Below are positions 1-64,000 of a stretch of 64,000 nucleotides of DNA, piece after piece. The stretch is from Natronorubrum thiooxidans. GTDB lineage: Archaea > Halobacteriota > Halobacteria > Halobacteriales > Natrialbaceae. The position numbers were made by a program, and so were the translations under genes. Numbering within the stretch: position 1 is the first letter of the stretch; each line of letters starts with the position of its first letter. Under the pieces are notes generated by a model that ran no database searches, was not told the origin of the DNA, and saw nothing but the letters and a program-made list of their open reading frames with translations. Where the stretch lies: the NCBI RefSeq assembly GCF_900156475.1, contig NZ_FTNR01000010.1, positions 62,001 to 126,000 of the forward strand, written 5' to 3'.

Positions 1-582
1 CGGGGCGTCGTCGACGGTTTCGACTTCGACCTCGAGTTTCGTCGCGAAAGAAACGCGCTCACGGAAGTGGGAAATCGCGCCCTCGAGACCCAACTCGGCG
101 ACGTGGTTGTCCTTGATCATGACCATATGCGAGAGGTCCAGTCGGTGCGTGTCGCCGCCGCCAGCGACGACAGCGCGTTTCTCGAGGCCGCGCAGGCCGG
201 GCGTCGTCTTTCGGGTCCCGGCGATCCGAACGTCGTCGGATTCGGTGCGAGCCGCCTCGACCGCCTCGTGCGTCGCCGTCGCGATACCCGAAGCGTGACC
301 GGCGAGGTTGACCGCGACGCGTTCACCGCGGAGCACGTCGCGGGCCGGCCCCTCGACGCGGAGGAGTTCGTCGCCGGGATCGACGGCAGCGCCGTCCTCG
401 AGCGCGTCGACCACGCCGACGCCAAGGTAGTCGAAAACAGATTGAGCGGCCTCGAGGCCCGCCACGACGCCGGATTCTTTCGCGACGAGTCGGCCGGACG
501 TCTCGCCCGGCACCTCGTTGGTGACGTCGTGGTGGCCGAGGTCCTCGCGGAGCCAGCCCTCGATCTGTGTGTCGGGAATCAT
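1..582 (-). CDS. nadC: Nicotinate-nucleotide pyrophosphorylase (carboxylating), 3' end cut by window edge
   Basis: This enzyme converts quinolinate and PRPP to nicotinate mononucleotide, the third step of de novo NAD synthesis in the cytoplasm. About 194 residues are visible, starting MIPDTQIEGWLREDLGHHDV. The family signatures GTRKTTPGLR and HRLDLSHMVMIKDNH (substrate phosphate and quinolinate binding) are present. The ATG at 582 is preceded by a TATA-like element 28-35 bp upstream, which fits a leaderless transcript. The C-terminal part lies outside the window. nadB and nadA lie further right on the same strand, but an opposed mscS-like gene separates them from nadC, so nadC probably has its own promoter. 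Confidence 0.95.
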   Translation of the reverse strand, partial: MIPDTQIEGWLREDLGHHDVTNEVPGETSGRLVAKESGVVAGLEAAQSVFDYLGVGVVDALEDGAAVDPGDELLRVEGPARDVLRGERVAVNLAGHASGIATATHEAVEAARTESDDVRIAGTRKTTPGLRGLEKRAVVAGGGDTHRLDLSHMVMIKDNHVAELGLEGAISHFRERVSFATKLEVEVETVDDAP

Positions 583-609
583 GTCTCGCCTGCGGATGCG
601 GCCGCAGCG

Positions 610-617
610 AAAATAAA
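610..617 (-). promoter_or_regulatory. TATA-like element of nadC
   Basis: On the minus strand this reads TTTATTTT, placed 28-35 bp before the nadC ATG. That is the expected distance for a haloarchaeal leaderless transcript, so nadC seems to be transcribed separately from nadAB. The call rests on position and composition only. Confidence 0.5.
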
Positions 618-737
618 CGGTCCGTTTCAGCCGGCTGACGGTCGATCGAACGCGTCTCACGGCATCCCGGAATAGACTCGAGACCCTGATTGTCCGTCCG
701 TAGAAACGGTTAACTCACTCTTCGCCGAGAGTCTGTC

Positions 738-1880
738 ATGGTCGAGGTAGTTACCAGTGTTCTAACACGGGTGTTCGAGGGAGTTCCGGCCTGGCAGGCC
801 ACACTGTTGTTGATCGGCGCCTCGGTCGGTCTCGCTGTCTTACTCGAGGTGCTCGTACTGCGGACGCTGTTGCGATACACCAGCCGAACGAAGACCGAGT
901 ACGATTACATCCTCGTCGGGGAGCTTCGCGCACCCGTCGTCCTGACGGCGGCGCTGACGGGTGTCTATCTGCTCACACAGCTGCCGTCGGTGAGTCAGAA
1001 CGTCCTCCTGACGCCCGCACAGCTCGAGACGTTCTTCGGGAAGCCGTCGCTGTCGGTCATCATCGTCGCGTGGGCGTTCGCGTCGAACCGGATCGTCAAC
1101 CGGTTCGTCGAGGAGGTCAAAGACAAGGGGTCGCGGTTCGACTTCGCACCCGTCTTCTCGAACGTCTGGACGCTCGTCGTCGTCATCGGCACGGTCGGCG
1201 TCTTGCTGTCGCTGTGGGAGTACAGCATCTCGCCGCTGCTCGGCGCGGCCGGCGTCGCGGGGATCGCCGTCGGCTTCGCTGCTCGAGACACCGTCGCGAA
1301 CTTCTTCGGTGGGATCGCGCTCTACTTCGACGACACGTACAAACTCGGCGACTACATCGAACTCGACTCGGGCGAGGCGGGGACGGTCGTCAAGGTCGGC
1401 GTGCGGTCGACGACGCTCATGATGCGCGACGAAGTACTCGTCACGGTGCCGAACGCGTCGCTGAACGCCGCGAAGGTGATCAACCAGTCGGCCCCACAGC
1501 GCAGAAGACGGCTCAAGGTGCCGATCGGCGTCGCCTACGGCACCGACATCGACGTGTTCGAAGAACTCGTCACGGAGCTCGCCGTCGACGAACCGCTCGT
1601 GCTCGACTCGCCGAAGCCGCGGATGCGCTTTCGAGCCTTCGGCGACTCCGCGCTCGAGTACGAACTCCTCTGTTGGGTCGGCTCGCCGACTCGTGCGAAC
1701 AAGACCAGACACGAGCTCAACCGAGCGATCTACACGGAACTGCTTGCAGCAGAGATCGAGATCCCGTTCCCACAGCGTGACGTTCGAGTCGTCTCAGAAT
1801 CGTCCACCGAAGCTGACCAGTCACCGCAGACGTCCCTGCTGGAGGACGACTCCGAGAAAATCGCGACGAGACGGCAGTAG
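738..1880 (+). CDS. Mechanosensitive ion channel, MscS family
   Basis: A 380-residue membrane protein, probably a small-conductance mechanosensitive channel that releases osmolytes on hypo-osmotic shock. Hydrophobic segments lie near residues 20-45, 63-82, 103-120 and 140-195. The pore-lining glycine/alanine-rich helix and following beta domain read AGVAGIAVGFAARDTVANFF (171-190), GDYIELDSGEAGTVVKVG and LVTVPNASLNAAKVINQS, all typical of the MscS core. The C-terminal tail is short and acidic. The gene sits between nadC and nadB in opposite orientation. Its stop codon lies two bases from the convergent nadB stop. Confidence 0.92.
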   Translation: MVEVVTSVLTRVFEGVPAWQATLLLIGASVGLAVLLEVLVLRTLLRYTSRTKTEYDYILVGELRAPVVLTAALTGVYLLTQLPSVSQNVLLTPAQLETFFGKPSLSVIIVAWAFASNRIVNRFVEEVKDKGSRFDFAPVFSNVWTLVVVIGTVGVLLSLWEYSISPLLGAAGVAGIAVGFAARDTVANFFGGIALYFDDTYKLGDYIELDSGEAGTVVKVGVRSTTLMMRDEVLVTVPNASLNAAKVINQSAPQRRRRLKVPIGVAYGTDIDVFEELVTELAVDEPLVLDSPKPRMRFRAFGDSALEYELLCWVGSPTRANKTRHELNRAIYTELLAAEIEIPFPQRDVRVVSESSTEADQSPQTSLLEDDSEKIATRRQ

Positions 1881-1882
1881 GG

Positions 1883-3487
1883 CTACCGTGTTGGGGCCGG
1901 TCGCTCGGTCGGCTCGGACGAGACGTAGTGACAGCCCTTCGAGTCCGGGTTTTCCGCGGCCGCACGCGCGATCAACAGCGCGGTGACGGTGGCGTTTCGC
2001 AGTTCGTAGAGGCTTCGGGACGTCCGTGTGCGGGTGTAGGCGTCGACCTCGCCTTTGAGCCGTCGGAGAACGGCTCCCGCACGAGCAATCTCCTCGGGAT
2101 CGCGTTCCAAGCCGAGGTACTCGTCCATCGTCCGCTGAAGGCGGGTGAACTTCTCGGCGGCGAACCGCTCGGGCAGTTCGGGGTCGCTGTTTCGGAGCGC
2201 GGGTGCCTCGACGACCGCTGGTTCGAACCGCTTCGCGGTGTCACCGCTCCGCCTCGAGGTGCGTTGCACCTCGCTGACCGCGTCGTCGCCTGCACGCAGC
2301 CCCCAGACCAGGCCCTCGAGCAGGCTCGTACTCGCCAGTCGGTTCGCGCCGTGGACGCCCGTCCGGGAACACTCGCCGACGGCGTAGAGGCGATCGAGCG
2401 AGGTCCGCCCGTCCTCGTCGACGTCGATCCCGCCACAGAGGAAGTGCTCGCAGGGCGCGACGGGGATCTCCTCGCCCTCGATCCCCCGGTCGCGGCATTT
2501 CTCGGCGATAGCCGGGAACTCGGATTCGAAGTCGTCCTCGAGCGTGCGCACGTCGAGAACGACCTCCCCGGTCGCTTCACGCTCGGTGTCGACAGCGCGG
2601 GCGACGATATCCCGCGGCGCGAGTTCGGCGTCGGGGTGGTAGTCGTCCATGAACCGCTCGCCGTCGCCGTTTCGCAACACTGCGCCTTCGCCGCGCAGCG
2701 CCTCCGAGAGCAAAAACGGATCGTCCTGCTCTCCGGCTCCGCCGCTCCGCTTCGAGTCGTTTTGTGCCTCGCCACCCGCGTACGCGGTCGGATGGAACTG
2801 GACGTACTCGAGGTCGGCCACCTCGGCCCCGGCCAGCGCGGCCATGGCGATGCCGTCGCCCGTGGCGTCGGCGGGATTCGTCGATCGGGAGTACAGTTCG
2901 CCGATCCCGCCCGTCGCGAGGATCGTCGCGCCGGCGAAGATCGGGTGACCATCGACCGCCTCGTCGGTCAGCACGCCGTGGACCCGTCCCTCGTGGGTGA
3001 TGAGGTCGAGAGCGGCCGTGTCCTGTCGAATCTCGACGCGCTCGTGGTCGTCGAGGTAGGTGAGAAACGGCCGGAGGATGTGCGTGCCCGTCATCGCGTC
3101 GACGTGGAGGATCCGCCGACTCGAGTGGCCGGCCTCACGGGTGTAGTCGAACCCGTCGTCGGCCTCGTCGAACTCGATCTCGAGGGTCTCGAGCAACACG
3201 TCTTCGACGGCGTCGTCGGCGTCGTCGAGCAGGACGTCGATCGCGTCCTCGTCCGCAGTGTCGCCGCTGGCCGCAAGAATGTCGGCTTTCAGGCTCTCGG
3301 GGTCGCCACGGGTGGTCGAGATCCCTCCCTGGGCCCAGTCGGTGCTTGCGTCCTCCGGCCGCTGCGCTTTCGTCACGAGACAGACGTCTGCGCCCGCCCG
3401 CGCCGCCGCAAGCGTCGCCGCACAGCCGGCGATACCGGAACCGACGACGAGCACGTCCGTGGTGTCGTGGTCTGATATGTCAGTCAT
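1883..3487 (-). CDS. nadB: L-aspartate oxidase
   Basis: A 534-residue FAD enzyme that oxidises L-aspartate to iminoaspartate, the first step of de novo NAD synthesis. The N-terminal Rossmann FAD motif VVGSGIAGCAA is at residues 14-24, followed by the family-typical DWAQGGI near residue 50, HSSRRILHVDAMTGTHI and a GEGAVLRNGDGERFM region. The succinate dehydrogenase/fumarate reductase-type flavoprotein C-terminal helices are complete, and the length is normal for NadB. It lies six bases downstream of nadA on the same strand, so the two are very probably co-transcribed. The product is passed to NadA because iminoaspartate is unstable. Confidence 0.96.
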   Translation of the reverse strand: MTDISDHDTTDVLVVGSGIAGCAATLAAARAGADVCLVTKAQRPEDASTDWAQGGISTTRGDPESLKADILAASGDTADEDAIDVLLDDADDAVEDVLLETLEIEFDEADDGFDYTREAGHSSRRILHVDAMTGTHILRPFLTYLDDHERVEIRQDTAALDLITHEGRVHGVLTDEAVDGHPIFAGATILATGGIGELYSRSTNPADATGDGIAMAALAGAEVADLEYVQFHPTAYAGGEAQNDSKRSGGAGEQDDPFLLSEALRGEGAVLRNGDGERFMDDYHPDAELAPRDIVARAVDTEREATGEVVLDVRTLEDDFESEFPAIAEKCRDRGIEGEEIPVAPCEHFLCGGIDVDEDGRTSLDRLYAVGECSRTGVHGANRLASTSLLEGLVWGLRAGDDAVSEVQRTSRRSGDTAKRFEPAVVEAPALRNSDPELPERFAAEKFTRLQRTMDEYLGLERDPEEIARAGAVLRRLKGEVDAYTRTRTSRSLYELRNATVTALLIARAAAENPDSKGCHYVSSEPTERPAPTR

Positions 3488-3493
3488 TGGTAG

Positions 3494-4627
3494 TTAAATC
3501 TCGAGCATGCGCTCGAGAGCGAGTCCGGCGAGGTCTTTCTCCTCGGGGGCGACTTCGATCACGTTGCGTTCGCGGCCCGCGACGAGTTCCTCTACCACCC
3601 ACGTGAGGTAGTTCGGGTCGATCTGGCGCATCGCGTTGCAGTCCATACAGGCGTCCCCACACAGCGGGAGGACGTTCACCTCGGGATGCCAGCGCTTCAG
3701 ATGTTCGGTGAGGTGGATTTCGGTGCCGATCGCCCACGTCTCGCCGGGGTCCGCGCTTGCGACTGTCTCGCAGATCGTCGCCGTCGAACCGGCTTTGTCG
3801 GCGGCTTCGACGACCTCGCGTCGACATTCGGGGTGAACGATGACCTTCGCATCATCGTGCTCGGCGCGAACCTGCTCGATGTGCGCTTCGGTGAACCGTT
3901 CGTGGACCTGGCAGTAGCCGTCCCAGAGGATGATGTCGCTCTCAGCAACCTCGTCGGCGTCCTTTCCCTCCGGATCCCACGGATCCCACTCGGCGATCCG
4001 ATCTTCCATCCCCAGTCTGTGGGCCGTGTTCTCCCCGAGGTGTTTGTCGGGCAAGAACAGGACCGTGTCACCCTTCTCGAAGGCGTACTCGAAGGCCTTG
4101 TGCGCGTTCGAGGAGGTACAGACGAGCCCACCCTGACTCGCACAGAACGCCTTCAGATCAGCGTAGGAGTTCATGTACGTGATCGGGATGATGTTTGCGT
4201 CGGGCGCAGCGGCCGTGATTTCGGCCCACGCGCTGTCGACCTGCAGCGCCTCGGCCATGCCCGCCATCGGACAGGAAGCCTCCATGCTCGGGAGGATCAC
4301 CGTCTGGTCGTCGTCGGTGATGATGTCCGCGCTTTCGGCCATGAACGTCACACCGCCGAAGATCACGTACTCGGCGTCCGCGTTGGCAGCCTCTTTCGAG
4401 AGCTGGTAGGAGTCACCGATGAAATCAGCGTGCTCGACGATCTCCTGGCGTTGATAGTTGTGGCCGAGGATCACGACGTCGTCGCCGAGTTCCTCGAGTG
4501 CCGCCTCGATGCGTTCGGTTCGTTCGGACGTCTCGAGGTCCCGATACTGGGGCGGCAACTGCTCGAGGGAGTCGTATTTGAACAAACTGAGATCGGTTTC
4601 CAGCTCTGCCGTTTCCATTTTGACCAT
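3494..4627 (-). CDS. nadA: Quinolinate synthase A
   Basis: A 377-residue [4Fe-4S] enzyme that condenses iminoaspartate with dihydroxyacetone phosphate to quinolinate. Visible features are the VVILGHNYQRQEIVEHADFIGDS block near residues 51-73, a cysteine at 119 in MEASCPMAG, Cys170 in GGLVCTSS and the C-terminal PLCGDACMDCNAMRQI. These cysteines hold the cluster. The first ATG is at 4627, and a second in-frame ATG at 4618 (METAELE) is an equally possible start. The gene leads nadAB. A 26-bp inverted repeat (4636-4661) begins nine bases before the upstream start and is a candidate operator. Confidence 0.96.
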   Translation of the reverse strand: MVKMETAELETDLSLFKYDSLEQLPPQYRDLETSERTERIEAALEELGDDVVILGHNYQRQEIVEHADFIGDSYQLSKEAANADAEYVIFGGVTFMAESADIITDDDQTVILPSMEASCPMAGMAEALQVDSAWAEITAAAPDANIIPITYMNSYADLKAFCASQGGLVCTSSNAHKAFEYAFEKGDTVLFLPDKHLGENTAHRLGMEDRIAEWDPWDPEGKDADEVAESDIILWDGYCQVHERFTEAHIEQVRAEHDDAKVIVHPECRREVVEAADKAGSTATICETVASADPGETWAIGTEIHLTEHLKRWHPEVNVLPLCGDACMDCNAMRQIDPNYLTWVVEELVAGRERNVIEVAPEEKDLAGLALERMLEI

Positions 4628-4635
4628 ATCACGTC

Positions 4636-4661
4636 ACCTGTGGTTGCTAGACATCACAGGT
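4636..4661 (-). promoter_or_regulatory. Candidate operator of nadAB (inverted repeat)
   Basis: A perfect 7-bp inverted repeat, ACCTGTG-N12-CACAGGT, lies between the likely nadA promoter and the nadA start codon. AT-rich DNA resembling a TATA region (4662-4680) lies just beyond it. A repressor bound here would overlap the transcription start. Archaeal and bacterial NAD regulators of the 3H-domain (NiaR/NadR) type are plausible ligands, but that assignment is inference. No regulator gene of this type lies in the window. Confidence 0.45.
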
Positions 4662-4869
4662 CGCTATTGAATAACTTTTTCCTTCGATAGCTGAGTATGA
4701 GTGATGACCACCGATTGGTGCGTCGATCGAACGCGCTGATGCTATTGGTCTGGTTCGACGATAGGCTTCGTGTGACAACTGACCCGATGGACACACCCCC
4801 TGTACAGCTATCGTGCGATGGGATGTGCAACGAGGAGAGGTTACTGCGGTCGGTAGTGCGGCCGAACCG

Positions 4870-5631
4870 CTAAAAGAGCGCCGCCGGTGTGGCCAGCCAG
4901 CCGCCAAGGAGGGTGACGACGAGCCCCCCAGCCAGCCACGGGAGGACGGGTTTGACGAGGAGCCACGCGGCACCGTCCTGCGAGGAGTCGGAAACGACGA
5001 ACGCCGGCGTCTCCGGCCCGTCTTCGATCACTGCACTCACGTCTCGCATCGTCTCTCGAGCGTCGATATCGTACCGCGACTGGCCGAGGACGTAGACGTC
5101 ATCGCCCGCCTCAAGTCGACGTTCGTGGTATCGTCGGTCGTTGCCGGTTGCGATCTCGACGACGCGGAGATCGAGCGCGGTGTTCTCTGACTCGAGATCC
5201 GACTCGGTCTCGAGGAACTCTTTGATGGGCTCCGGTTCGGGCTCGCCGCCGTCGACCTCGACCGTGGTCGCCGTCGTCAGCGCCAGCGTGGCCCCGCCGG
5301 GATCGACCTGGACGCTCGCCGTCTCGTCCTCGAGTCGGAACCGAACCGCGCCGGACCCTGTCTCGACCGTGTTCCACGACGAGTGCTTGCCGCTTGACTG
5401 GTACTCCTCGACCTCGTACTCGTAGGCGAGACACTCCCGGTTTGTCAGCGGTGCCGAAAGCGTCTCGCCGGTGACGCTCGCGGTGCCCTCGAGTTCGACG
5501 GGTCCCGTAGCGCGTTCGACCGTCACGACGTCGTCGGTGTCGCCACGGTAGATGTGATAGGCCGGCCGGAGCTTCCAGCAGCCAGCCCCGAACGCACCGA
5601 GTCCAGCGAGTATGACCAGCGGTCCGATCAT
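4870..5631 (-). CDS. GIDE-domain membrane protein
   Basis: About 253 residues from the ATG at 5631 (MIGPLVILAGLG). An upstream in-frame ATG at 5658 would add nine residues that interrupt a clean N-terminal membrane helix. It has a TM near residues 2-22, a soluble middle containing the pattern LTNRECLAYEYEVEEYQ, then VRFRLEDETASVQVDPGGA, and a C-terminal TM pair near the end (LVKPVLPWLAGGLVVTLLGG). This layout matches the GIDE/MULAN-type domain of E3 ubiquitin ligases, whose archaeal members lack the RING finger, and no RING cysteines are visible here. The archaeal function is unknown. Palindromic repeat copy 1 lies immediately upstream, between this gene and the amidohydrolase. Confidence 0.75.
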   Translation of the reverse strand: MIGPLVILAGLGAFGAGCWKLRPAYHIYRGDTDDVVTVERATGPVELEGTASVTGETLSAPLTNRECLAYEYEVEEYQSSGKHSSWNTVETGSGAVRFRLEDETASVQVDPGGATLALTTATTVEVDGGEPEPEPIKEFLETESDLESENTALDLRVVEIATGNDRRYHERRLEAGDDVYVLGQSRYDIDARETMRDVSAVIEDGPETPAFVVSDSSQDGAAWLLVKPVLPWLAGGLVVTLLGGWLATPAALF

Positions 5632-5712
5632 CGGTTGCAGATTCCGACTGGAACACATAATAGTGTTGGTTTTCGAACATCCTCTCGAACGGGACGAGTG
5701 TCCCGCTGTCTC

Positions 5713-5794
5713 ATACGGACCGCTGTCGTCACTGACCGCCGATCACCGACCCCGCCGCTGGTGATCGGCAGTACATCGGTACAGCAGACCGTAT
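5713..5794 (-). repeat. Stop-codon-anchored palindromic repeat, copy 1
   Basis: An 82-bp imperfect palindrome, symmetric about 5753.5. The outer arms are ATACGG (5789-5794, read on minus) and CCGTAT (5713-5718). The inner 9-bp arms are CCGATCACC/GGTGATCGG (5739-5747, 5760-5768) around a 12-base loop. On the minus strand the element begins with the final A of the amidohydrolase TGA and continues ACGGTCTGCTGTACCGA, the signature shared with the copies near 55-61 kb. As RNA it would form a long 3'-UTR hairpin. Confidence 0.8.
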
Positions 5795-7371
5795 CACTCC
5801 GCACGACCATCGAAGACGACCTCGCCGTCGACTAGCGTCATCGCCACGTCGACCTCGTCGATCCGATCCGCTCGCTCCCACGGCGACGCCTCGAGCACCA
5901 CCATATCAGCCCGGTTGCCGACCGCGAGCGTCCCGAGTCGGTCCTCGTCGAAGCCGGCGTAGGCCGCGCCGCGGGTGTACCCCCGCAGCGCCTCGGTGAC
6001 CGACAGTCGCTGGGCCTCGGTCGGCGCGGTGACCGCATGGTGGACGCCGAGCAGCGGATCGAGTGGCATACAGTCCGAGCCAAAGGCGAGGGGCACGCCG
6101 GCCTCGAGCACCCGTCGGAAGCGATTCGTCCGACGCCGTCGCTCGTCACCGAGTCGCTGGTCGTAGAGGCCGCCCTCGTCGGCCCAGCGATGGAAGTTCG
6201 GCTGCATCGACGCGACGATCCCGGCTTCGGCCATGCGCTCTATATGGTCGTCGGTCGCGAGTTCGACGTGTTCGATCCGGTGGCGTCGAGTGTCGGGTTC
6301 GTCAGTGGCCTCGAGCGCCGACAGCGTCTCTGCGATGGCGTCGTCGCCGATGGCGTGAACGCAGAGTTGGTAGCCCTCGCCGTCGGCGTGGTCGACGACC
6401 GATCGGAGATCGTCGGGGTCGACGACCCACTGGCCGCGTCCGGAATCCGAGTCGGGCGCGTCCATGTCCTCATCGCCGTCCGCGTACGGCTCCTGCAGCT
6501 TCGCCGTCCGGCTGCCGATGCTCCCGTCTGAAAAGGACTTGATCGCGCCCGTCCGCACGCGGTCGGTGCCCGCGTTCGTCGTCAGCCCGACGTCGACGAG
6601 GTGCTCGAGGTGGTCGCTCCAGTAGTCGATCCGAACGCGAAGCGGCAACTCGCCCTCCGCTGCCAGTTCTCGATACACTTGCGGCGCGCTCGAGCCACGA
6701 ACCTTGTCGTGGACGCCGGTGACGCCGCGTTCGACCGCGTGCTGTGTCGCCGCTTCGAGCACGTCCCGTAGTTCCTCGCGGTCCGCGGTCAGCTCTCGCC
6801 TGACGGCTTCGGCGGCGTCCTCGACGGCCACACCCGTCGGTTCGCCGTCGGCCGTGTGGAGGTCGTCTTCCGGAAGTACGTCCGCGAACTGCTCGAGCGC
6901 GACCGAGTTCAGCGAGGCTGTGTGGAGGTCGACGCGCATCGCGACCACGGGGCGCTCCTCGCTGACCGCGTCGAGGTCGGCTCGAGTGAGCGGCTCGCCG
7001 TCTGTTCCGTCCCACGCACTATCGTCGTAGCCGAAGCCGAGAACCCACTTGCGGTCCGGGTCGGCCTCGGCCTGCGTCGAGAGCAACGCGAGACAGTCGT
7101 CGGCGCTGTCGGCCGCCGACAGATCGGCGTGGACCAGATGCTGGCCGAGCTGTTCCATGTGTGTGTGGGCGTCGATAAACCCTGGCAGGACCACCCGGCC
7201 GTCACAGTCGATCACGTCGGTCTCGACGCCTGCGAGGAACTCGAGTTCGTAGCTGTCGCCGAGGCGGACGAGTTCGCCGTCGCGGATCGCGGCTGCCTCG
7301 AAGACGGTATCGGGGTCCGAAAGCGAGTGGATCTCCGCGTTCACGAGCAGGCGGTCGGCAGCGTCAGTCAT
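5794..7371 (-). CDS. Amidohydrolase family protein (YtcJ-like)
   Basis: A 525-residue metal-dependent hydrolase of the amidohydrolase-3 type. The N-terminal metal motif FIDAHTHMEQLG, the central RRHRIEHVEL and the late aspartate in FGSDCMPLDPL are present, as is a C-terminal composite beta domain (RADMVVLEASPWERAD) as in YtcJ and formamidase-like exoenzyme families. The substrate cannot be deduced. The ATG at 7371 (MTDAADRLLVNAEIHSL) was chosen because the 40 extra residues from 7491 look non-coding and lack family similarity. The stop codon is fused to palindromic repeat copy 1. Confidence 0.88.
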   Translation of the reverse strand: MTDAADRLLVNAEIHSLSDPDTVFEAAAIRDGELVRLGDSYELEFLAGVETDVIDCDGRVVLPGFIDAHTHMEQLGQHLVHADLSAADSADDCLALLSTQAEADPDRKWVLGFGYDDSAWDGTDGEPLTRADLDAVSEERPVVAMRVDLHTASLNSVALEQFADVLPEDDLHTADGEPTGVAVEDAAEAVRRELTADREELRDVLEAATQHAVERGVTGVHDKVRGSSAPQVYRELAAEGELPLRVRIDYWSDHLEHLVDVGLTTNAGTDRVRTGAIKSFSDGSIGSRTAKLQEPYADGDEDMDAPDSDSGRGQWVVDPDDLRSVVDHADGEGYQLCVHAIGDDAIAETLSALEATDEPDTRRHRIEHVELATDDHIERMAEAGIVASMQPNFHRWADEGGLYDQRLGDERRRRTNRFRRVLEAGVPLAFGSDCMPLDPLLGVHHAVTAPTEAQRLSVTEALRGYTRGAAYAGFDEDRLGTLAVGNRADMVVLEASPWERADRIDEVDVAMTLVDGEVVFDGRAE

Positions 7372-7512
7372 AGCTGAGAGGCGATGGGCGACCGACAAAA
7401 TGGTTTGGTCCGATCGTGGGGGTAGTACCGAGCGACTGGCGGGGACGACGCCGTCGCTGCTCAAACTGCATCCGAGCGCAAGGTTGACCATACGTCCCGT
7501 GGACCTGCCCGT

Positions 7513-7899
7513 ATGATCGATCGAAACGGCCGCATCGTCTTCGGGGGCTTCCTATTGTTCGTGCTCGTCCTCAGCGGGTCGATCATCGTCGACGTTCAGC
7601 TCGGCCTCGAGCTTCGTGACTACCCGCTGCTGTCGTTTCTCCTGTTTGCCGGCGTGGCCATCGCCGCCCCACAGCTGTATCTCGCCGTGACCGACGACGA
7701 CGTCCCGCCCCAAACTCGCGTGCAGTTCGCCGCGATCGCCACGGCCGTCTTCGCGATCGTGTTCGCCGGCAGTGTCGACGATCTTCGATCCCTGCTGATC
7801 GCGGCCATCGGCACCGGTGCGGTCTTCGGACTCGTCTGTTATGAGCTTCTCGTCGGCTATCGCGACTCGAGCGAGGAGGCCCCGACGAGGGCACCGTGA
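7513..7899 (+). CDS. Small membrane protein of unknown function
   Basis: 128 residues with four likely membrane helices: near 9-27, 38-58, 70-86 and 93-113. The N-terminus is positively charged (MIDRNGRI) and the C-terminal tail is short and acidic. I do not recognise a family. It is divergent from the amidohydrolase and lies 66 bp before hmgA on the same strand, so it may share transcription with hmgA, but nothing in the sequence links their functions. Confidence 0.75.
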   Translation: MIDRNGRIVFGGFLLFVLVLSGSIIVDVQLGLELRDYPLLSFLLFAGVAIAAPQLYLAVTDDDVPPQTRVQFAAIATAVFAIVFAGSVDDLRSLLIAAIGTGAVFGLVCYELLVGYRDSSEEAPTRAP

Positions 7900-7965
7900 C
7901 TCGACATCCGTGTTGACGCGATGGAATCAGCAATCCTTAGGATCAGCCGCTGTCTTGGCCAACCC

Positions 7966-9192
7966 ATGACAGACCCCGAGAACCTCGTCGCGCAGGTGCG
8001 CGAGGGCGACGTTCGGCTTCACGAACTCGAGGATCACGCCGACGCAGACACGGCAGCGACGGCCCGTCGGCTGCTGATCGAACGCGAGACCGACACTGAT
8101 CTCGAGACGATCGGCGAGTACACGTTCCCAGCCGAGCAGGCGGAGCCGAACATCGAGAACATGATCGGGGCGGCCCAGATTCCAATGGGCGTCGTCGGCC
8201 CGGTCGACGTCGATGGCGGCGCAGCCAACGGCGAGTACTATCTCCCGCTGGCGACGACCGAGGGCGCGCTACTCGCGTCTGTCAACCGCGGGCTCAGCGT
8301 CATCGGCTCTGCTGGCGGCGCTGACGCTCGAGTGACCAAAAACGGGATGACCCGCGCTCCGGTGTTTCGTGTCGCCGGCGTCGCGGACGCCGCAACAACG
8401 GTCGAGTGGGTTAACGACAATTTCGAGACGCTGCAGGAGGCAGCCGAATCGACGACGAGCCACGGCGAATTGATCGACATCGAACCGTACGTCGTCGGCG
8501 ACTCCGTCTACCTCCGATTCGCCTACGACACGAAAGACGCGATGGGGATGAACATGGCCACCATCGCAACCGGCGAGGCCTGCGAAATCGTCGAGTCGGA
8601 GACGCCCGCCTCGCTCGTCGCGCTCTCGGGCAATCTCTGTTCGGACAAGAAACCCGCCGCCATCAACGCCGTCGAGGGCCGCGGGCGCTCCGTTACGGCC
8701 GACGTCCTGATCCCGGGCGAGCTCGTCGAGCAACGGCTCCATACGACCGCCGACGCCATCGCCGAGGCGAACACGCGCAAGAATCTCACTGGCAGCGCCA
8801 AAGCCGGCAGTCTCGGCTTCAATGCCCACGCGGCCAACGTCGTCGCCGCCGCCTTCCTCGCGACCGGCCAGGACGAAGCCCAGGTCGTCGAAGCCGCGAA
8901 TACGATTACGACCATGGACGCACGCGAACGCGAGGACGGCACCACCGACCTGTATGCCAGCGTCTCGCTTGCCTCCCTCGAGGTCGGCACCGTCGGCGGC
9001 GGGACGAAACTGCCGACCCAGGCCGAGGCGCTCGAGGTCCTCGGCCTTCGCGGCGGCGGTGAGCCGGCGGGATCGAACGCCGACGCACTGGCCGAGATTA
9101 TCGCCGTCGGCGCGCTTGCGGGCGAACTCTCCTTGCTCGCGGCGCTCGCGTCCCGACATCTGGCGAGCGCACACGAAGACCTCGGTCGCTAA
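7966..9192 (+). CDS. hmgA: 3-hydroxy-3-methylglutaryl-CoA reductase (NADPH, class I)
   Basis: A 408-residue enzyme that reduces HMG-CoA to mevalonate, the committed step of archaeal isoprenoid lipid synthesis and the target of statins used as haloarchaeal selection drugs. Key blocks are PNIENMIGAAQIPMGVVGPV (61-80, catalytic Glu), DAMGMNMA (NADPH site and catalytic Asp), SDKKPAAIN (catalytic Lys), FNAHAANVV (catalytic His) and GTVGGGTKLPTQ. The ATG at 7966 (MTDPENLV) was preferred over an upstream in-frame ATG at 7921, whose extra 15 residues do not resemble the family. The length is typical for archaea. Confidence 0.97.
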   Translation: MTDPENLVAQVREGDVRLHELEDHADADTAATARRLLIERETDTDLETIGEYTFPAEQAEPNIENMIGAAQIPMGVVGPVDVDGGAANGEYYLPLATTEGALLASVNRGLSVIGSAGGADARVTKNGMTRAPVFRVAGVADAATTVEWVNDNFETLQEAAESTTSHGELIDIEPYVVGDSVYLRFAYDTKDAMGMNMATIATGEACEIVESETPASLVALSGNLCSDKKPAAINAVEGRGRSVTADVLIPGELVEQRLHTTADAIAEANTRKNLTGSAKAGSLGFNAHAANVVAAAFLATGQDEAQVVEAANTITTMDAREREDGTTDLYASVSLASLEVGTVGGGTKLPTQAEALEVLGLRGGGEPAGSNADALAEIIAVGALAGELSLLAALASRHLASAHEDLGR

Positions 9193-9203
9193 TGCCGGTG
9201 TCG

Positions 9204-9560
9204 CTACCCGGCGACCTCGTGCTCGTCGTTTCGAGCCCGAACCGTTACGAGTGCAATATAGGAACCGCTGGCGACGAGCAGCGCCAGCCCACCCAGTACT
9301 TGCGGTCCGTTTGCGGCCACCGTGACGAGCGCCAACCCGGCCGCCGCGACACCGTGTGCGAGCGCGAGGTCGCGACGACCGTACGCGGCGTGAATCACTG
9401 CAACGGCAGCGAACGTCGCGGCGAACGCGCCCGTCGCTAGCGTCGCCGCGTCGATTCCGATGATCGTCTCGTTGATGTACCTGCCGTACGCGAAAAACGC
9501 GAGCGCAACGAGCGTTCCGACACCGATCGCTGTCCCCTGTACATCCACCGTCTCGTCCAT
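9204..9560 (-). CDS. Small membrane protein of unknown function
   Basis: 118 residues with about four hydrophobic helices: 9-27, 40-60, 68-84 and 90-107. It has a short acidic N-terminus and a charged C-terminal tail (RARNDEHEVAG). No conserved catalytic motif is seen. It is convergent with hmgA, with 11 bp between the stops, and divergent from dpsA. Alanine- and glycine-rich helices suggest a simple integral protein. Function unknown. Confidence 0.75.
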   Translation of the reverse strand: MDETVDVQGTAIGVGTLVALAFFAYGRYINETIIGIDAATLATGAFAATFAAVAVIHAAYGRRDLALAHGVAAAGLALVTVAANGPQVLGGLALLVASGSYIALVTVRARNDEHEVAG

Positions 9561-9687
9561 CGATCCCTCGTTGCCGCCCGCGGTGGAAAGCCTTGCTGTT
9601 CGTTACTGATCGAAGTCCTATCAGCTGAATGAATATTACCTCACGAACTCACGCGTATCCGTGTACAACCATTCATCGAAGATCGGT

Positions 9688-9703
9688 TTTAGGCGGTACG
9701 AAA
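9688..9703. promoter_or_regulatory. Degenerate iron box upstream of dpsA
   Basis: TTTAGG-CGGT-ACGAAA matches the left half of the TTTAGG-N4-CCTAAA boxes near 11 kb perfectly and the right half at four of six positions. It lies about 56-71 bp before the dpsA ATG and about 20 bp upstream of its TATA-like element. That position fits activation rather than repression. The weak right half keeps confidence low. Confidence 0.35.
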
Positions 9704-9723
9704 AATTGTTTGTTTATTGAAAA

Positions 9724-9730
9724 GATATAA
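9724..9730 (+). promoter_or_regulatory. TATA-like element of dpsA
   Basis: GATATAA lies 29-35 bp before the ATG at 9759 in an otherwise AT-rich stretch. The spacing fits a leaderless transcript and supports the downstream ATG over a frame-open start at 9717. Confidence 0.5.
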
Positions 9731-9758
9731 GGACGTGCCGCTCGAAGTGAGAGTCGTA

Positions 9759-10304
9759 ATGAGTACCCAAAAGACCGTTCGTCAATCCGCCGGGACCGTC
9801 GAAGAGAACGCACTGCGCCTCGAGCAAGAAAAGGCCGAACAGATCATCGATGCGCTGAACACGGACCTTGCGGACGCCTACGTCCTCTACCACCAACTCC
9901 ACAAACACCACTGGAACGTCGAGGGCGCGGAGTTCCTCGAGATTCACGTATTCCTCCAGGAGGTCTACGAGGACGTCGAGGACGCCGCAGACGACCTCGC
10001 GGAGCGACTTCAGGCGCTCGGCGGCGTTCCCCACGCCAGCATGACGACGCTCGCCGAGAACGCAACGGTCGAGCCCGAAGACGAGGACGTCTACGACGTT
10101 CGAACGTCGCTTGCACACGACCTCGAGATGATGGGCGACGTTATCGAGAGCTACCGCAACCACATCGAACTCGCAGACAGCCTCGGCGACTACGCCACGG
10201 GCGAGATGCTGCGCGAGCAACTCGAGACGATCGAAGAACACGCCCACCACATCGAACACTACCTCGAAGACGACACGCTCGTCCTCGAGTCCGCAACGAA
10301 CTAA
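9759..10304 (+). CDS. dpsA: Dps-family ferritin (DpsA)
   Basis: A 181-residue DNA-protecting ferritin-like protein that oxidises ferrous iron and stores it in a 12-mer. The ferroxidase helix LHKHHWNVEGAEFLEIHVFLQ (near residues 46-66) contains the Dps HWNVEG signature, followed by an acidic helix EVYEDVEDAADDLAERLQALGG. The ATG at 9759 (MSTQKTVRQSAGT) is favoured by the TATA-like box 29-35 bp upstream and by similarity to other haloarchaeal DpsA N-termini. Halobacterium DpsA is known to respond to iron and oxidative stress. A degenerate iron box sits upstream here, and a DtxR-type regulator gene lies about 0.7 kb away. Confidence 0.93.
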   Translation: MSTQKTVRQSAGTVEENALRLEQEKAEQIIDALNTDLADAYVLYHQLHKHHWNVEGAEFLEIHVFLQEVYEDVEDAADDLAERLQALGGVPHASMTTLAENATVEPEDEDVYDVRTSLAHDLEMMGDVIESYRNHIELADSLGDYATGEMLREQLETIEEHAHHIEHYLEDDTLVLESATN

Positions 10305-10323
10305 GTCGCTTCCGGCGCGTCGC

Positions 10324-10611
10324 TCATTCGACGTCTGGCGCTTTTTCGTCCGTCCGCCCCGGAAGCTCGAGTTCGATCTCGAGTTCCGGCTCGCCGACCC
10401 CGTCGAAGTCGATCTCGAGTTCCACGGGTTCGCCGAAGGCGAAGGGAAGCTCCCACTCGTCGGTGGAAATCGTGAGTTCGTCGTCGTCGCGAAGCTGTTC
10501 GCCCAGGTTGATCAGAAACGTTCCCGCTTCGGCCGCGTCGAGGCGATACTCCTGTTCGAACTTGCGCCCCGTGCGGATCGTCGTTCGGTCGTCGTCTGTT
10601 TCAGGTGTCAT
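10324..10611 (-). CDS. amphi-Trp domain-containing protein
   Basis: A 95-residue acidic protein of the haloarchaeal amphi-Trp domain type. The pattern is FEQEYRLDAAEAGTFLINLGEQLRDDDELTISTDEWELPFAFGEPVELEIDF, with alternating hydrophobic and acidic strands. The molecular function of the domain is unknown. The ATG at 10611 (MTPETDDDRTT) is chosen because the long open extension to 10794 is low-complexity and antisense-like. The 3' end faces that of dpsA with 19 bp between stops. A second, longer protein with the same domain occurs at 26995-27657. Confidence 0.82.
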   Translation of the reverse strand: MTPETDDDRTTIRTGRKFEQEYRLDAAEAGTFLINLGEQLRDDDELTISTDEWELPFAFGEPVELEIDFDGVGEPELEIELELPGRTDEKAPDVE

Positions 10612-10826
10612 GGTTCGTCTGTGGTTCGTCTGTGCTGGTAGTCTGGTCTGCAAACGGGGCCCACGATAAGTCCATCCCGTCGGTGTTCCCGACTGGCCGA
10701 ACCGAGTTCTTGGGGCTGCGTTTACAGACTGGTCGTTCGGGACCGGTGCTCGAGTCCGGTCTGACATCGAGCTCGAAGTGCAACTAGCGATCACCAGCCG
10801 CTATCGTAGCCACTGAAAGTCAATGC

Positions 10827-10861
10827 ACACCGCATCGCACGACAGTTGCGCGATGCGGTGT
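10827..10861. repeat. Perfect 12-bp inverted repeat (hairpin)
   Basis: ACACCGCATCGC and GCGATGCGGTGT form a perfect 12-bp stem around an 11-base loop. It lies 29 bp from the iron box and about 125 bp past the stop of the DtxR-family gene on the minus strand. It could be a structured small RNA, a processed 3' end or a protein-binding dyad. Intrinsic hairpin terminators are not the usual archaeal mechanism. Confidence 0.6.
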
Positions 10862-10890
10862 AAATCGTTTCAGTTGTTACTACGGAACGG

Positions 10891-10906
10891 TTTAGGCTAC
10901 CCTAAA
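10891..10906. promoter_or_regulatory. DtxR/Idr-type iron box
   Basis: TTTAGG-CTAC-CCTAAA is a perfect 6-4-6 inverted repeat, identical in architecture to the two boxes at 11839-11888. It resembles sites described for haloarchaeal iron-dependent repressors. It lies 80 bp beyond the 3' end of the DtxR-family gene and about 280 bp before the amphi-Trp start, so it has no obvious protein-coding target. Confidence 0.65.
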
Positions 10907-10985
10907 GCAAAAACCGTCCGGTCTCACTCGGTGTGGACCGACGTGAGCGAATCATGACGAAACGGACGCGTGTCACGACAGGAAA

Positions 10986-11375
10986 CTACTGCGTCGACTC
11001 GTCGGCTCTCGACGAACTGCTCGGCGCTAGAAGGGTCGTTTCGAGCCGTGTCACGACGGCCGGACTCACGGTGCCGACCACGGCTGCGGCTTCCCGGCGA
11101 TGGTCGTCGATCTCGAGCACTTCGTCGAAAAACCGACAGATTGTCTCGTAGCTGTCGGACAGTTCGCTGGCCCGGTCGCGGCCTGCTGTCGTCAACCGAA
11201 CCCCCGCATATGGTTCGTGGTCGACGAGTCCCCGCGCCTCGAGACGTTGGACCATCTCCGTCGTCGCGGCGGGTGAGCGACCGATCGAGTCCGCAATTCG
11301 ACCGGTCGACACCGGCTCGCCCGCAGTCTCTGCCAGTTCGTAGACCGTGAGCAGATAGTGGTTCACTCTCGACAT
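10986..11375 (-). CDS. Short DtxR-family transcriptional regulator
   Basis: 129 residues from the ATG at 11375 (MSRVNHYLLTVYELAE). The N-terminal winged helix is typical of DtxR/MntR/SirR: HYLLTVYELAETAGEPVSTG, then RIADSIGRSPAATTEMVQRL, ARGLVDHEPYAGVRLTTAGR. The dimerisation segment ETICRFFDEVLEIDDHRREAAAVVGTVSP lines up with the DtxR segment that normally reads EACRLEHVLSP. The Cys, Glu and His metal ligands appear replaced by Ala, Val and Gly. There is no C-terminal FeoA/SH3 domain. Nearby iron boxes and dpsA suggest a role in iron control, but it may be an apo or non-metal-sensing regulator. Confidence 0.85.
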   Translation of the reverse strand: MSRVNHYLLTVYELAETAGEPVSTGRIADSIGRSPAATTEMVQRLEARGLVDHEPYAGVRLTTAGRDRASELSDSYETICRFFDEVLEIDDHRREAAAVVGTVSPAVVTRLETTLLAPSSSSRADESTQ

Positions 11376-11563
11376 ACCGTTACCACTCGCCGACGGGCAG
11401 CCGTTTCGCGACGTGACCTCGAGTAGACGTCGCGTTTGACGTGTCACTCACTCCTGACCACCGAGTTCCTCGTGGTTCTCGTCTGTCTCATCAGTGGCCG
11501 GTGTGTCGAACAGGCGGACGTAGACCGCTGCCCAGAGCCGCGCTCGCTTTCTCCGTGGCCCGG

Positions 11564-11839
11564 TCATCGTCCTGTTGTCGTCGGTGCGACGTGTTCGGTC
11601 GACGTTTCACAGATGATCATGTCGTAATAGGGAACCTGCGGATCGTACTGACGGAGCACAGCACGGTACTGCTCCGTCGCATGGGTGGCTGCTCGCGCGG
11701 TCGAACGGCTCTCGAAGTACAGTCCCGCGGCGGGAACGGGACGCTCGCCCGTTCGTCCACAGATCAGGTAGTACGTTCCTGCGTCGCTTGCAAGCGACTC
11801 GATGTCGTGGCGGATATCGCCAAGCGTTTCCCCCATCAT
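11564..11839 (-). CDS. Small haloarchaeal protein of unknown function under iron boxes
   Basis: 91 residues starting MMGETLGDIRHDIESLASDA. It contains YYLICGRTGERPVPAAGLYF, SRSTARAATHATEQYRAVLRQYDPQVPYYDMIICE and a short tail. It resembles small cytosolic proteins of a haloarchaeal domain of unknown function (I believe DUF7552). No catalytic motif is evident. Two TTTAGG-N4-CCTAAA boxes bracket its TATA-like region, and one abuts the start codon, so it looks like a tightly repressed, iron-responsive gene. The start may be either of two consecutive ATGs at 11839 and 11836. Confidence 0.78.
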   Translation of the reverse strand: MMGETLGDIRHDIESLASDAGTYYLICGRTGERPVPAAGLYFESRSTARAATHATEQYRAVLRQYDPQVPYYDMIICETSTEHVAPTTTGR

Positions 11840-11854
11840 TTAGGTAACCCTAAA
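11839..11854. promoter_or_regulatory. DtxR/Idr-type iron box overlapping a start codon
   Basis: TTTAGG-TAAC-CCTAAA is a perfect 6-4-6 palindrome whose first base is the last base of the minus-strand start codon of the 91-residue protein. A bound repressor would cover the transcription and translation start. Confidence 0.75.
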
Positions 11855-11872
11855 ACTAGGAGGGTTAAGTAT

Positions 11873-11888
11873 TTTAGGCTCCCCTAAA
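11873..11888. promoter_or_regulatory. Second iron box of the same promoter
   Basis: TTTAGG-CTCC-CCTAAA is a perfect 6-4-6 palindrome, 34 bp centre-to-centre from the first. An AT-rich TATA-like stretch (minus strand AATACTTAA) lies between the two boxes. The pair therefore brackets the promoter of the 91-residue gene, which is a strong repression architecture. Confidence 0.75.
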
Positions 11889-11934
11889 TTAGCTGGTCCC
11901 CGCTCGAACAGCAGCCCACCGCGGAAATGCCGCT

Positions 11935-12459
11935 CTAGAGCAGTCGATAGCGGCCGCGGCTCTCGCTTACCACACCGCGTCTCGTGAGTTTCTCGAGGGC
12001 GTCTTCGACGTACCCCGCCGACACCCCCCGTTCATCGGCGTACGCGATGACCTCGTCTTCCGTCGGTCGGTCGAGGACCTCGAGTGCCGCTTCGACGATT
12101 TCTTTGTTGCTGCCGCTGGGGCTCGATCCGCGCGGATCGCGCTCGCCGGCGGCGTCGACCGCATCGACATCGAGGCCGGATTTCTCGAGGTACTCCTCGT
12201 CGTCGACGACGCCGTCGGCCACCTCGTCCTCGAGGGCGTCGTAGGAGTCCAGTTTGGCGAACGCCTCGCCTTCGCCCTGTCGGTTCGCAAGCATCGAGGC
12301 CCGGACGTCTCGAGCGTGGCCTGCATCCTCGGTCTCGACGAACTTCTTGCGTTTCTCGTAGGCCCGCCGCGAGCCACAGCGGGGACACTGGGTCGTCTCC
12401 GAGCGACCCTCGATGATCCAGAGGTTCGAACACTCGCTACAGCCGACGACAGCGTACAT
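11935..12459 (-). CDS. Zinc-ribbon/winged-helix protein (DUF5817-like)
   Basis: 174 residues from the ATG at 12459 (MYAVVGCSECSNLWII). The N-terminal zinc ribbon has paired CxxC motifs, CSEC near residue 7 and CPRC near 24. It is followed by a basic linker RRAYEKRKKFVETED and an acidic region. A C-terminal winged-helix-like segment reads VLDRPTEDEVIAYADERGVSAGYVEDALEKLTRRGVVSESRGRYRLL. This layout suggests a nucleic-acid-binding role, matching a conserved haloarchaeal family (DUF5817). The open frame continues upstream to 12720, but that stretch overlaps the divergent cupin gene and is unlikely to be translated. Confidence 0.82.
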   Translation of the reverse strand: MYAVVGCSECSNLWIIEGRSETTQCPRCGSRRAYEKRKKFVETEDAGHARDVRASMLANRQGEGEAFAKLDSYDALEDEVADGVVDDEEYLEKSGLDVDAVDAAGERDPRGSSPSGSNKEIVEAALEVLDRPTEDEVIAYADERGVSAGYVEDALEKLTRRGVVSESRGRYRLL

Positions 12460-12573
12460 GCCTCGAAATGATCGTGGCTGGTAGTTCAACCTTCGGCACG
12501 CGTGGCGAAACTGAAACAGCTGACCGCGTCGTCGACACCCGGTATTATGCGCCAGCACGTACTCCTGAGTCGT

Positions 12574-12915
12574 ATGGAACGCGTGTCCCTGTCCGACTGT
12601 GAACCGTCCGAAGCCGCCGACGGCGTCCACCTGGCGCTGTTGGCCGGCGGCGACGCGATGAACGTCCAGCACTTCGAGATCGAACCCGGCGCGGCCGTCG
12701 ACGAACACAGCCACCCCCACGAGCAGACGGGGTACATCTACGAGGGCGAACTCGTCTTCCGCTCGGATGGTGAAGAGGTCGTCTGCGGGCCGGGTGATTC
12801 ATACGCGATCCCGGGCGACCAGCCCCACGCGGCGGAGAACCGCGGTGACGAACCGGTCCGCGGTGTCGACATCTTCAGCCCGCCACGAGAGAATCCGAAC
12901 TGGGAATCCGAGTAA
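12574..12915 (+). CDS. Cupin domain protein
   Basis: 113 residues with a single cupin barrel. Motif 1 reads VDEHSHPHEQTGYIYEGEL (His, His, Gln, Glu metal ligands) and motif 2 reads GPGDSYAIPGDQPHAAEN (His ligand). The metal site looks intact, so it may be a small metal-dependent enzyme or sensor, but the substrate is unknown. The ATG at 12574 (MERVSLSD) excludes an upstream extension that overlaps the divergent zinc-ribbon gene. Confidence 0.85.
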   Translation: MERVSLSDCEPSEAADGVHLALLAGGDAMNVQHFEIEPGAAVDEHSHPHEQTGYIYEGELVFRSDGEEVVCGPGDSYAIPGDQPHAAENRGDEPVRGVDIFSPPRENPNWESE

Positions 12916-12966
12916 CGGCGGGTATTTTTGACCGCGTCCCGGACCCACCACTAGTGAATACCATGA

Positions 12967-12974
12967 AGTTATAT
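12967..12974 (+). promoter_or_regulatory. TATA-like element of Nramp-like gene
   Basis: GTTATATG is about 24-31 bp before the ATG at 12998, the distance expected for a leaderless haloarchaeal transcript. Confidence 0.5.
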
Positions 12975-12997
12975 GTGCCAGTTAGCAAGGGTACTCG

Positions 12998-14359
12998 ATG
13001 GCAACCAAATCACAACCGGTAGGAATCGGCCGAATCAGTACGTATCTCGAGCGGCTCGGACCGACGTGGCTCGCCGGCGCGATCGCGGCGGGACCGGCGA
13101 CGATGGTCAGCTTGCTCGTCGCCGGTGCGAGCTTTGGCTACGCGTTGCTGTGGGTCGTCGTCCTCTCGGCAATCTTCGGGACCGTCGGCCAGTATCTCGC
13201 GATGCGGCTGGGGCTGCTCACCGAGGCTGGGATCGTCGACGTCGTCGAAACGCACCTCGGTTCGTTTTGGGCCTGGGTGCTCGTCGCCGACGTCGTCCTG
13301 GCTGCCGGGCTCGCCCAGCTTGTGATCATGAAGACGGTGGCCGACGTCAGCGCGACGATCGTCGCCGACGCCGGTATCGCTGCGCTGGCCGATCCGCGGC
13401 TCTGGGGGATCACCTGGGCGGTGATTCTCGCGTTGGGGCTCGCCGGTGGCGGCTACCGCGTCGCCGAACTCGGCGCAAAGGTGCTCGTCTCGCTGGTCGT
13501 GCTCGCGTTCCTCGTCGCCGCGTTCGTCGTTCCCATCGATCCGGCTGCGGCAGTGACGGGGCTTGCCCCCCAGATACCGGCCGGCGTCGGCGGAGCAGTC
13601 GTCGTCGCCGGCATCCTCGGCGGCGCGGTTCACATCACGCTCTTGACGATGCAAAGCTACACGATGCGCGCTCGTGGCTGGACCGACAGCGATCGAGATA
13701 TCGCGACGTTCGACGTTGTGAGTTCGATGCTCGTCGCCTTCGGCATCTACAGCCTCGCCGTCTTCCTCGTCGCGGCGAGTGTGCTTCCCGCAGCGGGCGT
13801 CGATCCCGCGACGATCAACGAGATTCAGGCGGCCGAAGCCCTCGGCCCCGTCGCCGGTGAGTACGCCACCTGGCTGTTCCTCGCCGGCCTCTGGGGAGCC
13901 GCCGTCTCGACGCTCGGCGGGAACACGATCGTCCCGCCGTATCTCGTCGCCGACAAACTCGGCTGGGAACAGTCCGTCGACGACTCACGGTATCGGGCCG
14001 CGCTCGTCGTCGTCGCGCTCGCCTCGGCCGGCGGCGCCTTTCTCGAGGGCGCGTTCTTTCAACTGCTCGTTCTCGTGCTCACCTTCGGCCTCGTCGGGAC
14101 CCCCTTCGCGCTCGCGGTAATCCTCTATTTGCTGAACGATCCCGATGTCGTCCCCGAGACGAACTCCCACCTTGCGAATCTCGGCGGCATCGTGCTGTTT
14201 CTCATCGCGACCGTCCTCGCGGGCGAGTTCGTCCTCGAGGAACTCGAGACGGTCAGTGAACCGACCTCGGCGTTCGTCGTCGCCTTCGCGGGCGCGATGG
14301 CGCTTGCGATTCTCGGACTCGCCGGCAAGTACGGACGGGATCGGTTCGTTGCCGACTGA
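12998..14359 (+). CDS. Nramp-superfamily transporter with non-canonical metal site
   Basis: A 453-residue protein with about eleven membrane helices. TM1 and following loop (AGASFGYALLWVVVLS) align clearly with MntH/Nramp transporters. However, the canonical TM1 DPGN motif falls on GPAT here. The TM6 MPHxxxLHS motif falls on a segment reading LGGAVHITLLTMQS, so the usual metal-binding Asp, Asn and Met are missing. It is therefore an Nramp relative whose substrate may not be Mn2+/Fe2+. Mg2+, other ions or a small organic solute are possible. The genomic setting with dpsA and DtxR hints at metals. It ends before a divergent-strand-free gap and an SDR gene. Confidence 0.85.
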   Translation: MATKSQPVGIGRISTYLERLGPTWLAGAIAAGPATMVSLLVAGASFGYALLWVVVLSAIFGTVGQYLAMRLGLLTEAGIVDVVETHLGSFWAWVLVADVVLAAGLAQLVIMKTVADVSATIVADAGIAALADPRLWGITWAVILALGLAGGGYRVAELGAKVLVSLVVLAFLVAAFVVPIDPAAAVTGLAPQIPAGVGGAVVVAGILGGAVHITLLTMQSYTMRARGWTDSDRDIATFDVVSSMLVAFGIYSLAVFLVAASVLPAAGVDPATINEIQAAEALGPVAGEYATWLFLAGLWGAAVSTLGGNTIVPPYLVADKLGWEQSVDDSRYRAALVVVALASAGGAFLEGAFFQLLVLVLTFGLVGTPFALAVILYLLNDPDVVPETNSHLANLGGIVLFLIATVLAGEFVLEELETVSEPTSAFVVAFAGAMALAILGLAGKYGRDRFVAD

Positions 14360-14431
14360 CGGCCGTTTGGTTCCTGTGCCAATCATTTCGTCGAACGAAG
14401 ATTCAAGGGCCGTGGCACTAACCACCACACG

Positions 14432-15163
14432 ATGACATCACTGGAGGACGACGTAATCGTTGTCACGGGCGCGAGCCGCGGGCTCGGGCGATCGATGGCC
14501 GAACGCTTCGCCGAGGAAGGCGCGCGGGTCGTGCTCACCGCACGCGATAAAGAACAGCTTGACGCCGTCGCTGCCGAGTTGCCGGGCGAATCACTCGTCG
14601 TGCCGGCGGACGTCCGCGACAGCGACGACGTCGAGCACGTGATCGACCGCACCCTCGAGCGGTTCGGCCGACTCGATACGCTCCTCAACAACGCGGGCGT
14701 GAGCCTGCTCCACAAAGACGATCACGACGAACTCAGTGATATCACCGAAGACGAGTGGGATCGAGTCCTCGAGGTCAACCTCAAAGGCGTCTTCCTGTTC
14801 ACCCGCGCAGCCGTCCCCCACCTGTACGAGCAGGGCCACGGGACCATCATCAACATCTCCTCCGGTCTCGGCCGGCGTGCGATCCCCGGCGCAGCCGCCT
14901 ACGTGAGTTCGAAGTGGGGCCTCGAGGGGCTCACCCGGGCGACGGCCCTCGAGAGCGAACCGTACGGCGTCACCGTCAACGGACTCGATCCGGGTGGCCG
15001 GGTCAACACCGACATCTGGGCCCATCTCCCGGCGTCCGAACGCGAGGAGATCCTCCAGCCGGATGTGATGAACGACGCGGCCGTCCTGCTGGCCGCGCAG
15101 GGATCTGACGGTGTCACCGGTGAGTCGATGGCCGCCCAGGAGTGGGAGCAGCGACTCGAGTAA
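14432..15163 (+). CDS. Short-chain dehydrogenase/reductase
   Basis: A 243-residue NAD(P)-dependent oxidoreductase with a classical SDR fold. The cofactor motif TGASRGLG is at residues 12-19, NNAG near 87, the catalytic Ser in IINISSGLG, and YVSSK near 155 with the catalytic Tyr and Lys. The substrate is not deducible. The C-terminal part ends QEWEQRLE. It follows the Nramp-like gene by 72 bp, with AT-rich DNA between that could hold its own promoter. Confidence 0.92.
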   Translation: MTSLEDDVIVVTGASRGLGRSMAERFAEEGARVVLTARDKEQLDAVAAELPGESLVVPADVRDSDDVEHVIDRTLERFGRLDTLLNNAGVSLLHKDDHDELSDITEDEWDRVLEVNLKGVFLFTRAAVPHLYEQGHGTIINISSGLGRRAIPGAAAYVSSKWGLEGLTRATALESEPYGVTVNGLDPGGRVNTDIWAHLPASEREEILQPDVMNDAAVLLAAQGSDGVTGESMAAQEWEQRLE

Positions 15164-15187
15164 CGCGAGTTCCCGATCACAGTCGAC

Positions 15188-15619
15188 TCACTCGAGCGAT
15201 TTGCGCATCTTCACGTGCGGAATGTCGGCTTCGATGAACTCCTCGCCGTACTGTTCGTACCCCAACCCGCGGTAGAACTCGGCGGCGCGAGTCTGTGAGT
15301 GGAGTTTGAGCGACGTGAGGCCCTGTTCGAGCGCGCGGGCTTCGACGGTGAGCATCAACTCGCGTCCGATTCCCTCTTCGCGGCGTGACTCGAGCACTGC
15401 GACCCGTTCGACCTTGCCGAGCCCCGCTTTGGGTTCTCGCAGTCGGGCGGCCCCGATCGGCTCGTCGCCGTCGTAGGCGACGAAATGAGTCGCTTCGTCC
15501 TCGTGTTCGTCGTACTCGAGGGCTTCGTCAACGCCCTGTTCCTCGACGAACACGGTCTGTCGGACCGCAAAAACGTCCGATCGTTCCGCCTCGGAGTCGA
15601 CGACGTGTACCTCAGCCAT
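15188..15619 (-). CDS. GNAT family N-acetyltransferase (ElaA-like)
   Basis: 143 residues with the GNAT core. VRQTVFVEEQGVDEALEYDEHE is characteristic of the ElaA/YjcF-like group. It is followed by THFVAYDGDEPIGAARLR, the acetyl-CoA pyrophosphate loop VLESRREEGIGRELM, and a final strand ATPase-unrelated GYEQYGEEFIEADIPHVKM. It likely acetylates an amine on a small molecule or protein. The gene is convergent with the SDR gene. Confidence 0.9.
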   Translation of the reverse strand: MAEVHVVDSEAERSDVFAVRQTVFVEEQGVDEALEYDEHEDEATHFVAYDGDEPIGAARLREPKAGLGKVERVAVLESRREEGIGRELMLTVEARALEQGLTSLKLHSQTRAAEFYRGLGYEQYGEEFIEADIPHVKMRKSLE

Positions 15620-15716
15620 TGGGGGTGGCTACGTGCGAGCGCACCGAGAGCGTTACGACCCGGACAGTCTCACGGCAACTCGACAGCCTGACTGTGCTGT
15701 GCGAAACCATCGCCGC

Positions 15717-16259
15717 TCACTCGAGCACCGCTCGAACGTCGGCTTCGATCCCGTCCGCCTGCCCGTCAGGGACGCGGTCGACCCAGAGCCGTTCCTCGAG
15801 TGCCGGTCCTGGAGCGGTCGGTTCGTCGTTTCCGCCACTGGGATTTTCGTTCGCTGCGGCACTGATCGGTTCATCCCCAACCGGCCGTCCGGAGACCGGA
15901 GCGGTCCGAACGACGACATTGTACGTCGTGTGCTGTTGGGTATCGTCGTGTTGGAAATCGACGCGGCGGACGCGAACCGGCGTATCGAGATCGACGCCGA
16001 CGCCGGTCGCCGCCTCGGCGATCCGACGGGCGGCCGTTGCCCAGTTCTCGTTGCGGCCGACGGGCGCAGCCGGCAGGGTCCAGCCGCGGCTCCCGTTATT
16101 GCTCACCAACACGTCGCCGCCGTCGTTGACGACGCCGACCGTCACATGGGTCTCGATATCGCGTGCCGCCTCGAGTTCACCGCGTGTGACGGCCCGCGTC
16201 TCGGTTTCACACTCGATCTCCTCGCGCTCACACAGCGTTTCCGGATCGGGAGTCTCCAT
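15717..16259 (-). CDS. Nudix-like domain protein with degenerate Nudix box
   Basis: 180 residues from the ATG at 16259 (METPDPETLCEREEIECE). The fold signs are THVTVGVVNDGGDVLVSNNGSRGWTLPAAPV followed by GRNENWATAARRIAEAATGV at the Nudix box position. The consensus REUxEExGU reads RRIAEAATGV here. The second catalytic Glu pair is incomplete, so hydrolase activity is doubtful. The C-terminal region continues as VDLDTPVRVRRVDFQHDDTQQHTTYNVVVRTA. Similar haloarchaeal proteins are annotated as Nudix hydrolases. The role here may be binding rather than catalysis. Confidence 0.75.
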   Translation of the reverse strand: METPDPETLCEREEIECETETRAVTRGELEAARDIETHVTVGVVNDGGDVLVSNNGSRGWTLPAAPVGRNENWATAARRIAEAATGVGVDLDTPVRVRRVDFQHDDTQQHTTYNVVVRTAPVSGRPVGDEPISAAANENPSGGNDEPTAPGPALEERLWVDRVPDGQADGIEADVRAVLE

Positions 16260-16404
16260 ACGTGAGACGCGTGGACAGCGCGTCGAAAAGCTACTGGTTG
16301 CACTCGAGGCTCGCCGGTTCGTTCTCGATGGGAGAGCAAGTGCTGTCCCAGTTCGCTGGTCCAGAAAAATGAAGGAAAGAGAACCGACCGCTCGAGAAGC
16401 TCGT

Positions 16405-17667
16405 TTATGCGAGCTTTTCGATATTCGAGACGACTTCCTCGGCGAACTCGCTGGTGGCGAGTTTCTCGGCGTCCTCAAGCTGTCGTTCGAGGTCGTAGGT
16501 GACTTTGCCGGAGGAGATGGTCTCCTCGACGGCGTCACGGACGAGGTCGGCGGCGTCGGACCAGCCGAGGTACTCGAGCATCATGCGGCCCGAGAGGATC
16601 ATGGCGGTTGGGTTGACCTTGTCCTGGCCCTCGTACTTTGGTGCGGAGCCGTGGACGGGTTCGGCCAGCAGGAGGCCGTCGCCGAAGTTGGAGCCGGGTG
16701 CGATGCCGAGCCCACCGATCTGGGCCCCACAGGCGTCGGACATGTAGTCTCCGTTCAGGTTCATCGTCGCGACTACGTCGTACTCGTCGGTTCGGGTGAG
16801 AATCTGCTGGAGCATGTTGTCCGCGATGCGGTCGTTGACGACGAGCGTGTCCTCGTCGGCCTCGCCGTCTTTCTCCTCCCAGAGGGTGTCCTCGGTGATG
16901 ACTTCGTCGCCGTACTCCTCTTCGGCGACCTCGTAGCCCCAGTCGCGGAACTGGCCTTCGGTGAACTTCATGATGTTCCCCTTGTGGACGAGGGTCACGG
17001 AGTCACGATCGTGCTCGAGCGCGTAGTCGATGGCACGGCGGACGAGTCGCTTCGTTCCGAACTCCGTGATCGGCTTGATGCCGATACCGACGGGACCGTC
17101 GTGGATGACGCCCGTTGCGCCCATCTCGTCTTCGACGAACTCTTTGACGTCCTCGACTTCGTCGGTACCGGCTTCCCACTCGATGCCGGCGTAGACGTCT
17201 TCGGTGTTCTCACGGAACGTGACCATGTCCATCTGCCCCGGCTCCTTGACCGGCGATGGGACACCGTCCAGGTGATAGGTCGGGCGAACGTTCGCGTAGA
17301 GGTCGAGTTTCTTTCGCAGCGCGACGTTAAGCGAACGGAACCCGGCACCGACCGGCGTCGTCAGTGGGCCCTTGATCGCGACGCGGTGTTCCTTGATCGC
17401 CTCGACGGTCTCGGCGGGGAGGTTCTCGTCGTACATCTCCCGTGCGGACTCGCCAGCGTAGAGACGCATCCAGTTGATGTCGCGGCCGGTCGCCGCTGCG
17501 GCGGCCTCGAGGACCTTCTGTGCGGCGGGGCCGACGTCGCTTCCCACACCGTCGCCGTAGATAATCGGAATAATCGGGTTGTCAGGTACCTCGAGTTCGG
17601 TCTCGGTACCTTCTTTCAGCGTGATCTTCTCCCCGTCTTCCGGGACTTCGATCTTGTCGTAGCTCAT
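16405..17667 (-). CDS. icd: Isocitrate dehydrogenase (NADP+)
   Basis: A 420-residue TCA-cycle enzyme that oxidatively decarboxylates isocitrate to 2-oxoglutarate. Visible signatures are IPIIYGDGVGSDVG, GPLTTPVGAGFRSLNVALRK and NVRP (substrate site), VTFRENTEDVYAGIEW, TLVHKGNIMKFTEG, NLNGDYMSDACGAQIGGLGI (metal-binding aspartates) and VHGSAPKYEGQDKVNPTAMI (NADP site). The ATG at 17667 (MSYDKIEVPEDGEK) matches other haloarchaeal Icd N-termini and has a TTTTA element about 30 bp upstream. An in-frame ATG at 17715 would add 16 atypical residues. Confidence 0.96.
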   Translation of the reverse strand: MSYDKIEVPEDGEKITLKEGTETELEVPDNPIIPIIYGDGVGSDVGPAAQKVLEAAAAATGRDINWMRLYAGESAREMYDENLPAETVEAIKEHRVAIKGPLTTPVGAGFRSLNVALRKKLDLYANVRPTYHLDGVPSPVKEPGQMDMVTFRENTEDVYAGIEWEAGTDEVEDVKEFVEDEMGATGVIHDGPVGIGIKPITEFGTKRLVRRAIDYALEHDRDSVTLVHKGNIMKFTEGQFRDWGYEVAEEEYGDEVITEDTLWEEKDGEADEDTLVVNDRIADNMLQQILTRTDEYDVVATMNLNGDYMSDACGAQIGGLGIAPGSNFGDGLLLAEPVHGSAPKYEGQDKVNPTAMILSGRMMLEYLGWSDAADLVRDAVEETISSGKVTYDLERQLEDAEKLATSEFAEEVVSNIEKLA

Positions 17668-17957
17668 CTCGTCTAGAGGGTTCTTCGACGGGGGTAAAAG
17701 GTCTACCTTTTCCATCGAGGGGCGGCAAAAGTTGGGGCGATACCCAACCGAATTATACGTGCTACGCGATGTATAGTCGGGTTTTTGCTGGTCGAGGCGA
17801 TCGAAATCGCCGTTCAGAAGAATTACCCGATCGTCAGATAATATCGGTTTTTCTATCAGAATCTGTATTTTCTATTCACACACAGGAATGTTACTTAACA
17901 ATCGTGTAGGATTATAGTGAATCGTCGCCGACGGTACCGGCAACCCGACGGGACAAC

Positions 17958-18254
17958 TTACTCGCGTACGACCCGACGCGTAGCTGACTGGTCCCAGTAC
18001 CGGACGATCACCACGCCACCGACAGCGACGAGACAGCTACCGACGGCTACCAGTAGCACCCGCTCGGTCGGCGAAAGCAGCGACTCCTCGAGTGTAACCC
18101 AGAACGTGGCCAACAGGGTGATTCCGGCGACGACGAGTGCCGTGCCGATATCGACGTACTCTCGACGGCCGGTGACGACCAGTTTCCCGACAGCGATCGC
18201 TGCCATCGCCAGACAGAAGCCGACAAGCAGGGCAACTGGCGTCATCGTCGGCAT
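17958..18254 (-). CDS. Small membrane protein of unknown function
   Basis: About 98 residues from the ATG at 18254 (MPTMTPVALLVGF). Alternative in-frame starts are at 18245, 18293 and 18332. It has three hydrophobic helices: VALLVGFCLAMAAIAVG, ALVVAGITLLATFWV and VLLVAVGSCLVAVGGVVIV. The tail is basic (RYWDQSATRRVVRE). No family is recognised. It lies alone between icd and the map gene. AT-rich DNA of about 290 bp on either side shows no other gene. Confidence 0.6.
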   Translation of the reverse strand: MPTMTPVALLVGFCLAMAAIAVGKLVVTGRREYVDIGTALVVAGITLLATFWVTLEESLLSPTERVLLVAVGSCLVAVGGVVIVRYWDQSATRRVVRE

Positions 18255-18543
18255 CGGTACACAGGCGACCGTGGTAAGTGTGAGGATTTTCATCCCCGCA
18301 GCGAGAACGGTCCCCGAGATCGACGGCACCACCCGCCGGGTACAGTCCCGTTGTCGTCGATCCCGAGGGTGTGGCGTCTCTCACGCCAGTACACCACGAC
18401 CCGTGCCAGTAATAAAACGCCGGTGACTGTTTCAGCCAATCGACTGACGTTATGTGACATTTCCCTGCATGTTCGGTCATCAGCCTCGAGCGAGAGCAAC
18501 TGGAGGCGGAACCTCTTTTTGTCGACCGGTACAACCCCGGTGC

Positions 18544-19440
18544 ATGACCGAATCAGAGGTGGACCTGACGTCCGAGAAGTACGAAAAACACCGCGAAGCT
18601 GGCGAGATCCTTGCACAGGTACGCGAAGAGACCGCCGAGCGCGTCGAGGTCGGTGCGAGCCACCTCGAGATCGCCGAGTACGCCGAGGATCGTATCCGCG
18701 AACTCGGCGCGAAACCCGCCTTCCCGGTCAATATCTCGATCGACGAGGAGGCAGCCCACGCGACGCCATCGATCGACGACGACTCGACGTTCGGCGAGGA
18801 GATGATCAACCTCGATATCGGCGTCCACATCGACGGCTGGCTCGCCGATACCGCGATCACCGTCGACCTCTCGGGGAACCCAGAGCTCGCCGAAGCGTCC
18901 GAACAGGCCCTCGAGGCAGCGATCGATATCATCGAACCGGGTATCGAAACGGGCGAGATCGGTGCCGAGATCGAGGACGTCATCGACGGCTACGGCTTCA
19001 ACCCCGTCGTCAACCTCACCGGACACGGCCTGGGCCACTGGGAACAACACACCAGCCCGAACATCCCGAACCGGGCCGTCTCGCAGGGGACGACGCTCGA
19101 GGTCGGTGACGTCGTTGCGATCGAGCCGTTCGCAACCGATGGCGGCGGCAAGGTCACCGAAGGAGCAAGCGAGGAAATCTTTTCACTCGAGCGAGAGGGC
19201 TCCGTTCGAAATCGGCAGGCTCGCGACGCACTCGCCCAGATCACCGACGAGTTCCGCACGCTGCCGTTTGCGACACGGTGGCTCGAAACCGATCGTGCGG
19301 AGATGGCACTGCGTCGACTCAAGCGCAACAACATCGTCCACGGCTATCCAGTGCTCAAAGAGGACGACGGCTGTCTCGTCAGCCAGAAAGAGCACACAAT
19401 CATCATCACCGAAGATGGCTGTGAAGTAACAACACGGTAG
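18544..19440 (+). CDS. map: Methionine aminopeptidase, type II
   Basis: A 298-residue enzyme that removes the N-terminal methionine from nascent proteins. The five metal ligands are visible: Asp in MINLDIGVHIDGW, Asp in LADTAITVDL, His in LTGHGLGHWEQH, Glu in VAIEPFATDG and Glu in SQKEHTIIITEDG. The inserted helical subdomain typical of type II archaeal/eukaryotic enzymes lies between (ARDALAQITDEFRTLPFATR). The ATG at 18544 (MTESEVDLTSEK) begins the family homology. The 30 extra upstream residues in frame do not belong. Confidence 0.95.
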   Translation: MTESEVDLTSEKYEKHREAGEILAQVREETAERVEVGASHLEIAEYAEDRIRELGAKPAFPVNISIDEEAAHATPSIDDDSTFGEEMINLDIGVHIDGWLADTAITVDLSGNPELAEASEQALEAAIDIIEPGIETGEIGAEIEDVIDGYGFNPVVNLTGHGLGHWEQHTSPNIPNRAVSQGTTLEVGDVVAIEPFATDGGGKVTEGASEEIFSLEREGSVRNRQARDALAQITDEFRTLPFATRWLETDRAEMALRRLKRNNIVHGYPVLKEDDGCLVSQKEHTIIITEDGCEVTTR

Positions 19441-19545
19441 ACGGCGGCAGCGTCGGCGACCTCGAGCGTCGACGGCTGTGACTCGAGTCACATCGGGAGA
19501 CCGGGCAACGAGGGCGTTTGCTGCGATTGCGACCGACTCGAAGAT

Positions 19546-19746
19546 CTAGGCGTTGTTCATGCGCTGGCTCGTGCGGTTGCCACATCGCTGACATTCAGCC
19601 ACACGGTAGGGCTCACGTGAAAACTGCGCGTTCTCTTCTTTGCGACTTTCAGTTCGAATCTGGACCGATACCTCGTGAAGCGTGTCCAACTCACAGTCCT
19701 CACAGTGCTCGGTCATCCCGTTGACGGAGTTGTCTGTTGTTGCCAT
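19546..19746 (-). CDS. Small zinc-ribbon protein
   Basis: 66 residues with two CxxC knuckles, CEDC near residue 15 and CQRC near 53, on beta-rich flanks (HEVSVQIRTESRKEENAQFSREPYRVAEC). This is the layout of the small haloarchaeal beta-ribbon zinc proteins (DUF7835-like). The start could be 19746 or the internal ATG at 19716 (MTEHCEDCELDTLHEV). These proteins are abundant in haloarchaea and largely uncharacterised, with nucleic-acid or protein binding as the usual guess. Confidence 0.75.
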   Translation of the reverse strand: MATTDNSVNGMTEHCEDCELDTLHEVSVQIRTESRKEENAQFSREPYRVAECQRCGNRTSQRMNNA

Positions 19747-20094
19747 TATTGCAACGTTTCGGTAGTGTTGTCTTAAATCCCTATTTCATTTCGAACGCTG
19801 ACACGAGCGGATCGAAAGACATAATTATACTCACAAAACAAACGCCAGAGAACGCCGTAGATAGTTTAAAAAAACTTCTTAGCCATTCCCGCTGATTTCG
19901 TATAGAATCGTCGTCGTGGTGCTCGCCTCGACCGATCTGGCCCCGGCTATCGGGCGGGCGAGCCGAACCGGATCAGCAACTGATTGCAGGTTGCTGGCTG
20001 TGTACAAGCAGCGCTTGTACCGGCTAGTCGGTGTGTTGGCCGTCGTTGAACGTGTTTCAATGGGTACTATACGTCCCCTCGAGTGGGGTTCGAT
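19747..20094. other. 348-bp intergenic region before the HIT gene
   Basis: AT-rich at its left end (19770-19880), with homopolymer A/T runs and no convincing gene. The right end carries a TATA-like TACTATAC (20065-20072) about 23-30 bp before the HIT-family ATG at 20095, suggesting a leaderless transcript. Apparent minus-strand coding across 19879-20586 is an antisense artefact of the HIT gene. Confidence 0.5.
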
Positions 20095-20634
20095 ATGGAG
20101 CAGGTGTTTGCACCCTGGCGAATCGAGTGGATCAAACGGGAGAACAAAAACCCCGATATCGAGGACTGTGTCTTCTGTGAACTGCCCGACCAGGATACTG
20201 ACAGGGAGAATCTTCTGGTCGCCCGCAGCGAACACGCGTTCGTCATGCTGAACAACTATCCGTACAACCCGGGTCACACGATGGTGATCCCGCACGCCCA
20301 CACCGGCAATTACGGCGAGCTCACCGACGACCAACTGCTCGATCATGCCCGCTTGAAACAGCGAACGTTCGACGCACTCGAGGCAGCCCTCGAACCGGAC
20401 GGGTTCAACGCCGGCTTGAACCTCGGTGACGGGGCCGGTGGCTCCATCGACGACCACCTGCACACGCACGTCGTTCCGCGCTGGCAGGGCGACACCAATT
20501 TCATGCCCGTGATCAGTGACACCACGGTAATCGTCGAAGCGCTCGAGGAAACATACGACCTCGTCCACGAGGCGTTTGCCGACCAAGACGGGGCGACTGT
20601 GCCGGACGCAGACAGCGCCGTCGTCTTCGAGTGA
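20095..20634 (+). CDS. HIT family nucleotide hydrolase/transferase
   Basis: 179 residues from MEQVFAPWRIEWIKRENKN. A possible zinc half-site CVFC is near residue 26. NYPYNPGHTMVIPHAHTGNY and the catalytic histidine triad DHLHTHVVPRW follow. Archaeal HIT proteins of this type hydrolyse adenosine-nucleotide conjugates (Ap4A, AMP-lysine and similar). The specific substrate is unknown. The ATG at 20095 is supported by the TATA-like element upstream. A GTG four codons earlier is the only alternative. Confidence 0.92.
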   Translation: MEQVFAPWRIEWIKRENKNPDIEDCVFCELPDQDTDRENLLVARSEHAFVMLNNYPYNPGHTMVIPHAHTGNYGELTDDQLLDHARLKQRTFDALEAALEPDGFNAGLNLGDGAGGSIDDHLHTHVVPRWQGDTNFMPVISDTTVIVEALEETYDLVHEAFADQDGATVPDADSAVVFE

Positions 20635-20706
20635 CGGCTACCAGTACCAGGCTGGGCGAGTCGGCGACGACCGACGTCCGCGACGGAAAACGAGTTCGCT
20701 GAGCAG

Positions 20707-21960
20707 TTAGACCGGCTTTCCAAAGGCGTACATCGTCTCGTGGGCCGTGATCTCGAGGTCGACGAAATCGCCGGGCTCGATGTCGTGTTCGTCGGCGTTC
20801 TGGACGATAACCTGTCGGTAGGCCGAATCACGACACTTGACGGAGTCGGCGGTCCCCTCCTCGACGACGAGGACGTCCTGGCGTGTCTCCCCGACCATAT
20901 CAGCGTAGGCGTCGGCGACGATGTCGCGCTTGACGGCGCTCATCTCCTTCGAGCGCTCCTTCTTGATCGTCCCACCGAGCCCCTTCATGTCGGCAGCGTC
21001 GGTCCCCGGCCGCTTGGAGAAGCGGGTGACGTTGATCTTCTCCGGGCGCGTCTCCCGGAGCAGGGCCATCGACTGTGCGTGGTCGTGGTCCGTTTCGGTT
21101 GGGAAGCCAACGATGAAGTCCGTCGAGAGCGTCCAGTAGTCGAGGGCGTCGTCGAACGTCTCGACGACCTCGAGATACTCCTCGACCTGATGCTGGCGGC
21201 GCATGTCGCCGAGGACGTCGTCGCTGCCGGACTGGACCGGCGCGTGTAGGAAGTCGTACAGTTCGTCGTGTTCGGCGAAGACGTCGGCGAGTTCCTCGCG
21301 GATGCCGTGGACGCCTTTCGGGTTGGCCATCCCCACGCGCACCCGAAAGTCGCCGTCGATCTCACAGATCTCAGAGAGGAGTCGATGGAGTTTGCGCTCG
21401 CCCGTATCCCAGCCGTAGACGCCGGTGTCCTGGCCCGTAATGCGGATCTCCTTCGCGCCGGCGTGGATCAGCGCGCGGGCTTTTTCAACGTTTTCTTCGA
21501 TCGGCGGAGAGTCGATCTTGCCCGTCGCGTGTTTGGTGATACAGTACGAACAGTTGGACATACAGCCCCGTGCGATGGGCAGAATGCCGACGACGCCGTC
21601 GAGGATCGGCTCGGCGTCGGGGGTCGTCGTCGGGCACTCGCCGTTGGTGACGGCCTCGGGGACCTCGTTCCAGTGGAGAACCTGGCCATCGATACCGGCC
21701 TGAGCGAACTCCTCGCCCTGTGCGAGGGCCATACAGCCCGTAATAAAGAGATCAGCCGTCTCATCGGCCAACTCCTCGGCTCGACGGAGCATGTTCCGCT
21801 CGGTCTTCTCGACGACGGTACAGGTGTTCAGGATCGCGACGTCTGCCTCGGCCGGTCCGTCGACCTGGTGGTGGCCCGCATCGCGGAGCCGTCGCTCGAT
21901 CTCACGGCTCTCCCCGCGATTCGACGTACAGCCGTAGGTTTCGATGTGATAGCGGGCCAT
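20707..21960 (-). CDS. tRNA (t6A37) methylthiotransferase, e-MtaB/CDKAL1 type
   Basis: A 417-residue radical-SAM enzyme that methylthiolates N6-threonylcarbamoyladenosine at tRNA position 37 (ms2t6A). The N-terminal UPF0004 domain has cysteines in YGCTSN, NTCTVVEK and TGCMA. The radical-SAM motif GCMSNCSYC (CxxxCxxC) is near residue 144. The C-terminal TRAM-like RNA-binding domain reads DVLVVEEGTADSVKCRD through YAFGKPV. The ATG at 21960 (MARYHIETYGCTSN) starts the family homology. It is convergent with the HIT gene. Confidence 0.95.
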   Translation of the reverse strand: MARYHIETYGCTSNRGESREIERRLRDAGHHQVDGPAEADVAILNTCTVVEKTERNMLRRAEELADETADLFITGCMALAQGEEFAQAGIDGQVLHWNEVPEAVTNGECPTTTPDAEPILDGVVGILPIARGCMSNCSYCITKHATGKIDSPPIEENVEKARALIHAGAKEIRITGQDTGVYGWDTGERKLHRLLSEICEIDGDFRVRVGMANPKGVHGIREELADVFAEHDELYDFLHAPVQSGSDDVLGDMRRQHQVEEYLEVVETFDDALDYWTLSTDFIVGFPTETDHDHAQSMALLRETRPEKINVTRFSKRPGTDAADMKGLGGTIKKERSKEMSAVKRDIVADAYADMVGETRQDVLVVEEGTADSVKCRDSAYRQVIVQNADEHDIEPGDFVDLEITAHETMYAFGKPV

Positions 21961-22024
21961 TCGCGTATCCGCTTCTCGGGGCTGGTCGGGCAAAAGCGCG
22001 ACGGATTGTGGCGCTCGAGTCGGA

Positions 22025-22216
22025 TCACTCGTTCGAGCCCTCCCCACTCGAGAGCAGCGACCAGAGAACGAGCGCCCCGATCACGACGACGCCGACGATG
22101 ACTGCGGTGGTAAACGGGACCGCGATATCGAAAAAGCCGAGCACGGTCCGAAACTCGACGAGGATGACGATCAGAAACGCGATCACCAGGAGCAGTCGAG
22201 GAAGCGTGAGACGCAT
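22025..22216 (-). CDS. Small membrane protein of the ba3 oxidase operon (CbaC-like)
   Basis: 63 residues with two hydrophobic helices (LPRLLLVIAFLIVILVEF and VPFTTAVIVGVVVIGALVLWSLL) and an acidic C-terminus. It starts six bases after the oxidase subunit I stop, on the same strand, so it belongs to the same transcript. Haloarchaeal ba3-type operons typically contain small extra subunits (CbaC/CbaD), and this fits that role. The sequence itself carries no recognisable cofactor motif. Confidence 0.75.
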   Translation of the reverse strand: MRLTLPRLLLVIAFLIVILVEFRTVLGFFDIAVPFTTAVIVGVVVIGALVLWSLLSSGEGSNE

Positions 22217-22222
22217 CGAAGA

Positions 22223-23974
22223 TCACCGAGAGACGGTCTCGAGGGCGAACTCGAGACCCATTCGGACGAGTTCGATGCTTCCACTTCCTTCTATCGTGAC
22301 GGGGAAGGGACCGATATCCGGGCCGAACAGGCCGCCTCGGGTGACGATACTGGCGAGTGGAATCGTGTACGCCAGCAGGACCAGAACAGCGGCGATGGCG
22401 GCCCAGAGCTTCAGATTGTCGAGGACGGCGGGTGAGTCTTCCGGACCGGACAGCGGTGCCGGGATCGTCCGATTGTCGACCGGTTCGCTGTCCCGGTTGA
22501 ACAGGGTCAAGAGCATCAGCGCGAGGAACAGCATCGCCGAGATGAACAGGAGTATGCCGCCGATGGCGAGTTGGGCGTTGAGTTCGCCGACCGATCCGGC
22601 GGCGACTTCGTACTGAAACCCTTCGTACTGCGGCTCGGCGGTTCGTCGGGGTATCCCGACCAAGCCACCGCGATACATCGAGTTCGTCATGAATACGATC
22701 CCGATGAACCACAGCAAGACCTGGACCAGACCGATCGAGCGCCCGACGAGGCGGTTTCCGGTCAGTTGCGGGACGAGCCAGTAGGAGCCGGCCATGAACG
22801 TCAGTGCACTGGCGGTGCCGACCTGCGTGTGAATATGGCCGGGGACCCACAGCGAGTTATGGACGAGGTAGTTGATGTTCATCCCGGCGTTGACGATGCC
22901 GGTAAAGCCGCCGAACGCGAAGACGAGCCCCGCCAGTGCCATCCCGGTAAACGCCGGCTCCCGCCACGGCAGGGCTCGCAGCCAGCCGACGTAGCCCGTC
23001 CCGCCGCGCTGTCGAGCGCCGTGTTCCATACTGGCGACGACGGTAAAGGCGGTCAGGAAACTCGGCAGCAGGAGAAACATCGTGTTCGTCATCACGATAA
23101 ATTTGAACCCTTCTGCGATCCCCGGATCAAGATACTGGTGGTGGATCCCCACCGGCGTCGACAGCAAAATAAACAGGATGAACACGACTCGAGCGAGCGG
23201 ATCACTGAACAGTCGGCCGCCCGAGAGTTTCGGCAACAGAATGTACCACAGCAGATACGCCGGCAACAGCCAGAAGTAGACGACCGGGTGGCCAAAGTAC
23301 CAGAACAGCGTCCGCGTCAGCGTCGGATTGATCGAATCGACGATACCGAGCGACCACGGCAGAATAAACGCGAGAATCGCCACGGCGACGCCGATCGACG
23401 AGATGTACCACATGATCATCGTCGTCAACACCATGAACGTCGGCAGCGGAATCCGCTCGCCCGGGTGCTCGCCTTTCCAGGCCAACCACGACCGGAACCA
23501 GTCGGCGCCTGCAAGCCAGGTCCCGACGACGAACAACACCAATCCGACGTAAAAGATCGGGTGGCCCTGTAGCGGGGCATAGAACGTAAAGAGCGTGTTC
23601 GCACTCACATCGATCGACTCGACGAAGCCGGCCAGGATCGCAAACGCCGCGAGCAACGTCCCGAGCACCATCAGGCCGTACCAGCCCCAGGTAAATCGCA
23701 TATCGACCGGACGGCGCTCGAGGCTGTCGGTGACTGCCCACTGATAGACGCCTACGAGGAAGAAGATCGTAAACGAGAGGACCAGAAAGACGCCGTGGCC
23801 CGTCAACACGGTGTAGTAGGTCGGCGACTCGACGACCCTGAGAATGTCCGTCCGGTGGAGTGCCTGAATCAAGCCGAAAAACGCGCCGACGGCGAAGGCG
23901 GTAAACGAGGTGGCAAACACCCGCCGAATGAAGCGTGCCTGGTCCGGATACGCGTCGACGAACGTGTTACGCAT
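22223..23974 (-). CDS. cbaA: ba3-type cytochrome c oxidase subunit I
   Basis: A 583-residue haem-copper oxidase subunit that reduces oxygen to water and pumps protons in the plasma membrane. The low-spin haem ligand is in YTVLTGHGVFLV (His60). The CuB His and cross-linked Tyr are in YFGHPVVYFW (His229, Tyr233). The other two CuB histidines are in GIHHQY (278-279). The haem ligands are in HNSLWVPGHIHTQVGTAS. The YFGHPVVYFWLLPAY block marks the B-type (ba3) branch. The ATG at 23974 overlaps the subunit II stop by eight bases, indicating translational coupling. Confidence 0.96.
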   Translation of the reverse strand: MRNTFVDAYPDQARFIRRVFATSFTAFAVGAFFGLIQALHRTDILRVVESPTYYTVLTGHGVFLVLSFTIFFLVGVYQWAVTDSLERRPVDMRFTWGWYGLMVLGTLLAAFAILAGFVESIDVSANTLFTFYAPLQGHPIFYVGLVLFVVGTWLAGADWFRSWLAWKGEHPGERIPLPTFMVLTTMIMWYISSIGVAVAILAFILPWSLGIVDSINPTLTRTLFWYFGHPVVYFWLLPAYLLWYILLPKLSGGRLFSDPLARVVFILFILLSTPVGIHHQYLDPGIAEGFKFIVMTNTMFLLLPSFLTAFTVVASMEHGARQRGGTGYVGWLRALPWREPAFTGMALAGLVFAFGGFTGIVNAGMNINYLVHNSLWVPGHIHTQVGTASALTFMAGSYWLVPQLTGNRLVGRSIGLVQVLLWFIGIVFMTNSMYRGGLVGIPRRTAEPQYEGFQYEVAAGSVGELNAQLAIGGILLFISAMLFLALMLLTLFNRDSEPVDNRTIPAPLSGPEDSPAVLDNLKLWAAIAAVLVLLAYTIPLASIVTRGGLFGPDIGPFPVTIEGSGSIELVRMGLEFALETVSR

Positions 23975-24818
23975 CGGTATCACCCGCCTCGGCGTCCTCG
24001 TCAGTTCCGTTCGCGCCGTCGGTGTCGGCACCGGTCTCGTCTTCGCCCTCGAGGTCTTCGACCACGGTCAGCGTGCCGCTCTCCTCGTGGTCGTCGACTG
24101 TGACCGTCCAGTCGTGGTCTCCTTCACCGAGCTCCGTCGAGTCGACGGTAAAGGCCAGCTCTTCGGTATCCTGCCCGGCGACGGTAACGTCCTCTTCGAC
24201 CGTCTGGTCACCGATTTCGAACGTGGCCGTCGTCTCGAGGTCGTTGAGCGCGCCGTTTTCGACGGTGGCGGTGACCGTCGTTTCGTCGCCGAGTTCGACT
24301 TCGTCGTCGGCCTCGGCCTCGAGTTCGGTCATGTCGAACTCGGCTTCGGGAACGACGGTGAGTTGGCCTTCCATCGTATGGTGGAAGTCGCCACAGTACT
24401 CGTTGCAGACGATCCCGTACTCGTCGGGTTCGTCGAACTCGACGGTCAGCGTCGACACCTCGCCGGGAATCACCATCGTGTTGGTATTCGTCCCGACGAC
24501 GGCGAAGCCGTGGATCACGTCCCGGCTGGTCACGTAGAAGGTTACCCTGCTGTTTGCGGGCACCTCGATCGGATCGGGCTGGAAGATGAACGTCTGTGCG
24601 ACGACGTAGGCTTCGTACTCGTTTTCGCCGACCTGCTCGACGCGCGGTTCGCCGAAGCGCTCGTCGTCGTTGATCTCGTCGGGGCTGAGCGTCTCCTCGC
24701 TGTCGTCGATCATCGAGATGCCGAGGCCCACCGAGCCGTACGTGATCGTCGCGATGAAGCCGACGATCAACACCAGCGCCGCGACGAGCCACAGCTTCTC
24801 GTAGGTGTGGATTCTCAT
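23967..24818 (-). CDS. cbaB: ba3-type cytochrome c oxidase subunit II with C-terminal extra domain
   Basis: 283 residues with one N-terminal TM (LWLVAALVLIVGFIATITYG) and a cupredoxin CuA domain. The CuA ligands are His103 (DVIHGF), then Cys138-x3-Cys142-x3-His146-x2-Met149 (CNEYCGDFHHTM). It accepts electrons from a halocyanin or cytochrome. After residue about 165 it has an extra segment, FDMTELEAEADDEVELGDET and onward, resembling a CARDB-like beta-sandwich, and then a very acidic tail. This segment is not part of ordinary subunit II. Its ATG overlaps the CbaD stop in an ATGA arrangement. Confidence 0.95.
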   Translation of the reverse strand: MRIHTYEKLWLVAALVLIVGFIATITYGSVGLGISMIDDSEETLSPDEINDDERFGEPRVEQVGENEYEAYVVAQTFIFQPDPIEVPANSRVTFYVTSRDVIHGFAVVGTNTNTMVIPGEVSTLTVEFDEPDEYGIVCNEYCGDFHHTMEGQLTVVPEAEFDMTELEAEADDEVELGDETTVTATVENGALNDLETTATFEIGDQTVEEDVTVAGQDTEELAFTVDSTELGEGDHDWTVTVDDHEESGTLTVVEDLEGEDETGADTDGANGTDEDAEAGDTDA

Positions 24819-24997
24819 ATGACCACCAGCGGCGTCGGATCGTTGCCGAGAAACTCGATAAAGTACGTAAACAGCCACATCAACACGAGCGCGAGAAAGT
24901 ACAACACGATCAACGTCAGCGTCCCCAACGGATCGAACTCGTCGTGGTCGATCGCGTGATCCGGTGCCGACAACTCGTGGATGTTCGCATCGGGCAT
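24815..24997 (-). CDS. cbaD: Small subunit of the ba3 oxidase (CbaD)
   Basis: 60 residues starting MPDANIHELSAPDHAIDHDE, with one membrane helix, LTLIVLYFLALVLMWLFTYF, and a short C-terminus ending TPLVVI. It is the first gene of the oxidase operon, overlapping subunit II by four bases (ATGA). This size and position match CbaD of the Natronomonas-type ba3 oxidase. The ATG at 24997 was chosen because the open frame upstream is proline/serine-rich and not protein-like. Confidence 0.85.
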   Translation of the reverse strand: MPDANIHELSAPDHAIDHDEFDPLGTLTLIVLYFLALVLMWLFTYFIEFLGNDPTPLVVI

Positions 24998-25124
24998 ACT
25001 CGAACTCCTGACCACGTGGAGACAAATAAAGGATCTACGCGATACAGCGGTGTATCGATAGCGGCCGCTACGGAGTCCTCGAGTTATACTGCCGGACAAC
25101 AGTCGGGAAACGCTCGATCGCGTC

Positions 25125-26135
25125 TCACGGCTCGTCGCCGAGACGGTCGTAATGGTCGTTGACGACATCGAGGGTCGCGAACAGGCCGCCGACGAGCACG
25201 GGGCCAAAAAACAGCCCCATGATGCCGTAGGCGTAGAGGCCACCGAGCACGCCGATGATGATGACGGCGGGGCTGAGTCTGGCGTACCGATCGACGACGA
25301 TCGGCCGCAGATAGTCGTCCGAGAGGCCGACGACGATCGTGCTGTAGATCGCCAGCAGAATAGCGAGGATCGGGTCGCCGATGAGCAGGAGATACCCCAC
25401 GGCCGGGCCCCAGACGAGAAACGCGCCGATCAACGGTATGAGCGCGAGGATCACCATGACGAACGTCCAGAACGCGGCGTTCGGAATGTCTGTTGCAAAC
25501 AGCCCCAGTCCGGCGATGACACCCTGGATGATCGCGATCAGGACGTGGCCCACGAGCACGGCCCACATGACGTCGCTGAGTTCACCGTAGAGATCGTCCT
25601 GGACGGCGTCGGGAAGCGGCGTCGTCTCTCGAAGCCACCGTAGCAGGTCGTCGCCGTCTTTGAGCAAGTAATAGAGGAGAAACAGGGCCACCCCGAGGCC
25701 GATCAGGGCGTGGGTCACCACGCTGAACCACGCCGTCGTCTGCTCGAAAACGACAGTTCCGATCTGTTCCGCGGAGGAAACGACCGTCTCCATGAGATCA
25801 ACCTCGAGTCCTGTCTGGGCTTCAATCCACGCCTCGAGTTCGTCGGTCTGTACCGTTCTCGGATCGCGGTCCTGAGTGAGTCGTGCAGCCTCGTCGGCAA
25901 CGACAGCGGCCACGAGGACGAAGGGGATGATGACGGTGACGACCGATAACACGACGAGCGCGAACGCGGCGATCGACGGCGACACGTACGCCTCGAGTCG
26001 GGTCTGGAGCGGATAACAGACGAACGCGATGAGTACGGCCCCGAGGACGAACTGCAGAAACGGCGTCACCAGTTGCCACGAGAGGTACGCAAAGAGGAGG
26101 ACGAGCGCTAAGAGATACCCCTTGCTCAGGTTCAC
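25125..26135 (-). CDS. AI-2E family transporter
   Basis: A 336-residue integral membrane protein of the AI-2E (PF01594) type with about eight TMs. Family-typical pieces are LVTPFLQFVLGAVLIAFVCYPLQTRLEAY, the long central cytoplasmic stretch, and the conserved C-terminal region VGLSDDYLRPIVVDRYARLSPAVIIIGVLGGLYAYGIMGLFFGPV. Members include autoinducer exporters and Na+/H+ antiporters, so the substrate is unknown. A GTG at 26135 (MNLSKGYLLALV) preceded by GGAG fits homologues better than an ATG at 26213. Confidence 0.88.
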   Translation of the reverse strand: MNLSKGYLLALVLLFAYLSWQLVTPFLQFVLGAVLIAFVCYPLQTRLEAYVSPSIAAFALVVLSVVTVIIPFVLVAAVVADEAARLTQDRDPRTVQTDELEAWIEAQTGLEVDLMETVVSSAEQIGTVVFEQTTAWFSVVTHALIGLGVALFLLYYLLKDGDDLLRWLRETTPLPDAVQDDLYGELSDVMWAVLVGHVLIAIIQGVIAGLGLFATDIPNAAFWTFVMVILALIPLIGAFLVWGPAVGYLLLIGDPILAILLAIYSTIVVGLSDDYLRPIVVDRYARLSPAVIIIGVLGGLYAYGIMGLFFGPVLVGGLFATLDVVNDHYDRLGDEP

Positions 26136-26250
26136 AGTGTTTCTCTCCACGAAGTGTCGGATAAAACTGATCCAGACGTGTCCCTCGATGAGAGTGTCAC
26201 TGCCACTCGCCACACGGCTTCAAGAGTCTGGTTCGCCAACTATCGAACGA

Positions 26251-26985
26251 ATGCCGACCCAGCTCGATCCCCTCTCTCTGTCGGCTGATCTGTTGTACAC
26301 AGTCAAGACCGAGGGCGACACCGACTGGCTGCAAGACCAGCTCGCGACGCTCGAGCGGTCACGACTAGAGCGCGCACTCGCCAGCCGCGAGGGAAAACTC
26401 GCCTTCTGGCTCAACTGTTATAACGCCTACGCGCAGTTGCTCTCGGAGGCCGAGCCGGCGCTGCCCGAGGGCGGTGTTCGAGCGCGCTGGAAGCTCCGCA
26501 CTCGTGACCGGATCCCGGTGAGTGGCGTCTGGATAAGCCTCAACGACATCGAGCACGGCATGCTTCGCTGTTCGAAACATCCGTGGGGATTTGGCTATCT
26601 GCCGCGCCCGTTTCCGTCGTCGTTCGAGCGACAGTTTCGGCTGCCGGACTGCGATCCGCGAATCCATTTCGCGGTAAGCGACAGTGCCGACAACGCCACC
26701 CCCACAGCAGTCCACTCGCCGGCCGATGTCGAGGCGGCGTTAGACACCGCCGTCACGTGGTTTCTCGAGGAAAACGTGACGGACGACCGAGATCGCGACA
26801 TCGCCACCGTGCCGCGGCTGTTTCGCCGCTATCGCGGTGACTTCGGCGGCAAACGCGGCATCGTCGCGTTTCTCCAGGAGTACGACGCGATCCCGGACGG
26901 ATCGACGCCGTCGCTCCGGTATGAGTCGGCGTCCCGGTCGCCGGCGGTCGAGTTCGACGCTGACGGGTTCGTCCGTGAACGGTGA
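26251..26985 (+). CDS. DUF547 domain-containing protein
   Basis: 244 residues. The conserved DUF547 core is present: KLAFWLNCYNAYAQLL, WISLNDIEHGMLR, DPRIHFAVSDSADNATPTAV, and the C-terminal RDIATVPRLFRRYRGDFGG. This family is fused to transglutaminase-like or unknown enzymes and has a cysteine-protease-like fold with a conserved Cys-His arrangement. The Cys in NCYNAY and His in RIHFAV fit this. Activity is unproven. The ATG at 26251 is preferred because the long upstream extension lies antisense to the AI-2E gene. Confidence 0.87.
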   Translation: MPTQLDPLSLSADLLYTVKTEGDTDWLQDQLATLERSRLERALASREGKLAFWLNCYNAYAQLLSEAEPALPEGGVRARWKLRTRDRIPVSGVWISLNDIEHGMLRCSKHPWGFGYLPRPFPSSFERQFRLPDCDPRIHFAVSDSADNATPTAVHSPADVEAALDTAVTWFLEENVTDDRDRDIATVPRLFRRYRGDFGGKRGIVAFLQEYDAIPDGSTPSLRYESASRSPAVEFDADGFVRER

Positions 26986-26994
26986 CGGCGTCGA

Positions 26995-27657
26995 TCAGCG
27001 CTCGGCGTCCTCGAGCGTCGCAGTCGGCGCGTTGCGCATAACCCCGCGTGCGGCGCGTCTGGCGTTCGACCGCGAGGCGTATCCTTCGCCGCTGTCGGCG
27101 ATGATGTTGCCGTTCCAGTGTACCAACCGCCAGCGCCACTCGCCCGCGCGGTCCTCGTAGACCTCGAATCGGCTGTGTCGCTCGCGGTCGTCGGCCGCAG
27201 ACTCGGACTCGGGCTGTGCTTCCGACTCCGCCCCGGAAGCGTCCGCTTGAGCCGTCTCCGGCTCGTCCTCCCCGGCGATCGCGTCCGGTGGCATCGTCGC
27301 CATTCTCGAATCGGCCGCCGCGTCGTCCGTGGCTGGTGGCTCGTCGCTTGCAACCCCGGGCGCGTCGCGCTCGGCGTCCTCGAGTCGCAGCCTCGAGCCG
27401 TCCGGATCGTCCCACTCGAAGGCGAGTGTCAGTTCGGCGATCGACGGGTCAGCGTCGTCGTCGCGGCGGGTTTCGGCCATCGCGGTCACGGGCGATGGTA
27501 TCGTGACCCGCACAGTCCGGTCGCCGTCAGTCAGCCACAGCGGTCGGTCGGCCGTCAGCGCCGTCTCGAGTTCGCCGAAGACGGCGGCGAGTTCGTCGCG
27601 GTCGTAGCCTCGCTCGAAAGCAACGGTGACGTCGGTGTCGCTCGATGGGTCTGTCAT
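26995..27657 (-). CDS. amphi-Trp domain protein with YegP/DUF1508-type C-terminus
   Basis: 220 residues from the ATG at 27657 (MTDPSSDTDVTVAFERGYDR). The N-terminal about 95 residues form an amphi-Trp type domain with alternating acidic and hydrophobic strands. A low-complexity acidic linker of about 60 residues follows. The C-terminal about 55 residues (FEVYEDRAGEWRWRLVHWNG, IIADSGEGYASRSNARRAARGVMRNA) match the HVO_2922/YegP-like DUF1508 fold. The fusion suggests a shared structural or nucleic-acid role. No catalytic residues are evident. A GTG two codons upstream is also in frame. Confidence 0.83.
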   Translation of the reverse strand: MTDPSSDTDVTVAFERGYDRDELAAVFGELETALTADRPLWLTDGDRTVRVTIPSPVTAMAETRRDDDADPSIAELTLAFEWDDPDGSRLRLEDAERDAPGVASDEPPATDDAAADSRMATMPPDAIAGEDEPETAQADASGAESEAQPESESAADDRERHSRFEVYEDRAGEWRWRLVHWNGNIIADSGEGYASRSNARRAARGVMRNAPTATLEDAER

Positions 27658-27913
27658 ACGCACTCTCGTCGGGCCAGCGTGTTAGTGATTGCCTCCGCTC
27701 GAACCCGGCGACTGAATCACCGACGACGCCGAGGCGAGCGCCACCAACGAACTGATTTCGACCGCCGACCTGCACGCTATCCGCGACGACGGGACGGGTG
27801 ACCGACGGTGCGACGGCGCTCGCAGCGGCGCTGACTGCATCTCGAGCGGCGAGCGCGACACGGGGAGAACGAGTTCTCGAGGGACAGGTCGACCCGAACA
27901 AAAACGGGTCCGG
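27658..27913. other. 256-bp interval between the amphi-Trp/DUF1508 gene and udp
   Basis: Coding potential is poor in all frames and no TATA-like box is obvious. The apparent minus-strand frame reaching 28212 is antisense to udp. I see no gene, repeat or dyad here. Confidence 0.5.
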
Positions 27914-28642
27914 TTAGAGGTCGATGGCGGCCTCGAGTGCGATATCGATCGCGCGGCCGACGTTGTTCTTGGCTTTGTCGGGCAGTTCGTCGTCTTCGGT
28001 GTCGGTCCCCTTCTGTGTGCCCTCGACGAGGTTGCCGTCGACGGTACAGATCGCGCCGGCACGCAGGCCCTTCCGGCGGGCCAGCGAAAAGACGGCGGCG
28101 GCTTCCATCTCGACGGCGAGGAGGCCGGCAGCCTCCCAGTCGGCGACGGCGTCCTCGGACTCGGCGTAGTAGGCGTCGTCGGAGGCGATGGGGCCGACGT
28201 GAACGTCTTCATCGTTCGCTTCCGCGGAATCGACCAACGCCGACAGCACGTCGTAATCCGGCACGGCGGGGTACTCGACGGCCTCGTACCGTTTCGTGGT
28301 CCCCTCGTTTTTCGCAGCGCCGGTCGCGACGACCATGTCGCCGATCTCGATGTCGGACTGGAGCGCGCCGGTCGTGCCGACGCGGATGAACGTCTCGACG
28401 CCGACGTTCGCCAGTTCCTCGAGCGCGATCGCAGCCGACGGACAGCCGATGCCGGTCGAGCAGATCGTCAGCTCCTGGCCCTCGTAGGTAGCGTTGACGA
28501 CCTTGTACTCGCGGTTTTCGGCGATCGTCTCGGCCTCGTCACAGTGGCCGGCGATCCGATCGACGCGGCCGGGGTCGCCCGGAATGAGCACGCGATCGGT
28601 CAGGTCTCCCTCGTCGACCAGCAGGTGTGGTTGGGTTGCCAT
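27914..28642 (-). CDS. udp: Nucleoside phosphorylase (uridine phosphorylase family)
   Basis: A 242-residue NP-I family phosphorylase that cleaves nucleosides with phosphate to base and ribose-1-phosphate. Signatures are RVLIPGDPGRVDRIAG, CSTGIGCPSAAIALEELANVG (phosphate and sugar site), FIRVGTTGALQSDIEIGDMV and VEMEAAAVFSLARRKG. Strict specificity (uridine, guanosine or broad) cannot be read from sequence. Its ribose-1-phosphate product is the substrate of the nearby PfkB kinase, fitting haloarchaeal nucleoside degradation by the pentose bisphosphate route. Confidence 0.92.
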   Translation of the reverse strand: MATQPHLLVDEGDLTDRVLIPGDPGRVDRIAGHCDEAETIAENREYKVVNATYEGQELTICSTGIGCPSAAIALEELANVGVETFIRVGTTGALQSDIEIGDMVVATGAAKNEGTTKRYEAVEYPAVPDYDVLSALVDSAEANDEDVHVGPIASDDAYYAESEDAVADWEAAGLLAVEMEAAAVFSLARRKGLRAGAICTVDGNLVEGTQKGTDTEDDELPDKAKNNVGRAIDIALEAAIDL

Positions 28643-28752
28643 ACGCCGTGCTTTCGGTGGTGGCGAGAAAAAGGATTCGAGGACGCATCGAGTTCGCGTA
28701 TTCAGTGATCGACGAACATCGATCGGCCCCGTTCATACCGACGCAGTGCCGT

Positions 28753-29055
28753 TCACGCCGTCGGACGCACCACGATCCGGTCGGGTCGAATCGTCACCGT
28801 CAGCTCGTCGACCGTGAACTCGACGCTTCCCGCCTCCCGTCGGTGCCCCGTCTGCGTGTCCGCAAAGAGGGCATCGAGCGCGTCGGGATCGATGTAGTCG
28901 TACAGTCGCGTACTTGATTCGACGACGTCTTCCCCGTGGTACTGTGCCAGTGCTGTTGCGGCGGCGATACTTGTCGGCTCCTCCGCACTTCGATCGTACT
29001 GGATGCGGCGTTCAAACTCGCACCCATGGGACTCCCTGATCCTTCCTTCCGTCAT
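28753..29055 (-). CDS. HalOD1 output domain protein
   Basis: 100 residues. It resembles the stand-alone haloarchaeal HalOD1 output domain: EEPTSIAAATALAQYHGEDVVE, then TRLYDYIDPDALDALFADTQ and VEFTVDELTVTIRPDRIVVRP. The domain is predicted to be a signalling or transcription output module, usually of unknown partner. It lies inside the nucleoside cluster between udp and the PfkB kinase on the same strand, so a regulatory link is possible. No DNA-binding helix is obvious. Confidence 0.85.
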   Translation of the reverse strand: MTEGRIRESHGCEFERRIQYDRSAEEPTSIAAATALAQYHGEDVVESSTRLYDYIDPDALDALFADTQTGHRREAGSVEFTVDELTVTIRPDRIVVRPTA

Positions 29056-29195
29056 GTCTCTCTGTCACGTCTCCGTGACTCTCTACTCGAGTGGGCAACG
29101 CCGGTGTGTATATAACTACCGTCAGACAACATCCGGTGAGAACCGCACGACTGCATCGGTTTCGCCCCGAACTCGTCATTGTAAATATGTGTTGA

Positions 29196-30068
29196 CTATG
29201 ATCGGTTAGCGAGAAACGCCTCGACGGCAGCTTTCGTCGGGGCGCTCCGCGCCCCTTCGTGCCCTGCTGTCAGCGCCCCACAGGCGTTTGCGTACTCGAG
29301 TGCGCTGTCGATGTCGCCACCTGCGAGTCGGGTCGCGAGAAAGCCCGCCGCAAACGCGTCGCCGGCCCCGGCCGTATCGACGGGCTCGATGTCGAATCCG
29401 GCGTGGGTGTACGTCTTGTCCGGCGTTCGGACTGCCGCGCCGTCACTGCCGGCGGTGACGACGACGAGCCGGTCGTCCAGACCGTCGACGTCGGCCAGCG
29501 CCGCGGCCTCGCGTTCGGTGACGAAGAGAACGTCGGCTGCCCGAACCATCGCGTCGTACTCGCGGTCGCCAACGCGACGACCTGGGTCGAAACTGACAGT
29601 TACGCCGGCATCAGTGGCGATCGAGGCGATCGCTGCGGCGGTCTCGGGCTGTTGGCTCGTGAGATGAACGTGGTCGGCCGCGCGGATGCGGTCGGCCTCG
29701 AGGTCCGCCGGTTGGAGAGCCTCGTTGCCGCCGTCGTTGCCGAGGATCGCGACCTCGCCGTCATCGTCGACGAGCAGGTACTTGACGGCCGTCTCGGCGT
29801 CCTCGACGACGCGCAGCCCCGACAGCGAGACGCCCGCGTCCTCGAGGTCGCGTCTGGCCAGCAGCCCGTTGTCGTCGTCGCCGACGCTCCCGATCAGGCC
29901 GGTGTCGACCTCGAGGCCGGCGAGTGCGGCGGCGACGTTTGCAGCGCTCCCGCCGCCGGACTGGCATTGTGAGCGGATCGTCGCCTCGCCGTCGGCTTCG
30001 GGGAGCCGATCGACACGGAGCGTCACGTCCCAATTAACGTGGCCAGCAGTGAGAACAGTGGGAGCCAT
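29196..30068 (-). CDS. PfkB family kinase, probable ribose-1-phosphate kinase
   Basis: A 290-residue sugar kinase with both PfkB signatures. SGGGSAANVAAALAGLEVDTG is near residue 37 and the catalytic anion hole DTAGAGDAFAAGFLATRL is near 240. TAGHVNWDVTLRVDRLPEADG starts the fold. Haloarchaea use a PfkB member as ribose-1-phosphate kinase to make ribose-1,5-bisphosphate in nucleoside catabolism. The neighbouring nucleoside phosphorylase and ribose-1,5-bisphosphate isomerase genes make that the most likely role here. The exact substrate still rests on context. Confidence 0.85.
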   Translation of the reverse strand: MAPTVLTAGHVNWDVTLRVDRLPEADGEATIRSQCQSGGGSAANVAAALAGLEVDTGLIGSVGDDDNGLLARRDLEDAGVSLSGLRVVEDAETAVKYLLVDDDGEVAILGNDGGNEALQPADLEADRIRAADHVHLTSQQPETAAAIASIATDAGVTVSFDPGRRVGDREYDAMVRAADVLFVTEREAAALADVDGLDDRLVVVTAGSDGAAVRTPDKTYTHAGFDIEPVDTAGAGDAFAAGFLATRLAGGDIDSALEYANACGALTAGHEGARSAPTKAAVEAFLANRS

Positions 30069-30105
30069 TCGATGCTACAGCAAGACGGTGGCCGCCGAAA
30101 AAAGT

Positions 30106-30927
30106 CTAGGTGATCAGAAAGAGCAAGACATTGTGAATGCCCGGCCCAAGCCCGACTGCGGCGACCAGTGCGAGGATCGTCCGGGCCTGCTGGGGCTGGT
30201 CGTCGACGTACTCTTTGAACAGCCCGAGGATCACCAGCGCGAGGCCGACCTTGACGAGGACGAACAGCCAGCCGGCACCGATGTACGCCGCGGTCGGCAG
30301 CGCCTCGCCGGCCTCGAGGATCAGCCTCGAGAGCGGGACCGTTTCACCGGCCCCGAGAACGTCGTAGCCGACCGCGGTCGACACGCCGTCTAACGTGTGC
30401 CCGAAGACGACGAGTGCACCGGTCATGCCCGTGGTCGCGGCGACGTCGGTAAACGAGAGACTCAGCGCGATCCAGGCGAGCGCGGTGACGATCCCGGTGG
30501 CGACGACGGCGATGACCGGCCAGAACGGCTCGAGCGTCCCCCGTTCGACGCCGATATTGATCGTAACCATCGCGAAAACGGCGAAGAAGGCGGTGCCGGA
30601 GATGCCGACGAACCGCGAAATCGTCGGCTGGAGGCCGCCAGCGTACAGGAAGATCGCGATGATCCACGCGGCCCCGGCGACGATCGCCGTCACCAGATAG
30701 ACACTCGGCGAGGCGAACAGTGACTCGATGCGATCCGGATACACCTCCATCCGGTGGAGGACGTGTAGCGTCGAGCCAAACATCATCCACGGTGCAAACG
30801 CCAGCACGGTCCGATCGGTCACCGGCGGCTCGAGTGCCCACAGCAGTGCGATGATCCCCGCCAGCACCACGAGCATCGGGACGAGGAGATACCACGGCGG
30901 AAGCACGAACCCCTCGGGTACTACCAT
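30106..30927 (-). CDS. DUF63 family membrane protein
   Basis: A 273-residue protein with about seven to eight TMs (VPEGFVLPPWYLLVPMLVVLAG and onward) matching the archaeal DUF63 family. The characteristic YLVTAIVAGAAWIIAIFLYAGGL and GHTLDGVSTAVGYDVLGAGE segments are present. The function of DUF63 is unknown. It lies between the PfkB kinase and the ribose-1,5-bisphosphate isomerase on the same strand, so a transport or membrane role in nucleoside use is a reasonable guess. The ATG at 30927 was preferred over one at 30945. Confidence 0.87.
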   Translation of the reverse strand: MVVPEGFVLPPWYLLVPMLVVLAGIIALLWALEPPVTDRTVLAFAPWMMFGSTLHVLHRMEVYPDRIESLFASPSVYLVTAIVAGAAWIIAIFLYAGGLQPTISRFVGISGTAFFAVFAMVTINIGVERGTLEPFWPVIAVVATGIVTALAWIALSLSFTDVAATTGMTGALVVFGHTLDGVSTAVGYDVLGAGETVPLSRLILEAGEALPTAAYIGAGWLFVLVKVGLALVILGLFKEYVDDQPQQARTILALVAAVGLGPGIHNVLLFLIT

Positions 30928-31038
30928 ACAGGTACTGGCACACACCAGCGACTAACAGTTTCCGATCGACAATAGCCCGCTCGAGTAGAATTTTCTCTCG
31001 AGTCGGCCCTCAAAAAGTCGCTACCGATGCCGGCGGCG

Positions 31039-32013
31039 CTACGGCTCCCACGGCTCGCCGGTCATCTCGCCGAACAGCTCTCGCATCAGCGTCACGATGC
31101 TCTCGGGCGGAAACTGGCCGCGTTCGGTGACGATGGCGTCGACGTACCGCGGTGGCGTGACGTCAAAGGCAGGGTTTGCGACGACGAGTCCGTCGTCGGC
31201 ATCGCCGGTGATCGTGCGTCGCTCCTCGTCCGAGACGACCTCACTCTCGGCGCGCATCTCGATTTCGACGGTGTGGCCCGTCATCGTGTCCGGATGGAGT
31301 TTGATCGTCTGGGCGGCAACCATGACCGGGACCCCGCGCTCGCGGGCGTTGACGGCTAACCCGCTGGTGCCGATCTTGTTGATCACGCTCCCGTCGGCGG
31401 CGATGCTGTCTGCCCCCACCAGCACGTGGTCTGCCTCGTCGAGATACCGCCGGGCCGCGTTGTCGACGATCAGCGTCACCGGCACGCCCCACTCGCGGAG
31501 TTGCTGGGCCGTGATGTGGCCTTGCTTTCGCGGGCGCGTCTCTTTGACGATCGCTTCGACCTCCTTCCCGTCCTCGAGAGCGGCCTCGAGACAGGCCAGC
31601 GCGTCCGTCGAGTGACAGTGGGTCATCACGACGTCGCCGTCGCGCAGGCGGTTCGCACCGACTGTCCCCAGTGTGGTCTGCGCCCGCGCCAGTTCGCGTT
31701 GAAACTCCTCGGCGCGAGCGATCGTCGCGTCCCGAAGCGCCGAAACGCTCTCGCCGTCCATGCCGCGCAGGACGTACCGGAGCGCGTTCGGCAGGCTCAC
31801 CGCCGTCGGGCGGGTCTCGTAGAGCGTTTTGGCGGCGGCTCGCAGCTGTCGCTCGAAGACGTCTGGCGCCGTCGCGTCCGATCGCTTGGCCTGTGTCGAA
31901 AGCGCCTCGGCAGCCGCGTCGGCGATGGTCGCCGCCCCGCGGATTCGCATGGCTTCGATGTCGTCGGCGGTTGCCGCGACGGCCGGATCGACATCGGGCT
32001 GGCGGGTTACCAT
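31039..32013 (-). CDS. Ribose-1,5-bisphosphate isomerase
   Basis: 324 residues of the eIF-2B-alpha/MtnA superfamily. It isomerises ribose-1,5-bisphosphate to ribulose-1,5-bisphosphate. Catalytic Cys133 (THCHSTDALACLE) and Asp202 (GADSIAADGSVINKIG) fall at the same residue numbers described for the Thermococcus kodakarensis enzyme. In haloarchaea the ribulose-1,5-bisphosphate made here is thought to be dephosphorylated and cleaved rather than carboxylated. The gene is divergent from deoC, with a 71-bp shared intergenic region. Confusion with a translation factor 2B subunit is unlikely, given the motifs and neighbours. Confidence 0.92.
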   Translation of the reverse strand: MVTRQPDVDPAVAATADDIEAMRIRGAATIADAAAEALSTQAKRSDATAPDVFERQLRAAAKTLYETRPTAVSLPNALRYVLRGMDGESVSALRDATIARAEEFQRELARAQTTLGTVGANRLRDGDVVMTHCHSTDALACLEAALEDGKEVEAIVKETRPRKQGHITAQQLREWGVPVTLIVDNAARRYLDEADHVLVGADSIAADGSVINKIGTSGLAVNARERGVPVMVAAQTIKLHPDTMTGHTVEIEMRAESEVVSDEERRTITGDADDGLVVANPAFDVTPPRYVDAIVTERGQFPPESIVTLMRELFGEMTGEPWEP

Positions 32014-32084
32014 GCTACTGAGTTACGCGCCGGCGGTCAAAAGTGATCGGGCGGGTTTTTGAGCGTTCGGAGAGTCCATCCCGT

Positions 32085-32720
32085 ATGAACCGCAGCGAAC
32101 TCGCCCCTCTCATCGATCACACCGTTCTCGGCCCCGAAACCACACCCACCGACGTTCGTCGGACGCTCGACGACGCCGCCGAGTGGGGAATGAACGCCTG
32201 CATTCCGCCGTACGCCCTCGAGATGGCGACCGAGTACGCACCCGAGGTTACGCTCGTGACCGTTGCCGGGTTCCCACACGGACAGAACGACCACGACGTG
32301 AAACGACGGGAGGGCGTCCTCGCCTGGAAGGCCGGCGCGGACGAACTCGACGTCGTCATCAACGTCGGTCGCCTGAAAGCGGGCGAGGACGACGCCGTCA
32401 GGGCCGAACTCGCCGAACTCGTCGCCGCGGTCCCAATCCCGGTCAAAGTGATCCTCGAGACCGCGCTGCTGACCGATACCGAGATCGACCGCGCCTGCGA
32501 GGCCGCCGTCGCGGCCGACGCCGCGATGGTCAAGACCTCGACCGGCTTCGCCGAAGGCGGGGCGACCATTGCGGATGTCGAACGCATGCGCGAGTTCCTG
32601 CCCGTCAAGGCAAGCGGCGGCATCGGCAGCTACAACGAGGCGATGGCCATGCTCGAGGCCGGAGCCGAACGGATCGGGGCCTCAAGCGGCGTGGCGATTC
32701 TCGACGGTGCACCGACGTAA
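32085..32720 (+). CDS. deoC: Deoxyribose-phosphate aldolase
   Basis: A 211-residue class I aldolase that splits 2-deoxyribose-5-phosphate into acetaldehyde and glyceraldehyde-3-phosphate. The active-site set is visible: Asp in [11 protein letters not shown] (about 89), Schiff-base Lys150 in [16 protein letters not shown], and Lys175 in [11 protein letters not shown]. The length is normal. The ATG at 32085 ([16 protein letters not shown]) starts the homology. With the phosphorylase and pentose-bisphosphate genes it completes catabolism of both ribo- and deoxyribonucleosides. Confidence 0.95.
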
Positions 32721-32762
32721 CGACGGGTACTGATACCAATACTTTTCCTCGGTTCCCGGCCA

Positions 32763-34157
32763 ATGTCTCGTATGCTCGAGCCGGTCCGTGCGCGCGTTCG
32801 GTCGCTCTGGCGACGGCTCCGACGATTGGAACGCCGCGAACTCGACGCGTTCGTGCGATGGATCGAACACACGAGAAATCTCCTGCATCTCTCGGTGCTG
32901 ATCTTCGTGCCGTTGCTCATCGCCGCAGTAACCTGGCTATCGAACGCGACGGCCGCCGTCTCGTTTCTGCTGTTTCCGCCGCTGGCGTCGGGAACGTACA
33001 CGCTCTTTGCCCATCCCGAGGGCCGTTACTCCACGCCGGCGAAGTTTGTCGGTGGCATGACCGCAGGCGCACTCTGTGGGTGGCTCGCGCTCGCGCTCGC
33101 AACCGGCGTGGGGCTGAACGGCAGCGCCGTGAGCACGATCGGCGCGGCGCTGGGCGTCTTCTTTACCGGGATCCTCACCTGGGCGCTCGATCTCGAGGAG
33201 CCGACGGCGTTTTCGACCGCGTTGCTCGTTTTGGTCACTGGAAACGCACAGTTCGTGTACGTGCTCGGGATCATCGTCTCGAGTTCGTTCGTCGCCGCCA
33301 CGTTCGTCATCTGGCGAGACCGCTTCTACGAGAGACGCGCGCGATATCTCTATCAGACGGCCAGCGGTGACGATCACGTCCTCGTTCCGATGGGAGAGCA
33401 CACGGAAACGGTCGCCCGTTTTGCTGCTGCACTCGCGAGTGCACACGCCGCCGGCAAGGTCGTCCTCGTCGAGACCGTCCCGGAAGCGGCGACACGAGAC
33501 GGTGATGAATCTGATGACGAGATGGCAGAACGAACTATCGACGAGCTCGAGTCGTTCGCAGCCGGCCTCGAGCGCGAGTACGACCTGCCCTGTGAGGTCG
33601 TCGTCGCGGCCGCCGAACAGTCGTCCGACCTCGTACTCCGGACTGCTCGAGAGCACAACTGTGATCTCATCGTCGCACCGTACGCCGAACACGATCGAGG
33701 TGGGCTCTCATCGTTTATTACGGGACTGTTCGACAGCGAGATCGACGTGATCGCCTTCCGCCCTGCTGTCGACCGCCAACAGTGGACACACGGTCTCGTC
33801 GCGGTTCGTGGGGCCGGTGACACCGCTCGCGCGATGGTCGACTTCGCACAGCGGGTCACGGGCGCTCGACAGCCGACGAGTGTCTGTACCTGTATCGAGC
33901 GTGAATCCCAGCGGCGACGCGCCGAAGACACCGTTGCGGATCTCCTCGACGCCTTTTCCGGCCGCTTCGAGACACATATCGTCACCGAGTCGGTCGAATC
34001 GTACCTCGCGCGTGTGTCGCCCCAGTACGACGTGGTGTTCGTCGGCTCGAGTACCGATCGATCGGCTGCCTCACGGTTCGTCTCCCCGCCGACGTTCCGG
34101 CGGCTGAAAGATCTCGAGTCCGACGTGGCGATCGTTCATCGCGGCCGTCACCGATAG
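32763..34157 (+). CDS. HPP domain membrane protein fused to UspA-type domains
   Basis: 464 residues. The N-terminal about 190 residues form an HPP-type membrane domain with about four to five TMs (LSVLIFVPLLIAAVTWL; TAAVSFLLFPPLASGTYTLFAHPEGRYSTPAKFVGG). Two soluble UspA-like domains follow: about 205-330 (DHVLVPMGEHTETVARFAAA) and 335-464. HPP proteins include nitrite-transport relatives. UspA domains bind ATP or sense stress. The fusion suggests a stress- or nucleotide-gated membrane protein. An internal ATG at 32772 is an alternative start. Substrate unknown. Confidence 0.83.
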   Translation: MSRMLEPVRARVRSLWRRLRRLERRELDAFVRWIEHTRNLLHLSVLIFVPLLIAAVTWLSNATAAVSFLLFPPLASGTYTLFAHPEGRYSTPAKFVGGMTAGALCGWLALALATGVGLNGSAVSTIGAALGVFFTGILTWALDLEEPTAFSTALLVLVTGNAQFVYVLGIIVSSSFVAATFVIWRDRFYERRARYLYQTASGDDHVLVPMGEHTETVARFAAALASAHAAGKVVLVETVPEAATRDGDESDDEMAERTIDELESFAAGLEREYDLPCEVVVAAAEQSSDLVLRTAREHNCDLIVAPYAEHDRGGLSSFITGLFDSEIDVIAFRPAVDRQQWTHGLVAVRGAGDTARAMVDFAQRVTGARQPTSVCTCIERESQRRRAEDTVADLLDAFSGRFETHIVTESVESYLARVSPQYDVVFVGSSTDRSAASRFVSPPTFRRLKDLESDVAIVHRGRHR

Positions 34158-34222
34158 ACGGGACGGATACCGTTCGACGGTCCCGGAACCGCGACGCTCG
34201 AGCAGTATGTGCCGACGCGGGC

Positions 34223-35404
34223 TCAATCGCTGCCGATGATTTGCTCGATCAGGTCGCTCTCGTCGCTACCGAGTGCCGACCGCACCAGCAGATGACCGCC
34301 CAGCACGGAGGGGCTGATCACCGTATCCGCGCCGGCGTGTTTGAGCTTTTGTGTATTTTCGCGGTCGGTTGCAGCGGCGACGATACGCGTGTCCGGCGCG
34401 AGTTGGCGGGCGGTGAGGATCGCGAGTGCGTCTTCGGCGTCACGGTTGGTCGCGACGAGAATCGCGCTCGCACGGCCGATCTTTGCCCGCTGCAACGGTT
34501 CCTCGTCGCTCGGGTTGGCGGCGATCACGGCGATCCCGCGATCGGTCAGCTCCGGTGTGACGTCGCGGTTGTTCGTCACGACGACGAACTCTCGGCCGCT
34601 GTTCGCGAGTTCGTCGACGATCGGTTCCGTCAGTTCGCCGTAGCCGAGGACGAGGATATGATCCTCGAGCAACTCGAGTTGTGAGTCTGTCATTTTTCCG
34701 AGTGTCTTCGTGATTCGGGCCTGAATCGCTGGACCGACGAGCGCCCCGATCGCGATACCGAAACTGGCCACGCCGAGGACGACCACGGTCATCGTAAACA
34801 GGACTGCCTCGTGGCTTTCGGGACCGATATCGCCGTAGCCGACGGTGCTCGAGGTGATCAGCGTAAAATAAAAGGCGTCGAGGATGTTCTCGATCCCGTC
34901 GAAATCTTCGCGAAGCGCGTACGCGCCGAACGTGCCGTAGGCCTGGACGCCAACGAGTGCGCCGCCGGCTGCGAGTTGTGTCGTCGTCAGCGATAGCCCC
35001 TGATCGAAGCGCTTGCGGGTGAACAGGAGGAAGGGGATCGTAAGCAGCGAGAGCACGACCAGCGGGAGCGAGTACTGACTCACCTGCAAGAGCCCCTGGA
35101 TCGCGGTCACCGGCATGAGAATCAGTGTCGCCCACCAGCCGGCGCGTAACCCACGCCGCAACGCGAGTGCGCTCGCGACCATCAGAAAGCCGGTCAGAGC
35201 ACCGGTAAAGCCGACCGCCCGCTGGACGGCATCCGGCACACGGCCCGCGAGCAGGCCGTATTCGACTGTTTCCTGACCGATCTGTAGAACCCCCGTTACG
35301 ACCGAGAGAAGCGCAACGGTCAGCGCGAGTCCGACGGCTGCCCGGACCGTCACGATCCGTTTCCAGTTATCCGGCAGCCGCTCAAACAGGGCCTCACCGA
35401 CCAT
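34223..35404 (-). CDS. Potassium channel with RCK/TrkA-N domain
   Basis: 393 residues with an N-terminal multi-TM region and a selectivity filter STVGYGD at about 186-192 between two helices, which defines a K+ channel pore. A TrkA-N (RCK) Rossmann domain starts near residue 250 (DHILVLGYGELTEPIVDELA; NPSDEEPLQRAKIGRASAIL) and would bind a nucleotide or ion to gate the pore. It probably controls K+ flux, central to haloarchaeal osmobalance. It is divergent from the TrkA-C genes, with 191 bp between. Confidence 0.9.
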   Translation of the reverse strand: MVGEALFERLPDNWKRIVTVRAAVGLALTVALLSVVTGVLQIGQETVEYGLLAGRVPDAVQRAVGFTGALTGFLMVASALALRRGLRAGWWATLILMPVTAIQGLLQVSQYSLPLVVLSLLTIPFLLFTRKRFDQGLSLTTTQLAAGGALVGVQAYGTFGAYALREDFDGIENILDAFYFTLITSSTVGYGDIGPESHEAVLFTMTVVVLGVASFGIAIGALVGPAIQARITKTLGKMTDSQLELLEDHILVLGYGELTEPIVDELANSGREFVVVTNNRDVTPELTDRGIAVIAANPSDEEPLQRAKIGRASAILVATNRDAEDALAILTARQLAPDTRIVAAATDRENTQKLKHAGADTVISPSVLGGHLLVRSALGSDESDLIEQIIGSD

Positions 35405-35595
35405 ACACCCGGTCCGAGACGGTATTAGTTAACGCCTCCGTCTCCAGACGAACCGACGATTGTGAGCGTTGACACCCATCAGATCCCCTCGCAGCGACAG
35501 CCACACAGCCGCTTCCAACGTCTCTCGGGCGGGACGATCTGCCGATGAGCGCCCGCGTCGGTACCCCTTTATTGTTCCCGGGCCTGTCGCCCATC

Positions 35596-36846
35596 ATGAC
35601 CCTTCCGGTGGAAGTCCTCCTCGGTCTCTATCTCGGTCTCCTGACCGGCATCGTCCCCGCCTTCGTCGCTGGCTCGCTCGGCTTTCTCGTCCGATACTTT
35701 ACCGGCGTCACGCTCCCCGGGTTCGGTGTCGTCGTCCTCGCGCTCTCGATCGCCAGCGTTCAGGGCGGGCTGCTCGGCCTCGTCGAGCCCAACATCGCCC
35801 AATCACCGCGACTACTCGTTGCCGTCCTCGTCGTGCTCATGCTCGCCCTCTACGCTCACAACCAGGGCGACAAACTCGGCGCGGAACTCCCACGACGACT
35901 TTCGTTGACCTCGATCCGCCAGCGAACGCTGTCGGCCGACGTCGTCGAACTCGTCGGCACGATGGGACAGGTCACCGTTCGGCCAACCGGCGAAATCCAC
36001 AATATGGAGGGCTATCCATCGCTGCCACCCGACCTCCGCCGGGCACTCAAAACCGGCTCGTGGCAACTCCCCGCCGATATCCCCCTCTCGGAACTCGAGG
36101 TCCGCCTCGAGGAACGCCTGCGGACGGACCACGACCTCGCCGACGTCGACGTGACGATCGACGAGCAGGCCCGGGCGACGATTATTGCAGCGCCACCGTC
36201 GGGCGGACTCTCCCGGCGGGTTCCCGAGGGCCAGCGCGCCGTCTCGCTCGCGACGCTGGTCCCGACGGGGCTGGCCCGGGGCGACACGGTCACCGTCCAG
36301 ACGGACCACCGATCGATCACCGGGACGGTCCTGAGCGCCCGGACCGATCTCGATTCGGTCGACGCCGAGGCACCGGCCGGCGAGCCGGAAGTCCCCGATG
36401 AGACGGCGGCTTCCGACGGGAAGGAGACGACCGTCGAGTCGGAGTCGCCACCCAAATCGAGGGCGACGACTGTCGGTGGCGTCGGTCGTGTTACCATCGC
36501 GGTCGCCCGTCAAGCGGTCAAACCACTGCTCGAGACGGAGACTCCACAGCTCGTCGTCCGGTCACGAGGCACGAGCCGGGAGTTCGAGGCCTTCGCGCTG
36601 GTCAGGCGGGCCGGCGACGTGATCCGCCGGCTCACCGTCGGCCCGACCGGCGCGGACGACGATGCCGCCGTGACGACGGACGTGACGGTCCTCGCCGTCC
36701 GCCGGCAGGGCAGTGAGACGAGCGGCCGTCGCCACGGCTGGGTGTTCGGCCCCGGGATCGAGCGCCCCCTTGAGGCCGGCGACGAGGTGTTCGTCGCGGG
36801 CCCGGAGCCGTCGACGGAGGCGTTCGCGGAGGCGATCGTCCGATGA
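35596..36846 (+). CDS. Membrane protein with TrkA-C domain
   Basis: 416 residues. Several N-terminal TMs (LGLYLGLLTGIVPAFVAGSLG; FGVVVLALSIASVQGGLLGLV; LLVAVLVVLMLALYAHNQG) precede a soluble C-terminus with two beta-rich regions. The second resembles a TrkA-C/RCK_C ligand-sensing domain (FEAFALVRRAGDVIRRLTVG; LEAGDEVFVAGPEP). It likely regulates ion transport, probably K+, with the adjacent channel. The ATG at 35596 (MTLPVEVLLGLYLG) starts the family homology. It is followed 46 bp later by a gene of similar architecture. Confidence 0.78.
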   Translation: MTLPVEVLLGLYLGLLTGIVPAFVAGSLGFLVRYFTGVTLPGFGVVVLALSIASVQGGLLGLVEPNIAQSPRLLVAVLVVLMLALYAHNQGDKLGAELPRRLSLTSIRQRTLSADVVELVGTMGQVTVRPTGEIHNMEGYPSLPPDLRRALKTGSWQLPADIPLSELEVRLEERLRTDHDLADVDVTIDEQARATIIAAPPSGGLSRRVPEGQRAVSLATLVPTGLARGDTVTVQTDHRSITGTVLSARTDLDSVDAEAPAGEPEVPDETAASDGKETTVESESPPKSRATTVGGVGRVTIAVARQAVKPLLETETPQLVVRSRGTSREFEAFALVRRAGDVIRRLTVGPTGADDDAAVTTDVTVLAVRRQGSETSGRRHGWVFGPGIERPLEAGDEVFVAGPEPSTEAFAEAIVR

Positions 36847-36892
36847 GGACTCCCTCGACAACGACAGCGGCCACCAGCGGTGGTGACCGGAG

Positions 36893-38161
36893 ATGATTGC
36901 GCCCATCGTCGCGCAGTCGCTTTCCCTCGAGGCGCTGCTGGACGCGGTCGTTCGACTGCTCGGGTTCAGCCTGCTCGCGGGTGGGGCAGCCACTGGCGTC
37001 GCGTTCGTCTACTACTGGTACAGTACCGACGAGATCCCCGAGGGCGTGGCGATCCTGTTCGGTGTCTCGATGGTCGCGATCTGGCTGAACACGAAGACGG
37101 CGCTGCAGGATGCGATCATCGGCGAGACGCCGTTGCTCGACCCGGAGACGGCTGTCTACACCGTCACCGCGTTCGTCGTGAGTGCGATCGCCGCCGACGG
37201 CGGCCGGCGGCTCGGCGAGTACCTCGCTCGAGACGTGTTCTCGATCGCGACTCCCCGGACGATCACCGAAGTCAGCCAACTCGTCCGCTCGGCTGGCCGC
37301 GTCGTCAGCGTCACCCTCCCCGAAACGATCGAGGACGTCGACGGCTACGACCCTGTCGACCCCTCAACGAAAGCGGAGCTGGCGGGTCGAACGGTGCTCC
37401 TCCCGCGGCGACTCGATCCCGAGGCGCTTCGTGAGCGACTGATCGATCGCCTCGAGCGCGATCACGGGATCGGCCACGTCGACGTCGAGTTCGCAGCCGA
37501 CGGGACGATCGAGTACCTCGCGGTCGGCAGTCGCCCGGCGGGGCTCGGCCCGACGCTCGCCCCGGGAAGCGTCGCCGTTGCGATCCGTGCGGACCCCGCA
37601 CCCGACGCCAGTCCGGGCGACGCCGTTCGGATCTGGCGACGCGATGCGGACTCGCTTCGACGAGCCACCGGCGGCGAACTCCGGGGCGTCGCCGACGACG
37701 TGGCCACCGTCGCGGTCGACGCCGACGACGCACGGGAGCTGGGGGCCCGGGTGACGAACAGCACCGACTCCTCGGAACGGGACGACGGCCGTCACGCGGG
37801 GCTGGCGCGGACCAACGCCGACATGCCCTACCGCCTGGTGACACTGCCACGGAATCCAAGTGCGGAGAGAGAGCTCGTCTCGCTGCTCCGGGCAGCCGAC
37901 GAAACCGTGACGACGCTCACCGTCGCCGCGGGCGACGCACTCGAGGGGACGACGGTCGACTCGCTCCCAGTGCTCGTCGTGGCCCTCGAGCGCGCCGGGG
38001 CGGCCGCCGACGAGCCGATCGCGTTTCCCGACGGGACGACCCGCCTCGAGGCCGGCGACGTCGCCTACGCGCTGGGCCGTCCGGACGCGTTACGGCGAGT
38101 CACCGACGGAGAGCGTGCTGGGAACCCGCAGTCGGCGGCAGCAGACACACGGGAGCGGTAG
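36893..38161 (+). CDS. Membrane protein with TrkA-C domain, paralogue of the preceding gene
   Basis: 422 residues. The N-terminal TMs (LEALLDAVVRLLGFSLLAGGA; IPEGVAILFGVSMVAIWLN; AVYTVTAFVVSAIAADGG) and C-terminal sensing region (LVTLPRNPSAERELVSLLRAAD; TTRLEAGDVAYALGRPD) repeat the architecture of its neighbour. The two genes are tightly spaced and co-oriented, suggesting a heteromeric complex or a duplicated sensor. Similar tandem pairs with a TrkA-type channel occur in haloarchaea and are annotated as potassium-transport associated. Confidence 0.75.
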   Translation: MIAPIVAQSLSLEALLDAVVRLLGFSLLAGGAATGVAFVYYWYSTDEIPEGVAILFGVSMVAIWLNTKTALQDAIIGETPLLDPETAVYTVTAFVVSAIAADGGRRLGEYLARDVFSIATPRTITEVSQLVRSAGRVVSVTLPETIEDVDGYDPVDPSTKAELAGRTVLLPRRLDPEALRERLIDRLERDHGIGHVDVEFAADGTIEYLAVGSRPAGLGPTLAPGSVAVAIRADPAPDASPGDAVRIWRRDADSLRRATGGELRGVADDVATVAVDADDARELGARVTNSTDSSERDDGRHAGLARTNADMPYRLVTLPRNPSAERELVSLLRAADETVTTLTVAAGDALEGTTVDSLPVLVVALERAGAAADEPIAFPDGTTRLEAGDVAYALGRPDALRRVTDGERAGNPQSAAADTRER

Positions 38162-38192
38162 CTACTTGGCTTCGGCCCCGATACCGCCACGT

Positions 38193-38477
38193 ATGTCCAC
38201 GGAGTGGAAGCTCTTTGCCGACCTCGCCGAACACGCGGGCGACAAACACATCACCGTCGACGCGGCTGCCGGTGACACCGTCGATGACGCCCTCGAGGCC
38301 CTCCTCGCGGACGCACCCGCCCTCGAAGAGCGCGTCCTCGACGACGACGGCGAGTTACGATCCCAGATCAACGTGTTGCGAAACGGAACCAACGTCTTAG
38401 TCGAGGCGGAGGGCCTCGAGACGGAACTCGAGGGCGGGGACGAACTGGCGCTGTTCCCGCCGGTCAGCGGCGGGTAG
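38193..38477 (+). CDS. samp1: Ubiquitin-like small archaeal modifier protein SAMP1
   Basis: 94 residues with a beta-grasp MoaD/ThiS fold (MSTEWKLFADLAEHAGDKHI; EALLADAPALEERVLDDDG; INVLRNGTNVLVEAEGLETE) ending in the diglycine VSGG required for activation by the E1-like enzyme UbaA. SAMP1 is known to be conjugated to lysines of target proteins in Haloferax and to act in molybdopterin sulfur transfer. The start ATG at 38193 excludes a non-homologous upstream extension of 26 residues. Confidence 0.93.
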   Translation: MSTEWKLFADLAEHAGDKHITVDAAAGDTVDDALEALLADAPALEERVLDDDGELRSQINVLRNGTNVLVEAEGLETELEGGDELALFPPVSGG

Positions 38478-38511
38478 TTGCCGTCGATCCCGAGCCACAC
38501 GATAGGAGCCG

Positions 38512-39456
38512 TCACTCCACCGCGAGATCGATCCCGAGCACGAAGTCCGGTTCTGCGGCGAGTTCGACGCCCGCGTAGGCGGCGTCGCTGACGGCGCGAG
38601 CGGTCTCGGGGAGCACCACCCGCGTCTCGTCGGCCCCGCAGGCAGCAGCATCTCGAGCAATCGCGGCAAACAGCGATCGCGCAGCCGTGGCATCGTCCCA
38701 CGCGCTAACGCCGTACTCGGCCCACGTCTCGGTCCTCGAGTCGCCCGACTCGTCCTCGACGTCCCGCTCGAAGGTCCGCGAGCGGTAGGCCGCGCCCGCG
38801 AGACCGGCCTCGCCCTCGACAGCGAAGACGGCCGTCTCGTCGGCGAACCGTTCGAAATCGTCGCTGGTGATCTCTCTGACGGCCCACGACGTCTCGGGTG
38901 CAAGTCCGAGGCCGGAGAGGTGCGTTCGGGCGTCGCTGTGGGTCCAGTAACGCCAGGCGGCTGTCGGATCGCTCGAGACCGACTGTGGTCCCTCTGCGGC
39001 CGGGTCGGGGTCTGGATGGGCAAACCGGAACTCGGTGAGCGGCTCGTAGCCGCTGGCTCGCGCTGCACCGATCGAGACCGTATTCCACGAGAAAATCATC
39101 ACGCGAGCGACCGTGGCTCCGTGCTGGCGTGCCCACTCGAAGCAGGCCTCGTTGAGTCGGTGGCTGACCCCCCGTCCCCGGTAGTCAGCGGCGACGCGAA
39201 TGCCCTGAAACCAGGCCTCATCGGCCGTGAGCAGCACCGCTTGGACGATCCCAACAGCCTCGCCGTCGATCGTTGCGAGAAAGGTTTTCTTGCCCGTCTC
39301 GTCGTCGGCCTCGAGCCAGTCGTGATAGATGTCGGGGATGTAGTCGCCGCCGCGGTCGGCCCAGATCTCGCTCGTAAAGCCGACGACGGCGTCGGAGTCG
39401 TCGTGAGTCGCGCGGCGAATCTCGAGGTCGAGAGCAGCGTCTGTCGCGTCGCTCAT
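38512..39456 (-). CDS. GNAT family acetyltransferase with tandem GNAT-like halves
   Basis: 314 residues. The N-terminal GNAT domain is clear: RRATHDDSDAVVGFTSEIWAD, EAVGIVQAVLLTADEAWFQG and the CoA loop RVAADYRGRGVSHRLNEACFEWARQHG. The C-terminal part contains a second, weaker GNAT-like region (AGAAYRSRTFERDVED and AWDDATAARSLFAAIARDAA). The substrate is unknown. The gene is convergent with samp1 and ends 34 bp from it. Confidence 0.88.
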   Translation of the reverse strand: MSDATDAALDLEIRRATHDDSDAVVGFTSEIWADRGGDYIPDIYHDWLEADDETGKKTFLATIDGEAVGIVQAVLLTADEAWFQGIRVAADYRGRGVSHRLNEACFEWARQHGATVARVMIFSWNTVSIGAARASGYEPLTEFRFAHPDPDPAAEGPQSVSSDPTAAWRYWTHSDARTHLSGLGLAPETSWAVREITSDDFERFADETAVFAVEGEAGLAGAAYRSRTFERDVEDESGDSRTETWAEYGVSAWDDATAARSLFAAIARDAAACGADETRVVLPETARAVSDAAYAGVELAAEPDFVLGIDLAVE

Positions 39457-39538
39457 AGCTCGATCGTTCGAGTCGCAGCAAAAAAGGCCTCACCCCAGTC
39501 AGCGCACGGCTTGCCAACAGCGACGAGCAGCGAGCCGA

Positions 39539-40789
39539 CTACTCCCAGGGGACCGACCGCTGTTGGATCTCGCCGGCCAGCGACGTCCCCATCGCCTCTT
39601 CGACGTTGTCGCTGTGCTCGAGTGCCCACATCAGTTTCACCTTTGCCGTTCCGGGGAGCGTGTCGCCGGCTTCGATGACGCCGGCCTCGAGGAGGTCCCG
39701 GCCTGTATCGTAAACCCGGTCACAGACCCGACCCTCGAGACATTGGCTGGTCATAATGACTGTCGTGCCGTCGTCGATCAGTTCCTCGATTCGGGGGATA
39801 AGATCGGTGTGGACGTGGCCGAGGCCAGTGCCCTCGATGATCAGGCCCGCCGAGCCCTCGACGACGTCGAGGAACGCGGGATCCATCCCGGGCGTGAACT
39901 TGAGTAGTTCGACGTCGCTCTCGAGGGCGGTGGCTCGCTCGAGGTCGACGGCGTCTCGCTGCTGGTACGCTCGCCGGAAGTCGATCGCTTCAGTCTCGTA
40001 GTCGACTTCGCCCAGCGGCTCCGCTCCGACGGTCTCGAAGGCATTTCGGCGCGAGGTGTGGTTCTTCCGGACCCGTGTGCCACGGTGGAGTGCACAGACG
40101 TCGTCGCTTTCGGTCCCGTGCATACAGACCAGTACCTCCGCGCAGTCGCTTTTCGCGGCTTCGACGGCCGAGACGGCGTTCATGACGTTATCCGAAGAGG
40201 GCCGGTCCGCCGAGCGCTGGGAGCCCGTAAAGACGATCGGCACCGGCGTCTCGAGCAGAAAAGAAAGCGCGGCAGCGGAGTACTGCATCGTGTCGGTGCC
40301 GTGCATGACGACGACGCCGTCGGCGCCGGCTTCGATCTCCTCGGCGACGGCATCGGCGAGTTCCTGCCATATTTGTGGGTCCATATTCTCCGACAGGATG
40401 TTGGTAACGACTCTCCCGCGGTAGTTCGCTCGTCCCGCCAGATCCGGCACGGCGCGCAGAACGTCTTCGGCGTCGAACTGGGCCGTCACCGCGCCCGTGC
40501 GGTAGTCGACCGTCGAGGCGATCGTGCCACCCGTCGAGATCAGCGAGATCGTCGGCAGGTCCTCGTCGAACTCGATCTCCGAGGCCCCGTCGTCGCCCGT
40601 TGCATCGGTGCCATCGATCTCGTAGACGTCCGATTCGAGTCGTTCGACGTCGGCCTCGGCGCGGTCGATACCGACGTTGTAGCCGCCCTCGAGTTTCACG
40701 ACGAGGTGGTCGTCGGTGCTCGAGGGGAGTAACACGCCTTCGTACGTGCGATCCGCGCGGGTGACGCGAACGCGATCGCCTGGATTCAT
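39539..40789 (-). CDS. gatD: Glu-tRNA(Gln) amidotransferase subunit D
   Basis: A 416-residue amidotransferase subunit that releases ammonia from asparagine/glutamine for GatE, which converts Glu-tRNA(Gln) to Gln-tRNA(Gln). The archaeal GatDE enzyme is specific to this domain. An N-terminal SH3-like barrel (GDRVRVTRADRTYEGVLLPS) is followed by an L-asparaginase domain with STGGTIASTVDYRTGAV, VVMHGTDTMQYSA and LIIEGTGLGHVHTDLI. gatE is not in the window. The ATG at 40789 (MNPGDRVRVTRAD) was chosen, as the extension to 40915 is cysteine-rich and non-homologous. Confidence 0.95.
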   Translation of the reverse strand: MNPGDRVRVTRADRTYEGVLLPSSTDDHLVVKLEGGYNVGIDRAEADVERLESDVYEIDGTDATGDDGASEIEFDEDLPTISLISTGGTIASTVDYRTGAVTAQFDAEDVLRAVPDLAGRANYRGRVVTNILSENMDPQIWQELADAVAEEIEAGADGVVVMHGTDTMQYSAAALSFLLETPVPIVFTGSQRSADRPSSDNVMNAVSAVEAAKSDCAEVLVCMHGTESDDVCALHRGTRVRKNHTSRRNAFETVGAEPLGEVDYETEAIDFRRAYQQRDAVDLERATALESDVELLKFTPGMDPAFLDVVEGSAGLIIEGTGLGHVHTDLIPRIEELIDDGTTVIMTSQCLEGRVCDRVYDTGRDLLEAGVIEAGDTLPGTAKVKLMWALEHSDNVEEAMGTSLAGEIQQRSVPWE

Positions 40790-40874
40790 GGGTGGGCGTT
40801 GCGCGGCGTCGGACTTGAAGGCACGCTTTCTGCGGCCAGTATCCCGAGTGGGCGTCCACTGTCGGCTTCCTGTC

Positions 40875-41072
40875 TCAGCCGAACAGTCCGAGCAAGACCA
40901 GCCCCAGCCCAGCAAGCAAGAGGATTCCTGCGATCATTGCGGTCAACAGCTCTAATGAGGACTCGGCGTCGGCAGGTAACTCGAGTCGCGGATAGAGGTG
41001 GCGAGCAGCGACCAACACCCCGATACCGAGGGCGAGTGCGCTGACACCGAACGCGAGCAACTCGGCGCTCAT
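40875..41072 (-). CDS. Small membrane protein
   Basis: 65 residues from the ATG at 41072 (MSAELLAFGVSALALGIGV). It has two hydrophobic helices (3-23 and about 43-63) joined by a charged loop LYPRLELPADAESSLE. The longer frame from 41183 runs antisense through the neighbouring promoter region and is unlikely. No family is recognised. It lies immediately upstream of gatD on the same strand. Confidence 0.6.
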   Translation of the reverse strand: MSAELLAFGVSALALGIGVLVAARHLYPRLELPADAESSLELLTAMIAGILLLAGLGLVLLGLFG

Positions 41073-41165
41073 CGCTCCGTGGTACCGCACCCGAGGTGAA
41101 AAAACGGGGCCCTCGTATCGCCTGTCGAAAACAGCGATATACTTCCAATGGACAGGGAAAAACCC

Positions 41166-41762
41166 ATGCTCTCGGCTGTGCAATGGCTCGATATGGGCAA
41201 CCGCTCGGACGAGGTGACCGAGAGCCGCGACACCGAGGACCTCCTCGAGGAAACGGACCAGCTCCTCTCGGGTACCGGTCTCGAGGCTGGTACCGACGAG
41301 TCACTGGCGTCGGCCGACGAACCAGCCGACTCCCGCGCCGACACACCAGTCGACGCTCGCTCCGATGAGCCAGCTGACGCTTCGCGGCTTGCCGGGCTCC
41401 GGTCGTGGCTCTCGGTCGACTCCTATTTTTCACCGAAGGCGTTTCTCGCGTTCGTCCTCCTCGTCAGCACTGGACTGCTTGCAGGCGGGATGATGATCCC
41501 GATCGCTGGACGGATCGTCGGTATCTTCGGCGTCGCATTTCTGATCGGCCTCCTGACGGCCAAACGACGGTATCTCGAGATGACTGCCGCCGGGACAGCA
41601 GTCGGCGCGGTCTCGGCAGTGGCCAGTAACGCCTTTCTCGCCGCCGCCGGCTCGTTCCAGACCGTCGTCGCGGTCGGCGTCGCCGTCGGACTGGTCGCCT
41701 CGCTCGTCGGCTACTACTTCGGACGTGACCTGCGAACCGGACTGACCCGCGATATCGAATGA
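41166..41762 (+). CDS. Membrane protein with acidic N-terminus, unknown function
   Basis: About 198 residues. An acidic, low-complexity N-terminal region of about 70 residues (ESRDTEDLLEETDQLLSGTG) is followed by four membrane helices (PKAFLAFVLLVSTGLLAGGMM; IVGIFGVAFLIGLLTA; AAGTAVGAVSAVASNAFLAAAG; VVAVGVAVGLVASLVGYYFG). It resembles haloarchaeal proteins loosely placed in DUF456-like families. A TATA-like element at about 41136-41143 favours the ATG at 41166. Other ATGs at 41148 and 41193 are in frame. Confidence 0.7.
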   Translation: MLSAVQWLDMGNRSDEVTESRDTEDLLEETDQLLSGTGLEAGTDESLASADEPADSRADTPVDARSDEPADASRLAGLRSWLSVDSYFSPKAFLAFVLLVSTGLLAGGMMIPIAGRIVGIFGVAFLIGLLTAKRRYLEMTAAGTAVGAVSAVASNAFLAAAGSFQTVVAVGVAVGLVASLVGYYFGRDLRTGLTRDIE

Positions 41763-41883
41763 GACGAGACGGGTTATTATGATTGTTTCCCGGCTCGACC
41801 GTGAACCCGCGTGCGGTTGTGCCGGACCTGACGGACGACAATTCGTCTGCTGGCTGTCGCTGTATCTGCCGTCAACAACGCCG

Positions 41884-42540
41884 CTACTCCGTTGTCAGCT
41901 CCCAGCCGCGTTCGGTCCGCCGAACCATCCCCTCGTCGGCCAGTGACTCGAGGAGGCCAGCGACGACCTCGCGGGGAGCCTCGACGTCCTGACTGAGCTC
42001 GCCGACCGATTTCGGCTCCGTTCGGATGCTCGCCAGTACGTCGGCGTAGATTCGACTTTCGGGGCCGGTCCCGGCGGTTTCGGAAATCTGGTCGAGCACG
42101 TCACAGAGGCGGCCCTGCACCCACCGCTGGGCCAGCGAGAGTTCGTTCTCGAGTTGCTCTAAGTCCTCGAGTGCGCGCAACAGGTCGTCGAGGCCCTCCG
42201 TCTCGTCGGAAAAGACGTCGAGTGTGAGGTGTCGACAGGACGTGATATCGAGGCTGTTGTTCGCCGGATAGGCACTTTTGCTCGCAAAGCCGTACGGCGA
42301 GACGTTGACCTCGAGACGGACGTGACGGGCGATATGAAAGTACTTCCGCCGCTGGTCGTCGACCCGGCTCTCGATCAAGCCGGCGTCCTCGAGTTTTCGG
42401 AGGTGTTCGATGACTGCTTTGGGACTCACGCCGAGATAGTCGGATATCTCCGTGACATAGCAGGGTTTGCGGGCGAGAAGCCGGAGAATACGCCTCCGGT
42501 TTTCGTTTCCCAACAAATCCAGCAGTTCGGCGGAGTCCAT
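41884..42540 (-). CDS. ArsR/winged-helix transcriptional regulator
   Basis: 218 residues from the ATG at 42540 (MDSAELLDLLGNENRRRIL). The N-terminal winged helix is typical of haloarchaeal ArsR-type regulators: LLARKPCYVTEISDYLGVSPKAVIEHLRKLEDAGLIESRV, then the wing DDQRRKYFHIARHVRLEVNVSPYG. A C-terminal region with a second helix-turn-helix-like segment (LASIRTEPKSVGELSQDVEAPREVVAGLLESLADEGMVRR) follows. The ligand is unknown. It is upstream of a secreted protein gene on the same strand. Confidence 0.88.
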   Translation of the reverse strand: MDSAELLDLLGNENRRRILRLLARKPCYVTEISDYLGVSPKAVIEHLRKLEDAGLIESRVDDQRRKYFHIARHVRLEVNVSPYGFASKSAYPANNSLDITSCRHLTLDVFSDETEGLDDLLRALEDLEQLENELSLAQRWVQGRLCDVLDQISETAGTGPESRIYADVLASIRTEPKSVGELSQDVEAPREVVAGLLESLADEGMVRRTERGWELTTE

Positions 42541-42636
42541 CACGCGACGGTTGGGGGTCACCGCTGAAAAGCGTGTCTGCTCGCCACTGACACTGGCGTC
42601 CAATGCAGGGTCGAGAGCGTCTCACACTGGCAGTCG

Positions 42637-43458
42637 TTATCGTTCCCTGTCCGACTCGGCATCGGCTTCTGTACCGGGACTCGAGGGCGTTTCCGGGTCG
42701 TTCTTCGGCCGCTCACTGTCAGCTTCCGATCTGGCGTTCGATCCGGTCTCTGGAGTGGCCGCCGCTGATCCAGGCTCGGCTCCAGTGTCGGCAGCCGACT
42801 CGGTCTCTGGAGTGTCTGCCGGTGATCCGGGCTCGGCCCCGCTATTGGTAGTCGACTCGGTACCGGGAGTGTCCGCTGGCGGTCCGGAACTGTCGGCCGA
42901 CCCACCGCCCGGTGTCCCCTCGGGGCCAGCGAGTCCGCGTGCGATTTCGGCCACTTCGGGTCCGGTCAGTTCAGCGGCGTTCGACTGCAGTGTGGCGACC
43001 CGATCGCTAACACCGGCGTCGGCAGCTCGCGGCTCGAGCTGTCCCGCTGCTCGATCGAGCGACCGGATTTCGACGGTGAGCCGCGTCATCCGTGCCTGAT
43101 ATTCTCCCTGGTTAAGCTCGTCTTTCCGATCGCGAAGCTGTTCGCGTTCGGCCTCGAGAGCCTCGAGTCGGTTCTCGAGGGTGGCCGTTCGATCGCGGAC
43201 GAGCGTCGTCCGACTGTCGTTGTCGGCGGCATCGTACTTCGCCTCGAACATCCCATCGTCGACTGCGTGTTCGGTCTCGGCGGCACTGGATTGCATGAAC
43301 ATCGACACGGAGGTGTTCGCCTCCGGATCGGTGGCTTCGGTATCAGTTGTCGTGTCAGCTGTGAGCGCTCCGACGACGGCACCGCTTGCAACGGGGGCGA
43401 TCGTCAGCCCAACGGTGGCGACCAACACGAGGAGCGCGACCGACCGGGTGGTGGTCAT
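42637..43458 (-). CDS. Secreted coiled-coil protein with repetitive C-terminus (DUF7096-like)
   Basis: 273 residues. The N-terminal signal peptide reads RSVALLVLVATVGLTIAPVASGAVV. A helical middle follows (RTTLVRDRTATLENRLEALEAEREQLRDRKDELN), likely coiled coil. The C-terminal tail is built of imperfect repeats around PADTPGTES, PADTPETES and SAAATPETGS. The tail looks like a flexible, proline-rich surface linker. The structure resembles conserved haloarchaeal DUF7096 proteins, whose role is unknown. Export is likely; anchoring is not evident. Confidence 0.78.
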   Translation of the reverse strand: MTTTRSVALLVLVATVGLTIAPVASGAVVGALTADTTTDTEATDPEANTSVSMFMQSSAAETEHAVDDGMFEAKYDAADNDSRTTLVRDRTATLENRLEALEAEREQLRDRKDELNQGEYQARMTRLTVEIRSLDRAAGQLEPRAADAGVSDRVATLQSNAAELTGPEVAEIARGLAGPEGTPGGGSADSSGPPADTPGTESTTNSGAEPGSPADTPETESAADTGAEPGSAAATPETGSNARSEADSERPKNDPETPSSPGTEADAESDRER

Positions 43459-43715
43459 TACCGAGTTGTGCGTTCGAACATACTAAAAAGACAGACCTTC
43501 GTTCGAACCGTTCAATCGGTCTATGACCGGTGGACATTCGTTCCCAGCGTTTACAACGGTTGTAGTCGCCGTTACTGTGACCGCACGGTAGTTCGTGTGC
43601 TTTCACAGAATTGCGAGGGGGTTGACGTCGCACACTGTCTTTCTTCCCTGATTGTCCTCCGACTTAACTCTATTCGACAATAGTTATCCCTCGCCGACCC
43701 TTGGTACTAGCTACC

Positions 43716-44093
43716 ATGTTCGAGGTGTTTTCACGCAGCTACTATCTCGGACGACTCTACGTGACCCCGACCGACGCGGATCACGCCCTCATGGACAGCG
43801 AACAACACGAGCGGATCAACGAGGAACTCTATGCACGCGGTGACGGCATCGAACGCCTCGACACGCCACTCGTGATGAAACTCGAGTCCCAGCACTTCTC
43901 GGTCCACGGCGACGACGCCGTCCCGACGAACACACTCGCAGTCCCCGAGTCGTTGCTCGAGGGCACCGACGTTCGAAACCCGCCCTCGCTTCGCGAGGTG
44001 TTGCTCGCCCGGCGCGAACGCGCCCAGCAGTTGCTCGCGTTCACCGGCGAGTGGTCGGCACCCGGAATCGACTCGTCGGACGCCGGAACCTAG
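43716..44093 (+). CDS. Small cytosolic haloarchaeal protein (DUF5802-like)
   Basis: 125 residues starting MFEVFSRSYYLGRLYVTPTD. The N-terminal half is conserved in a haloarchaeal family of unknown function. No membrane segments or catalytic motifs. A second region LESQHFSVHGDDAVPTNTLAVPESLL follows. It is 29 bp upstream of the Vms1-like gene on the same strand and may be co-transcribed with it. Confidence 0.8.
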   Translation: MFEVFSRSYYLGRLYVTPTDADHALMDSEQHERINEELYARGDGIERLDTPLVMKLESQHFSVHGDDAVPTNTLAVPESLLEGTDVRNPPSLREVLLARRERAQQLLAFTGEWSAPGIDSSDAGT

Positions 44094-44122
44094 AAGTATT
44101 TTCGCTTCGCCTGTTCGGTCAG

Positions 44123-45061
44123 ATGCTCGATGAGTTGCTCGGCCGCGCCTCACTGAAAGCGCGCATCGACGAACTCGAGGCAGAAAACGAGCGCCTGCAA
44201 AAGCGCTACGAGGCTGAATCCGACCGCCGCGCAGACGCTGCCACGGCCAGACAGGAGGTCGAAGCGGAGGTGAACCGGCTCGAGGACCGTATCGCCCAGC
44301 TCGAGGGCGAACTCGAGCGGATGGACGACCAAGAGAGTGGCTTCGAGGTGCGCCGCCGCGAACAGCTTCGTGGCAGCCGACTCGCCGAGGTAATCGATCG
44401 GCTGACGTCGGTCCGAACGGGTCCCGAAGGCGCATTGACGGCGATCGTCGGCGGTGACGGCCTTGCCGGGCTTCGCGGCGAGATTACCGACGACCTCGAG
44501 AACGTCCTCGGCGAGCGAGCCGCGCTCGTCGACGATGCTGCCCCCTGCGTGGTGTGTGCCGACGATACTGGTCTCATCAGCGTCACGCTCGAGCCGCCAG
44601 TGATCCCCGACCGCAACCCACGGGCTAGCTGGGCGGATCGGTTCGCTATCGACCGCGAGTGGGCCCTCCCGACCGGCCGCTACGCGCTCGCGCTCGTGCG
44701 AGCGGATCTATTCGCACTCGGAATCTACGACGGCGACGAGCGCGTCGACTACCGCGGGTTCGACAGTGACGTCAAGGGCAGCCACTCGAAAGGCGGCTTC
44801 TCGCAGGCCCGGTTCGAACGCATCCGCGACGACCAGATCGACGACCATCTCGAGCGCTGTGCGGACGCGCTCACAGAACGCGTCCCCGACGACGTCGAGC
44901 GCCTGTTCGTCGTCGGCCAGCGCGGCGTCGTCGATACGCTCGTCGATGACGCCGGCCTCGAGCCAGCGGGCACTGCGGCCGTCGACGCGACCGGCGACCC
45001 GAAACCGGCGCTCGAGGACGCCCACCGAGCGTTCTGGACGACGGAACTGCGGGTGCTCTGA
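44123..45061 (+). CDS. Vms1/ANKZF1-type peptidyl-tRNA release factor-like protein
   Basis: 312 residues. An N-terminal coiled coil (LKARIDELEAENERLQKRYE) leads to a domain of the Vms1/eRF1-like (VLRF1) group. The catalytic loop region reads SDVKGSHSKGGFSQARFERIRDDQI, with the GGFSQ segment where Vms1 has its key glutamine. In eukaryotes Vms1 releases stalled nascent chains from obstructed 60S subunits by cleaving tRNA. An archaeal counterpart is likely to work in ribosome rescue. The ATG at 44123 starts the coiled coil. Confidence 0.85.
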   Translation: MLDELLGRASLKARIDELEAENERLQKRYEAESDRRADAATARQEVEAEVNRLEDRIAQLEGELERMDDQESGFEVRRREQLRGSRLAEVIDRLTSVRTGPEGALTAIVGGDGLAGLRGEITDDLENVLGERAALVDDAAPCVVCADDTGLISVTLEPPVIPDRNPRASWADRFAIDREWALPTGRYALALVRADLFALGIYDGDERVDYRGFDSDVKGSHSKGGFSQARFERIRDDQIDDHLERCADALTERVPDDVERLFVVGQRGVVDTLVDDAGLEPAGTAAVDATGDPKPALEDAHRAFWTTELRVL

Positions 45062-45145
45062 TATGGGGACGTCGCTGGCTGGTATTCTCTTGCGACCGTC
45101 GGGTCCAGTATTTATCGTTAAATAGGCCGTCGACAATGCTCGAGT

Positions 45146-46162
45146 ATGCGCGTTGCAATTCTCGCACACGAGAAGTTCCCTGACCGGGCCAAAACCGCAC
45201 TCGGTGTCCTCCGATACGCCGACTACGACGCTGTCGCCGTCCTCGACCGCGAGACGGCAGGCCAGCGCGTCAACGACTTCGTCTCGGACGTTCAAGACGC
45301 TCCGATCTACGAATCGATGGCCGACCTCGAGGCCGACGCGGTCGACGCCCTGCTGATCGGTATCGCGCCGATCGGGGGCGGCTTCGAGGAAAGCTGGCGC
45401 GAGGACGTCCGGACGGCCCTCGAAGGTGGCTGTGACATCATCTCCGGGCTGCACTACTTCCTCGCCGAGGACGAGGAATTTACCCAACTCGCCGCCGAGA
45501 ACGACTGTGAGCTTCGAGACGTCCGAAAACCGAGCGACGACCTTACGGTCAGTCAGGGGATCGCCGACGAGGTCGACGCCGAGGTCATCCTTACCGTCGG
45601 CACCGACTGCTCGGTCGGCAAGATGACCGTCTCGATGGAACTCGCCCGCGACGCCCGCGAGGCCGGCTACGACGCCGCCGTGATCCCCACCGGTCAGACG
45701 GGAATCATGATCGAGGGCTGGGGCAACCCGATCGACCGGGTCGTCAGCGACTTCACCGCAGGAGCCGTCGAGGAGATGATCCTCGAGAAAGGCGACGAAC
45801 ACGACTACCTTTTCGTCGAAGGGCAGGGCAGCATCGTCCACCCCGCCTACTCCGCCGTGACCTGTGGCATCCTCCACGGCTCGATGGCGGACAAACTCGT
45901 GCTCTGTCACGACGCCGGCCGCGAGGCGATCCACGGCTACGAGTCGTTCTCGCTGCCCGATCTGCCGACGTACGTCGACCTCTACGAGAACCTCGCCGCG
46001 CCCGTCGCCGGCAGCGAAATCGTCGCCGGCGCGCTCAATACGTCCAACCTCGAGGACGACGAGGCCCGCGAGGCGGTCGACGCGTACGCCGACGCGATCG
46101 ACGTCCCCGCGACGGACGTCGTTCGGTTCGACAGCGAGACGGTCCTCGACGCGCTGCTATGA
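45146..46162 (+). CDS. dgcN: D-glutamate N-acetyltransferase DgcN (DUF1611)
   Basis: 338 residues. A DUF1611-type protein with a P-loop (VGTDCSVGKMT, about 151-161) and conserved VIPTGQTGIMIEGWG and YLFVEGQGSIVHPAYS. DgcN was shown in marine bacteria and haloarchaea to acetylate D-glutamate, with DgcA racemising the product. The immediate neighbour is a DgcA-type enzyme, overlapping by four bases (ATGA), which supports the assignment over a generic NAD-dependent epimerase annotation. A TATA-like stretch (GTATTTATCG) lies about 30-40 bp before the ATG. Confidence 0.87.
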   Translation: MRVAILAHEKFPDRAKTALGVLRYADYDAVAVLDRETAGQRVNDFVSDVQDAPIYESMADLEADAVDALLIGIAPIGGGFEESWREDVRTALEGGCDIISGLHYFLAEDEEFTQLAAENDCELRDVRKPSDDLTVSQGIADEVDAEVILTVGTDCSVGKMTVSMELARDAREAGYDAAVIPTGQTGIMIEGWGNPIDRVVSDFTAGAVEEMILEKGDEHDYLFVEGQGSIVHPAYSAVTCGILHGSMADKLVLCHDAGREAIHGYESFSLPDLPTYVDLYENLAAPVAGSEIVAGALNTSNLEDDEAREAVDAYADAIDVPATDVVRFDSETVLDALL

Positions 46163-47199
46163 GCCTCGAGACATCGTTCGAACGGCGCTCGTTGCCACTC
46201 GAGTACCCGTTTACGATCGCGCGCGGGACCGAGACCGAATCCGAGGTCGTCACGGTCCACATCGAAGACGAGGACGGACGGGTCGGCATCGGCGGCGCGG
46301 GTCCGTCGCCCCACTACGGCGATACCGTCGCCACCGTCGAGGCCGTCCTGCCGGATCTGCTCGCCGTCGTCGAGGAAATCGACGACCCGCACAACCTCGC
46401 GCGGATCGAACGCCGCATGCGCGAGACGGTCGAGCGCAACCCGGCCGCCAGAACCGCGGTCAGCATCGCCTGTCACGACCTCGCGGCGAAACGCCTTGAG
46501 GTACCGCTCTATCAGTACTGGGGGCTCGACCCCGCCGACACGCTCGAGACTTCCTACACCATCGGGATCGACGATACGGAGTCGATGCGCGAGAAGACGG
46601 AGACGGCACTCGAGCGCGGCTACGGCCGCCTGAAGGTCAAACTCGGCACGGATCGAGATATCGAGATCATCCGCACGATCCGGTCGGTCGCCCCCGACGT
46701 CGACCTCTTCGTCGACGCCAACGAGGCCTGGACGCCGCGTGAGGCGGTCCGGAAGATCGAGCGCCTGACCGAGTTCGACCTCGAGTTCGTCGAACAGCCT
46801 GTACCCGCCGAGAACCGCGAGGGACTGCGATTCGTCTACGAGCGCTCGACGCTGCCGATCGCCGCCGACGAGTCCTGTATCACGCTCGAGGACATCCCAC
46901 AGATCGCGGATCGGTGTGACATCGCGAACCTGAAACTGATGAAGTGTGGCGGGCTCCGGGAGGCCAAACGGATGATCCATACTGCCCGTGCTCACGGCCT
47001 CGAGGTCATGTGTGGCTGTATGACCGAGTCCAACGCCTCTATTGCGGCGGCTGCCCACCTCGCGCCGCTGCTCGACTACGCCGACCTCGACGGCTCGCTG
47101 TTGCTTGCCGACGACCCCTACGACGGCGTCCCGATGCCCGACGGTCGGATCGACCTCGCGGACCTTGAGCGACCGGGAACCGGCGCAGTCCTCGAGTAG
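46159..47199 (+). CDS. dgcA: N-acetyl-D-glutamate racemase DgcA (dipeptide epimerase family)
   Basis: 346 residues of the enolase superfamily, muconate-lactonising subgroup. The KxK acid/base motif is LKVKLGT (about 159-161). The metal ligands are in VDANEAW (about 186), EQPV (about 212) and AADESC (about 237). The second acid/base Lys is in ANLKLMKCGG. DgcA is known to convert N-acetyl-D-glutamate to the L-form, which a deacetylase (DgcB, not in the window) would then turn into L-glutamate. The product enters central nitrogen metabolism. Other dipeptide epimerase substrates cannot be excluded. Confidence 0.85.
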   Translation: MSLETSFERRSLPLEYPFTIARGTETESEVVTVHIEDEDGRVGIGGAGPSPHYGDTVATVEAVLPDLLAVVEEIDDPHNLARIERRMRETVERNPAARTAVSIACHDLAAKRLEVPLYQYWGLDPADTLETSYTIGIDDTESMREKTETALERGYGRLKVKLGTDRDIEIIRTIRSVAPDVDLFVDANEAWTPREAVRKIERLTEFDLEFVEQPVPAENREGLRFVYERSTLPIAADESCITLEDIPQIADRCDIANLKLMKCGGLREAKRMIHTARAHGLEVMCGCMTESNASIAAAAHLAPLLDYADLDGSLLLADDPYDGVPMPDGRIDLADLERPGTGAVLE

Positions 47200-47270
47200 T
47201 CGCGCAACTGGACAGTCACGATACCCACCAGCAGGGGTTTATGCGAGTCGTTGGTGTGGACAGTGGTCGT

Positions 47271-48128
47271 ATGGACGACAGTAACGACCATCGATACGTG
47301 TCGCGTCGGTCTCTCTTGCGGGCCTCGGCGGGGGCGGCCACTATTACAGCAGTCGGAACGGGACAGGCGAGCGCGGAGGGAAGCGTCTCGCCCAGCTGGT
47401 TCGACAGTCGCTGTCCCGACGCGACGCACGAGCCGAGCATGGGCCACTGTGTGGACGGGGGGATGGAGGGCTGTATGGACGACCACCCGGCGACGGTCGA
47501 ACTGCGGGCGGCGGTCCGGGACACGCTCGAGGAGCAGTATCCAGATGCGGGCGCGCTGGTAGACGCGGGCTACAAGCCGTACTTCGACACGCTCGACCGG
47601 GATGCCGACGGCTGGTCACACTGGATCAACCCGGAGTACGTCGGCGACGAGTCGGTCGTCGACCCCGAACGACCTGAATCCGTGCTCGTCGACAACGAGA
47701 CGTGGCGCTCGATCGGTGTCATGTTCATCGCGACGGAAAACGGCGAGCCGATCGAGCCGCCGGCCGTCTACGGCGAAACGGGCTCCGAGGACCGGTGTTC
47801 GCCCTGGCACTACCACGCCGGCCTCCCCGGCCGATTCGCGTGGTGGTACTACCGGCAGGCCTACGAACGTGATTTCGAAGACGGCAACGTGACACTGCCC
47901 TGCCGGACACCGTGCATGCTGCACGTCTGGACCGGCGACCACCCCGAGGGCGTCTACGCCCACGACGGCCCACCGCGGGAGTACCGGGATCAGGAGCCTG
48001 CCGACGATCCCGGCTTCGAAACCGGTGCTAAACCCGGCACCGACACCCTCGACTGGGACTCCCTTCCGAGCGATCTCGTTCCCGAGCAGCGCCCGGACGA
48101 GCTTGCAGCGCTGGTGCCCGGACTGTAG
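47271..48128 (+). CDS. Tat-exported protein of unknown function
   Basis: 285 residues with a twin-arginine signal: SRRSLLRASAGAATITAVG followed by an Ala-rich cleavage region (TGQASAEGSVS). The mature part has several conserved cysteines (CPDATHEPSMGHCVDGGMEGC, later CSPWHYH and CRTPCMLHVW) and an HYHAGLPGRFAWWYYRQAYE block. The cysteine and histidine pattern suggests disulphides or a metal site. I do not recognise a family. The ATG at 47271 lies 27 bp after a TATA-like GTTTATGC. An in-frame ATG at 47241 overlaps that element. Confidence 0.78.
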   Translation: MDDSNDHRYVSRRSLLRASAGAATITAVGTGQASAEGSVSPSWFDSRCPDATHEPSMGHCVDGGMEGCMDDHPATVELRAAVRDTLEEQYPDAGALVDAGYKPYFDTLDRDADGWSHWINPEYVGDESVVDPERPESVLVDNETWRSIGVMFIATENGEPIEPPAVYGETGSEDRCSPWHYHAGLPGRFAWWYYRQAYERDFEDGNVTLPCRTPCMLHVWTGDHPEGVYAHDGPPREYRDQEPADDPGFETGAKPGTDTLDWDSLPSDLVPEQRPDELAALVPGL

Positions 48129-48148
48129 CACAGGATTGTTCTCGAGTC

Positions 48149-48646
48149 TCACGCCTCGTCCACGAGCCAGCCCCACGCCTCGAGTGCGCGCTCGATCTGA
48201 TCGACGGCCGCCTCAGGGTCGCAGTCGTCGGTACCGACCTCGAGTGCAGCGTCGGGCTCGTCGAACTCGCGGGAGACGACGTGGACACCCTGCTCGTCGA
48301 TCGGGTCGGCGCGGGTCCGATTGCGCTCGAGGCAGGTCTCGAGGCTCGCCGTGACGTGGACAAACCGGACGTCCTCGAGGGTGTCAAACTGGGTCTGCCA
48401 TCGGCGCTTGTAGAAGGTGCCGTCGACGAGAGTGAGCACGTCTTCGGGATCTTCGCGCGCCCGTTCGTACAGTTGTTCGTAGGTCCGCCTCGAGAACGCG
48501 TCGGAGTGATAGAGCCGAACAAGTTCGCCACGGGCCTCGAGTCGCTCGGCGAGCGTCGTGGCGATCGTGGTCTTGCCCGCACCGGGTGGCCCGCAGATGA
48601 CGAGGATCACGCGCCGATCACGACTGTCGGTAGGGGCCCGAGGCAA
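48149..48646 (-). CDS. P-loop kinase-like ATPase
   Basis: 165 residues. Walker A GPPGAGKTT near residue 20, followed by LAERLEARGELVRLYHSDAF and a short second half with FVHVTASLETCLERNRTRAD. This layout resembles small nucleotide or tRNA kinases of the adenylylsulfate kinase/PSTK/KTI12-like group. The phosphate acceptor is not deducible. It is convergent with the Tat-exported protein gene. Confidence 0.85.
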   Translation of the reverse strand: MPRAPTDSRDRRVILVICGPPGAGKTTIATTLAERLEARGELVRLYHSDAFSRRTYEQLYERAREDPEDVLTLVDGTFYKRRWQTQFDTLEDVRFVHVTASLETCLERNRTRADPIDEQGVHVVSREFDEPDAALEVGTDDCDPEAAVDQIERALEAWGWLVDEA

Positions 48647-48725
48647 AACAGTCGTCGGATTCGGCGACAGGCTGGGCCGTGCCGGTTCCCGTACGGATTT
48701 GCCTGTCGGGCTCGAGGACTGGCAT

Positions 48726-49070
48726 ATGGGCTACGATACTGCAAGCAAGACCGATCCGGAGTCAGTCGTCCCCGACGAGTTCGGTGGCATGTGGTTTCTC
48801 AAAGACGAACTCGAGACCGACCACCTCGGTTTCTCGATCCTCGAACTCGAGCCCGGCGGCAAGGGCAAAGCACATGACGAGACCGAGAGCGGGCAGGAAG
48901 AGATCTACTACGTGGTCGCCGGGCTGGTCGACATCGAGGTAGGCGACAGCGACGAGACGGTGACACTCGAGGAAGACGATCTGATCCGACTGGATGCCGA
49001 CGAGCGCCGACAGATAGTCAACCGTGGCGACGAGCACGCGAAACTCGTGTTGGTCGGCGCACCGCTTTAG
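48726..49070 (+). CDS. Cupin domain protein
   Basis: 114 residues with a single cupin barrel. Motif 1 reads KAHDETESGQEEIYYVVAGLVDIEV. One His of the usual pair is replaced, so the metal site is atypical. Motif 2 region reads LEEDDLIRLDADERRQIVNRGDEHAKLVLVG. The enzymatic role is unknown. The ATG at 48726 (MGYDTASKTDPESV) was chosen because the upstream extension overlaps the divergent kinase-like gene. Confidence 0.82.
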   Translation: MGYDTASKTDPESVVPDEFGGMWFLKDELETDHLGFSILELEPGGKGKAHDETESGQEEIYYVVAGLVDIEVGDSDETVTLEEDDLIRLDADERRQIVNRGDEHAKLVLVGAPL

Positions 49071-49076
49071 ACGGCC

Positions 49077-50102
49077 TCAGCCAAGGTCTTCGTCTCGTTC
49101 AGACTCGCGAAGAATAAACGGCCCCATCGCGAGGGTTCGCTTTGCGACGGTCGCGATTCGGAGGATGTACACGATGAAGACGACGAACGGCGAGAGTCCG
49201 ACGACGAAGCCGGCGCTGGTTACCCAGACGAGGTTGTCGATGCCGAGTGTCGTGCCGAGAAGGCCGGTGCCGTCGATATACATGATCATGAGCCCCATTA
49301 CAGTCAGCGCGGGCACCGAGATGTACAGCAGTGCCCGCGAGAGGTTGATCAGCTCCCACTGGAAGTACAGCGTCTTGAAATGCTCGCGGGCCGGTCCGAA
49401 CAGCTTCAGCGTCTCGATCATGTGATCGAGCTTCTCGTTTGCCTCGTCGGAAAGCGAGCCCTCGTGGTCGGAGCGGATCCGGCGTGCGTCGTAGATCTTC
49501 CGCGAGTAATTGAAGTTGAGCGCGTTCCAGATCACCTCGAACGTTCCGAACTGTGCATCCTCGAGGTCGGCTTTGACGCTTCGGGCGTTTTCGGTCGTAT
49601 CCTCGACGTAGTCGGCGATCTTCTGCCGGAGTGCTTCGTCCCGTTCGTCTTCCATGACGGCCTCGAGTTCGGTTGCACGCTCGTGGATGCCGTCGACGAG
49701 TTCATAGAGGAAGCCGGCGGGTTCGGGCGGACTCACATCCTCCTCGATCGTCGCTTCTACGTCCCGCCGGAACTCCATCGCTTTCTTCATTCGTTCGCGC
49801 TGATCGCCGACCGCGCCGAGCTCCTGTGAGAGCACCAGCTGATTGATCGTAACGACGATCGAGGTGCCGGTGATGATCGCGCCGATAAACGCCGAGAAGA
49901 GGAACCCAATACTGCCCTGATTGTCGACAATTACGCGCAACGGCGTGACGTCGATCAGACTAAACGCGACCAGGATGACGTACACGACCGCCAGGATCGC
50001 TCCCGTGAACACCCACCGGTTCAGTTGGAGGAGTATCCACAGTCGAGGACCACCGAGTCTCTCCTGACCGTCCGACTCGTCGGTTGACTCTCCATCGCTC
50101 AT
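49077..50102 (-). CDS. Multi-TM membrane protein with long cytoplasmic helix region
   Basis: 341 residues from the ATG at 50102 (MSDGESTDESDGQERLG). N-terminal TMs are LNRWVFTGAILAVVYVILVAFSL and IGFLFSAFIGAIITGTSIVVTINQLVL. A long helical soluble stretch of about 130 residues follows (RDVEATIEEDVSPPEPAGFLYEL). C-terminal TMs are SRALLYISVPALTVMGLMIMY and AGFVVGLSPFVVFIVYILRI. The family is conserved in haloarchaea but uncharacterised. The arrangement resembles membrane sensors or channels more than enzymes. It is convergent with the cupin gene. Confidence 0.78.
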   Translation of the reverse strand: MSDGESTDESDGQERLGGPRLWILLQLNRWVFTGAILAVVYVILVAFSLIDVTPLRVIVDNQGSIGFLFSAFIGAIITGTSIVVTINQLVLSQELGAVGDQRERMKKAMEFRRDVEATIEEDVSPPEPAGFLYELVDGIHERATELEAVMEDERDEALRQKIADYVEDTTENARSVKADLEDAQFGTFEVIWNALNFNYSRKIYDARRIRSDHEGSLSDEANEKLDHMIETLKLFGPAREHFKTLYFQWELINLSRALLYISVPALTVMGLMIMYIDGTGLLGTTLGIDNLVWVTSAGFVVGLSPFVVFIVYILRIATVAKRTLAMGPFILRESERDEDLG

Positions 50103-50242
50103 CGACTGTGACAGACGATGATGCCCGCGAATAAAATACCTCGGCCGGGAGACGTCGGCCGTTACCCGATCGGCGAGTCCAAGTCGGGTAATCGGGTTCT
50201 GCAGGAAACACGACGCGCACAGAACCGTCGTCGGGACGGCCG

Positions 50243-50422
50243 CTAATCGAGCCACCATTCGATCCGTGCATGGGACACGAGTCGATTGTGGTCGGCACCG
50301 TCGAACGGCTGCCGATCGGCCGACGGATCGGTGAAATCGAAGGCGGCAGTTTCGTCGGCGGAACCGTCGAACCGCTCGGGCGATCGCACTGCAACGACCA
50401 CGGCCGCCACGACGACGGACAT
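50243..50422 (-). CDS. Possible small membrane protein (59 aa)
   Basis: A frame of 59 residues starting MSVVVAAVVVAVRSPERFDG, with a hydrophobic N-terminal segment and an acidic soluble tail ending HARIEWWLD. The reading frame stays open upstream through LDLQLAVFGL, so a non-ATG start slightly further out would give a fuller helix. The third-position base use looks haloarchaeal. It lies 140 bp upstream of the multi-TM gene on the same strand. No family recognised; it could be spurious. Confidence 0.4.
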   Translation of the reverse strand: MSVVVAAVVVAVRSPERFDGSADETAAFDFTDPSADRQPFDGADHNRLVSHARIEWWLD

Positions 50423-50480
50423 CAGTCCGAAGACGGCGAGTTGCAGGTCCAGTACTATAGCAGCGGGCTGTTCATACTTG

Positions 50481-50502
50481 TAACTTCGAAGCTTCGAAGT
50501 AA
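50481..50502. promoter_or_regulatory. Palindromic operator upstream of the HxlR gene
   Basis: Its core, ACTTCGAAGCTTCGAAGT (50483-50500), is an 18-bp perfect palindrome flanked by TA and AA, giving half-sites TAACTTCGA and TCGAAGTAA. A second site with the same half-sites lies before the ABC transporter (50967-50987). This position, upstream of the HxlR TATA-like element, fits autoregulation. Confidence 0.65.
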
Positions 50503-50567
50503 CGGGTTCGAAAACGCGTCTCTCTCGAGGATTCGAGAAAACAATTTAGGGCACTCGAGCTAAAAAG

Positions 50568-50969
50568 ATGGGTATGGACGACGATCAGCCGACTGCTCGA
50601 GACACCGAAGGGGCTCCCGAGGCGGCACGCGAACTCCGTCGCTCGCTAGACACAGCAGAGCGAGAGCGTGTCGAACGAACGGTCGCGGCGTTGCTCGATC
50701 TGCTCGGTCGAACACACACGATGGCAGTGCTTTCCGAGTTCGCGTTCGCAAGCGAGCCGTTGCGGTTCTCCGAACTCGAGGCAGCGCTCGAGGTCCCGGC
50801 GAACACGCTCTCGACGCGGTTAGGCGACCTGACCGAAGCCGGCCTGCTCGAGCGCACTGCGTACGACGAAGTCCCGCCTCGAGTCGAGTACGAGCCGACC
50901 GGTAAGGCCCGGGCGATCTTTCCGGTGTTTGGCCACCTACACAGGTGGGCAATGGAGTACGAGCTATAA
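50568..50969 (+). CDS. HxlR-family transcriptional regulator
   Basis: 133 residues. The HxlR winged helix is evident: LLDLLGRTHTMAVLSEFAFASEPLRFSELEAALEVPANTLSTRLGDLTEAGLLERTAYDEVPPRVEYEPTGK. It is a short, ligand-free-looking DNA-binding protein, probably a homodimer. The gene is flanked by two palindromic sites of the same consensus. The transporter genes start 70 bp after its stop, so it probably represses itself and the exporter. ATGs at 50568 and 50574 are both possible starts. Confidence 0.88.
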   Translation: MGMDDDQPTARDTEGAPEAARELRRSLDTAERERVERTVAALLDLLGRTHTMAVLSEFAFASEPLRFSELEAALEVPANTLSTRLGDLTEAGLLERTAYDEVPPRVEYEPTGKARAIFPVFGHLHRWAMEYEL

Positions 50970-50987
50970 CTTCGATTATCGATGTAA
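50967..50987. promoter_or_regulatory. Second HxlR-type operator, before the ABC transporter
   Basis: TAACTTCGA-TTA-TCGATGTAA is an imperfect 9-3-9 inverted repeat overlapping the end of the HxlR coding region. A further half-site TCGAAGTTA occurs at 50998-51006. The half-site TAACTTCGA is identical to that of the operator at 50481-50502. It lies 53-73 bp before the ABC ATPase start. Confidence 0.6.
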
Positions 50988-51039
50988 CGACATGCCCTCG
51001 AAGTTAGACGTACTTCCGTCCAGAACCCGTATCGGCTGT

Positions 51040-52098
51040 ATGTCGAACGAACGAGCGATGACTGAGTCCGACAATCCACGCGAGCGCGCTCGAGAGACGG
51101 GGGCGGATCGAACGCCAATGTCGGAGCGACCGTCGATCGATATCGACGGCCTCGAACTGACCTACGGAGACGGGACGACGGCCGTCGACGGCGTCGATCT
51201 AACGGTCGCCGACGGCGAGTTCTTCGGGTTTCTGGGGCCAAACGGCGCGGGCAAAACGACGACGATCAAAGTCCTCGCGACGCTTTTGTCACCGACTGCC
51301 GGGTCGGTAGCAGTCAACGGGTTCGACGTTCGGACGGAGCCACGGAAGATCCGCGAATCGATCGGCTACATGGCCCAAGAGACGAGCATCGATCCCGAGT
51401 TGACCGCCGAGGAGAACATCCGATTTGCGTGTGAGGCCTACGGCGTCCCGCGTGGCGACCGCGACGAGCGAACCGCCGAACTGCTCGACCTCGTCGACCT
51501 CGTGGACGTCGCCGACAAGCGCTCAGAGGAGTTCTCCGGCGGGATGAAAAAGCGCCTCGACGCCGCAACAGCGCTCGTCCACCGGCCCGCACTGGTCTTT
51601 CTCGACGAGCCGACGACGGGACTCGATCCGAAGGCCCGAAATCGACTCTGGGAGTATTTCGAGCGGATTAACGACCGCGGGACGACGATCTTCCTGACGA
51701 CGCAGTATCTCGAGGAGGCTGACAAACTCTGTGAGCGGCTGGCAGTGATCCTCGACGGTGAGATCGTCGCCGATGGCTCGCCGGCAGATCTGAAACGACA
51801 GGTCGGTGGCGACGTCCTCGACATCGAACTGGGTGGTGATGGCGAGGCCCGAACACGAGCCACAACGATCGCGCGGGAGTTCGACGCCTTCCGTGATGCG
51901 ACCGTCGAGGAGACTGACACGGGGATCAGCGTCACCGCCGAATCGGCCCGCCAGTCCGGAACCGACCTGCTCGTCGCGTTGCGAGATGCAGGCCTGACCG
52001 TCACCGGATTCAACGTGCGAGCGCCGACGCTGGACGACGTGTTCCTCGCGATTACGGGCGAGCGTGTCGATACCAACGAGACGGAGGAGTCGGCGTGA
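51040..52098 (+). CDS. ABC transporter ATP-binding protein (DrrA-like)
   Basis: 352 residues. Walker A GPNGAGKTTTIKVL, signature EFSGGMKKRLDAATALVHRP and Walker B LVFLDEPTTGLDPKARNRLWE are all intact. The C-terminal part past residue about 250 carries the DUF4162-like domain of drug and antibiotic exporters (VLDIELGGDGEARTRATTIA). The start may be 51040, 51058 or 51118. It overlaps the permease by four bases (GTGA). It supplies ATP for a type-2 exporter of unknown, probably hydrophobic, substrate. Confidence 0.93.
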   Translation: MSNERAMTESDNPRERARETGADRTPMSERPSIDIDGLELTYGDGTTAVDGVDLTVADGEFFGFLGPNGAGKTTTIKVLATLLSPTAGSVAVNGFDVRTEPRKIRESIGYMAQETSIDPELTAEENIRFACEAYGVPRGDRDERTAELLDLVDLVDVADKRSEEFSGGMKKRLDAATALVHRPALVFLDEPTTGLDPKARNRLWEYFERINDRGTTIFLTTQYLEEADKLCERLAVILDGEIVADGSPADLKRQVGGDVLDIELGGDGEARTRATTIAREFDAFRDATVEETDTGISVTAESARQSGTDLLVALRDAGLTVTGFNVRAPTLDDVFLAITGERVDTNETEESA

Positions 52099-52970
52099 GC
52101 ACCCCAACCGACCAGCGGGCGACCGGCGAGGTTTCACGATCCGCGAACACGTTCGCCGGCGACGTCTGGGTCAACTTCAAGCGCTGGAATCTCAAAGCTG
52201 TCCGCAACCCCTTCGTGCTCGTCGTCTCGCTCGCACAGCCGGTGATTTTCCTCGTCCTGTTCACTGAGGTGTTTGGCAACGTCGCCGGCGGTGCCGTCAG
52301 TCAGGGACTTCCGGGCGTCGATTACACCTCGTTTCTCGTCCCGGCGATCGCGATTCAGGTCGCGCTCGCGTCGGCAGTCACTTCCGGGATCGGTCTGGTC
52401 AACGACATCGAGAACGGCATGTTCGAGAAGGTGCTCGTCTCGCCGATGAACCGGACCGCCGTCTTCGTCGGCAAAACCGCCGCCGAAGTGTTCCGGATTG
52501 CACTCCAGATCACGGTTATTCTCGGTCTCGGCGTCCTCCTCGGGGCGGAGATTGAAACCGGCATCGTCGGTGCCGCCGGGATCGTCGCCGTCGGGATCGT
52601 GTTCTCGCTGTGGTTTATCGCCTTCTCGAACACCCTCGCAGTGTTGACCCGCGATCAGGAGTCGACGATCATCGGCGCGAACCTGCTGCAGTTTCCACTC
52701 CTGTTCCTCTCGAGTGCCTTTCTCCCACTCGAGGTGCTGCCGACCTGGATCCAGACGTTCGCCCGGATCAACCCCGTTACCTACGGCGTCGACGCGGCAC
52801 GGGCGATCATGCTCGACGAAAACGTGATGACCGTCCTGGAGGTGACGGCGTTCGACGGGGCGCTCAACACGATCGTTCCCGCCGTTGCCGTACTCGTCGG
52901 GCTGGGACTCGCCTTCGGTTCCGGTGCCGTCTACCTGCTCTCGCGGGCCTCGAGTTCGGACGTTCGGTGA
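52095..52970 (+). CDS. ABC transporter permease (DrrB-like)
   Basis: 291 residues with about six TMs of the ABC-2 type. The segments VDYTSFLVPAIAIQVALASAVTSGIGLVNDIENGMFEKVLVSPMNR and SSAFLPLEVLPTWIQTFARINPVTYGVDAARAI are characteristic of the DrrB/NodJ group. It starts with a GTG overlapping the ATPase TGA. It forms the membrane half of the HxlR-controlled exporter. The C-terminal tail is short (SRASSSDVR). Confidence 0.93.
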   Translation: MSTPTDQRATGEVSRSANTFAGDVWVNFKRWNLKAVRNPFVLVVSLAQPVIFLVLFTEVFGNVAGGAVSQGLPGVDYTSFLVPAIAIQVALASAVTSGIGLVNDIENGMFEKVLVSPMNRTAVFVGKTAAEVFRIALQITVILGLGVLLGAEIETGIVGAAGIVAVGIVFSLWFIAFSNTLAVLTRDQESTIIGANLLQFPLLFLSSAFLPLEVLPTWIQTFARINPVTYGVDAARAIMLDENVMTVLEVTAFDGALNTIVPAVAVLVGLGLAFGSGAVYLLSRASSSDVR

Positions 52971-53047
52971 TCGACGCGTCCCGATTCAGCCCTCGCGTCA
53001 GGGCCCGTGCGGTCGAGACGCTGCTCGCCGCCGAGAGACGACTGAAC

Positions 53048-53848
53048 TCACGCTGAAAACTCGTCGGCCTCGAGGTCGAGTGGCGTCGTCGCTGCCCAGT
53101 AGTCGTCGATCGTCTCCTGTGCCCACGCGCGGATGGCCGCATCGTCGGTGTCGATCGACGCTCGCAAGACGCCGTGTTCGTCCCGCAAGAGCAGGTAGAC
53201 GACGTCGTCGAGGATCATGACCGCGAGCGGGACGTCACCATTGTGAACCCGGACGGACGCACCGTCGGTCTCGAGCAGCGTCTCGAGTCGGTCGCGAAGC
53301 GTCGTGTCGGCCGCCAGCGCCTCGATCGCACGCTGTGAGAAGACGCCGTTGAACGTCTGTGCACCCGTCGTCGTCCGTTCCTGGACGACCGTAAGCGTCT
53401 GTTCGTTGAACGCGTGTGAAACCGTCTGGACGTCTGTGGCATCCTCGAGCAACTCGAGCAGCCGGGAAAGCGGTGCGTTCGGCCGGGTCTGGCTCGGGGT
53501 CGTGATCGTCGCGTCGGCCAGTCGCTTCAGGTCGAACCCCATCGCCTCGGCGGGCAGATAGTCGACGACGTCACGGAGTCGTCGCTCGGTCTCGATGATA
53601 TCCTGGAGGTCCGTAAACCCCGACGCAACGAGGTCTCCCGTCGCCGTCGCCGTATACTCGCTGCCCACCCGCCGGATCCACGAGCGGTCCTGAAAGTCAC
53701 TGAGGATCCGGCCGAGCGTCGCCTGGGAAGCCCCCGTCTCGCTGGCCAGTTCGTTTCGCGTGCGTGCTCGCTCCGAAAGCAACCTGAGCACGTCGACGCG
53801 GTTCGCCGAGAGGGCAAGGAACTCGATCTCCTCAAGTGCAGACTCCAT
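53048..53848 (-). CDS. Haloarchaeal winged-helix transcriptional regulator with C-terminal sensor domain
   Basis: 266 residues from the ATG at 53848 (MESALEEIEFLALSANRVDV). The N-terminal winged helix (RLLSERARTRNELASETGASQATLGRILSDFQDRSWIRRVGSEYTAT) is followed by a domain of about 170 residues (HAFNEQTLTVVQERTTTGAQTFNG; DGASVRVHNGDVPLAVMILDDVVYLLLRDEHG). This is a common haloarchaeal regulator family. The effector is unknown. It is divergent from the EamA transporter, and direct repeats lie in the intergenic region between them. Confidence 0.88.
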   Translation of the reverse strand: MESALEEIEFLALSANRVDVLRLLSERARTRNELASETGASQATLGRILSDFQDRSWIRRVGSEYTATATGDLVASGFTDLQDIIETERRLRDVVDYLPAEAMGFDLKRLADATITTPSQTRPNAPLSRLLELLEDATDVQTVSHAFNEQTLTVVQERTTTGAQTFNGVFSQRAIEALAADTTLRDRLETLLETDGASVRVHNGDVPLAVMILDDVVYLLLRDEHGVLRASIDTDDAAIRAWAQETIDDYWAATTPLDLEADEFSA

Positions 53849-53960
53849 ACGAGTGCTGGTCACTGTCGCATCATAGTGTTTTCGCACCATGAAATAGTTT
53901 CAACCTGTGACAGCATACGACACCGGTCAACTCTTTCCCGGCTGCAGGGGTGTTTCTCGC

Positions 53961-54031
53961 TGCAATACATTTTCTGAACGAAACTATAACCCCCGGACTC
54001 ATAATTATTTCTAAGATGCAATACGGTTTCT
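53961..54031. repeat. Pair of 15-bp direct repeats in a divergent promoter region
   Basis: TGCAATACATTTTCT (53961-53975) and TGCAATACGGTTTCT (54017-54031) are 13/15 identical and 56 bp apart, about five helical turns. They lie between the regulator gene and the EamA transporter, flanking TATA-like DNA (ACTATAAC and ATAATTATTT). They are candidate binding sites for the adjacent winged-helix regulator. Confidence 0.55.
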
Positions 54032-54092
54032 CCATGCTGATCGGTCGTCGATCAGCAAAATTGTTGCACGAACGCCGAATCGAGGTGAGTCC

Positions 54093-55082
54093 GTGATCGA
54101 CCGTCGCACGCTCGGCTTTTTCATCCTCTCGAGTTGCTTCTTCGGGGGGACGTTCGTCGCTGCGAAGGCCGGCCTCGAGTACTTCCCGCCGCTATTGTTC
54201 GTTGCGCTGCGATTCGATATCGCGGCGCTCGTCATGCTGGGATACGTCGCCGTGACCGCCTCGCGTGCGGAACTCCGCCCCGAGACGCGGGGTGACGTCG
54301 TCGGGATTCTCGCGACCGGCGTGCTCGTGATCGGACTGGCGAACGCGCTCATCTTCGTCGGCCAGCAGTACGCGACCAGCGCCGTCGGCGCGATTGTCTT
54401 CAGTCTCAATCCGATCCTGACGCCGGTGTTTGCGGCCGTCCTCCTCTCCGATGAACGCCTCTCGCCCCGTGGTGCGGTCGGGCTGGTTCTCGGCCTTCTC
54501 GGCGTCGCGCTCGTCGTCAGTCCCGACCCTGCAAATCTGCTCGGTGGTGACGCCGTCGGTCGGGCAATCTTGTTTGCCGGTGCGGTCAGTGCGGCACTCG
54601 GAGCCGTCCTCATTCGTCGAGTCAACTCGAGTGCGACGCTCTCGAGTACGGTCCGAATCGCGTGGGGATTGCCCATCGCTGCGGCGCTCTCTCACGGCTT
54701 TGCGCTGTCGGCTGGCGAGTCGATGACCGCGATCACGTGGACCTCGAGTGGACTCGTTGCACTCGCATACGTCAGTCTCGTCGCCGGCGTTCTCGCCTAC
54801 ATCGCCTACTTCGGACTGCTCGAGTCGACGGGCGCGATCCAGGCGAACCTGATCTTCTACGTCGTTCCGGTCGTCGCGACGCTTGGTGGCTGGGCGCTGC
54901 TCGGAGAGACCATCGCTCCGCTGGCGGTCGTCGGGTTCCTGACGATCTTCGCCGGCTTCGCCGTCCTCGGCAGCGAGTCCGTCGACGTTCGGTCGTGGCT
55001 CCCCGAGACGGTGGTCGAGACGCCGGTCACTGATGAGCCATCGTCGGTCACCGAAGAGCCTCGCGGGTTCCGGTCCGACTAG
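54093..55082 (+). CDS. EamA/DMT family transporter
   Basis: 329 residues with ten TMs arranged as two EamA repeats: FFILSSCFFGGTFVAAKAGLE and ATGVLVIGLANALIFVGQQYATSAVGAIVFSLNPILTPVFAAVLLSDERLSP, then the second repeat from about residue 160. These proteins export metabolites or import small solutes. The start is a GTG at 54093, preceded by GAGGTGA, a plausible ribosome-binding site. Substrate unknown. It is divergent from the winged-helix regulator, which probably controls it. Confidence 0.9.
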   Translation: MIDRRTLGFFILSSCFFGGTFVAAKAGLEYFPPLLFVALRFDIAALVMLGYVAVTASRAELRPETRGDVVGILATGVLVIGLANALIFVGQQYATSAVGAIVFSLNPILTPVFAAVLLSDERLSPRGAVGLVLGLLGVALVVSPDPANLLGGDAVGRAILFAGAVSAALGAVLIRRVNSSATLSSTVRIAWGLPIAAALSHGFALSAGESMTAITWTSSGLVALAYVSLVAGVLAYIAYFGLLESTGAIQANLIFYVVPVVATLGGWALLGETIAPLAVVGFLTIFAGFAVLGSESVDVRSWLPETVVETPVTDEPSSVTEEPRGFRSD

Positions 55083-55133
55083 GCGGCAGGTGCAGGCACA
55101 ACCGGCTTATTTTGTGAGCAGATACCGCAGTGC

Positions 55134-55433
55134 ATGTGCGCAACGTTTTCCGAGGCGGATATCGGCAAACCCGTCGAACGGACCGACGGGAAGGTGATCG
55201 GGACCGTTGAGGAACTCGAGGCGGGGGCGGCTCGAGTCGAGCCAGCGCCCGACGTCGTCGATACGATCAAAGCCCGGTTCGGATGGGCCGAGATCGGCGG
55301 CCCGTTCTTGCTCTCGGAAGACGCAGTCCACGAAATCACCGACACCAGAGTCCACCTCAAGGAGGGGTTTTCCAGAGCCGACACGCGACTGGATACCGAA
55401 AGCGAACGCAAACGTCCACAGGCGGATCGATAA
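55134..55433 (+). CDS. PRC-barrel-like small protein
   Basis: 99 residues. A short beta-barrel-type domain: SEADIGKPVERTDGKVIGTVEELEAGAARVEPA, then WAEIGGPFLLSEDAVHEITDT and VHLKEGFSRADTR. This matches haloarchaeal PRC-barrel proteins that bind RNA or protein surfaces (for example with ribosome maturation factors). The C-terminus is basic and disordered. It stands alone, 51 bp after the EamA gene. Confidence 0.77.
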   Translation: MCATFSEADIGKPVERTDGKVIGTVEELEAGAARVEPAPDVVDTIKARFGWAEIGGPFLLSEDAVHEITDTRVHLKEGFSRADTRLDTESERKRPQADR

Positions 55434-55475
55434 CAGCGGTCTCGTTCTCTCCAGTCGTTGCCGGGACAACTATTC

Positions 55476-55520
55476 AGACGGTCTGCTGTCCGCCATTCCC
55501 GGCATGAGCGGGAGTCGTCC
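55476..55520 (+). repeat. Palindromic repeat, partial copy 5
   Basis: Starts AGACGGTCTGCTGTCCGCC and contains the paired TCCCG/CGGGA segment of the family (AGCGGGAGTC). It is shorter than the other copies (about 45 bp) and, unlike them, does not begin at a stop codon. It lies between the PRC-barrel gene and the next small membrane-protein gene. It is probably a degraded member. Confidence 0.55.
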
Positions 55521-55659
55521 TGCGATCGCGCCGAGATATCGTTCCAGCAGAGCGTCCCAGAAAACTCGAATCGACCGGTCGACATATCAAATAGACCAAA
55601 AACCGAACGATGCCATCCATCGCACCGTCAGTTTTGTACTTGCGACCCATAGGTAGGGT

Positions 55660-55992
55660 ATGAGCACGATCTTGCTGGCGGTCCTCGTCGGCATCCCCCT
55701 CGCGTGGCACCTCGGGCTCACGGTGGGTACGTACTACGACGCCGGAAACGTCGGCCTCGAGCCACCGAAGAAGTGGGCTGCAATCACCTTTTGCATCCCG
55801 ATCTTTGGCTTCTTTATTTATCTCTTCGAGCGGAGCGAACTGTCCTACGACCCGGACACCGATCCCTACCGGGGCAACAACTTCAATATCCATCCCTCGC
55901 GGGCCGACGACACACCGCTGCCGTCTCGAGGCGACGATCGACTCCAGATCGACGACGACTGGGACGACGAGGACGACGGAAGCGAGCGGTGA
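55660..55992 (+). CDS. Small membrane protein of unknown function
   Basis: 110 residues. Two hydrophobic segments (LLAVLVGIPLAWHLGLTVGTYY and WAAITFCIPIFGFFIYLF) and an acidic, arginine-containing C-terminal tail (RADDTPLPSRGDDRLQIDDDWDDEDDG). This layout is common among haloarchaeal single-copy membrane proteins of unknown role. No catalytic motif. It is preceded by partial repeat copy 5. Confidence 0.78.
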   Translation: MSTILLAVLVGIPLAWHLGLTVGTYYDAGNVGLEPPKKWAAITFCIPIFGFFIYLFERSELSYDPDTDPYRGNNFNIHPSRADDTPLPSRGDDRLQIDDDWDDEDDGSER

Positions 55993-56007
55993 CCCGTTCG
56001 ATAGCGA

Positions 56008-56253
56008 CTACAGATCGTGTCGCTGCCGACAGTCATCACAGATCAGCCCCGCAAACCACTTCCGTTCGTTACAGCCATGGCAGAGTCGATACCACTCGAA
56101 CTCCAGATCGATGGAGCGACGCTGTTCGGAATCGCACTGACGCTGTCGTTCGGTGGTCGATCCAGCCTGTTGTGGAATCGAATCCGGATCGACCCAGACC
56201 AGCGAACACTCCACCTCGTTCTCCTCCCCCCGCTCCCCTGACCCCGTAGCCAT
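56008..56253 (-). CDS. Possible small zinc-finger protein
   Basis: 81 residues. The C-terminal segment ends LCHGCNERKWFAGLICDDCRQRHDL, with CHGC and CDDC knuckles that could hold one zinc ion. The N-terminal half (MATGSGERGEENEVECSLVWVDPD) is acidic and weakly structured. The only in-frame ATG is at 56253. I do not recognise a family. It may be spurious, but the CxxC pairs are well placed. Confidence 0.5.
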   Translation of the reverse strand: MATGSGERGEENEVECSLVWVDPDSIPQQAGSTTERQRQCDSEQRRSIDLEFEWYRLCHGCNERKWFAGLICDDCRQRHDL

Positions 56254-56290
56254 CTCAACCTGTCACTGTAGCTGAATCATTATAAGTATG

Positions 56291-56391
56291 GGAGACGTAC
56301 CAAATCTGATCAGTACAGTAATCAGTCATTTACCCGGGCTATATCCGGGTACGCGTCAGGGATCGGTCGAAATCGGTACAGCAGACCGCCT
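56291..56391 (-). repeat. Stop-codon-anchored palindromic repeat, copy 2
   Basis: On the minus strand the element starts with the last A of the aldehyde oxidoreductase TGA (56391) and continues GGCGGTCTGCTGTACCGA. A hairpin with 7-bp arms TACCCGG/CCGGGTA (56331-56337, 56345-56351) sits at the centre. The right boundary (about 56291) is set by symmetry and the GTACC/ATC matches, so it is less certain. The 3' half contains TGACTGAT, as in copy 4. Confidence 0.7.
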
Positions 56392-58082
56392 CAGTCGTCT
56401 GCCGGTGTCTCAGTCGCGCCCGTCGCCTCGAGGCGCTCGGCGGGCACGGTGCCGTCGTCATCCCAGCCGCGTTCGTCGTAGTACGCCGCGAGGCCCTCCT
56501 CGAAGCCGGGGATCTCGTAGGGGAGTCGGTCGTCGGCGCGGTCGAAGCCACGCTGGTTGTTGAAGTGGCGCTCGAGCGAGACGACGGTGCCGCCGAGCTC
56601 GAGTAAGTCCTCGTAGTCGGCGTCGAGCAGCGTCTCGAGGCGCTCGGGGCTGACGAAGTCCCGCGAGAACTTACAGAGGACGCCGCTGTCTTTGATGACG
56701 TTGACGTTCTCGAGTTCGATGATTTTCGGTGGCTTGTCGTCGAGTCCCGTTTTGTCGAACGCCCGATCCGCGTCGACGAGCGGGTACTCGTAGGGGTAGA
56801 ACTCGGCGTACATGTGGTCGGCTCCGCGGTTCGAGGTGGCAAAGGCGAGTCCCTGGCCGTTGAGCGTTCGGCCGTCGTGGGCGGGGAACTCCATGCCCTT
56901 TACCGTCCAGTTGTCGACGCCGAGTTCGTCGTGTGCGCGGTCGATCCCTTCTGCGAGCGTGTCGCCGACGCCCTCGCGGTAGGCGATTTTTTTGACGAGG
57001 TCGTGAATGAGTTCGACGTTGCCGAACTCGTCTTCGCTGGCGAGGTAGGCCGCGACGACGTCACCGGCCGAAATCGTGTCGATCCCGTACTCGTCACAGA
57101 GCTTGTTCGATTTCATCACGTCGACGATGTCGTCGACACCCGAGTTCGAGCCGAAGGCCATCACCGTCTCGTACTCCGGGCCTTCGGTCTCGAGGCCGGT
57201 TTCCTCGTCTCTGGTCGGCAGTTTGCAGGCAAACGCACAGGCCGAACAGGTGCCTTTCTTGTACTTTTTCTCCTCGACGCGGTCGCCGCTGATCCCCTCA
57301 GCACCCTCGAAGGAGAGTTCGGAGAAGTACCGCGTCGGCAGGGCCTCGACTTCGTTTGCGTACTCGGTCATCGAGGAGGTTCCCTGTCGTTTCATGATGT
57401 GGTCGGACTGGGCAGCCTCGCCGTGGATCTCCATCTGCAGCGGCGGGATCTCGACCTCGTGAGTCGAATCGCCGTCGAAGGTGATCGCCTTGACGTTTTT
57501 CGACCCGAGAACGGCACCGAGGCCGCCACGGCCGAACGCCCGCTCCTCGGAGGTCATGATCGAGGCGAAACGAACCTGATTCTCGCCACCCGGGCCGATG
57601 ACGACGGTGTGTTCGGCCTCGAGACCGTGTTCGTCTTCGATGTACTCGCAGGTCTCGGGGACGGTTGCTTCCTCAAGCTCCGGCACGGCTTCGAACTCGA
57701 CGCCGTCATCCGTGACGTGGACGATGACGAGATCGTCGCTCGCGCCGGTGATTTCGACGGCGCTGTAGCCCGTGCCAGTGAAGTTCCGCGAGAGGAAGCC
57801 GCCGGCGTTCGAGGAGAGCAAGCCGTCGGTCAGCGGCGAGACACTCGTCGCCGACATCCGGCCGGTAAAACTCATCGTCGAATGCTGGAGCGGCCCCGTC
57901 GCGAAAAACAGGCGATTTTCGGCACCCAGTGGGTCGGCGTCGAACGGCACCCGGTCGTACGCGAGTTTCGTACCGAGCGCACGCCCGCCGAGGAACGACT
58001 CGAGGACGTCGTCGATCGACTCTGTCTCGGCAGTTTGCTCGCCGACGTCGACCGTACACAGTGGTCCCTGGACGTGTTTCAT
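56391..58082 (-). CDS. aor: Aldehyde:ferredoxin oxidoreductase, tungsten-dependent
   Basis: A 563-residue enzyme that oxidises aldehydes to acids with ferredoxin as acceptor. The 4Fe-4S site is CSACAFACKLP (CxxCxxxC, about residue 257) with a later Cys in KDSGVLCKFSRDF. N-terminal motifs FLGGRALGTKLAYDRVP and GENRLFFATGPLQHSTM bind the bis-pterin tungsten cofactor. The length is slightly below the usual 600-620. The ATG at 58082 (MKHVQGPLCTVDV) starts the family homology; the longer open frame to 58547 is antisense-like. Its stop codon is fused to palindromic repeat copy 2. Confidence 0.92.
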   Translation of the reverse strand: MKHVQGPLCTVDVGEQTAETESIDDVLESFLGGRALGTKLAYDRVPFDADPLGAENRLFFATGPLQHSTMSFTGRMSATSVSPLTDGLLSSNAGGFLSRNFTGTGYSAVEITGASDDLVIVHVTDDGVEFEAVPELEEATVPETCEYIEDEHGLEAEHTVVIGPGGENQVRFASIMTSEERAFGRGGLGAVLGSKNVKAITFDGDSTHEVEIPPLQMEIHGEAAQSDHIMKRQGTSSMTEYANEVEALPTRYFSELSFEGAEGISGDRVEEKKYKKGTCSACAFACKLPTRDEETGLETEGPEYETVMAFGSNSGVDDIVDVMKSNKLCDEYGIDTISAGDVVAAYLASEDEFGNVELIHDLVKKIAYREGVGDTLAEGIDRAHDELGVDNWTVKGMEFPAHDGRTLNGQGLAFATSNRGADHMYAEFYPYEYPLVDADRAFDKTGLDDKPPKIIELENVNVIKDSGVLCKFSRDFVSPERLETLLDADYEDLLELGGTVVSLERHFNNQRGFDRADDRLPYEIPGFEEGLAAYYDERGWDDDGTVPAERLEATGATETPADD

Positions 58083-58195
58083 ATGCGATGTAGTGGCATC
58101 CGCGGCTGCAAAATGGTACCGGTTCCTGTCGTCTGAATGTCGGCTCAGCCCGACTGCCGCGGCGGTGTGGTCGATGTGTGACCCGTGGGGCCGAC

Positions 58196-58204
58196 AATAT
58201 ATAC
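58196..58204 (+). promoter_or_regulatory. TATA-like element of the DUF2391 gene
   Basis: AATATATAC is 24-32 bp before the ATG at 58228, fitting a leaderless transcript. It is also 114 bp upstream of the divergent aor start, and CCGA/TCGG flanks give a weak dyad around it. Confidence 0.6.
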
Positions 58205-58227
58205 GATCGGAGTGAGAGACCCGGCGT

Positions 58228-58797
58228 ATGTCACGGTCGACCGATCCCCCCAACGAGGCGACGATGGACGACCTGTACGACCAACTCGAGACACTGGCAG
58301 AGACGGTCGACGATCCCGAGGAGCGAACGGAAGTCCGCCGAACGATGCGGCTGGCCGATCGACTCTCCCACAACGGGATGGTCAGTCGGGTGATCACCGA
58401 GTTCACGGGCAAGGACAAAGCGGAGGCGTTCGTCGGCAGCGTCGTCCTCGGACTGCCCTTACTCGTCGAAGATGGCGTCCTCGAGATCGGTGCGTTCCTC
58501 GCGGCGACTCCGGTGTTTTTCGTCGTGAATCTCGTCCTCGCCGCCACGCTCGTCGTCGGTATTCTCTACGTCGCTGACTTTCGAGACGTCCAGATCCACA
58601 ACCCCTACTTCGGCGTGGTGCCCCGCCGTCCCGTCTGGGTGCTCGGAATCGCGTTCGCGACTGCAACGGTGATGATGACGCTGTGGGGACGCATCGTGTG
58701 GGACGAGCCTTGGATCAACCTCTGTCAAGTGTCAGTGGTCTTTACCGGAATGGCGATCGGTGGCTCGCTGGGCGATATCATCCCGGGCGAGGATTGA
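58228..58797 (+). CDS. DUF2391 family membrane protein
   Basis: 189 residues. A soluble N-terminal helical region (LYDQLETLAETVDDPEERTEVRRTMRLADRL) is followed by four TMs (AFVGSVVLGLPLLVEDGVLEIGAFL; TPVFFVVNLVLAATLVVGILYVADF; PVWVLGIAFATATVMMTLWG; VSVVFTGMAIGGSLGDIIPG). This matches the bacterial and archaeal DUF2391 family (putative integral membrane proteins). Function unknown. Its TGA is fused to palindromic repeat copy 3. Confidence 0.88.
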   Translation: MSRSTDPPNEATMDDLYDQLETLAETVDDPEERTEVRRTMRLADRLSHNGMVSRVITEFTGKDKAEAFVGSVVLGLPLLVEDGVLEIGAFLAATPVFFVVNLVLAATLVVGILYVADFRDVQIHNPYFGVVPRRPVWVLGIAFATATVMMTLWGRIVWDEPWINLCQVSVVFTGMAIGGSLGDIIPGED

Positions 58798-58877
58798 TAC
58801 GGTCTGCTGTACCGACGTACTGATCGGCCCGCAGAGCGGTCGCGGGTGCGCCGGTACTGACGTACAGGAGTCCGTAT
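58797..58877 (+). repeat. Stop-codon-anchored palindromic repeat, copy 3
   Basis: An 81-bp imperfect palindrome centred at 58837. Outer arms are ATACGG/CCGTAT. CTGTAC (58807-58812) pairs with GTACAG (58862-58867), GTAC pairs with GTAC, and CCCGC with GCGGG near the centre. Its first base is the last A of the DUF2391 TGA. Its right end is 99 bp from the convergent HTH_10 gene stop. It shares ACGGTCTGCTGTACCGA with copies 1 and 2. Confidence 0.85.
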
Positions 58878-58976
58878 GACACTATGACCGTCAGTTACTC
58901 GAATCGCGATGCCATCGTCCGCCCAGAGCGCAATTCGCACGGTTGCCGTCGTCAGCGTCACCCTCATCCCGGTCGG

Positions 58977-59636
58977 TCACTCGTCCTCGAGCGCCGAGAG
59001 CGAGTCGACCAGTACCTGCTGGACACCCCGGCGAATCCGATCCGACATCGCCTGCTGGCTGATCTCGAGGTCGGCTGCGAGCTCGTCGAGGGTCACCTCA
59101 CGAGGTGTCTCGAAGTAGCCACGATCGATCGCCAACACCAGCGCCTCCCGTTGCTCCGGCGAGCGGTCGAACACCGGCCCGCGGCGAGGGCGCTGTGTCA
59201 ACGGAACCACCCGCTCGACGTGGATCCGAATCTCGTGGTCCGTACAGTAGGTATAAAACTGAGTGAGCAGCTCGTGTGCCGGAAACCGGATCCGAAAGAG
59301 CCAGCGCTCCCCGTGGTGGGCCTCGAGGAGCGTCGCGTTCGCCTCGACGAGACCATCGATCAGCTGGTTCGGCGGATCGATCGCCCACTCGATGCGATAC
59401 AGCCCGTGCCGATCGATCACGCCGAACTGGTCGATCGACGCGACGGCCGACTGGGAGCGAACGCTCCGTTCGAACGTCTCGAAATCGTCGGCGATCACCC
59501 AGAGGAACGGAATGCTCTGGTCGCCAAGGGGGATGACACGCTCGAGTTCGATCAGTTCGACACCGCTTGCCTGCTCGAGTGTGCCACCAAGTAAGAACTC
59601 CGCCGCATCGACCGTAAATTCGAGGATCGCCACCAT
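58977..59636 (-). CDS. Bacterio-opsin-activator-type HTH_10 regulator
   Basis: 219 residues. An N-terminal sensor-like region (MVAILEFTVDAAEFLLGGTL; GERWLFRIRFPAHELLTQFY) is followed by the HTH_10 (PF04967) DNA-binding domain (EALVLAIDRGYFETPREVTLDELAADLEISQQAMSDRIRRGVQQVL). This is the Bat-type output of haloarchaeal regulators. The ligand is unknown. It is divergent from the MgtE-type transporter genes, 132 bp away, and probably controls them. Confidence 0.88.
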   Translation of the reverse strand: MVAILEFTVDAAEFLLGGTLEQASGVELIELERVIPLGDQSIPFLWVIADDFETFERSVRSQSAVASIDQFGVIDRHGLYRIEWAIDPPNQLIDGLVEANATLLEAHHGERWLFRIRFPAHELLTQFYTYCTDHEIRIHVERVVPLTQRPRRGPVFDRSPEQREALVLAIDRGYFETPREVTLDELAADLEISQQAMSDRIRRGVQQVLVDSLSALEDE

Positions 59637-59768
59637 AGCTAGCGGAGGAGACGGATGGAGATATACTATTGGCGCGTCTCTCGCTGTGTCAGCTGGCGGT
59701 TGCGATCCCCGAGCGCGACCGTCGTCGTTCACGAACGCTTACCATGTCGGAGACGTATTTTGCGACAG

Positions 59769-60341
59769 ATGGTTGGCCACGACTCCGCCGTCGACGTCTA
59801 CAAGCAGGCGTTGCCGGTTATCCTCATCAGCCTCGTGGCAGGGCTGTTCGCGGGAACGTTACTCGGGACCGAAACCATGCGCGAGGGAATCGAGAGCGTC
59901 CCCGGGATCCTGTTGTTGCTTCCCGCGTTTCTCGCGACGCGCGGTGGCGTCTACGGCTCGCTGGGGGCTCGGCTTTCGAGTGGGCTCCACCAGGGGCTGA
60001 TCGATCCCCACTTCGAGTGGAACGATCGCCTACGAAACGCGATCATCGCCTCGTTTCTCAACGGGATGATCGTCTCGGTGTTCATCGCGGTGCTCGCGTG
60101 GGGTGTCTTGCTCGTGCTCGGACGGGACGGCAGCCTGCTCGAGTTAGTGATCATCCTCTCGATCGCCGCGCTGTTGAGTGCGTTCGCGATGCTCGGGGTA
60201 CTGCTCACGGTGATCTTCAAGGGGTATCGACGGGGGCTCGACCCGGACAACGTCATCGGCCCGGTCGTAACGACCGTCGGTGACGTCTTCGGCGTCGTGT
60301 TCTTGCTCATCGGCATCAGCGTTGCGGGGGCAGTCCTGTGA
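59769..60341 (+). CDS. MgtE-type transporter, first membrane half
   Basis: 190 residues comprising one MgtE integral membrane domain of five TMs (VYKQALPVILISLVAGLFAGTL; PGILLLLPAFLATRGGVYGSLGARL). The cytoplasmic N- and CBS domains of bacterial MgtE are absent. Each MgtE protomer normally has five TMs and forms a dimer, so this and the overlapping second gene probably make a heterodimeric Mg2+ (or other divalent cation) transporter, as in the fused eukaryotic SLC41. The start is ATG at 59769. Confidence 0.88.
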   Translation: MVGHDSAVDVYKQALPVILISLVAGLFAGTLLGTETMREGIESVPGILLLLPAFLATRGGVYGSLGARLSSGLHQGLIDPHFEWNDRLRNAIIASFLNGMIVSVFIAVLAWGVLLVLGRDGSLLELVIILSIAALLSAFAMLGVLLTVIFKGYRRGLDPDNVIGPVVTTVGDVFGVVFLLIGISVAGAVL

Positions 60342-60937
60342 GTACCAGCAACGACGCCGGACACGACGAGGATCTGGAGGACGAACTAACGGAGTGGACC
60401 GTCCCGAACATCGTCACGACACTCGTCCCACTGCTCATTGGGCTCTCGATCCTGCAGATGGTCTCGGGTACCGTCCTCGAGACGTTCGAAGAACAGTTGC
60501 TCGAACACCCCGCACTGTTGATCATCGTTCCAGTGATGATCGGGACCGCCGGCAACCTTGGCTCAATCATGTGTTCGCGGCTCTCGACCCAGCTCCATCT
60601 GGGGACCCTCGAGTTCTCGCCGACGAACGCCAACATCCAGGCTAACGTCGCCGCGATCATGGGACTTGCAGCCACCGTGTTCGTCCTGCTTGGTTTCGCC
60701 TCGTGGGCCATCGGCCGTGCACTCGGCGGCACGCTGGGGCTCGCCCCACTCCTCGTTATCACGATCGTCAGCGGGATGTTGCTCGCCGTCTGGGTCGTCA
60801 TCGTCAGCACCGTCTCGGTGTATGGCTCCTACCGACTCGGCTACGATCCCGACGATACGACGATCCCCGTCGTCACGAACATCTGTGACATCACGGGCGT
60901 CATCATCCTCTTTGCTGTGGTCTCGGTCGTCCTCTAA
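60338..60937 (+). CDS. MgtE-type transporter, second membrane half
   Basis: 199 residues with a second five-TM MgtE domain (TTLVPLLIGLSILQMVSGTVL; LLIIVPVMIGTAGNLGSIMCSRLSTQL; NIQANVAAIMGLAATVFVLLG). The GTG start overlaps the first half's TGA by four bases. IGTAGNLGSIMCSRLSTQLH corresponds to the conserved P/G-rich pore motif of the family. The stop codon TAA is fused to palindromic repeat copy 4. Confidence 0.88.
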   Translation: MSTSNDAGHDEDLEDELTEWTVPNIVTTLVPLLIGLSILQMVSGTVLETFEEQLLEHPALLIIVPVMIGTAGNLGSIMCSRLSTQLHLGTLEFSPTNANIQANVAAIMGLAATVFVLLGFASWAIGRALGGTLGLAPLLVITIVSGMLLAVWVVIVSTVSVYGSYRLGYDPDDTTIPVVTNICDITGVIILFAVVSVVL

Positions 60938-61021
60938 GACGGTCTGCTATCGCGGTGTCCCAGCACAGGACGGGTCGTGGGTGTGCCGGCACTGACTGAT
61001 AGGCGAGCGGGAGTCCGGTCT
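60937..61021. repeat. Stop-codon-anchored palindromic repeat, copy 4 (stop to stop)
   Basis: An 85-bp member whose first base is the last A of the MgtE-half TAA and whose last base is the first base of the convergent acyl-CoA synthetase stop. It begins AGACGGTCTGCTATCGCGG and ends GGAGTCCGGTCT. It includes GTGCCGGCAC, a perfect palindrome, and TGACTGAT shared with copy 2. It occupies the entire space between two convergent genes. Confidence 0.85.
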
Positions 61022-62967
61022 CAGGAATCCGCGTAGATGCGATCGACGCGGTCTTCAAACGCCTCGAGGATGACGCGGCGCTTCTTTTTCATCGTCGGCG
61101 TCAGCATCTCGTTTTCTTCGGTGAACTCCCGCGGAACGAGTTCGAACCGTTTGATGGTCTCGTGTTTCTCGAAGTTCTCGTTGACGCGATCGACTTCTTG
61201 CTGGATGTACTCACGAACACGGTCGTCATCACACATCGCCTGGGGAGCATCGGGGAGGTCGATCCCCTCCGTCTCGGCCCACTCGTGGAGGTGATCCGAG
61301 TTTGGCACCAGCAACGCGCCGATGAACTTCTCGCCGTCGCCGACGACCAGACACTGCTCGATGATCTCGCTGGCCGCGAAGGCGTCCTCGATCGGGGCTG
61401 GGGCGACGTTTTTCCCCGTCGAAAGCACCATGATCTGCTTTGCGCGCTCGCGGAACTCAAGGTAGCCGTCGGGCCGCTGGTGGATGATGTCACCCGTTCG
61501 GAACCACCCATCGTCTGTGAACGCACCCGTGGTCGCACCGGGTTTATTCCAGTAGCCCTGTGTGACGTTTGGTCCCTTGACGAGGAGTTCGCCGACCTCG
61601 CCAGGATCGTCCGTAAACGCTGCTTGATCGGCAACGCTCTCGTCGATTGTCACGTCGACGCCGGGCAATGGCAGCCCGATGGTCCCGATCTTGACCGCCT
61701 CGGGTGGGTTCGTCGAAACGACCGGCGACGTCTCCGTGAGCCCATATCCTTCATAGATTGGCAGCCCCATCGCGTGATAGAGCTGGCAGAGGTCCGGCGA
61801 GAGACTGCCGCCGCCGCTGATCAGCAGTTCGATCTCCCCGCCGAGGGCCTCTCGAACGGTCGAGAAGACCAGTGTATCCGCGAGTTTCTGTTTGGCGTTC
61901 AGGACTGGGCCGGGCGAATCGGCTTGCTGGTACCTGACGCCGACGTCTGTGGCCCATTCGAAGATCCGTTTTTTGACCCCCGACTCGCTGGCCTGCTCGC
62001 GAATCGCGTCGTAGATCTTCTCGTACACTCGCGGCACGCTCGTCGCCGTCGTTGGCTGAACGGTGCCGAAATCCTCCTGCAGCGTGTCCGGGTTCTCCGC
62101 ATAGGCGACGCACGCGCCGCTTGCAAACAGGACGAAGTGACCTGCCGTCCGCTCGAAGACGTGAGCCAGCGGGAGATACGACACTGCCAGCGACTCCTCG
62201 TCGAGTGACGGAACGTCGTCCGGTTTGTCCGGCCGGGGCGCGAACCGTTTTCGGATCGCGTTGACGTTCGACCGGAAGTTCCAGTGGGTGAGTTGGACGC
62301 CTTTCGGCTGGCCCGTCGTCCCACTCGTGTAGATCAGACTCGCTAGATCGTCCAGTTCCGGGGCGTCGACGCGCTCCTGGTAGGCCTCGAGGTCGAACAC
62401 CGCCTCGCCGCGGTCGTAGACGTCGTCTAGCGTATAGATGTCCTCGCGGTTGTCGTACCCCGAAAGCTCGTCTATCGAGACGATGAACTCGAGGTCGAGG
62501 TCGTCTTCGACCTCGAGAACGGTCTCCAGAAGCGACTCGTTTTCGACGACGACAGCGGTTGCGTCGGGATCATCGAGCAGGTAGGCGACCTGACTGGGTG
62601 AGGAGCTGTCGTACACCGTCGTGACGACGGCCCCAGCACCGAGGAGGGCGAAATCACACTGTGCCCACTCCATCCGGGTGTTGGCGAAGATGCCGACGCG
62701 GTCACCCAGTTCGATACCGAGATCGTGAAAGCCCGCCGAGAGGTTGCGGACGATATCACGCATCTCGAGGTAGGAGATCGGTCGAAAGCTGCCGGGCGTC
62801 GCGGCCGGCAGAACCGACGGCGTCAGCGATCGATCGTAGACGCCACCCTTGTACTTCTGGGCCGGACGATTGGCGTTTCGCTCGGCCGTCTCCTCGAACA
62901 GCCGCCCGAGTGTCGTCTTCCCGATGACCTCGTCGTCGTACTCTCGTTCGGCATCCTGCCAGTCCAT
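61021..62967 (-). CDS. Long-chain acyl-CoA synthetase (AMP-forming)
   Basis: A 648-residue ligase that activates fatty acids via an acyl-adenylate. The nucleotide signature LIYTSGTTGQPKGVQLTHWN is present, with AVSYLPLAHVFERTAGH, GYGLTETSPVVSTNPP and the C-terminal GWFRTGDIIHQRPDGYLEFRERAKQIMVLSTGKNVAPAPIE containing the hinge Lys region. Length and the long N-terminal part match bacterial and archaeal FadD-type enzymes. Chain length specificity is not deducible. It supports beta-oxidation or membrane-lipid remodelling. Confidence 0.94.
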   Translation of the reverse strand: MDWQDAEREYDDEVIGKTTLGRLFEETAERNANRPAQKYKGGVYDRSLTPSVLPAATPGSFRPISYLEMRDIVRNLSAGFHDLGIELGDRVGIFANTRMEWAQCDFALLGAGAVVTTVYDSSSPSQVAYLLDDPDATAVVVENESLLETVLEVEDDLDLEFIVSIDELSGYDNREDIYTLDDVYDRGEAVFDLEAYQERVDAPELDDLASLIYTSGTTGQPKGVQLTHWNFRSNVNAIRKRFAPRPDKPDDVPSLDEESLAVSYLPLAHVFERTAGHFVLFASGACVAYAENPDTLQEDFGTVQPTTATSVPRVYEKIYDAIREQASESGVKKRIFEWATDVGVRYQQADSPGPVLNAKQKLADTLVFSTVREALGGEIELLISGGGSLSPDLCQLYHAMGLPIYEGYGLTETSPVVSTNPPEAVKIGTIGLPLPGVDVTIDESVADQAAFTDDPGEVGELLVKGPNVTQGYWNKPGATTGAFTDDGWFRTGDIIHQRPDGYLEFRERAKQIMVLSTGKNVAPAPIEDAFAASEIIEQCLVVGDGEKFIGALLVPNSDHLHEWAETEGIDLPDAPQAMCDDDRVREYIQQEVDRVNENFEKHETIKRFELVPREFTEENEMLTPTMKKKRRVILEAFEDRVDRIYADS

Positions 62968-63072
62968 ATATGCGTGACAGTACCTCTCGTGCGATAAATC
63001 ATGATGAAACCGCAGACATCTGGGACTACGTTTATTCGCGGTGGCTCACCGGCTGCGACGACGGGATCGCAC

Positions 63073-63999
63073 TCACTCGCGGTGGTCGAGATAGCCGAGG
63101 ACGCCTCGCGTGTTCATTACGGCTTCGGCGCGTGCCTTGCGTTCGCCCCAGACGTCGGCTTTGTCAGTCGTCTCGGCGAAATACTCCATGACGGCCTCGT
63201 CGTCCTCGAGTTCGGCGCGTTTGGTTTCGACGGCCTCGACCCACTCGCTGAGGATGGCAGCGTACTCCTCGAGTGCCGCGGCGGCGTCGTCGCCCACCTC
63301 ACGCGGCCCGAAGTGCGTGTACAACAATACGTCCGGATCGACCGATTTCAGCGTCTCGACGTCCTCGAGACAGCCCTCGAGGTTGAAGTCCGACGGCGGC
63401 GACGTCTCGGTGATGATCTCGGTCTCAGGGATCCAGATGCCCGCGGCGTCGCCGACGAAGACGGCGTCGTTCGCGGGGTCCTCGAAGATGACCTGATGGA
63501 ACGCGTGGCCGGGAGCCCCGTGGACGCGGAGATCGTGCTCGCCGAGGCTGATCTGGTCGCCGTCTTCGATCTCGACGATTCGGTCCTCGGGAACGGGTTT
63601 TGGATCGACGTAGAACTCCCACTGGTCGCCAACGGCGTTTTTCGTGCCTTCGACCAGTCGCGTCGGATCGACGAGCAGCCCCGCGCCGGCGGCCGGGACG
63701 TAGACATCGGCGTTCGGACACGCTTCGGCAAGGAATCCAGCGCCACCGGCGTGATCGAGGTGGATGTGTGTCACGACGATCGCCGCGAGGTCGTCACGAT
63801 CGATGCCGAGGTCGTCGAGTGCCTCGAGGATCAGTTCGTGATTGGTTCCGAGTCCGGTTTCGATGATCGCGGGCTGATCATCGTCGAGAATATAGACCGA
63901 ACCGTACCCCTCTGTGTCGTACATATTCACGTCAAGATAATAACAGTCCGTACAGTCGCCGGCAGTGACTTCTTGCACCGCTCCGGTATCCGTCTCCAT
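63073..63999 (-). CDS. MBL-fold metallo-hydrolase
   Basis: 308 residues. The zinc motif VVTHIHLDHAGGAGFLAEAC (HxHxDH) is near residue 77, followed by HGAPGHAFHQVIFEDP and GDAAGIWIP. Downstream is the conserved region LYTHFGPREVGDDAAAALEEYAAIL. It resembles glyoxalase II-like and other MBL hydrolases. The physiological substrate is unknown. The start at 63999 is the last possible base; an earlier start beyond the window cannot be excluded. Confidence 0.88.
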   Translation of the reverse strand: METDTGAVQEVTAGDCTDCYYLDVNMYDTEGYGSVYILDDDQPAIIETGLGTNHELILEALDDLGIDRDDLAAIVVTHIHLDHAGGAGFLAEACPNADVYVPAAGAGLLVDPTRLVEGTKNAVGDQWEFYVDPKPVPEDRIVEIEDGDQISLGEHDLRVHGAPGHAFHQVIFEDPANDAVFVGDAAGIWIPETEIITETSPPSDFNLEGCLEDVETLKSVDPDVLLYTHFGPREVGDDAAAALEEYAAILSEWVEAVETKRAELEDDEAVMEYFAETTDKADVWGERKARAEAVMNTRGVLGYLDHRE

Positions 64000-64000
64000 A

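Follow-up and report, generated by a model that had tools for sequence, protein, structure and literature searches.

DtxR proteins are textbook metal-activated repressors, and the locus described here raises the question of what such a regulator does when the residues that should hold the metal are gone. The gene, idr, lies on the minus strand at 10986..11375 of the window (the whole 64,000-nt stretch of Natronorubrum thiooxidans DNA that was analysed) and encodes a DtxR-fold winged-helix regulator of 129 amino acids plus stop; the position of its ATG start is identical in the orthologues of genomes G101 and G105. The N-terminal winged helix of the DtxR DNA-binding domain (PF01325) was recognised with 52.6 bits (cut-off 26), and the second domain, responsible for metal binding and dimerisation (PF02742), gave a weak match (19 bits, cut-off 27, E 0.0015). 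Within an alignment of relatives (A1) both domains matched 30 of 30 members, PF02742 at E ≤0.01. An AlphaFold2 model of Idr, built from 30 relatives, had a mean pLDDT of 87.5, and MntR, DtxR and IdeR chains led the Foldseek search performed with it. The model aligned with apo-MntR 2hyg over 123 residues (VIA Z 16.1, rmsd 2.7) and with DtxR 1ddn_A over 114 residues (VIA Z 15.5). As modelled, Idr matches domains 1-2 of MntR/DtxR, with the fold match extending over residues 1-124. No FeoA domain (PF04023) was matched in Idr, whose chain stops about 10 residues past the second domain, while PF04023 is present in the SirR-type paralogue of the same genome (L001). MntR-type members are likewise not known to have a C-terminal SH3-like/FeoA domain. 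The original prediction of a short DtxR-type protein without a FeoA-like domain thus describes the gene product correctly.

To assess the two metal sites, primary and ancillary, we used the ligand numbering of DtxR. Idr holds none of the seven canonical ligands (M/D10, H79, E83, H98, C/D/E102, E105, and H106): Met10 is replaced by His6, His79 by Tyr76, Glu83 by Cys80, His98 by Arg93, Cys102 by Ala97, Glu105 by Val100, and His106 by Gly101. Codons at 11061..11093 (minus strand) specify the helix in which DtxR has Cys102, Glu105, and His106. By translation and alignment, residues 95-105 read EAAAVVGTVSP in place of the EACRLEH-type motif, exactly as had been noticed before, with Ala, Val, and Gly at the three ligand equivalents. 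In the structural register, residue 1 of the Idr model pairs with DtxR residue 5. A misalignment displacing the ligands was ruled out, as the sequence and structural alignments gave the same register. By its predicted structure Idr has the two-domain fold in common with bacterial MntR, DtxR, and IdeR (VIA Z 14-16, 18-31% identity in structural alignments), but is without all the metal ligands that these proteins hold.

That the regulator had lost its metal ligands, as originally proposed, is true of this gene, but the loss is a trait of the family and not particular to it. Among 85 distinct haloarchaeal relatives, 83 keep 0/7 ligands and two keep 1/7. In the comparison groups the values were 7/7 for SirR-type proteins (8/8 sequences), 2/7 for TroR-type proteins (nine sequences), and 7/7 for bacterial chains (four). 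The former ligand positions hold other residues that are themselves conserved (in DtxR numbering Tyr79 95%, Gly106 96%, Met102 83%, Ser83 82%, and Ala105 74%; Tyr, Gly, Ala, Cys, and Val, respectively, in this protein), which argues for repacking and not for decay. The dN/dS ratio was 0.12-0.34 over six orthologue pairs, and idr is under purifying selection; with the frame open in orthologues as well, a pseudogene or a sequencing error was ruled out.

The emptied pocket could have been given over to another signal: a small molecule, heme, redox state, or a soft metal bound through Met102 and Glu98. Conservation of the former ligand positions as specific residues, and not at random, would suit such a sensor; Met102 occurs in 70/85 and Glu98 in 67/85 distinct relatives, and 57/85 have two possible donor residues among the seven ligand positions. 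A different soft-metal site may therefore exist in relatives with both Glu98 and Met102. Yet this gene and its nearest orthologues have Arg and Ala there, and we found no conserved alternative Cys/His/Asp/Glu cluster in the former metal pocket across the 85 distinct relatives. The earlier suggestion that the protein may sense something other than Fe2+/Mn2+ gained no positive support from these data, and we consider a new signal in the pocket unlikely. It is more doubtful still that Idr binds iron by other side chains or by the N-terminal His6 together with Cys80. These two residues do stand at the equivalents of M10 and E83, but most relatives have Gln, Arg, or Glu at position 10 and Ser at position 83, and Cys83 was seen in only three distinct relatives.

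To establish how widely the family occurs, we scanned genome contigs. The alignment-based scan gave 65 named idr loci, in genera including Natronorubrum, Natrinema, Halorubrum, Haloferax, and Haloarcula, whereas the single-sequence scan gave none. In the host's family 34 of 125 genomes have idr (matches of at least 86.7 bits, four without loci confirmed by the class-wide scan), and in the class-wide sample 134 of 391 (match of at least 139 bits; the in-between G163, with 120.6 bits, and G400, with 115.1 bits and partial, were left out). For most genomes without idr, the best match of the Idr search was the TroR type, as judged by score. The alignment used for the tree comprised 118 sequences, 107 of them distinct, and retained a truncated relative (L107, 85 aa); of a further 27 matches, L110 and L133 (a short SirR-like fragment) were omitted, together with eight duplicated loci already included. 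In the maximum-likelihood tree the Idr group, the TroR type, and the SirR type were each set apart by a branch, with support of 92/86, 98/95, and 91/98, respectively; the tree rests on few columns and has long branches, and the placement of its root was assumed.

The SirR-type paralogue L001 has two Pfam DtxR domains as in the Idr family, plus FeoA, and its type has the full set of ligands. The TroR-type paralogue, which is near-universal (L002:1504-1938 (+) in this genome), resembles Idr in having a DtxR fold by family assignment and no FeoA. It keeps Glu83 and Glu105 only, with Arg or Lys at position 102, whereas Idr keeps none of the ligands. In addition, all nine TroR-type sequences carry a Cys-rich tail, CPDCFD...C, a candidate for iron sensing away from the classical site.

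Comparison with known genomes indicated that the gene is the orthologue of Haloferax volcanii Idr (HVO_0538) by synteny with acnA and dps, and Idr is therefore a member of an already named group. In PMC11349517, Idr HVO_0538 is named as one of three DtxR proteins, and acnA is given as HVO_0541 in PMC3828320. The ligand-less gene lies between aconitase (acnA) and dps in 7/7 named Haloferax loci, and the aconitase-idr-dps spacing agrees with the distance suggested by the numbers 0538 and 0541, which identifies Idr by its neighbourhood. H. denitrificans stood in for H. volcanii here, so the match to HVO_0538 rests on neighbourhood. The SirR-type and TroR-type genes of H. denitrificans lie 39 kb apart on one contig, as genes numbered 0819 and 0863 would. 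Of two primers, both for HVO_0863 in PMC6801745, one matched 19/20 bases beside the H. denitrificans TroR-type gene, and the other gave no match; the assignment of the TroR type to HVO_0863 rests on this one primer and on the naming in PMC11349517.

In the window, idr was described as lying in the middle of three iron boxes and near dpsA. Three exact TTTAGG-N4-CCTAAA boxes were indeed found, against 0 in 100 shuffles, along with a dps/DpsA ferritin-like gene at 9759..10304 on the plus strand (PF00210, 115.4 bits), which has an imperfect box with two mismatches in front of it (9688..9703). The description can be refined for the upstream pair. The boxes at 11839..11854, overlapping the ATG of a DUF7552 gene, and at 11873..11888, 34 bp from the former, belong to the promoter of that gene (11564..11839, minus strand, 91 aa; PF24422, 120.3 bits), and an AT-rich TATA-like stretch can be made out by eye between them. 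The DUF7552 gene heads an apparent operon that continues with a 39-aa ORF (11448..11567, minus strand), which overlaps the DUF7552 stop and is also found in G101, and ends with idr. The third exact box (10891..10906) lies 80 bp downstream of the idr stop; in relatives a DUF7331-like ORF of 54-59 aa comes after it. In the window it is followed by the decayed remnant of a small DUF7331-like gene (10612..10890, minus strand), its frame broken by stops, and by a gene for an amphi-Trp domain protein (10324..10611, minus strand; TIGR04354, 50.7 bits, cut-off 31). Of the 31 relatives with a box just after the idr stop, 30 have a small ORF (49-59 aa) that begins no more than 25 nt from the box, and 28 of these 30 small ORFs match the N-T/N/S-D/E-G/A-W motif of the DUF7331-like protein, of which the window has the decayed copy. 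Decay of this neighbour, loss of the ligands, and a second domain below the Pfam cut-off might all suggest that idr is itself a functionless, decaying relic of a DtxR paralogue. We regard this as very improbable, as the dN/dS ratio with the two closest orthologues is 0.12 and 0.22 and dps lies within 1.5 kb of idr in 40/65 named loci.

A strong hairpin was also observed at about 10827-10861, with the iron box on one side and the decayed small gene on the other (RNA fold z -6.4). Visual inspection of the G101 and G105 sequences showed none, so it was taken as local. No Rfam family was found there; three Rfam matches (E up to 1), all of them to microRNA models and short of the gathering score, were taken as chance, and a structured RNA was rejected.

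Next, we asked what the boxes mark beyond the window. The whole genome has nine exact boxes, and 14 with at most one mismatch. Outside the window, exact boxes lie at genes for two Peripla_BP_2 lipoproteins, a FecCD permease, a solute-binding protein, and ABC ATPases; the TTTAGG-N4-CCTAAA box marks iron-uptake genes elsewhere in the genome. Sites with one mismatch lie at a third Peripla_BP_2 lipoprotein gene and at a second dps (L155:592-1137 (+)), where they form a near-perfect pair and a further small gene of the DUF7331-like kind (55 aa) is also present. Across the 65 named idr loci we counted 126 boxes, against 0 for the reversed control pattern. At least one box was present in 54/65 loci, within 300 bp upstream of idr in 25/65, within 200 bp after its stop in 31/65, and in either place in 42/65; no exact box was found within the sequence examined at 11/65 loci, seven of them in Haloarcula. 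Close box pairs in the named loci are spaced 36 bp start to start in 23 of 23 cases, about three and a half helical turns, and the pair in the window 34 bp. As judged by eye, many upstream boxes are preceded by an AT-rich TATA-like stretch and followed after a few bases by a start codon, a position at which a repressor would prevent a leaderless mRNA from being transcribed. In Natrinema the start codon after the box precedes the assigned idr start by about 145 bp, and a leader ORF or a longer Idr protein is possible there.

The box is present in 125/125 genomes of the host's family, 91 of which have no idr. Since it is universal in the family, mostly in the company of no idr gene, the box taken alone speaks for the TroR type rather than for Idr, and from this pattern its main reader is probably the TroR type. 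Genomes of the family with idr were richer in boxes (mean 14.4, n=34) than those without (6.7, n=91), in a comparison that counted genomes irrespective of descent and made a flat subtraction of 3 for boxes of the idr locus. Taken genus by genus, a clear excess was confined to g1 (p 0.013) and g16 (p 0.022).

Mean identity over the recognition helix (residues 37-48) is 47% between Idr and TroR and 33% between Idr and SirR. The helix of Idr resembles the S-P-A-x-x-x-E-M helix of the TroR type in Ser37, Pro38, Ala39, Glu43, and Met44, and is unlike T-P-P-T-V-T-S-M of the SirR type. As it resembles TroR's helix more than SirR's, the same boxes are a likely target. We favour, with a probability of roughly one half, a reading in which Idr is metal-blind: iron would set the amount of Idr, through a box-binding paralogue of the TroR type, and not its activity, and Idr would act on the same boxes. 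On this view Idr has kept the two domains and the winged helix of the DtxR fold but would have abandoned the binding of metal. It would dimerise and bind DNA without metal, as we infer from the repacking of the emptied sites with small and hydrophobic residues. In H. volcanii, TroR reportedly represses idr. When iron is plentiful, the TroR type would occupy the box between the TATA box and the start codon and keep idr low; when iron is scarce, Idr would be made. Blind to metal, it would then occupy TTTAGG boxes, where it would co-repress dps and the uptake genes or brake them by feedback, or do so as a heterodimer with TroR. The earlier suggestion was of a metal-independent partner of other Idr proteins; by synteny the gene is the Idr orthologue itself, and it may partner the TroR-type paralogue, which would be compatible with their similar recognition helices.

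A stronger form of such a partnership would leave Idr with no operator role of its own. Idr would dimerise with the TroR type through the second domain and weaken or retarget it, as a dominant-negative subunit or antirepressor whose amount reports iron starvation. Idr and TroR are the two non-canonical groups and fall together if the tree is rooted among canonical sequences, a root that was assumed, and idr itself carries an iron box, both of which speak for this alternative. However, the DNA-recognition helix of Idr is strongly kept (Ser37 in 82/85, Pro38 in 83/85, and Glu43 in 82/85), which would be needless in a non-binding subunit, and second-domain identity between the Idr and TroR types is just 29%. 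We judge a pure antirepressor improbable.

As to where the iron would be sensed, we put forward a tentative proposal. The TroR type could sense iron through its Cys-rich tail, while Arg102 would supply a built-in cation where the metal normally sits; Idr could be its fully metal-blind, abundance-coded partner on the same boxes. If true, the tasks of sensing and of reading DNA would be divided between two sister paralogues, and iron control in haloarchaea would lie outside the classical metal site.

In the literature searched, we did not find a statement of class-wide ligand absence, of the conserved repacking, or of a non-canonical TroR type with a Cys-rich tail; the main regulator papers lay outside this search. 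A search for a metal-independent DtxR family gave no match, and one for DtxR proteins with non-conserved metal-binding residues matched on a manganese exporter only, but neither outcome shows that these findings are new to the literature. Here a branch found across the class has discarded the ligands yet retained its fold, its DNA-reading helix, and its position within the iron regulon, and it offers a natural test of the role of the metal in the DtxR fold. The Idr family also cautions against annotating such genes as metal-dependent regulators. The question of which haloarchaeal DtxR paralogue senses iron is reduced to a short list of candidate sites, namely the classical one for SirR and the Cys-rich tail for the TroR type, with no such site for Idr.

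As a separate observation, Haloferax denitrificans encodes a fourth, very divergent DtxR-like protein (L135:8917-9384 (+)) with 0/7 ligands and a Cys-containing tail. Its gene lies a few kb from an apparent copper nitrite reductase gene, as judged from the translation.

Follow-up and report, generated by a model that had tools for sequence, protein, structure and literature searches.

A MITE-like palindromic element of haloarchaea, apparently inserted at T(G/C)A triplets and most often at stop codons

Introduction

Tourist MITEs with PIF/Harbinger and members of the IS5 superfamily (IS1031/IS427) share a preference for symmetric T-N-A triplets, which become a 3-bp duplication upon insertion. 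Prokaryotic MITEs (review PMC10969869; MITEs of Haloquadratum walsbyi, PMC3119063) are short, non-coding elements with terminal inverted repeats and a target duplication, present in many copies and mostly intergenic; stop codons are not mentioned in the review PMC10969869. For the PIF/Harbinger elements, a 3-bp duplication is given in PMC2213677. Haloquadratum walsbyi also carries small mobile repeats (SMR-A/B; HqIRS41, 80 bp), reported to insert into other mobile elements without duplicating the target; IS605-type PATEs, common in Haloquadratum, likewise produce no target duplication (PMC3119063). REP and REPIN sequences (PMC3116915, PMC12306157) are high-copy extragenic palindromes often located near gene 3' ends. 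REPs lie at varied distances past the stop, approximately 11% of those identified in E. coli by PMC12306157 being within 15 nt. In the searchable sources, a scope that leaves out most subscription journals and ISfinder, we found no description of the element family analyzed herein or of stop-targeting MITEs.

Results

Copies in the window

The window, that is, the whole 64-kb stretch of DNA analyzed, contains 4 recognizable and 2 decayed copies of a palindromic element of about 80 bp. The sequence ACGGTCTGCTGTACCGA, allowing up to 3 mismatches, matches the window 4 times against 0.16 expected, one of the matches being the right arm of the element at 55477. The copies and their surroundings are as follows, with covariance-model scores in bits:

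5711-5713 and 5794-5796: TCA duplication around the element at 5714-5793
5714-5793, minus strand: intact element, 80 bp, 89.4 bits
5794-5796, minus strand: TGA ending the amidohydrolase ORF (5794-7491, minus strand); one of the two duplicated triplets
41768-41847, plus strand: decayed element, 32.0 bits, E 2e-6; 5 bp beyond the TGA stop (41760-41762) of ORF 41148-41762
55477-55556, minus strand: older element, 80 bp, 57.8 bits, away from any gene stop; flanked by TCA on the left (55474-55476) and CCA on the right
56314-56390, minus strand: decayed one-armed element, end motif with 1 mismatch, 14.2 bits (alone not significant)
56391-56393, minus strand: TGA of the aldehyde ferredoxin oxidoreductase (AFOR) gene, adjoining the clear end of the preceding element, the other arm of which is lost
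58795-58797 and 58877-58879: TGA flanks of the element at 58798-58876
58795-58797, plus strand: TGA ending the DUF2391 gene (58228-58797); one of the two duplicated triplets
58798-58876, plus strand: intact element, 79 bp, 70.5 bits
60938-61020, plus strand: degenerate element with a degenerate right arm, 20.4 bits, located where the genes for the MgtE half (TAA 60935-60937) and an AMP-binding enzyme converge
61021-61023: TCA, the TGA stop of the AMP-binding enzyme on the minus strand, adjoining the preceding element

An earlier note on this DNA had listed 5 copies, 4 of them at stop codons. All 5 were confirmed, and the 4 contacts (amidohydrolase, AFOR, DUF2391, and MgtE) hold, the copy at 55477 being the exception; the decayed sixth copy at 41768-41847 had escaped attention. 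The MgtE channel domain next to one copy is seemingly split between 2 overlapping ORFs (59655-60341 and 60338-60937; window positions 59655-60937), and relatives are similar in DNA.

Copy number and distribution

In the 4.21-Mb haloarchaeal draft genome to which the window belongs, ACGGTCTGCTGTACC with up to 2 mismatches occurs 110 times, compared to 20 occurrences of the reversed control pattern. Together with the count in the window, this bears out the earlier view that the palindromic repeats form a genuine family beyond chance. A covariance-model search of the same genome, capped at 150 scored candidates, gave at least 149 matches counted per strand, hence at least 75 places. The element is present in all 10 genomes searched in the genus and, at a strict cut-off, in 42 of 146 sampled Halobacteriales genomes, with the family of the host being the richest; a carrier genome often has dozens of copies. 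When one genome per species was searched with a strict palindrome pattern (84,980 GTDB species), at least 80 matches were obtained, and all 80 of those listed are haloarchaeal. One genome (G004) displays a burst of near-identical copies. Neither the element nor its MgtE neighbor was found in IMG/VR, and GenBank phages yielded only chance matches to the element. At one place, 2 element matches (L033 2000-2079 and G000:C22:489525-489596) directly abut each other, which suggests that an existing copy received a second one, either alongside or within it.

Anatomy and fold

The consensus derived from aligned copies is about 80 bp long, (T/G)ACGGTCTGCTGTACCGA...GACAGCAGTCCGT(A/C), and is a palindrome nearly from end to end. 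Sequence-conserved terminal inverted repeats of about 14 bp, (T/G)ACGGWYTGCTGTA, are followed inward by a linker without pairing, then by a 13-bp inner stem and a short loop. Among 35 diverse 80-nt copies, little pairing is seen between positions 15-22 and the matching positions of the other arm. The inner stem varies in sequence while its pairing is kept: 11 of the 13 pairs have changes on both sides, and 88.5% of cells are paired versus at most 47% when the partners are slid by 1 to 3 positions. Across the whole structure, 89 cells are changed on both sides versus 31.6 after shuffling. The conserved end sequences fit recognition by a protein, and conservation of the inner pairing indicates that folding of the element probably matters; alternatively, the palindrome could be kept by repeated template-switch repair between the arms. 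The loop is reversed in some copies (L009, L022, and L032 versus L024; CACCGACCCGTCTCTGGTG versus CACCAGAGACGGGGTCGGTG), as would result from an inversion of the core between the arms.

RNA folding, which the earlier note had recommended for the 81-bp palindrome, distinguishes between the copies in the window: those at 5714-5793 (80 nt; z = -4.8) and 58798-58876 (79 nt; z = -3.2) are strong palindromes, whereas the copies at 60937 and 56391 fold no better than shuffled sequences. The proposed role as a terminator finds no support in the consensus, in which no T-run follows the hairpin; instead, TGA or TCA comes next in most copies. As for a structured RNA, no Rfam family was matched, with sub-threshold chance matches confined to other parts of the 55000-61500 region, but the compensatory changes make a structural role of the inner stem, in DNA or RNA, possible.

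Insertion with a 3-bp duplication

The triplets flanking the element are, as a rule, direct repeats. In the host genome, 45 of 78 copies have identical flanking triplets, including 22 TGA/TGA and 21 TCA/TCA pairs and no mixed TGA/TCA pair. The same is true of 49 of 60 elements from 8 other genomes, which were chosen by internal score alone and include 1 mixed pair, and of 63 of 75 elements from named GTDB haloarchaea, 62 of these pairs being TGA or TCA and none mixed. The 3 samples together thus contain 152 direct TGA..TGA or TCA..TCA pairs versus a single mixed one. The latter belongs to an element (L190, genome G033) that lies between 2 convergent genes and touches both stops. Since mixed flanks are absent from the host genome, a mere extension of the palindrome, which would make the flanks inverted rather than direct repeats, was rejected.

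Empty sites were sought in 800 kb of a related genome, G002, which around the compared loci is mostly 80% to 90% identical to the host genome. Precise empty sites were found at 5 loci. At L025, GGAC-TGA-[79 bp]-TGA-GACGG corresponds to GGAC-TGA-GACGG in G002; at L064, CTTA-[79 bp]-TCAG corresponds to CTCAG, one duplicate having since mutated; the remaining 3 are L052, L056, and L077. At the DUF2391 stop, the element is absent from G002, G001, G008, and G009, and the stop is retained (TGA in G002 and TAA in G001). The genes adjoining the copies are unrelated to one another, as the earlier note had remarked. In G007, a different element occupies the DUF2391 stop (L132/L124), and at the L057 locus the host genome and G002 carry different element subfamilies at the same stop. 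Such cases suggest recurrent insertion at strong targets or replacement.

The occupied and empty sites at the 5 G002 loci and at DUF2391 constitute the evidence of mobility: the element is a MITE-like mobile element inserted at a pre-existing triplet with a 3-bp duplication. The earlier suggestion of a MITE-like nature is accordingly upheld by the terminal inverted repeats, the duplication, the high copy number, and the empty sites. The accompanying idea that stop codons are supplied by the element is rejected. In relatives that lack the element, a stop is already in place at that position, and because the stop predates insertion, the element duplicates it rather than supplying it.

Stop-codon bias and target motif

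Based on gene calls from a crude codon-model caller, 27 of 45 elements in the host genome and 30 of 49 in 8 other genomes are in exact contact with a called stop, in both cases against 7% of non-coding TGA/TCA triplets, as are 42 of 75 in named GTDB haloarchaea against 10%; overall, the stop-contacting share is about 55% to 65% versus 7% to 10%. In an unselected survey of 800 kb of G002, 13 of 19 elements are located at a stop, 1 of the 13 after a one-base shift of the model end, and 2 plasmid copies also lie at stops according to the deposited annotation. The stop bias anticipated in the earlier note is therefore present genome-wide, but its source appears to be largely the target. The target context approximates GNCTSAGNC, is symmetric, and is found at non-stop insertions too. 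GAC is the last codon at 16 of 42 occupied stops (38%) compared to 37 of 311 other TGA stops (12%).

We rebuilt the empty spacers and weighted all TGA/TCA triplets by a motif learned from non-stop insertions only. In convergent spacers, stops were hit 36 times, with 35.4 hits expected from the motif. Because observed and expected values nearly coincide, the motif suffices for the stop bias where promoters are absent. In co-directional spacers, stops were hit 50 times versus about 40 expected (z ~3.9), an excess plausibly due to purifying selection that removes copies landing close to the following gene. In large part, the stop bias thus seems to follow from the choice of target sequence combined with selection.

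Search for an autonomous partner

None of the DDE_Tnp_1 genes of the host genome and G004 has the ends of the element. DUF4096 was not found in 27 carriers, nor was DDE_Tnp_4 in 16 carriers. Among the G004 unpaired ends and the remaining loci examined, long elements with paired ends were likewise not detected. A 1.1-kb candidate autonomous element (L280) proved to be 2 separate 80-bp elements flanking an ordinary ORF.

Discussion

We consider it likely, with a probability of about 0.86, that this is a MITE-like element mobilized in trans into targets resembling GNCTSAGNC, and that the motif, duplication of the stop, and selection together produce its apparent fusion to stop codons. The enzyme would be supplied by another locus, with a DDE transposase as the likeliest candidate; it would cut the target with a 3-bp stagger and paste the element into it. 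Gene ends would provide the motif, for example, where GAC precedes TGA; duplication of the TGA would leave the gene undamaged, and selection would remove copies that land inside genes or promoters. A DDE enzyme of this kind is suggested solely by the duplication and the symmetry of the target. Staggered cuts of 3 bp are made by the IS5 superfamily (IS1031/IS427-like) and by eukaryotic PIF/Harbinger with Tourist MITEs. Points against this account are that the searches described above yielded no autonomous element with these ends, that the co-directional spacers keep an excess of stops, and that a two-ended transposition complex would have very little room on 80 bp; speculatively, folding of the palindrome into a cruciform or hairpin may join both ends of so short an element. 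A stronger version, in which the folded element is itself the transposition substrate, with ends read by sequence and united by the pairing-conserved inner hairpin (cruciform), stops serving as the main harbor and the transposase belonging to none of the kinds searched, seems to us unlikely.

The stability of the hairpin, the covariation of its inner stem, and the location of about 60% of copies directly after stops could also be expected of a host-encoded 3'-end module, a terminator or mRNA-stabilizing hairpin inherited vertically and selected at gene ends. We regard such a module as highly improbable: insertion is evident from the precise empty sites and 3-bp duplications, the adjoining genes are unrelated and have orthologues without the element, a T-run is absent, the 2 orientations are nearly equal in number (22 versus 21), about 40% of copies lie away from stops, and the stop excess in convergent spacers disappears once the target motif is considered. 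That last result also bears on active sensing of stop codons or gene ends by the transposase or integration complex (for example, through termination, transcription, or long gene-end context) beyond the motif. The stop share well above background, the leftover co-directional excess, and the presence of different elements at the same stop in 2 species (DUF2391 in the host genome and G007; L057 in the host genome and G002) speak for active sensing; yet a motif not derived from stops predicts the share in convergent spacers, where promoters purge nothing, and occurs as well at the approximately 40% of insertions off stops. Given the within-spacer motif test, active stop recognition is unnecessary, and we judge it quite unlikely.

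A full-length palindrome of small size with a covarying inner stem also recalls single-strand (HUH/Y1) hairpin elements such as REPINs or PATEs, or an attC-like site, moved by a RAYT/IS200-type enzyme or a tyrosine recombinase, and the abundance of IS605-type PATEs in Haloquadratum lends this reading some plausibility. A 3-bp direct duplication of a symmetric target is, however, unexpected of HUH transposition, the ends are true inverted repeats, and the GTAG/CGTC tag is not seen in the consensus, making such an origin very unlikely.

If mobilization in trans is correct, the family offers a simple, testable case of a selfish element that spares its host through a short symmetric target matching common gene endings. 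GAC-TGA is a common ending of genes for acidic haloarchaeal proteins and, combined with stop duplication, would make insertion silent and allow spread without gene breakage. Its wide occurrence in Halobacteriales may matter for annotation and comparative genomics as well as for the mapping of 3' ends. Given the pairing-conserved core of so tiny a mobile element, DNA folding may contribute to its movement, or the transcribed hairpin may alter mRNA 3' ends.

Comparison with known systems

Each of the systems considered shares some features with the element. REPs and REPINs resemble it as high-copy extragenic palindromes, often near gene 3' ends, but REPs lack such a duplication, whereas in this family it is the stop codon that serves as target and is duplicated, and in place of the GTAG/CGTC tag the element has the ends (T/G)ACGG..CCGT(A/C) and the T(G/C)A duplication. 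PATEs have neither terminal inverted repeats nor target duplication; the element has both. The SMRs of Haloquadratum are likewise haloarchaeal, about 80 to 110 bp long, bounded by inverted terminal repeats, and without a known parent transposon, but the element differs from them in its 3-bp duplication and insertion at gene ends. With Tourist/PIF-Harbinger and IS1031/IS427, it has in common a symmetric T-N-A target duplicated over 3 bp, but its ends differ, the middle base is G or C, and no related transposase was detected in carriers by the DUF4096 and DDE_Tnp_4 searches. Like prokaryotic MITEs, it is short, non-coding, and mostly intergenic, with inverted repeats, target-site duplication, many copies, and occupied and empty sites. 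It differs from them in that its parent transposon was not found, in being only about 80 bp long and almost wholly palindromic, with a structure-conserved core, and in its T(G/C)A target, for which stop codons are the commonest site.
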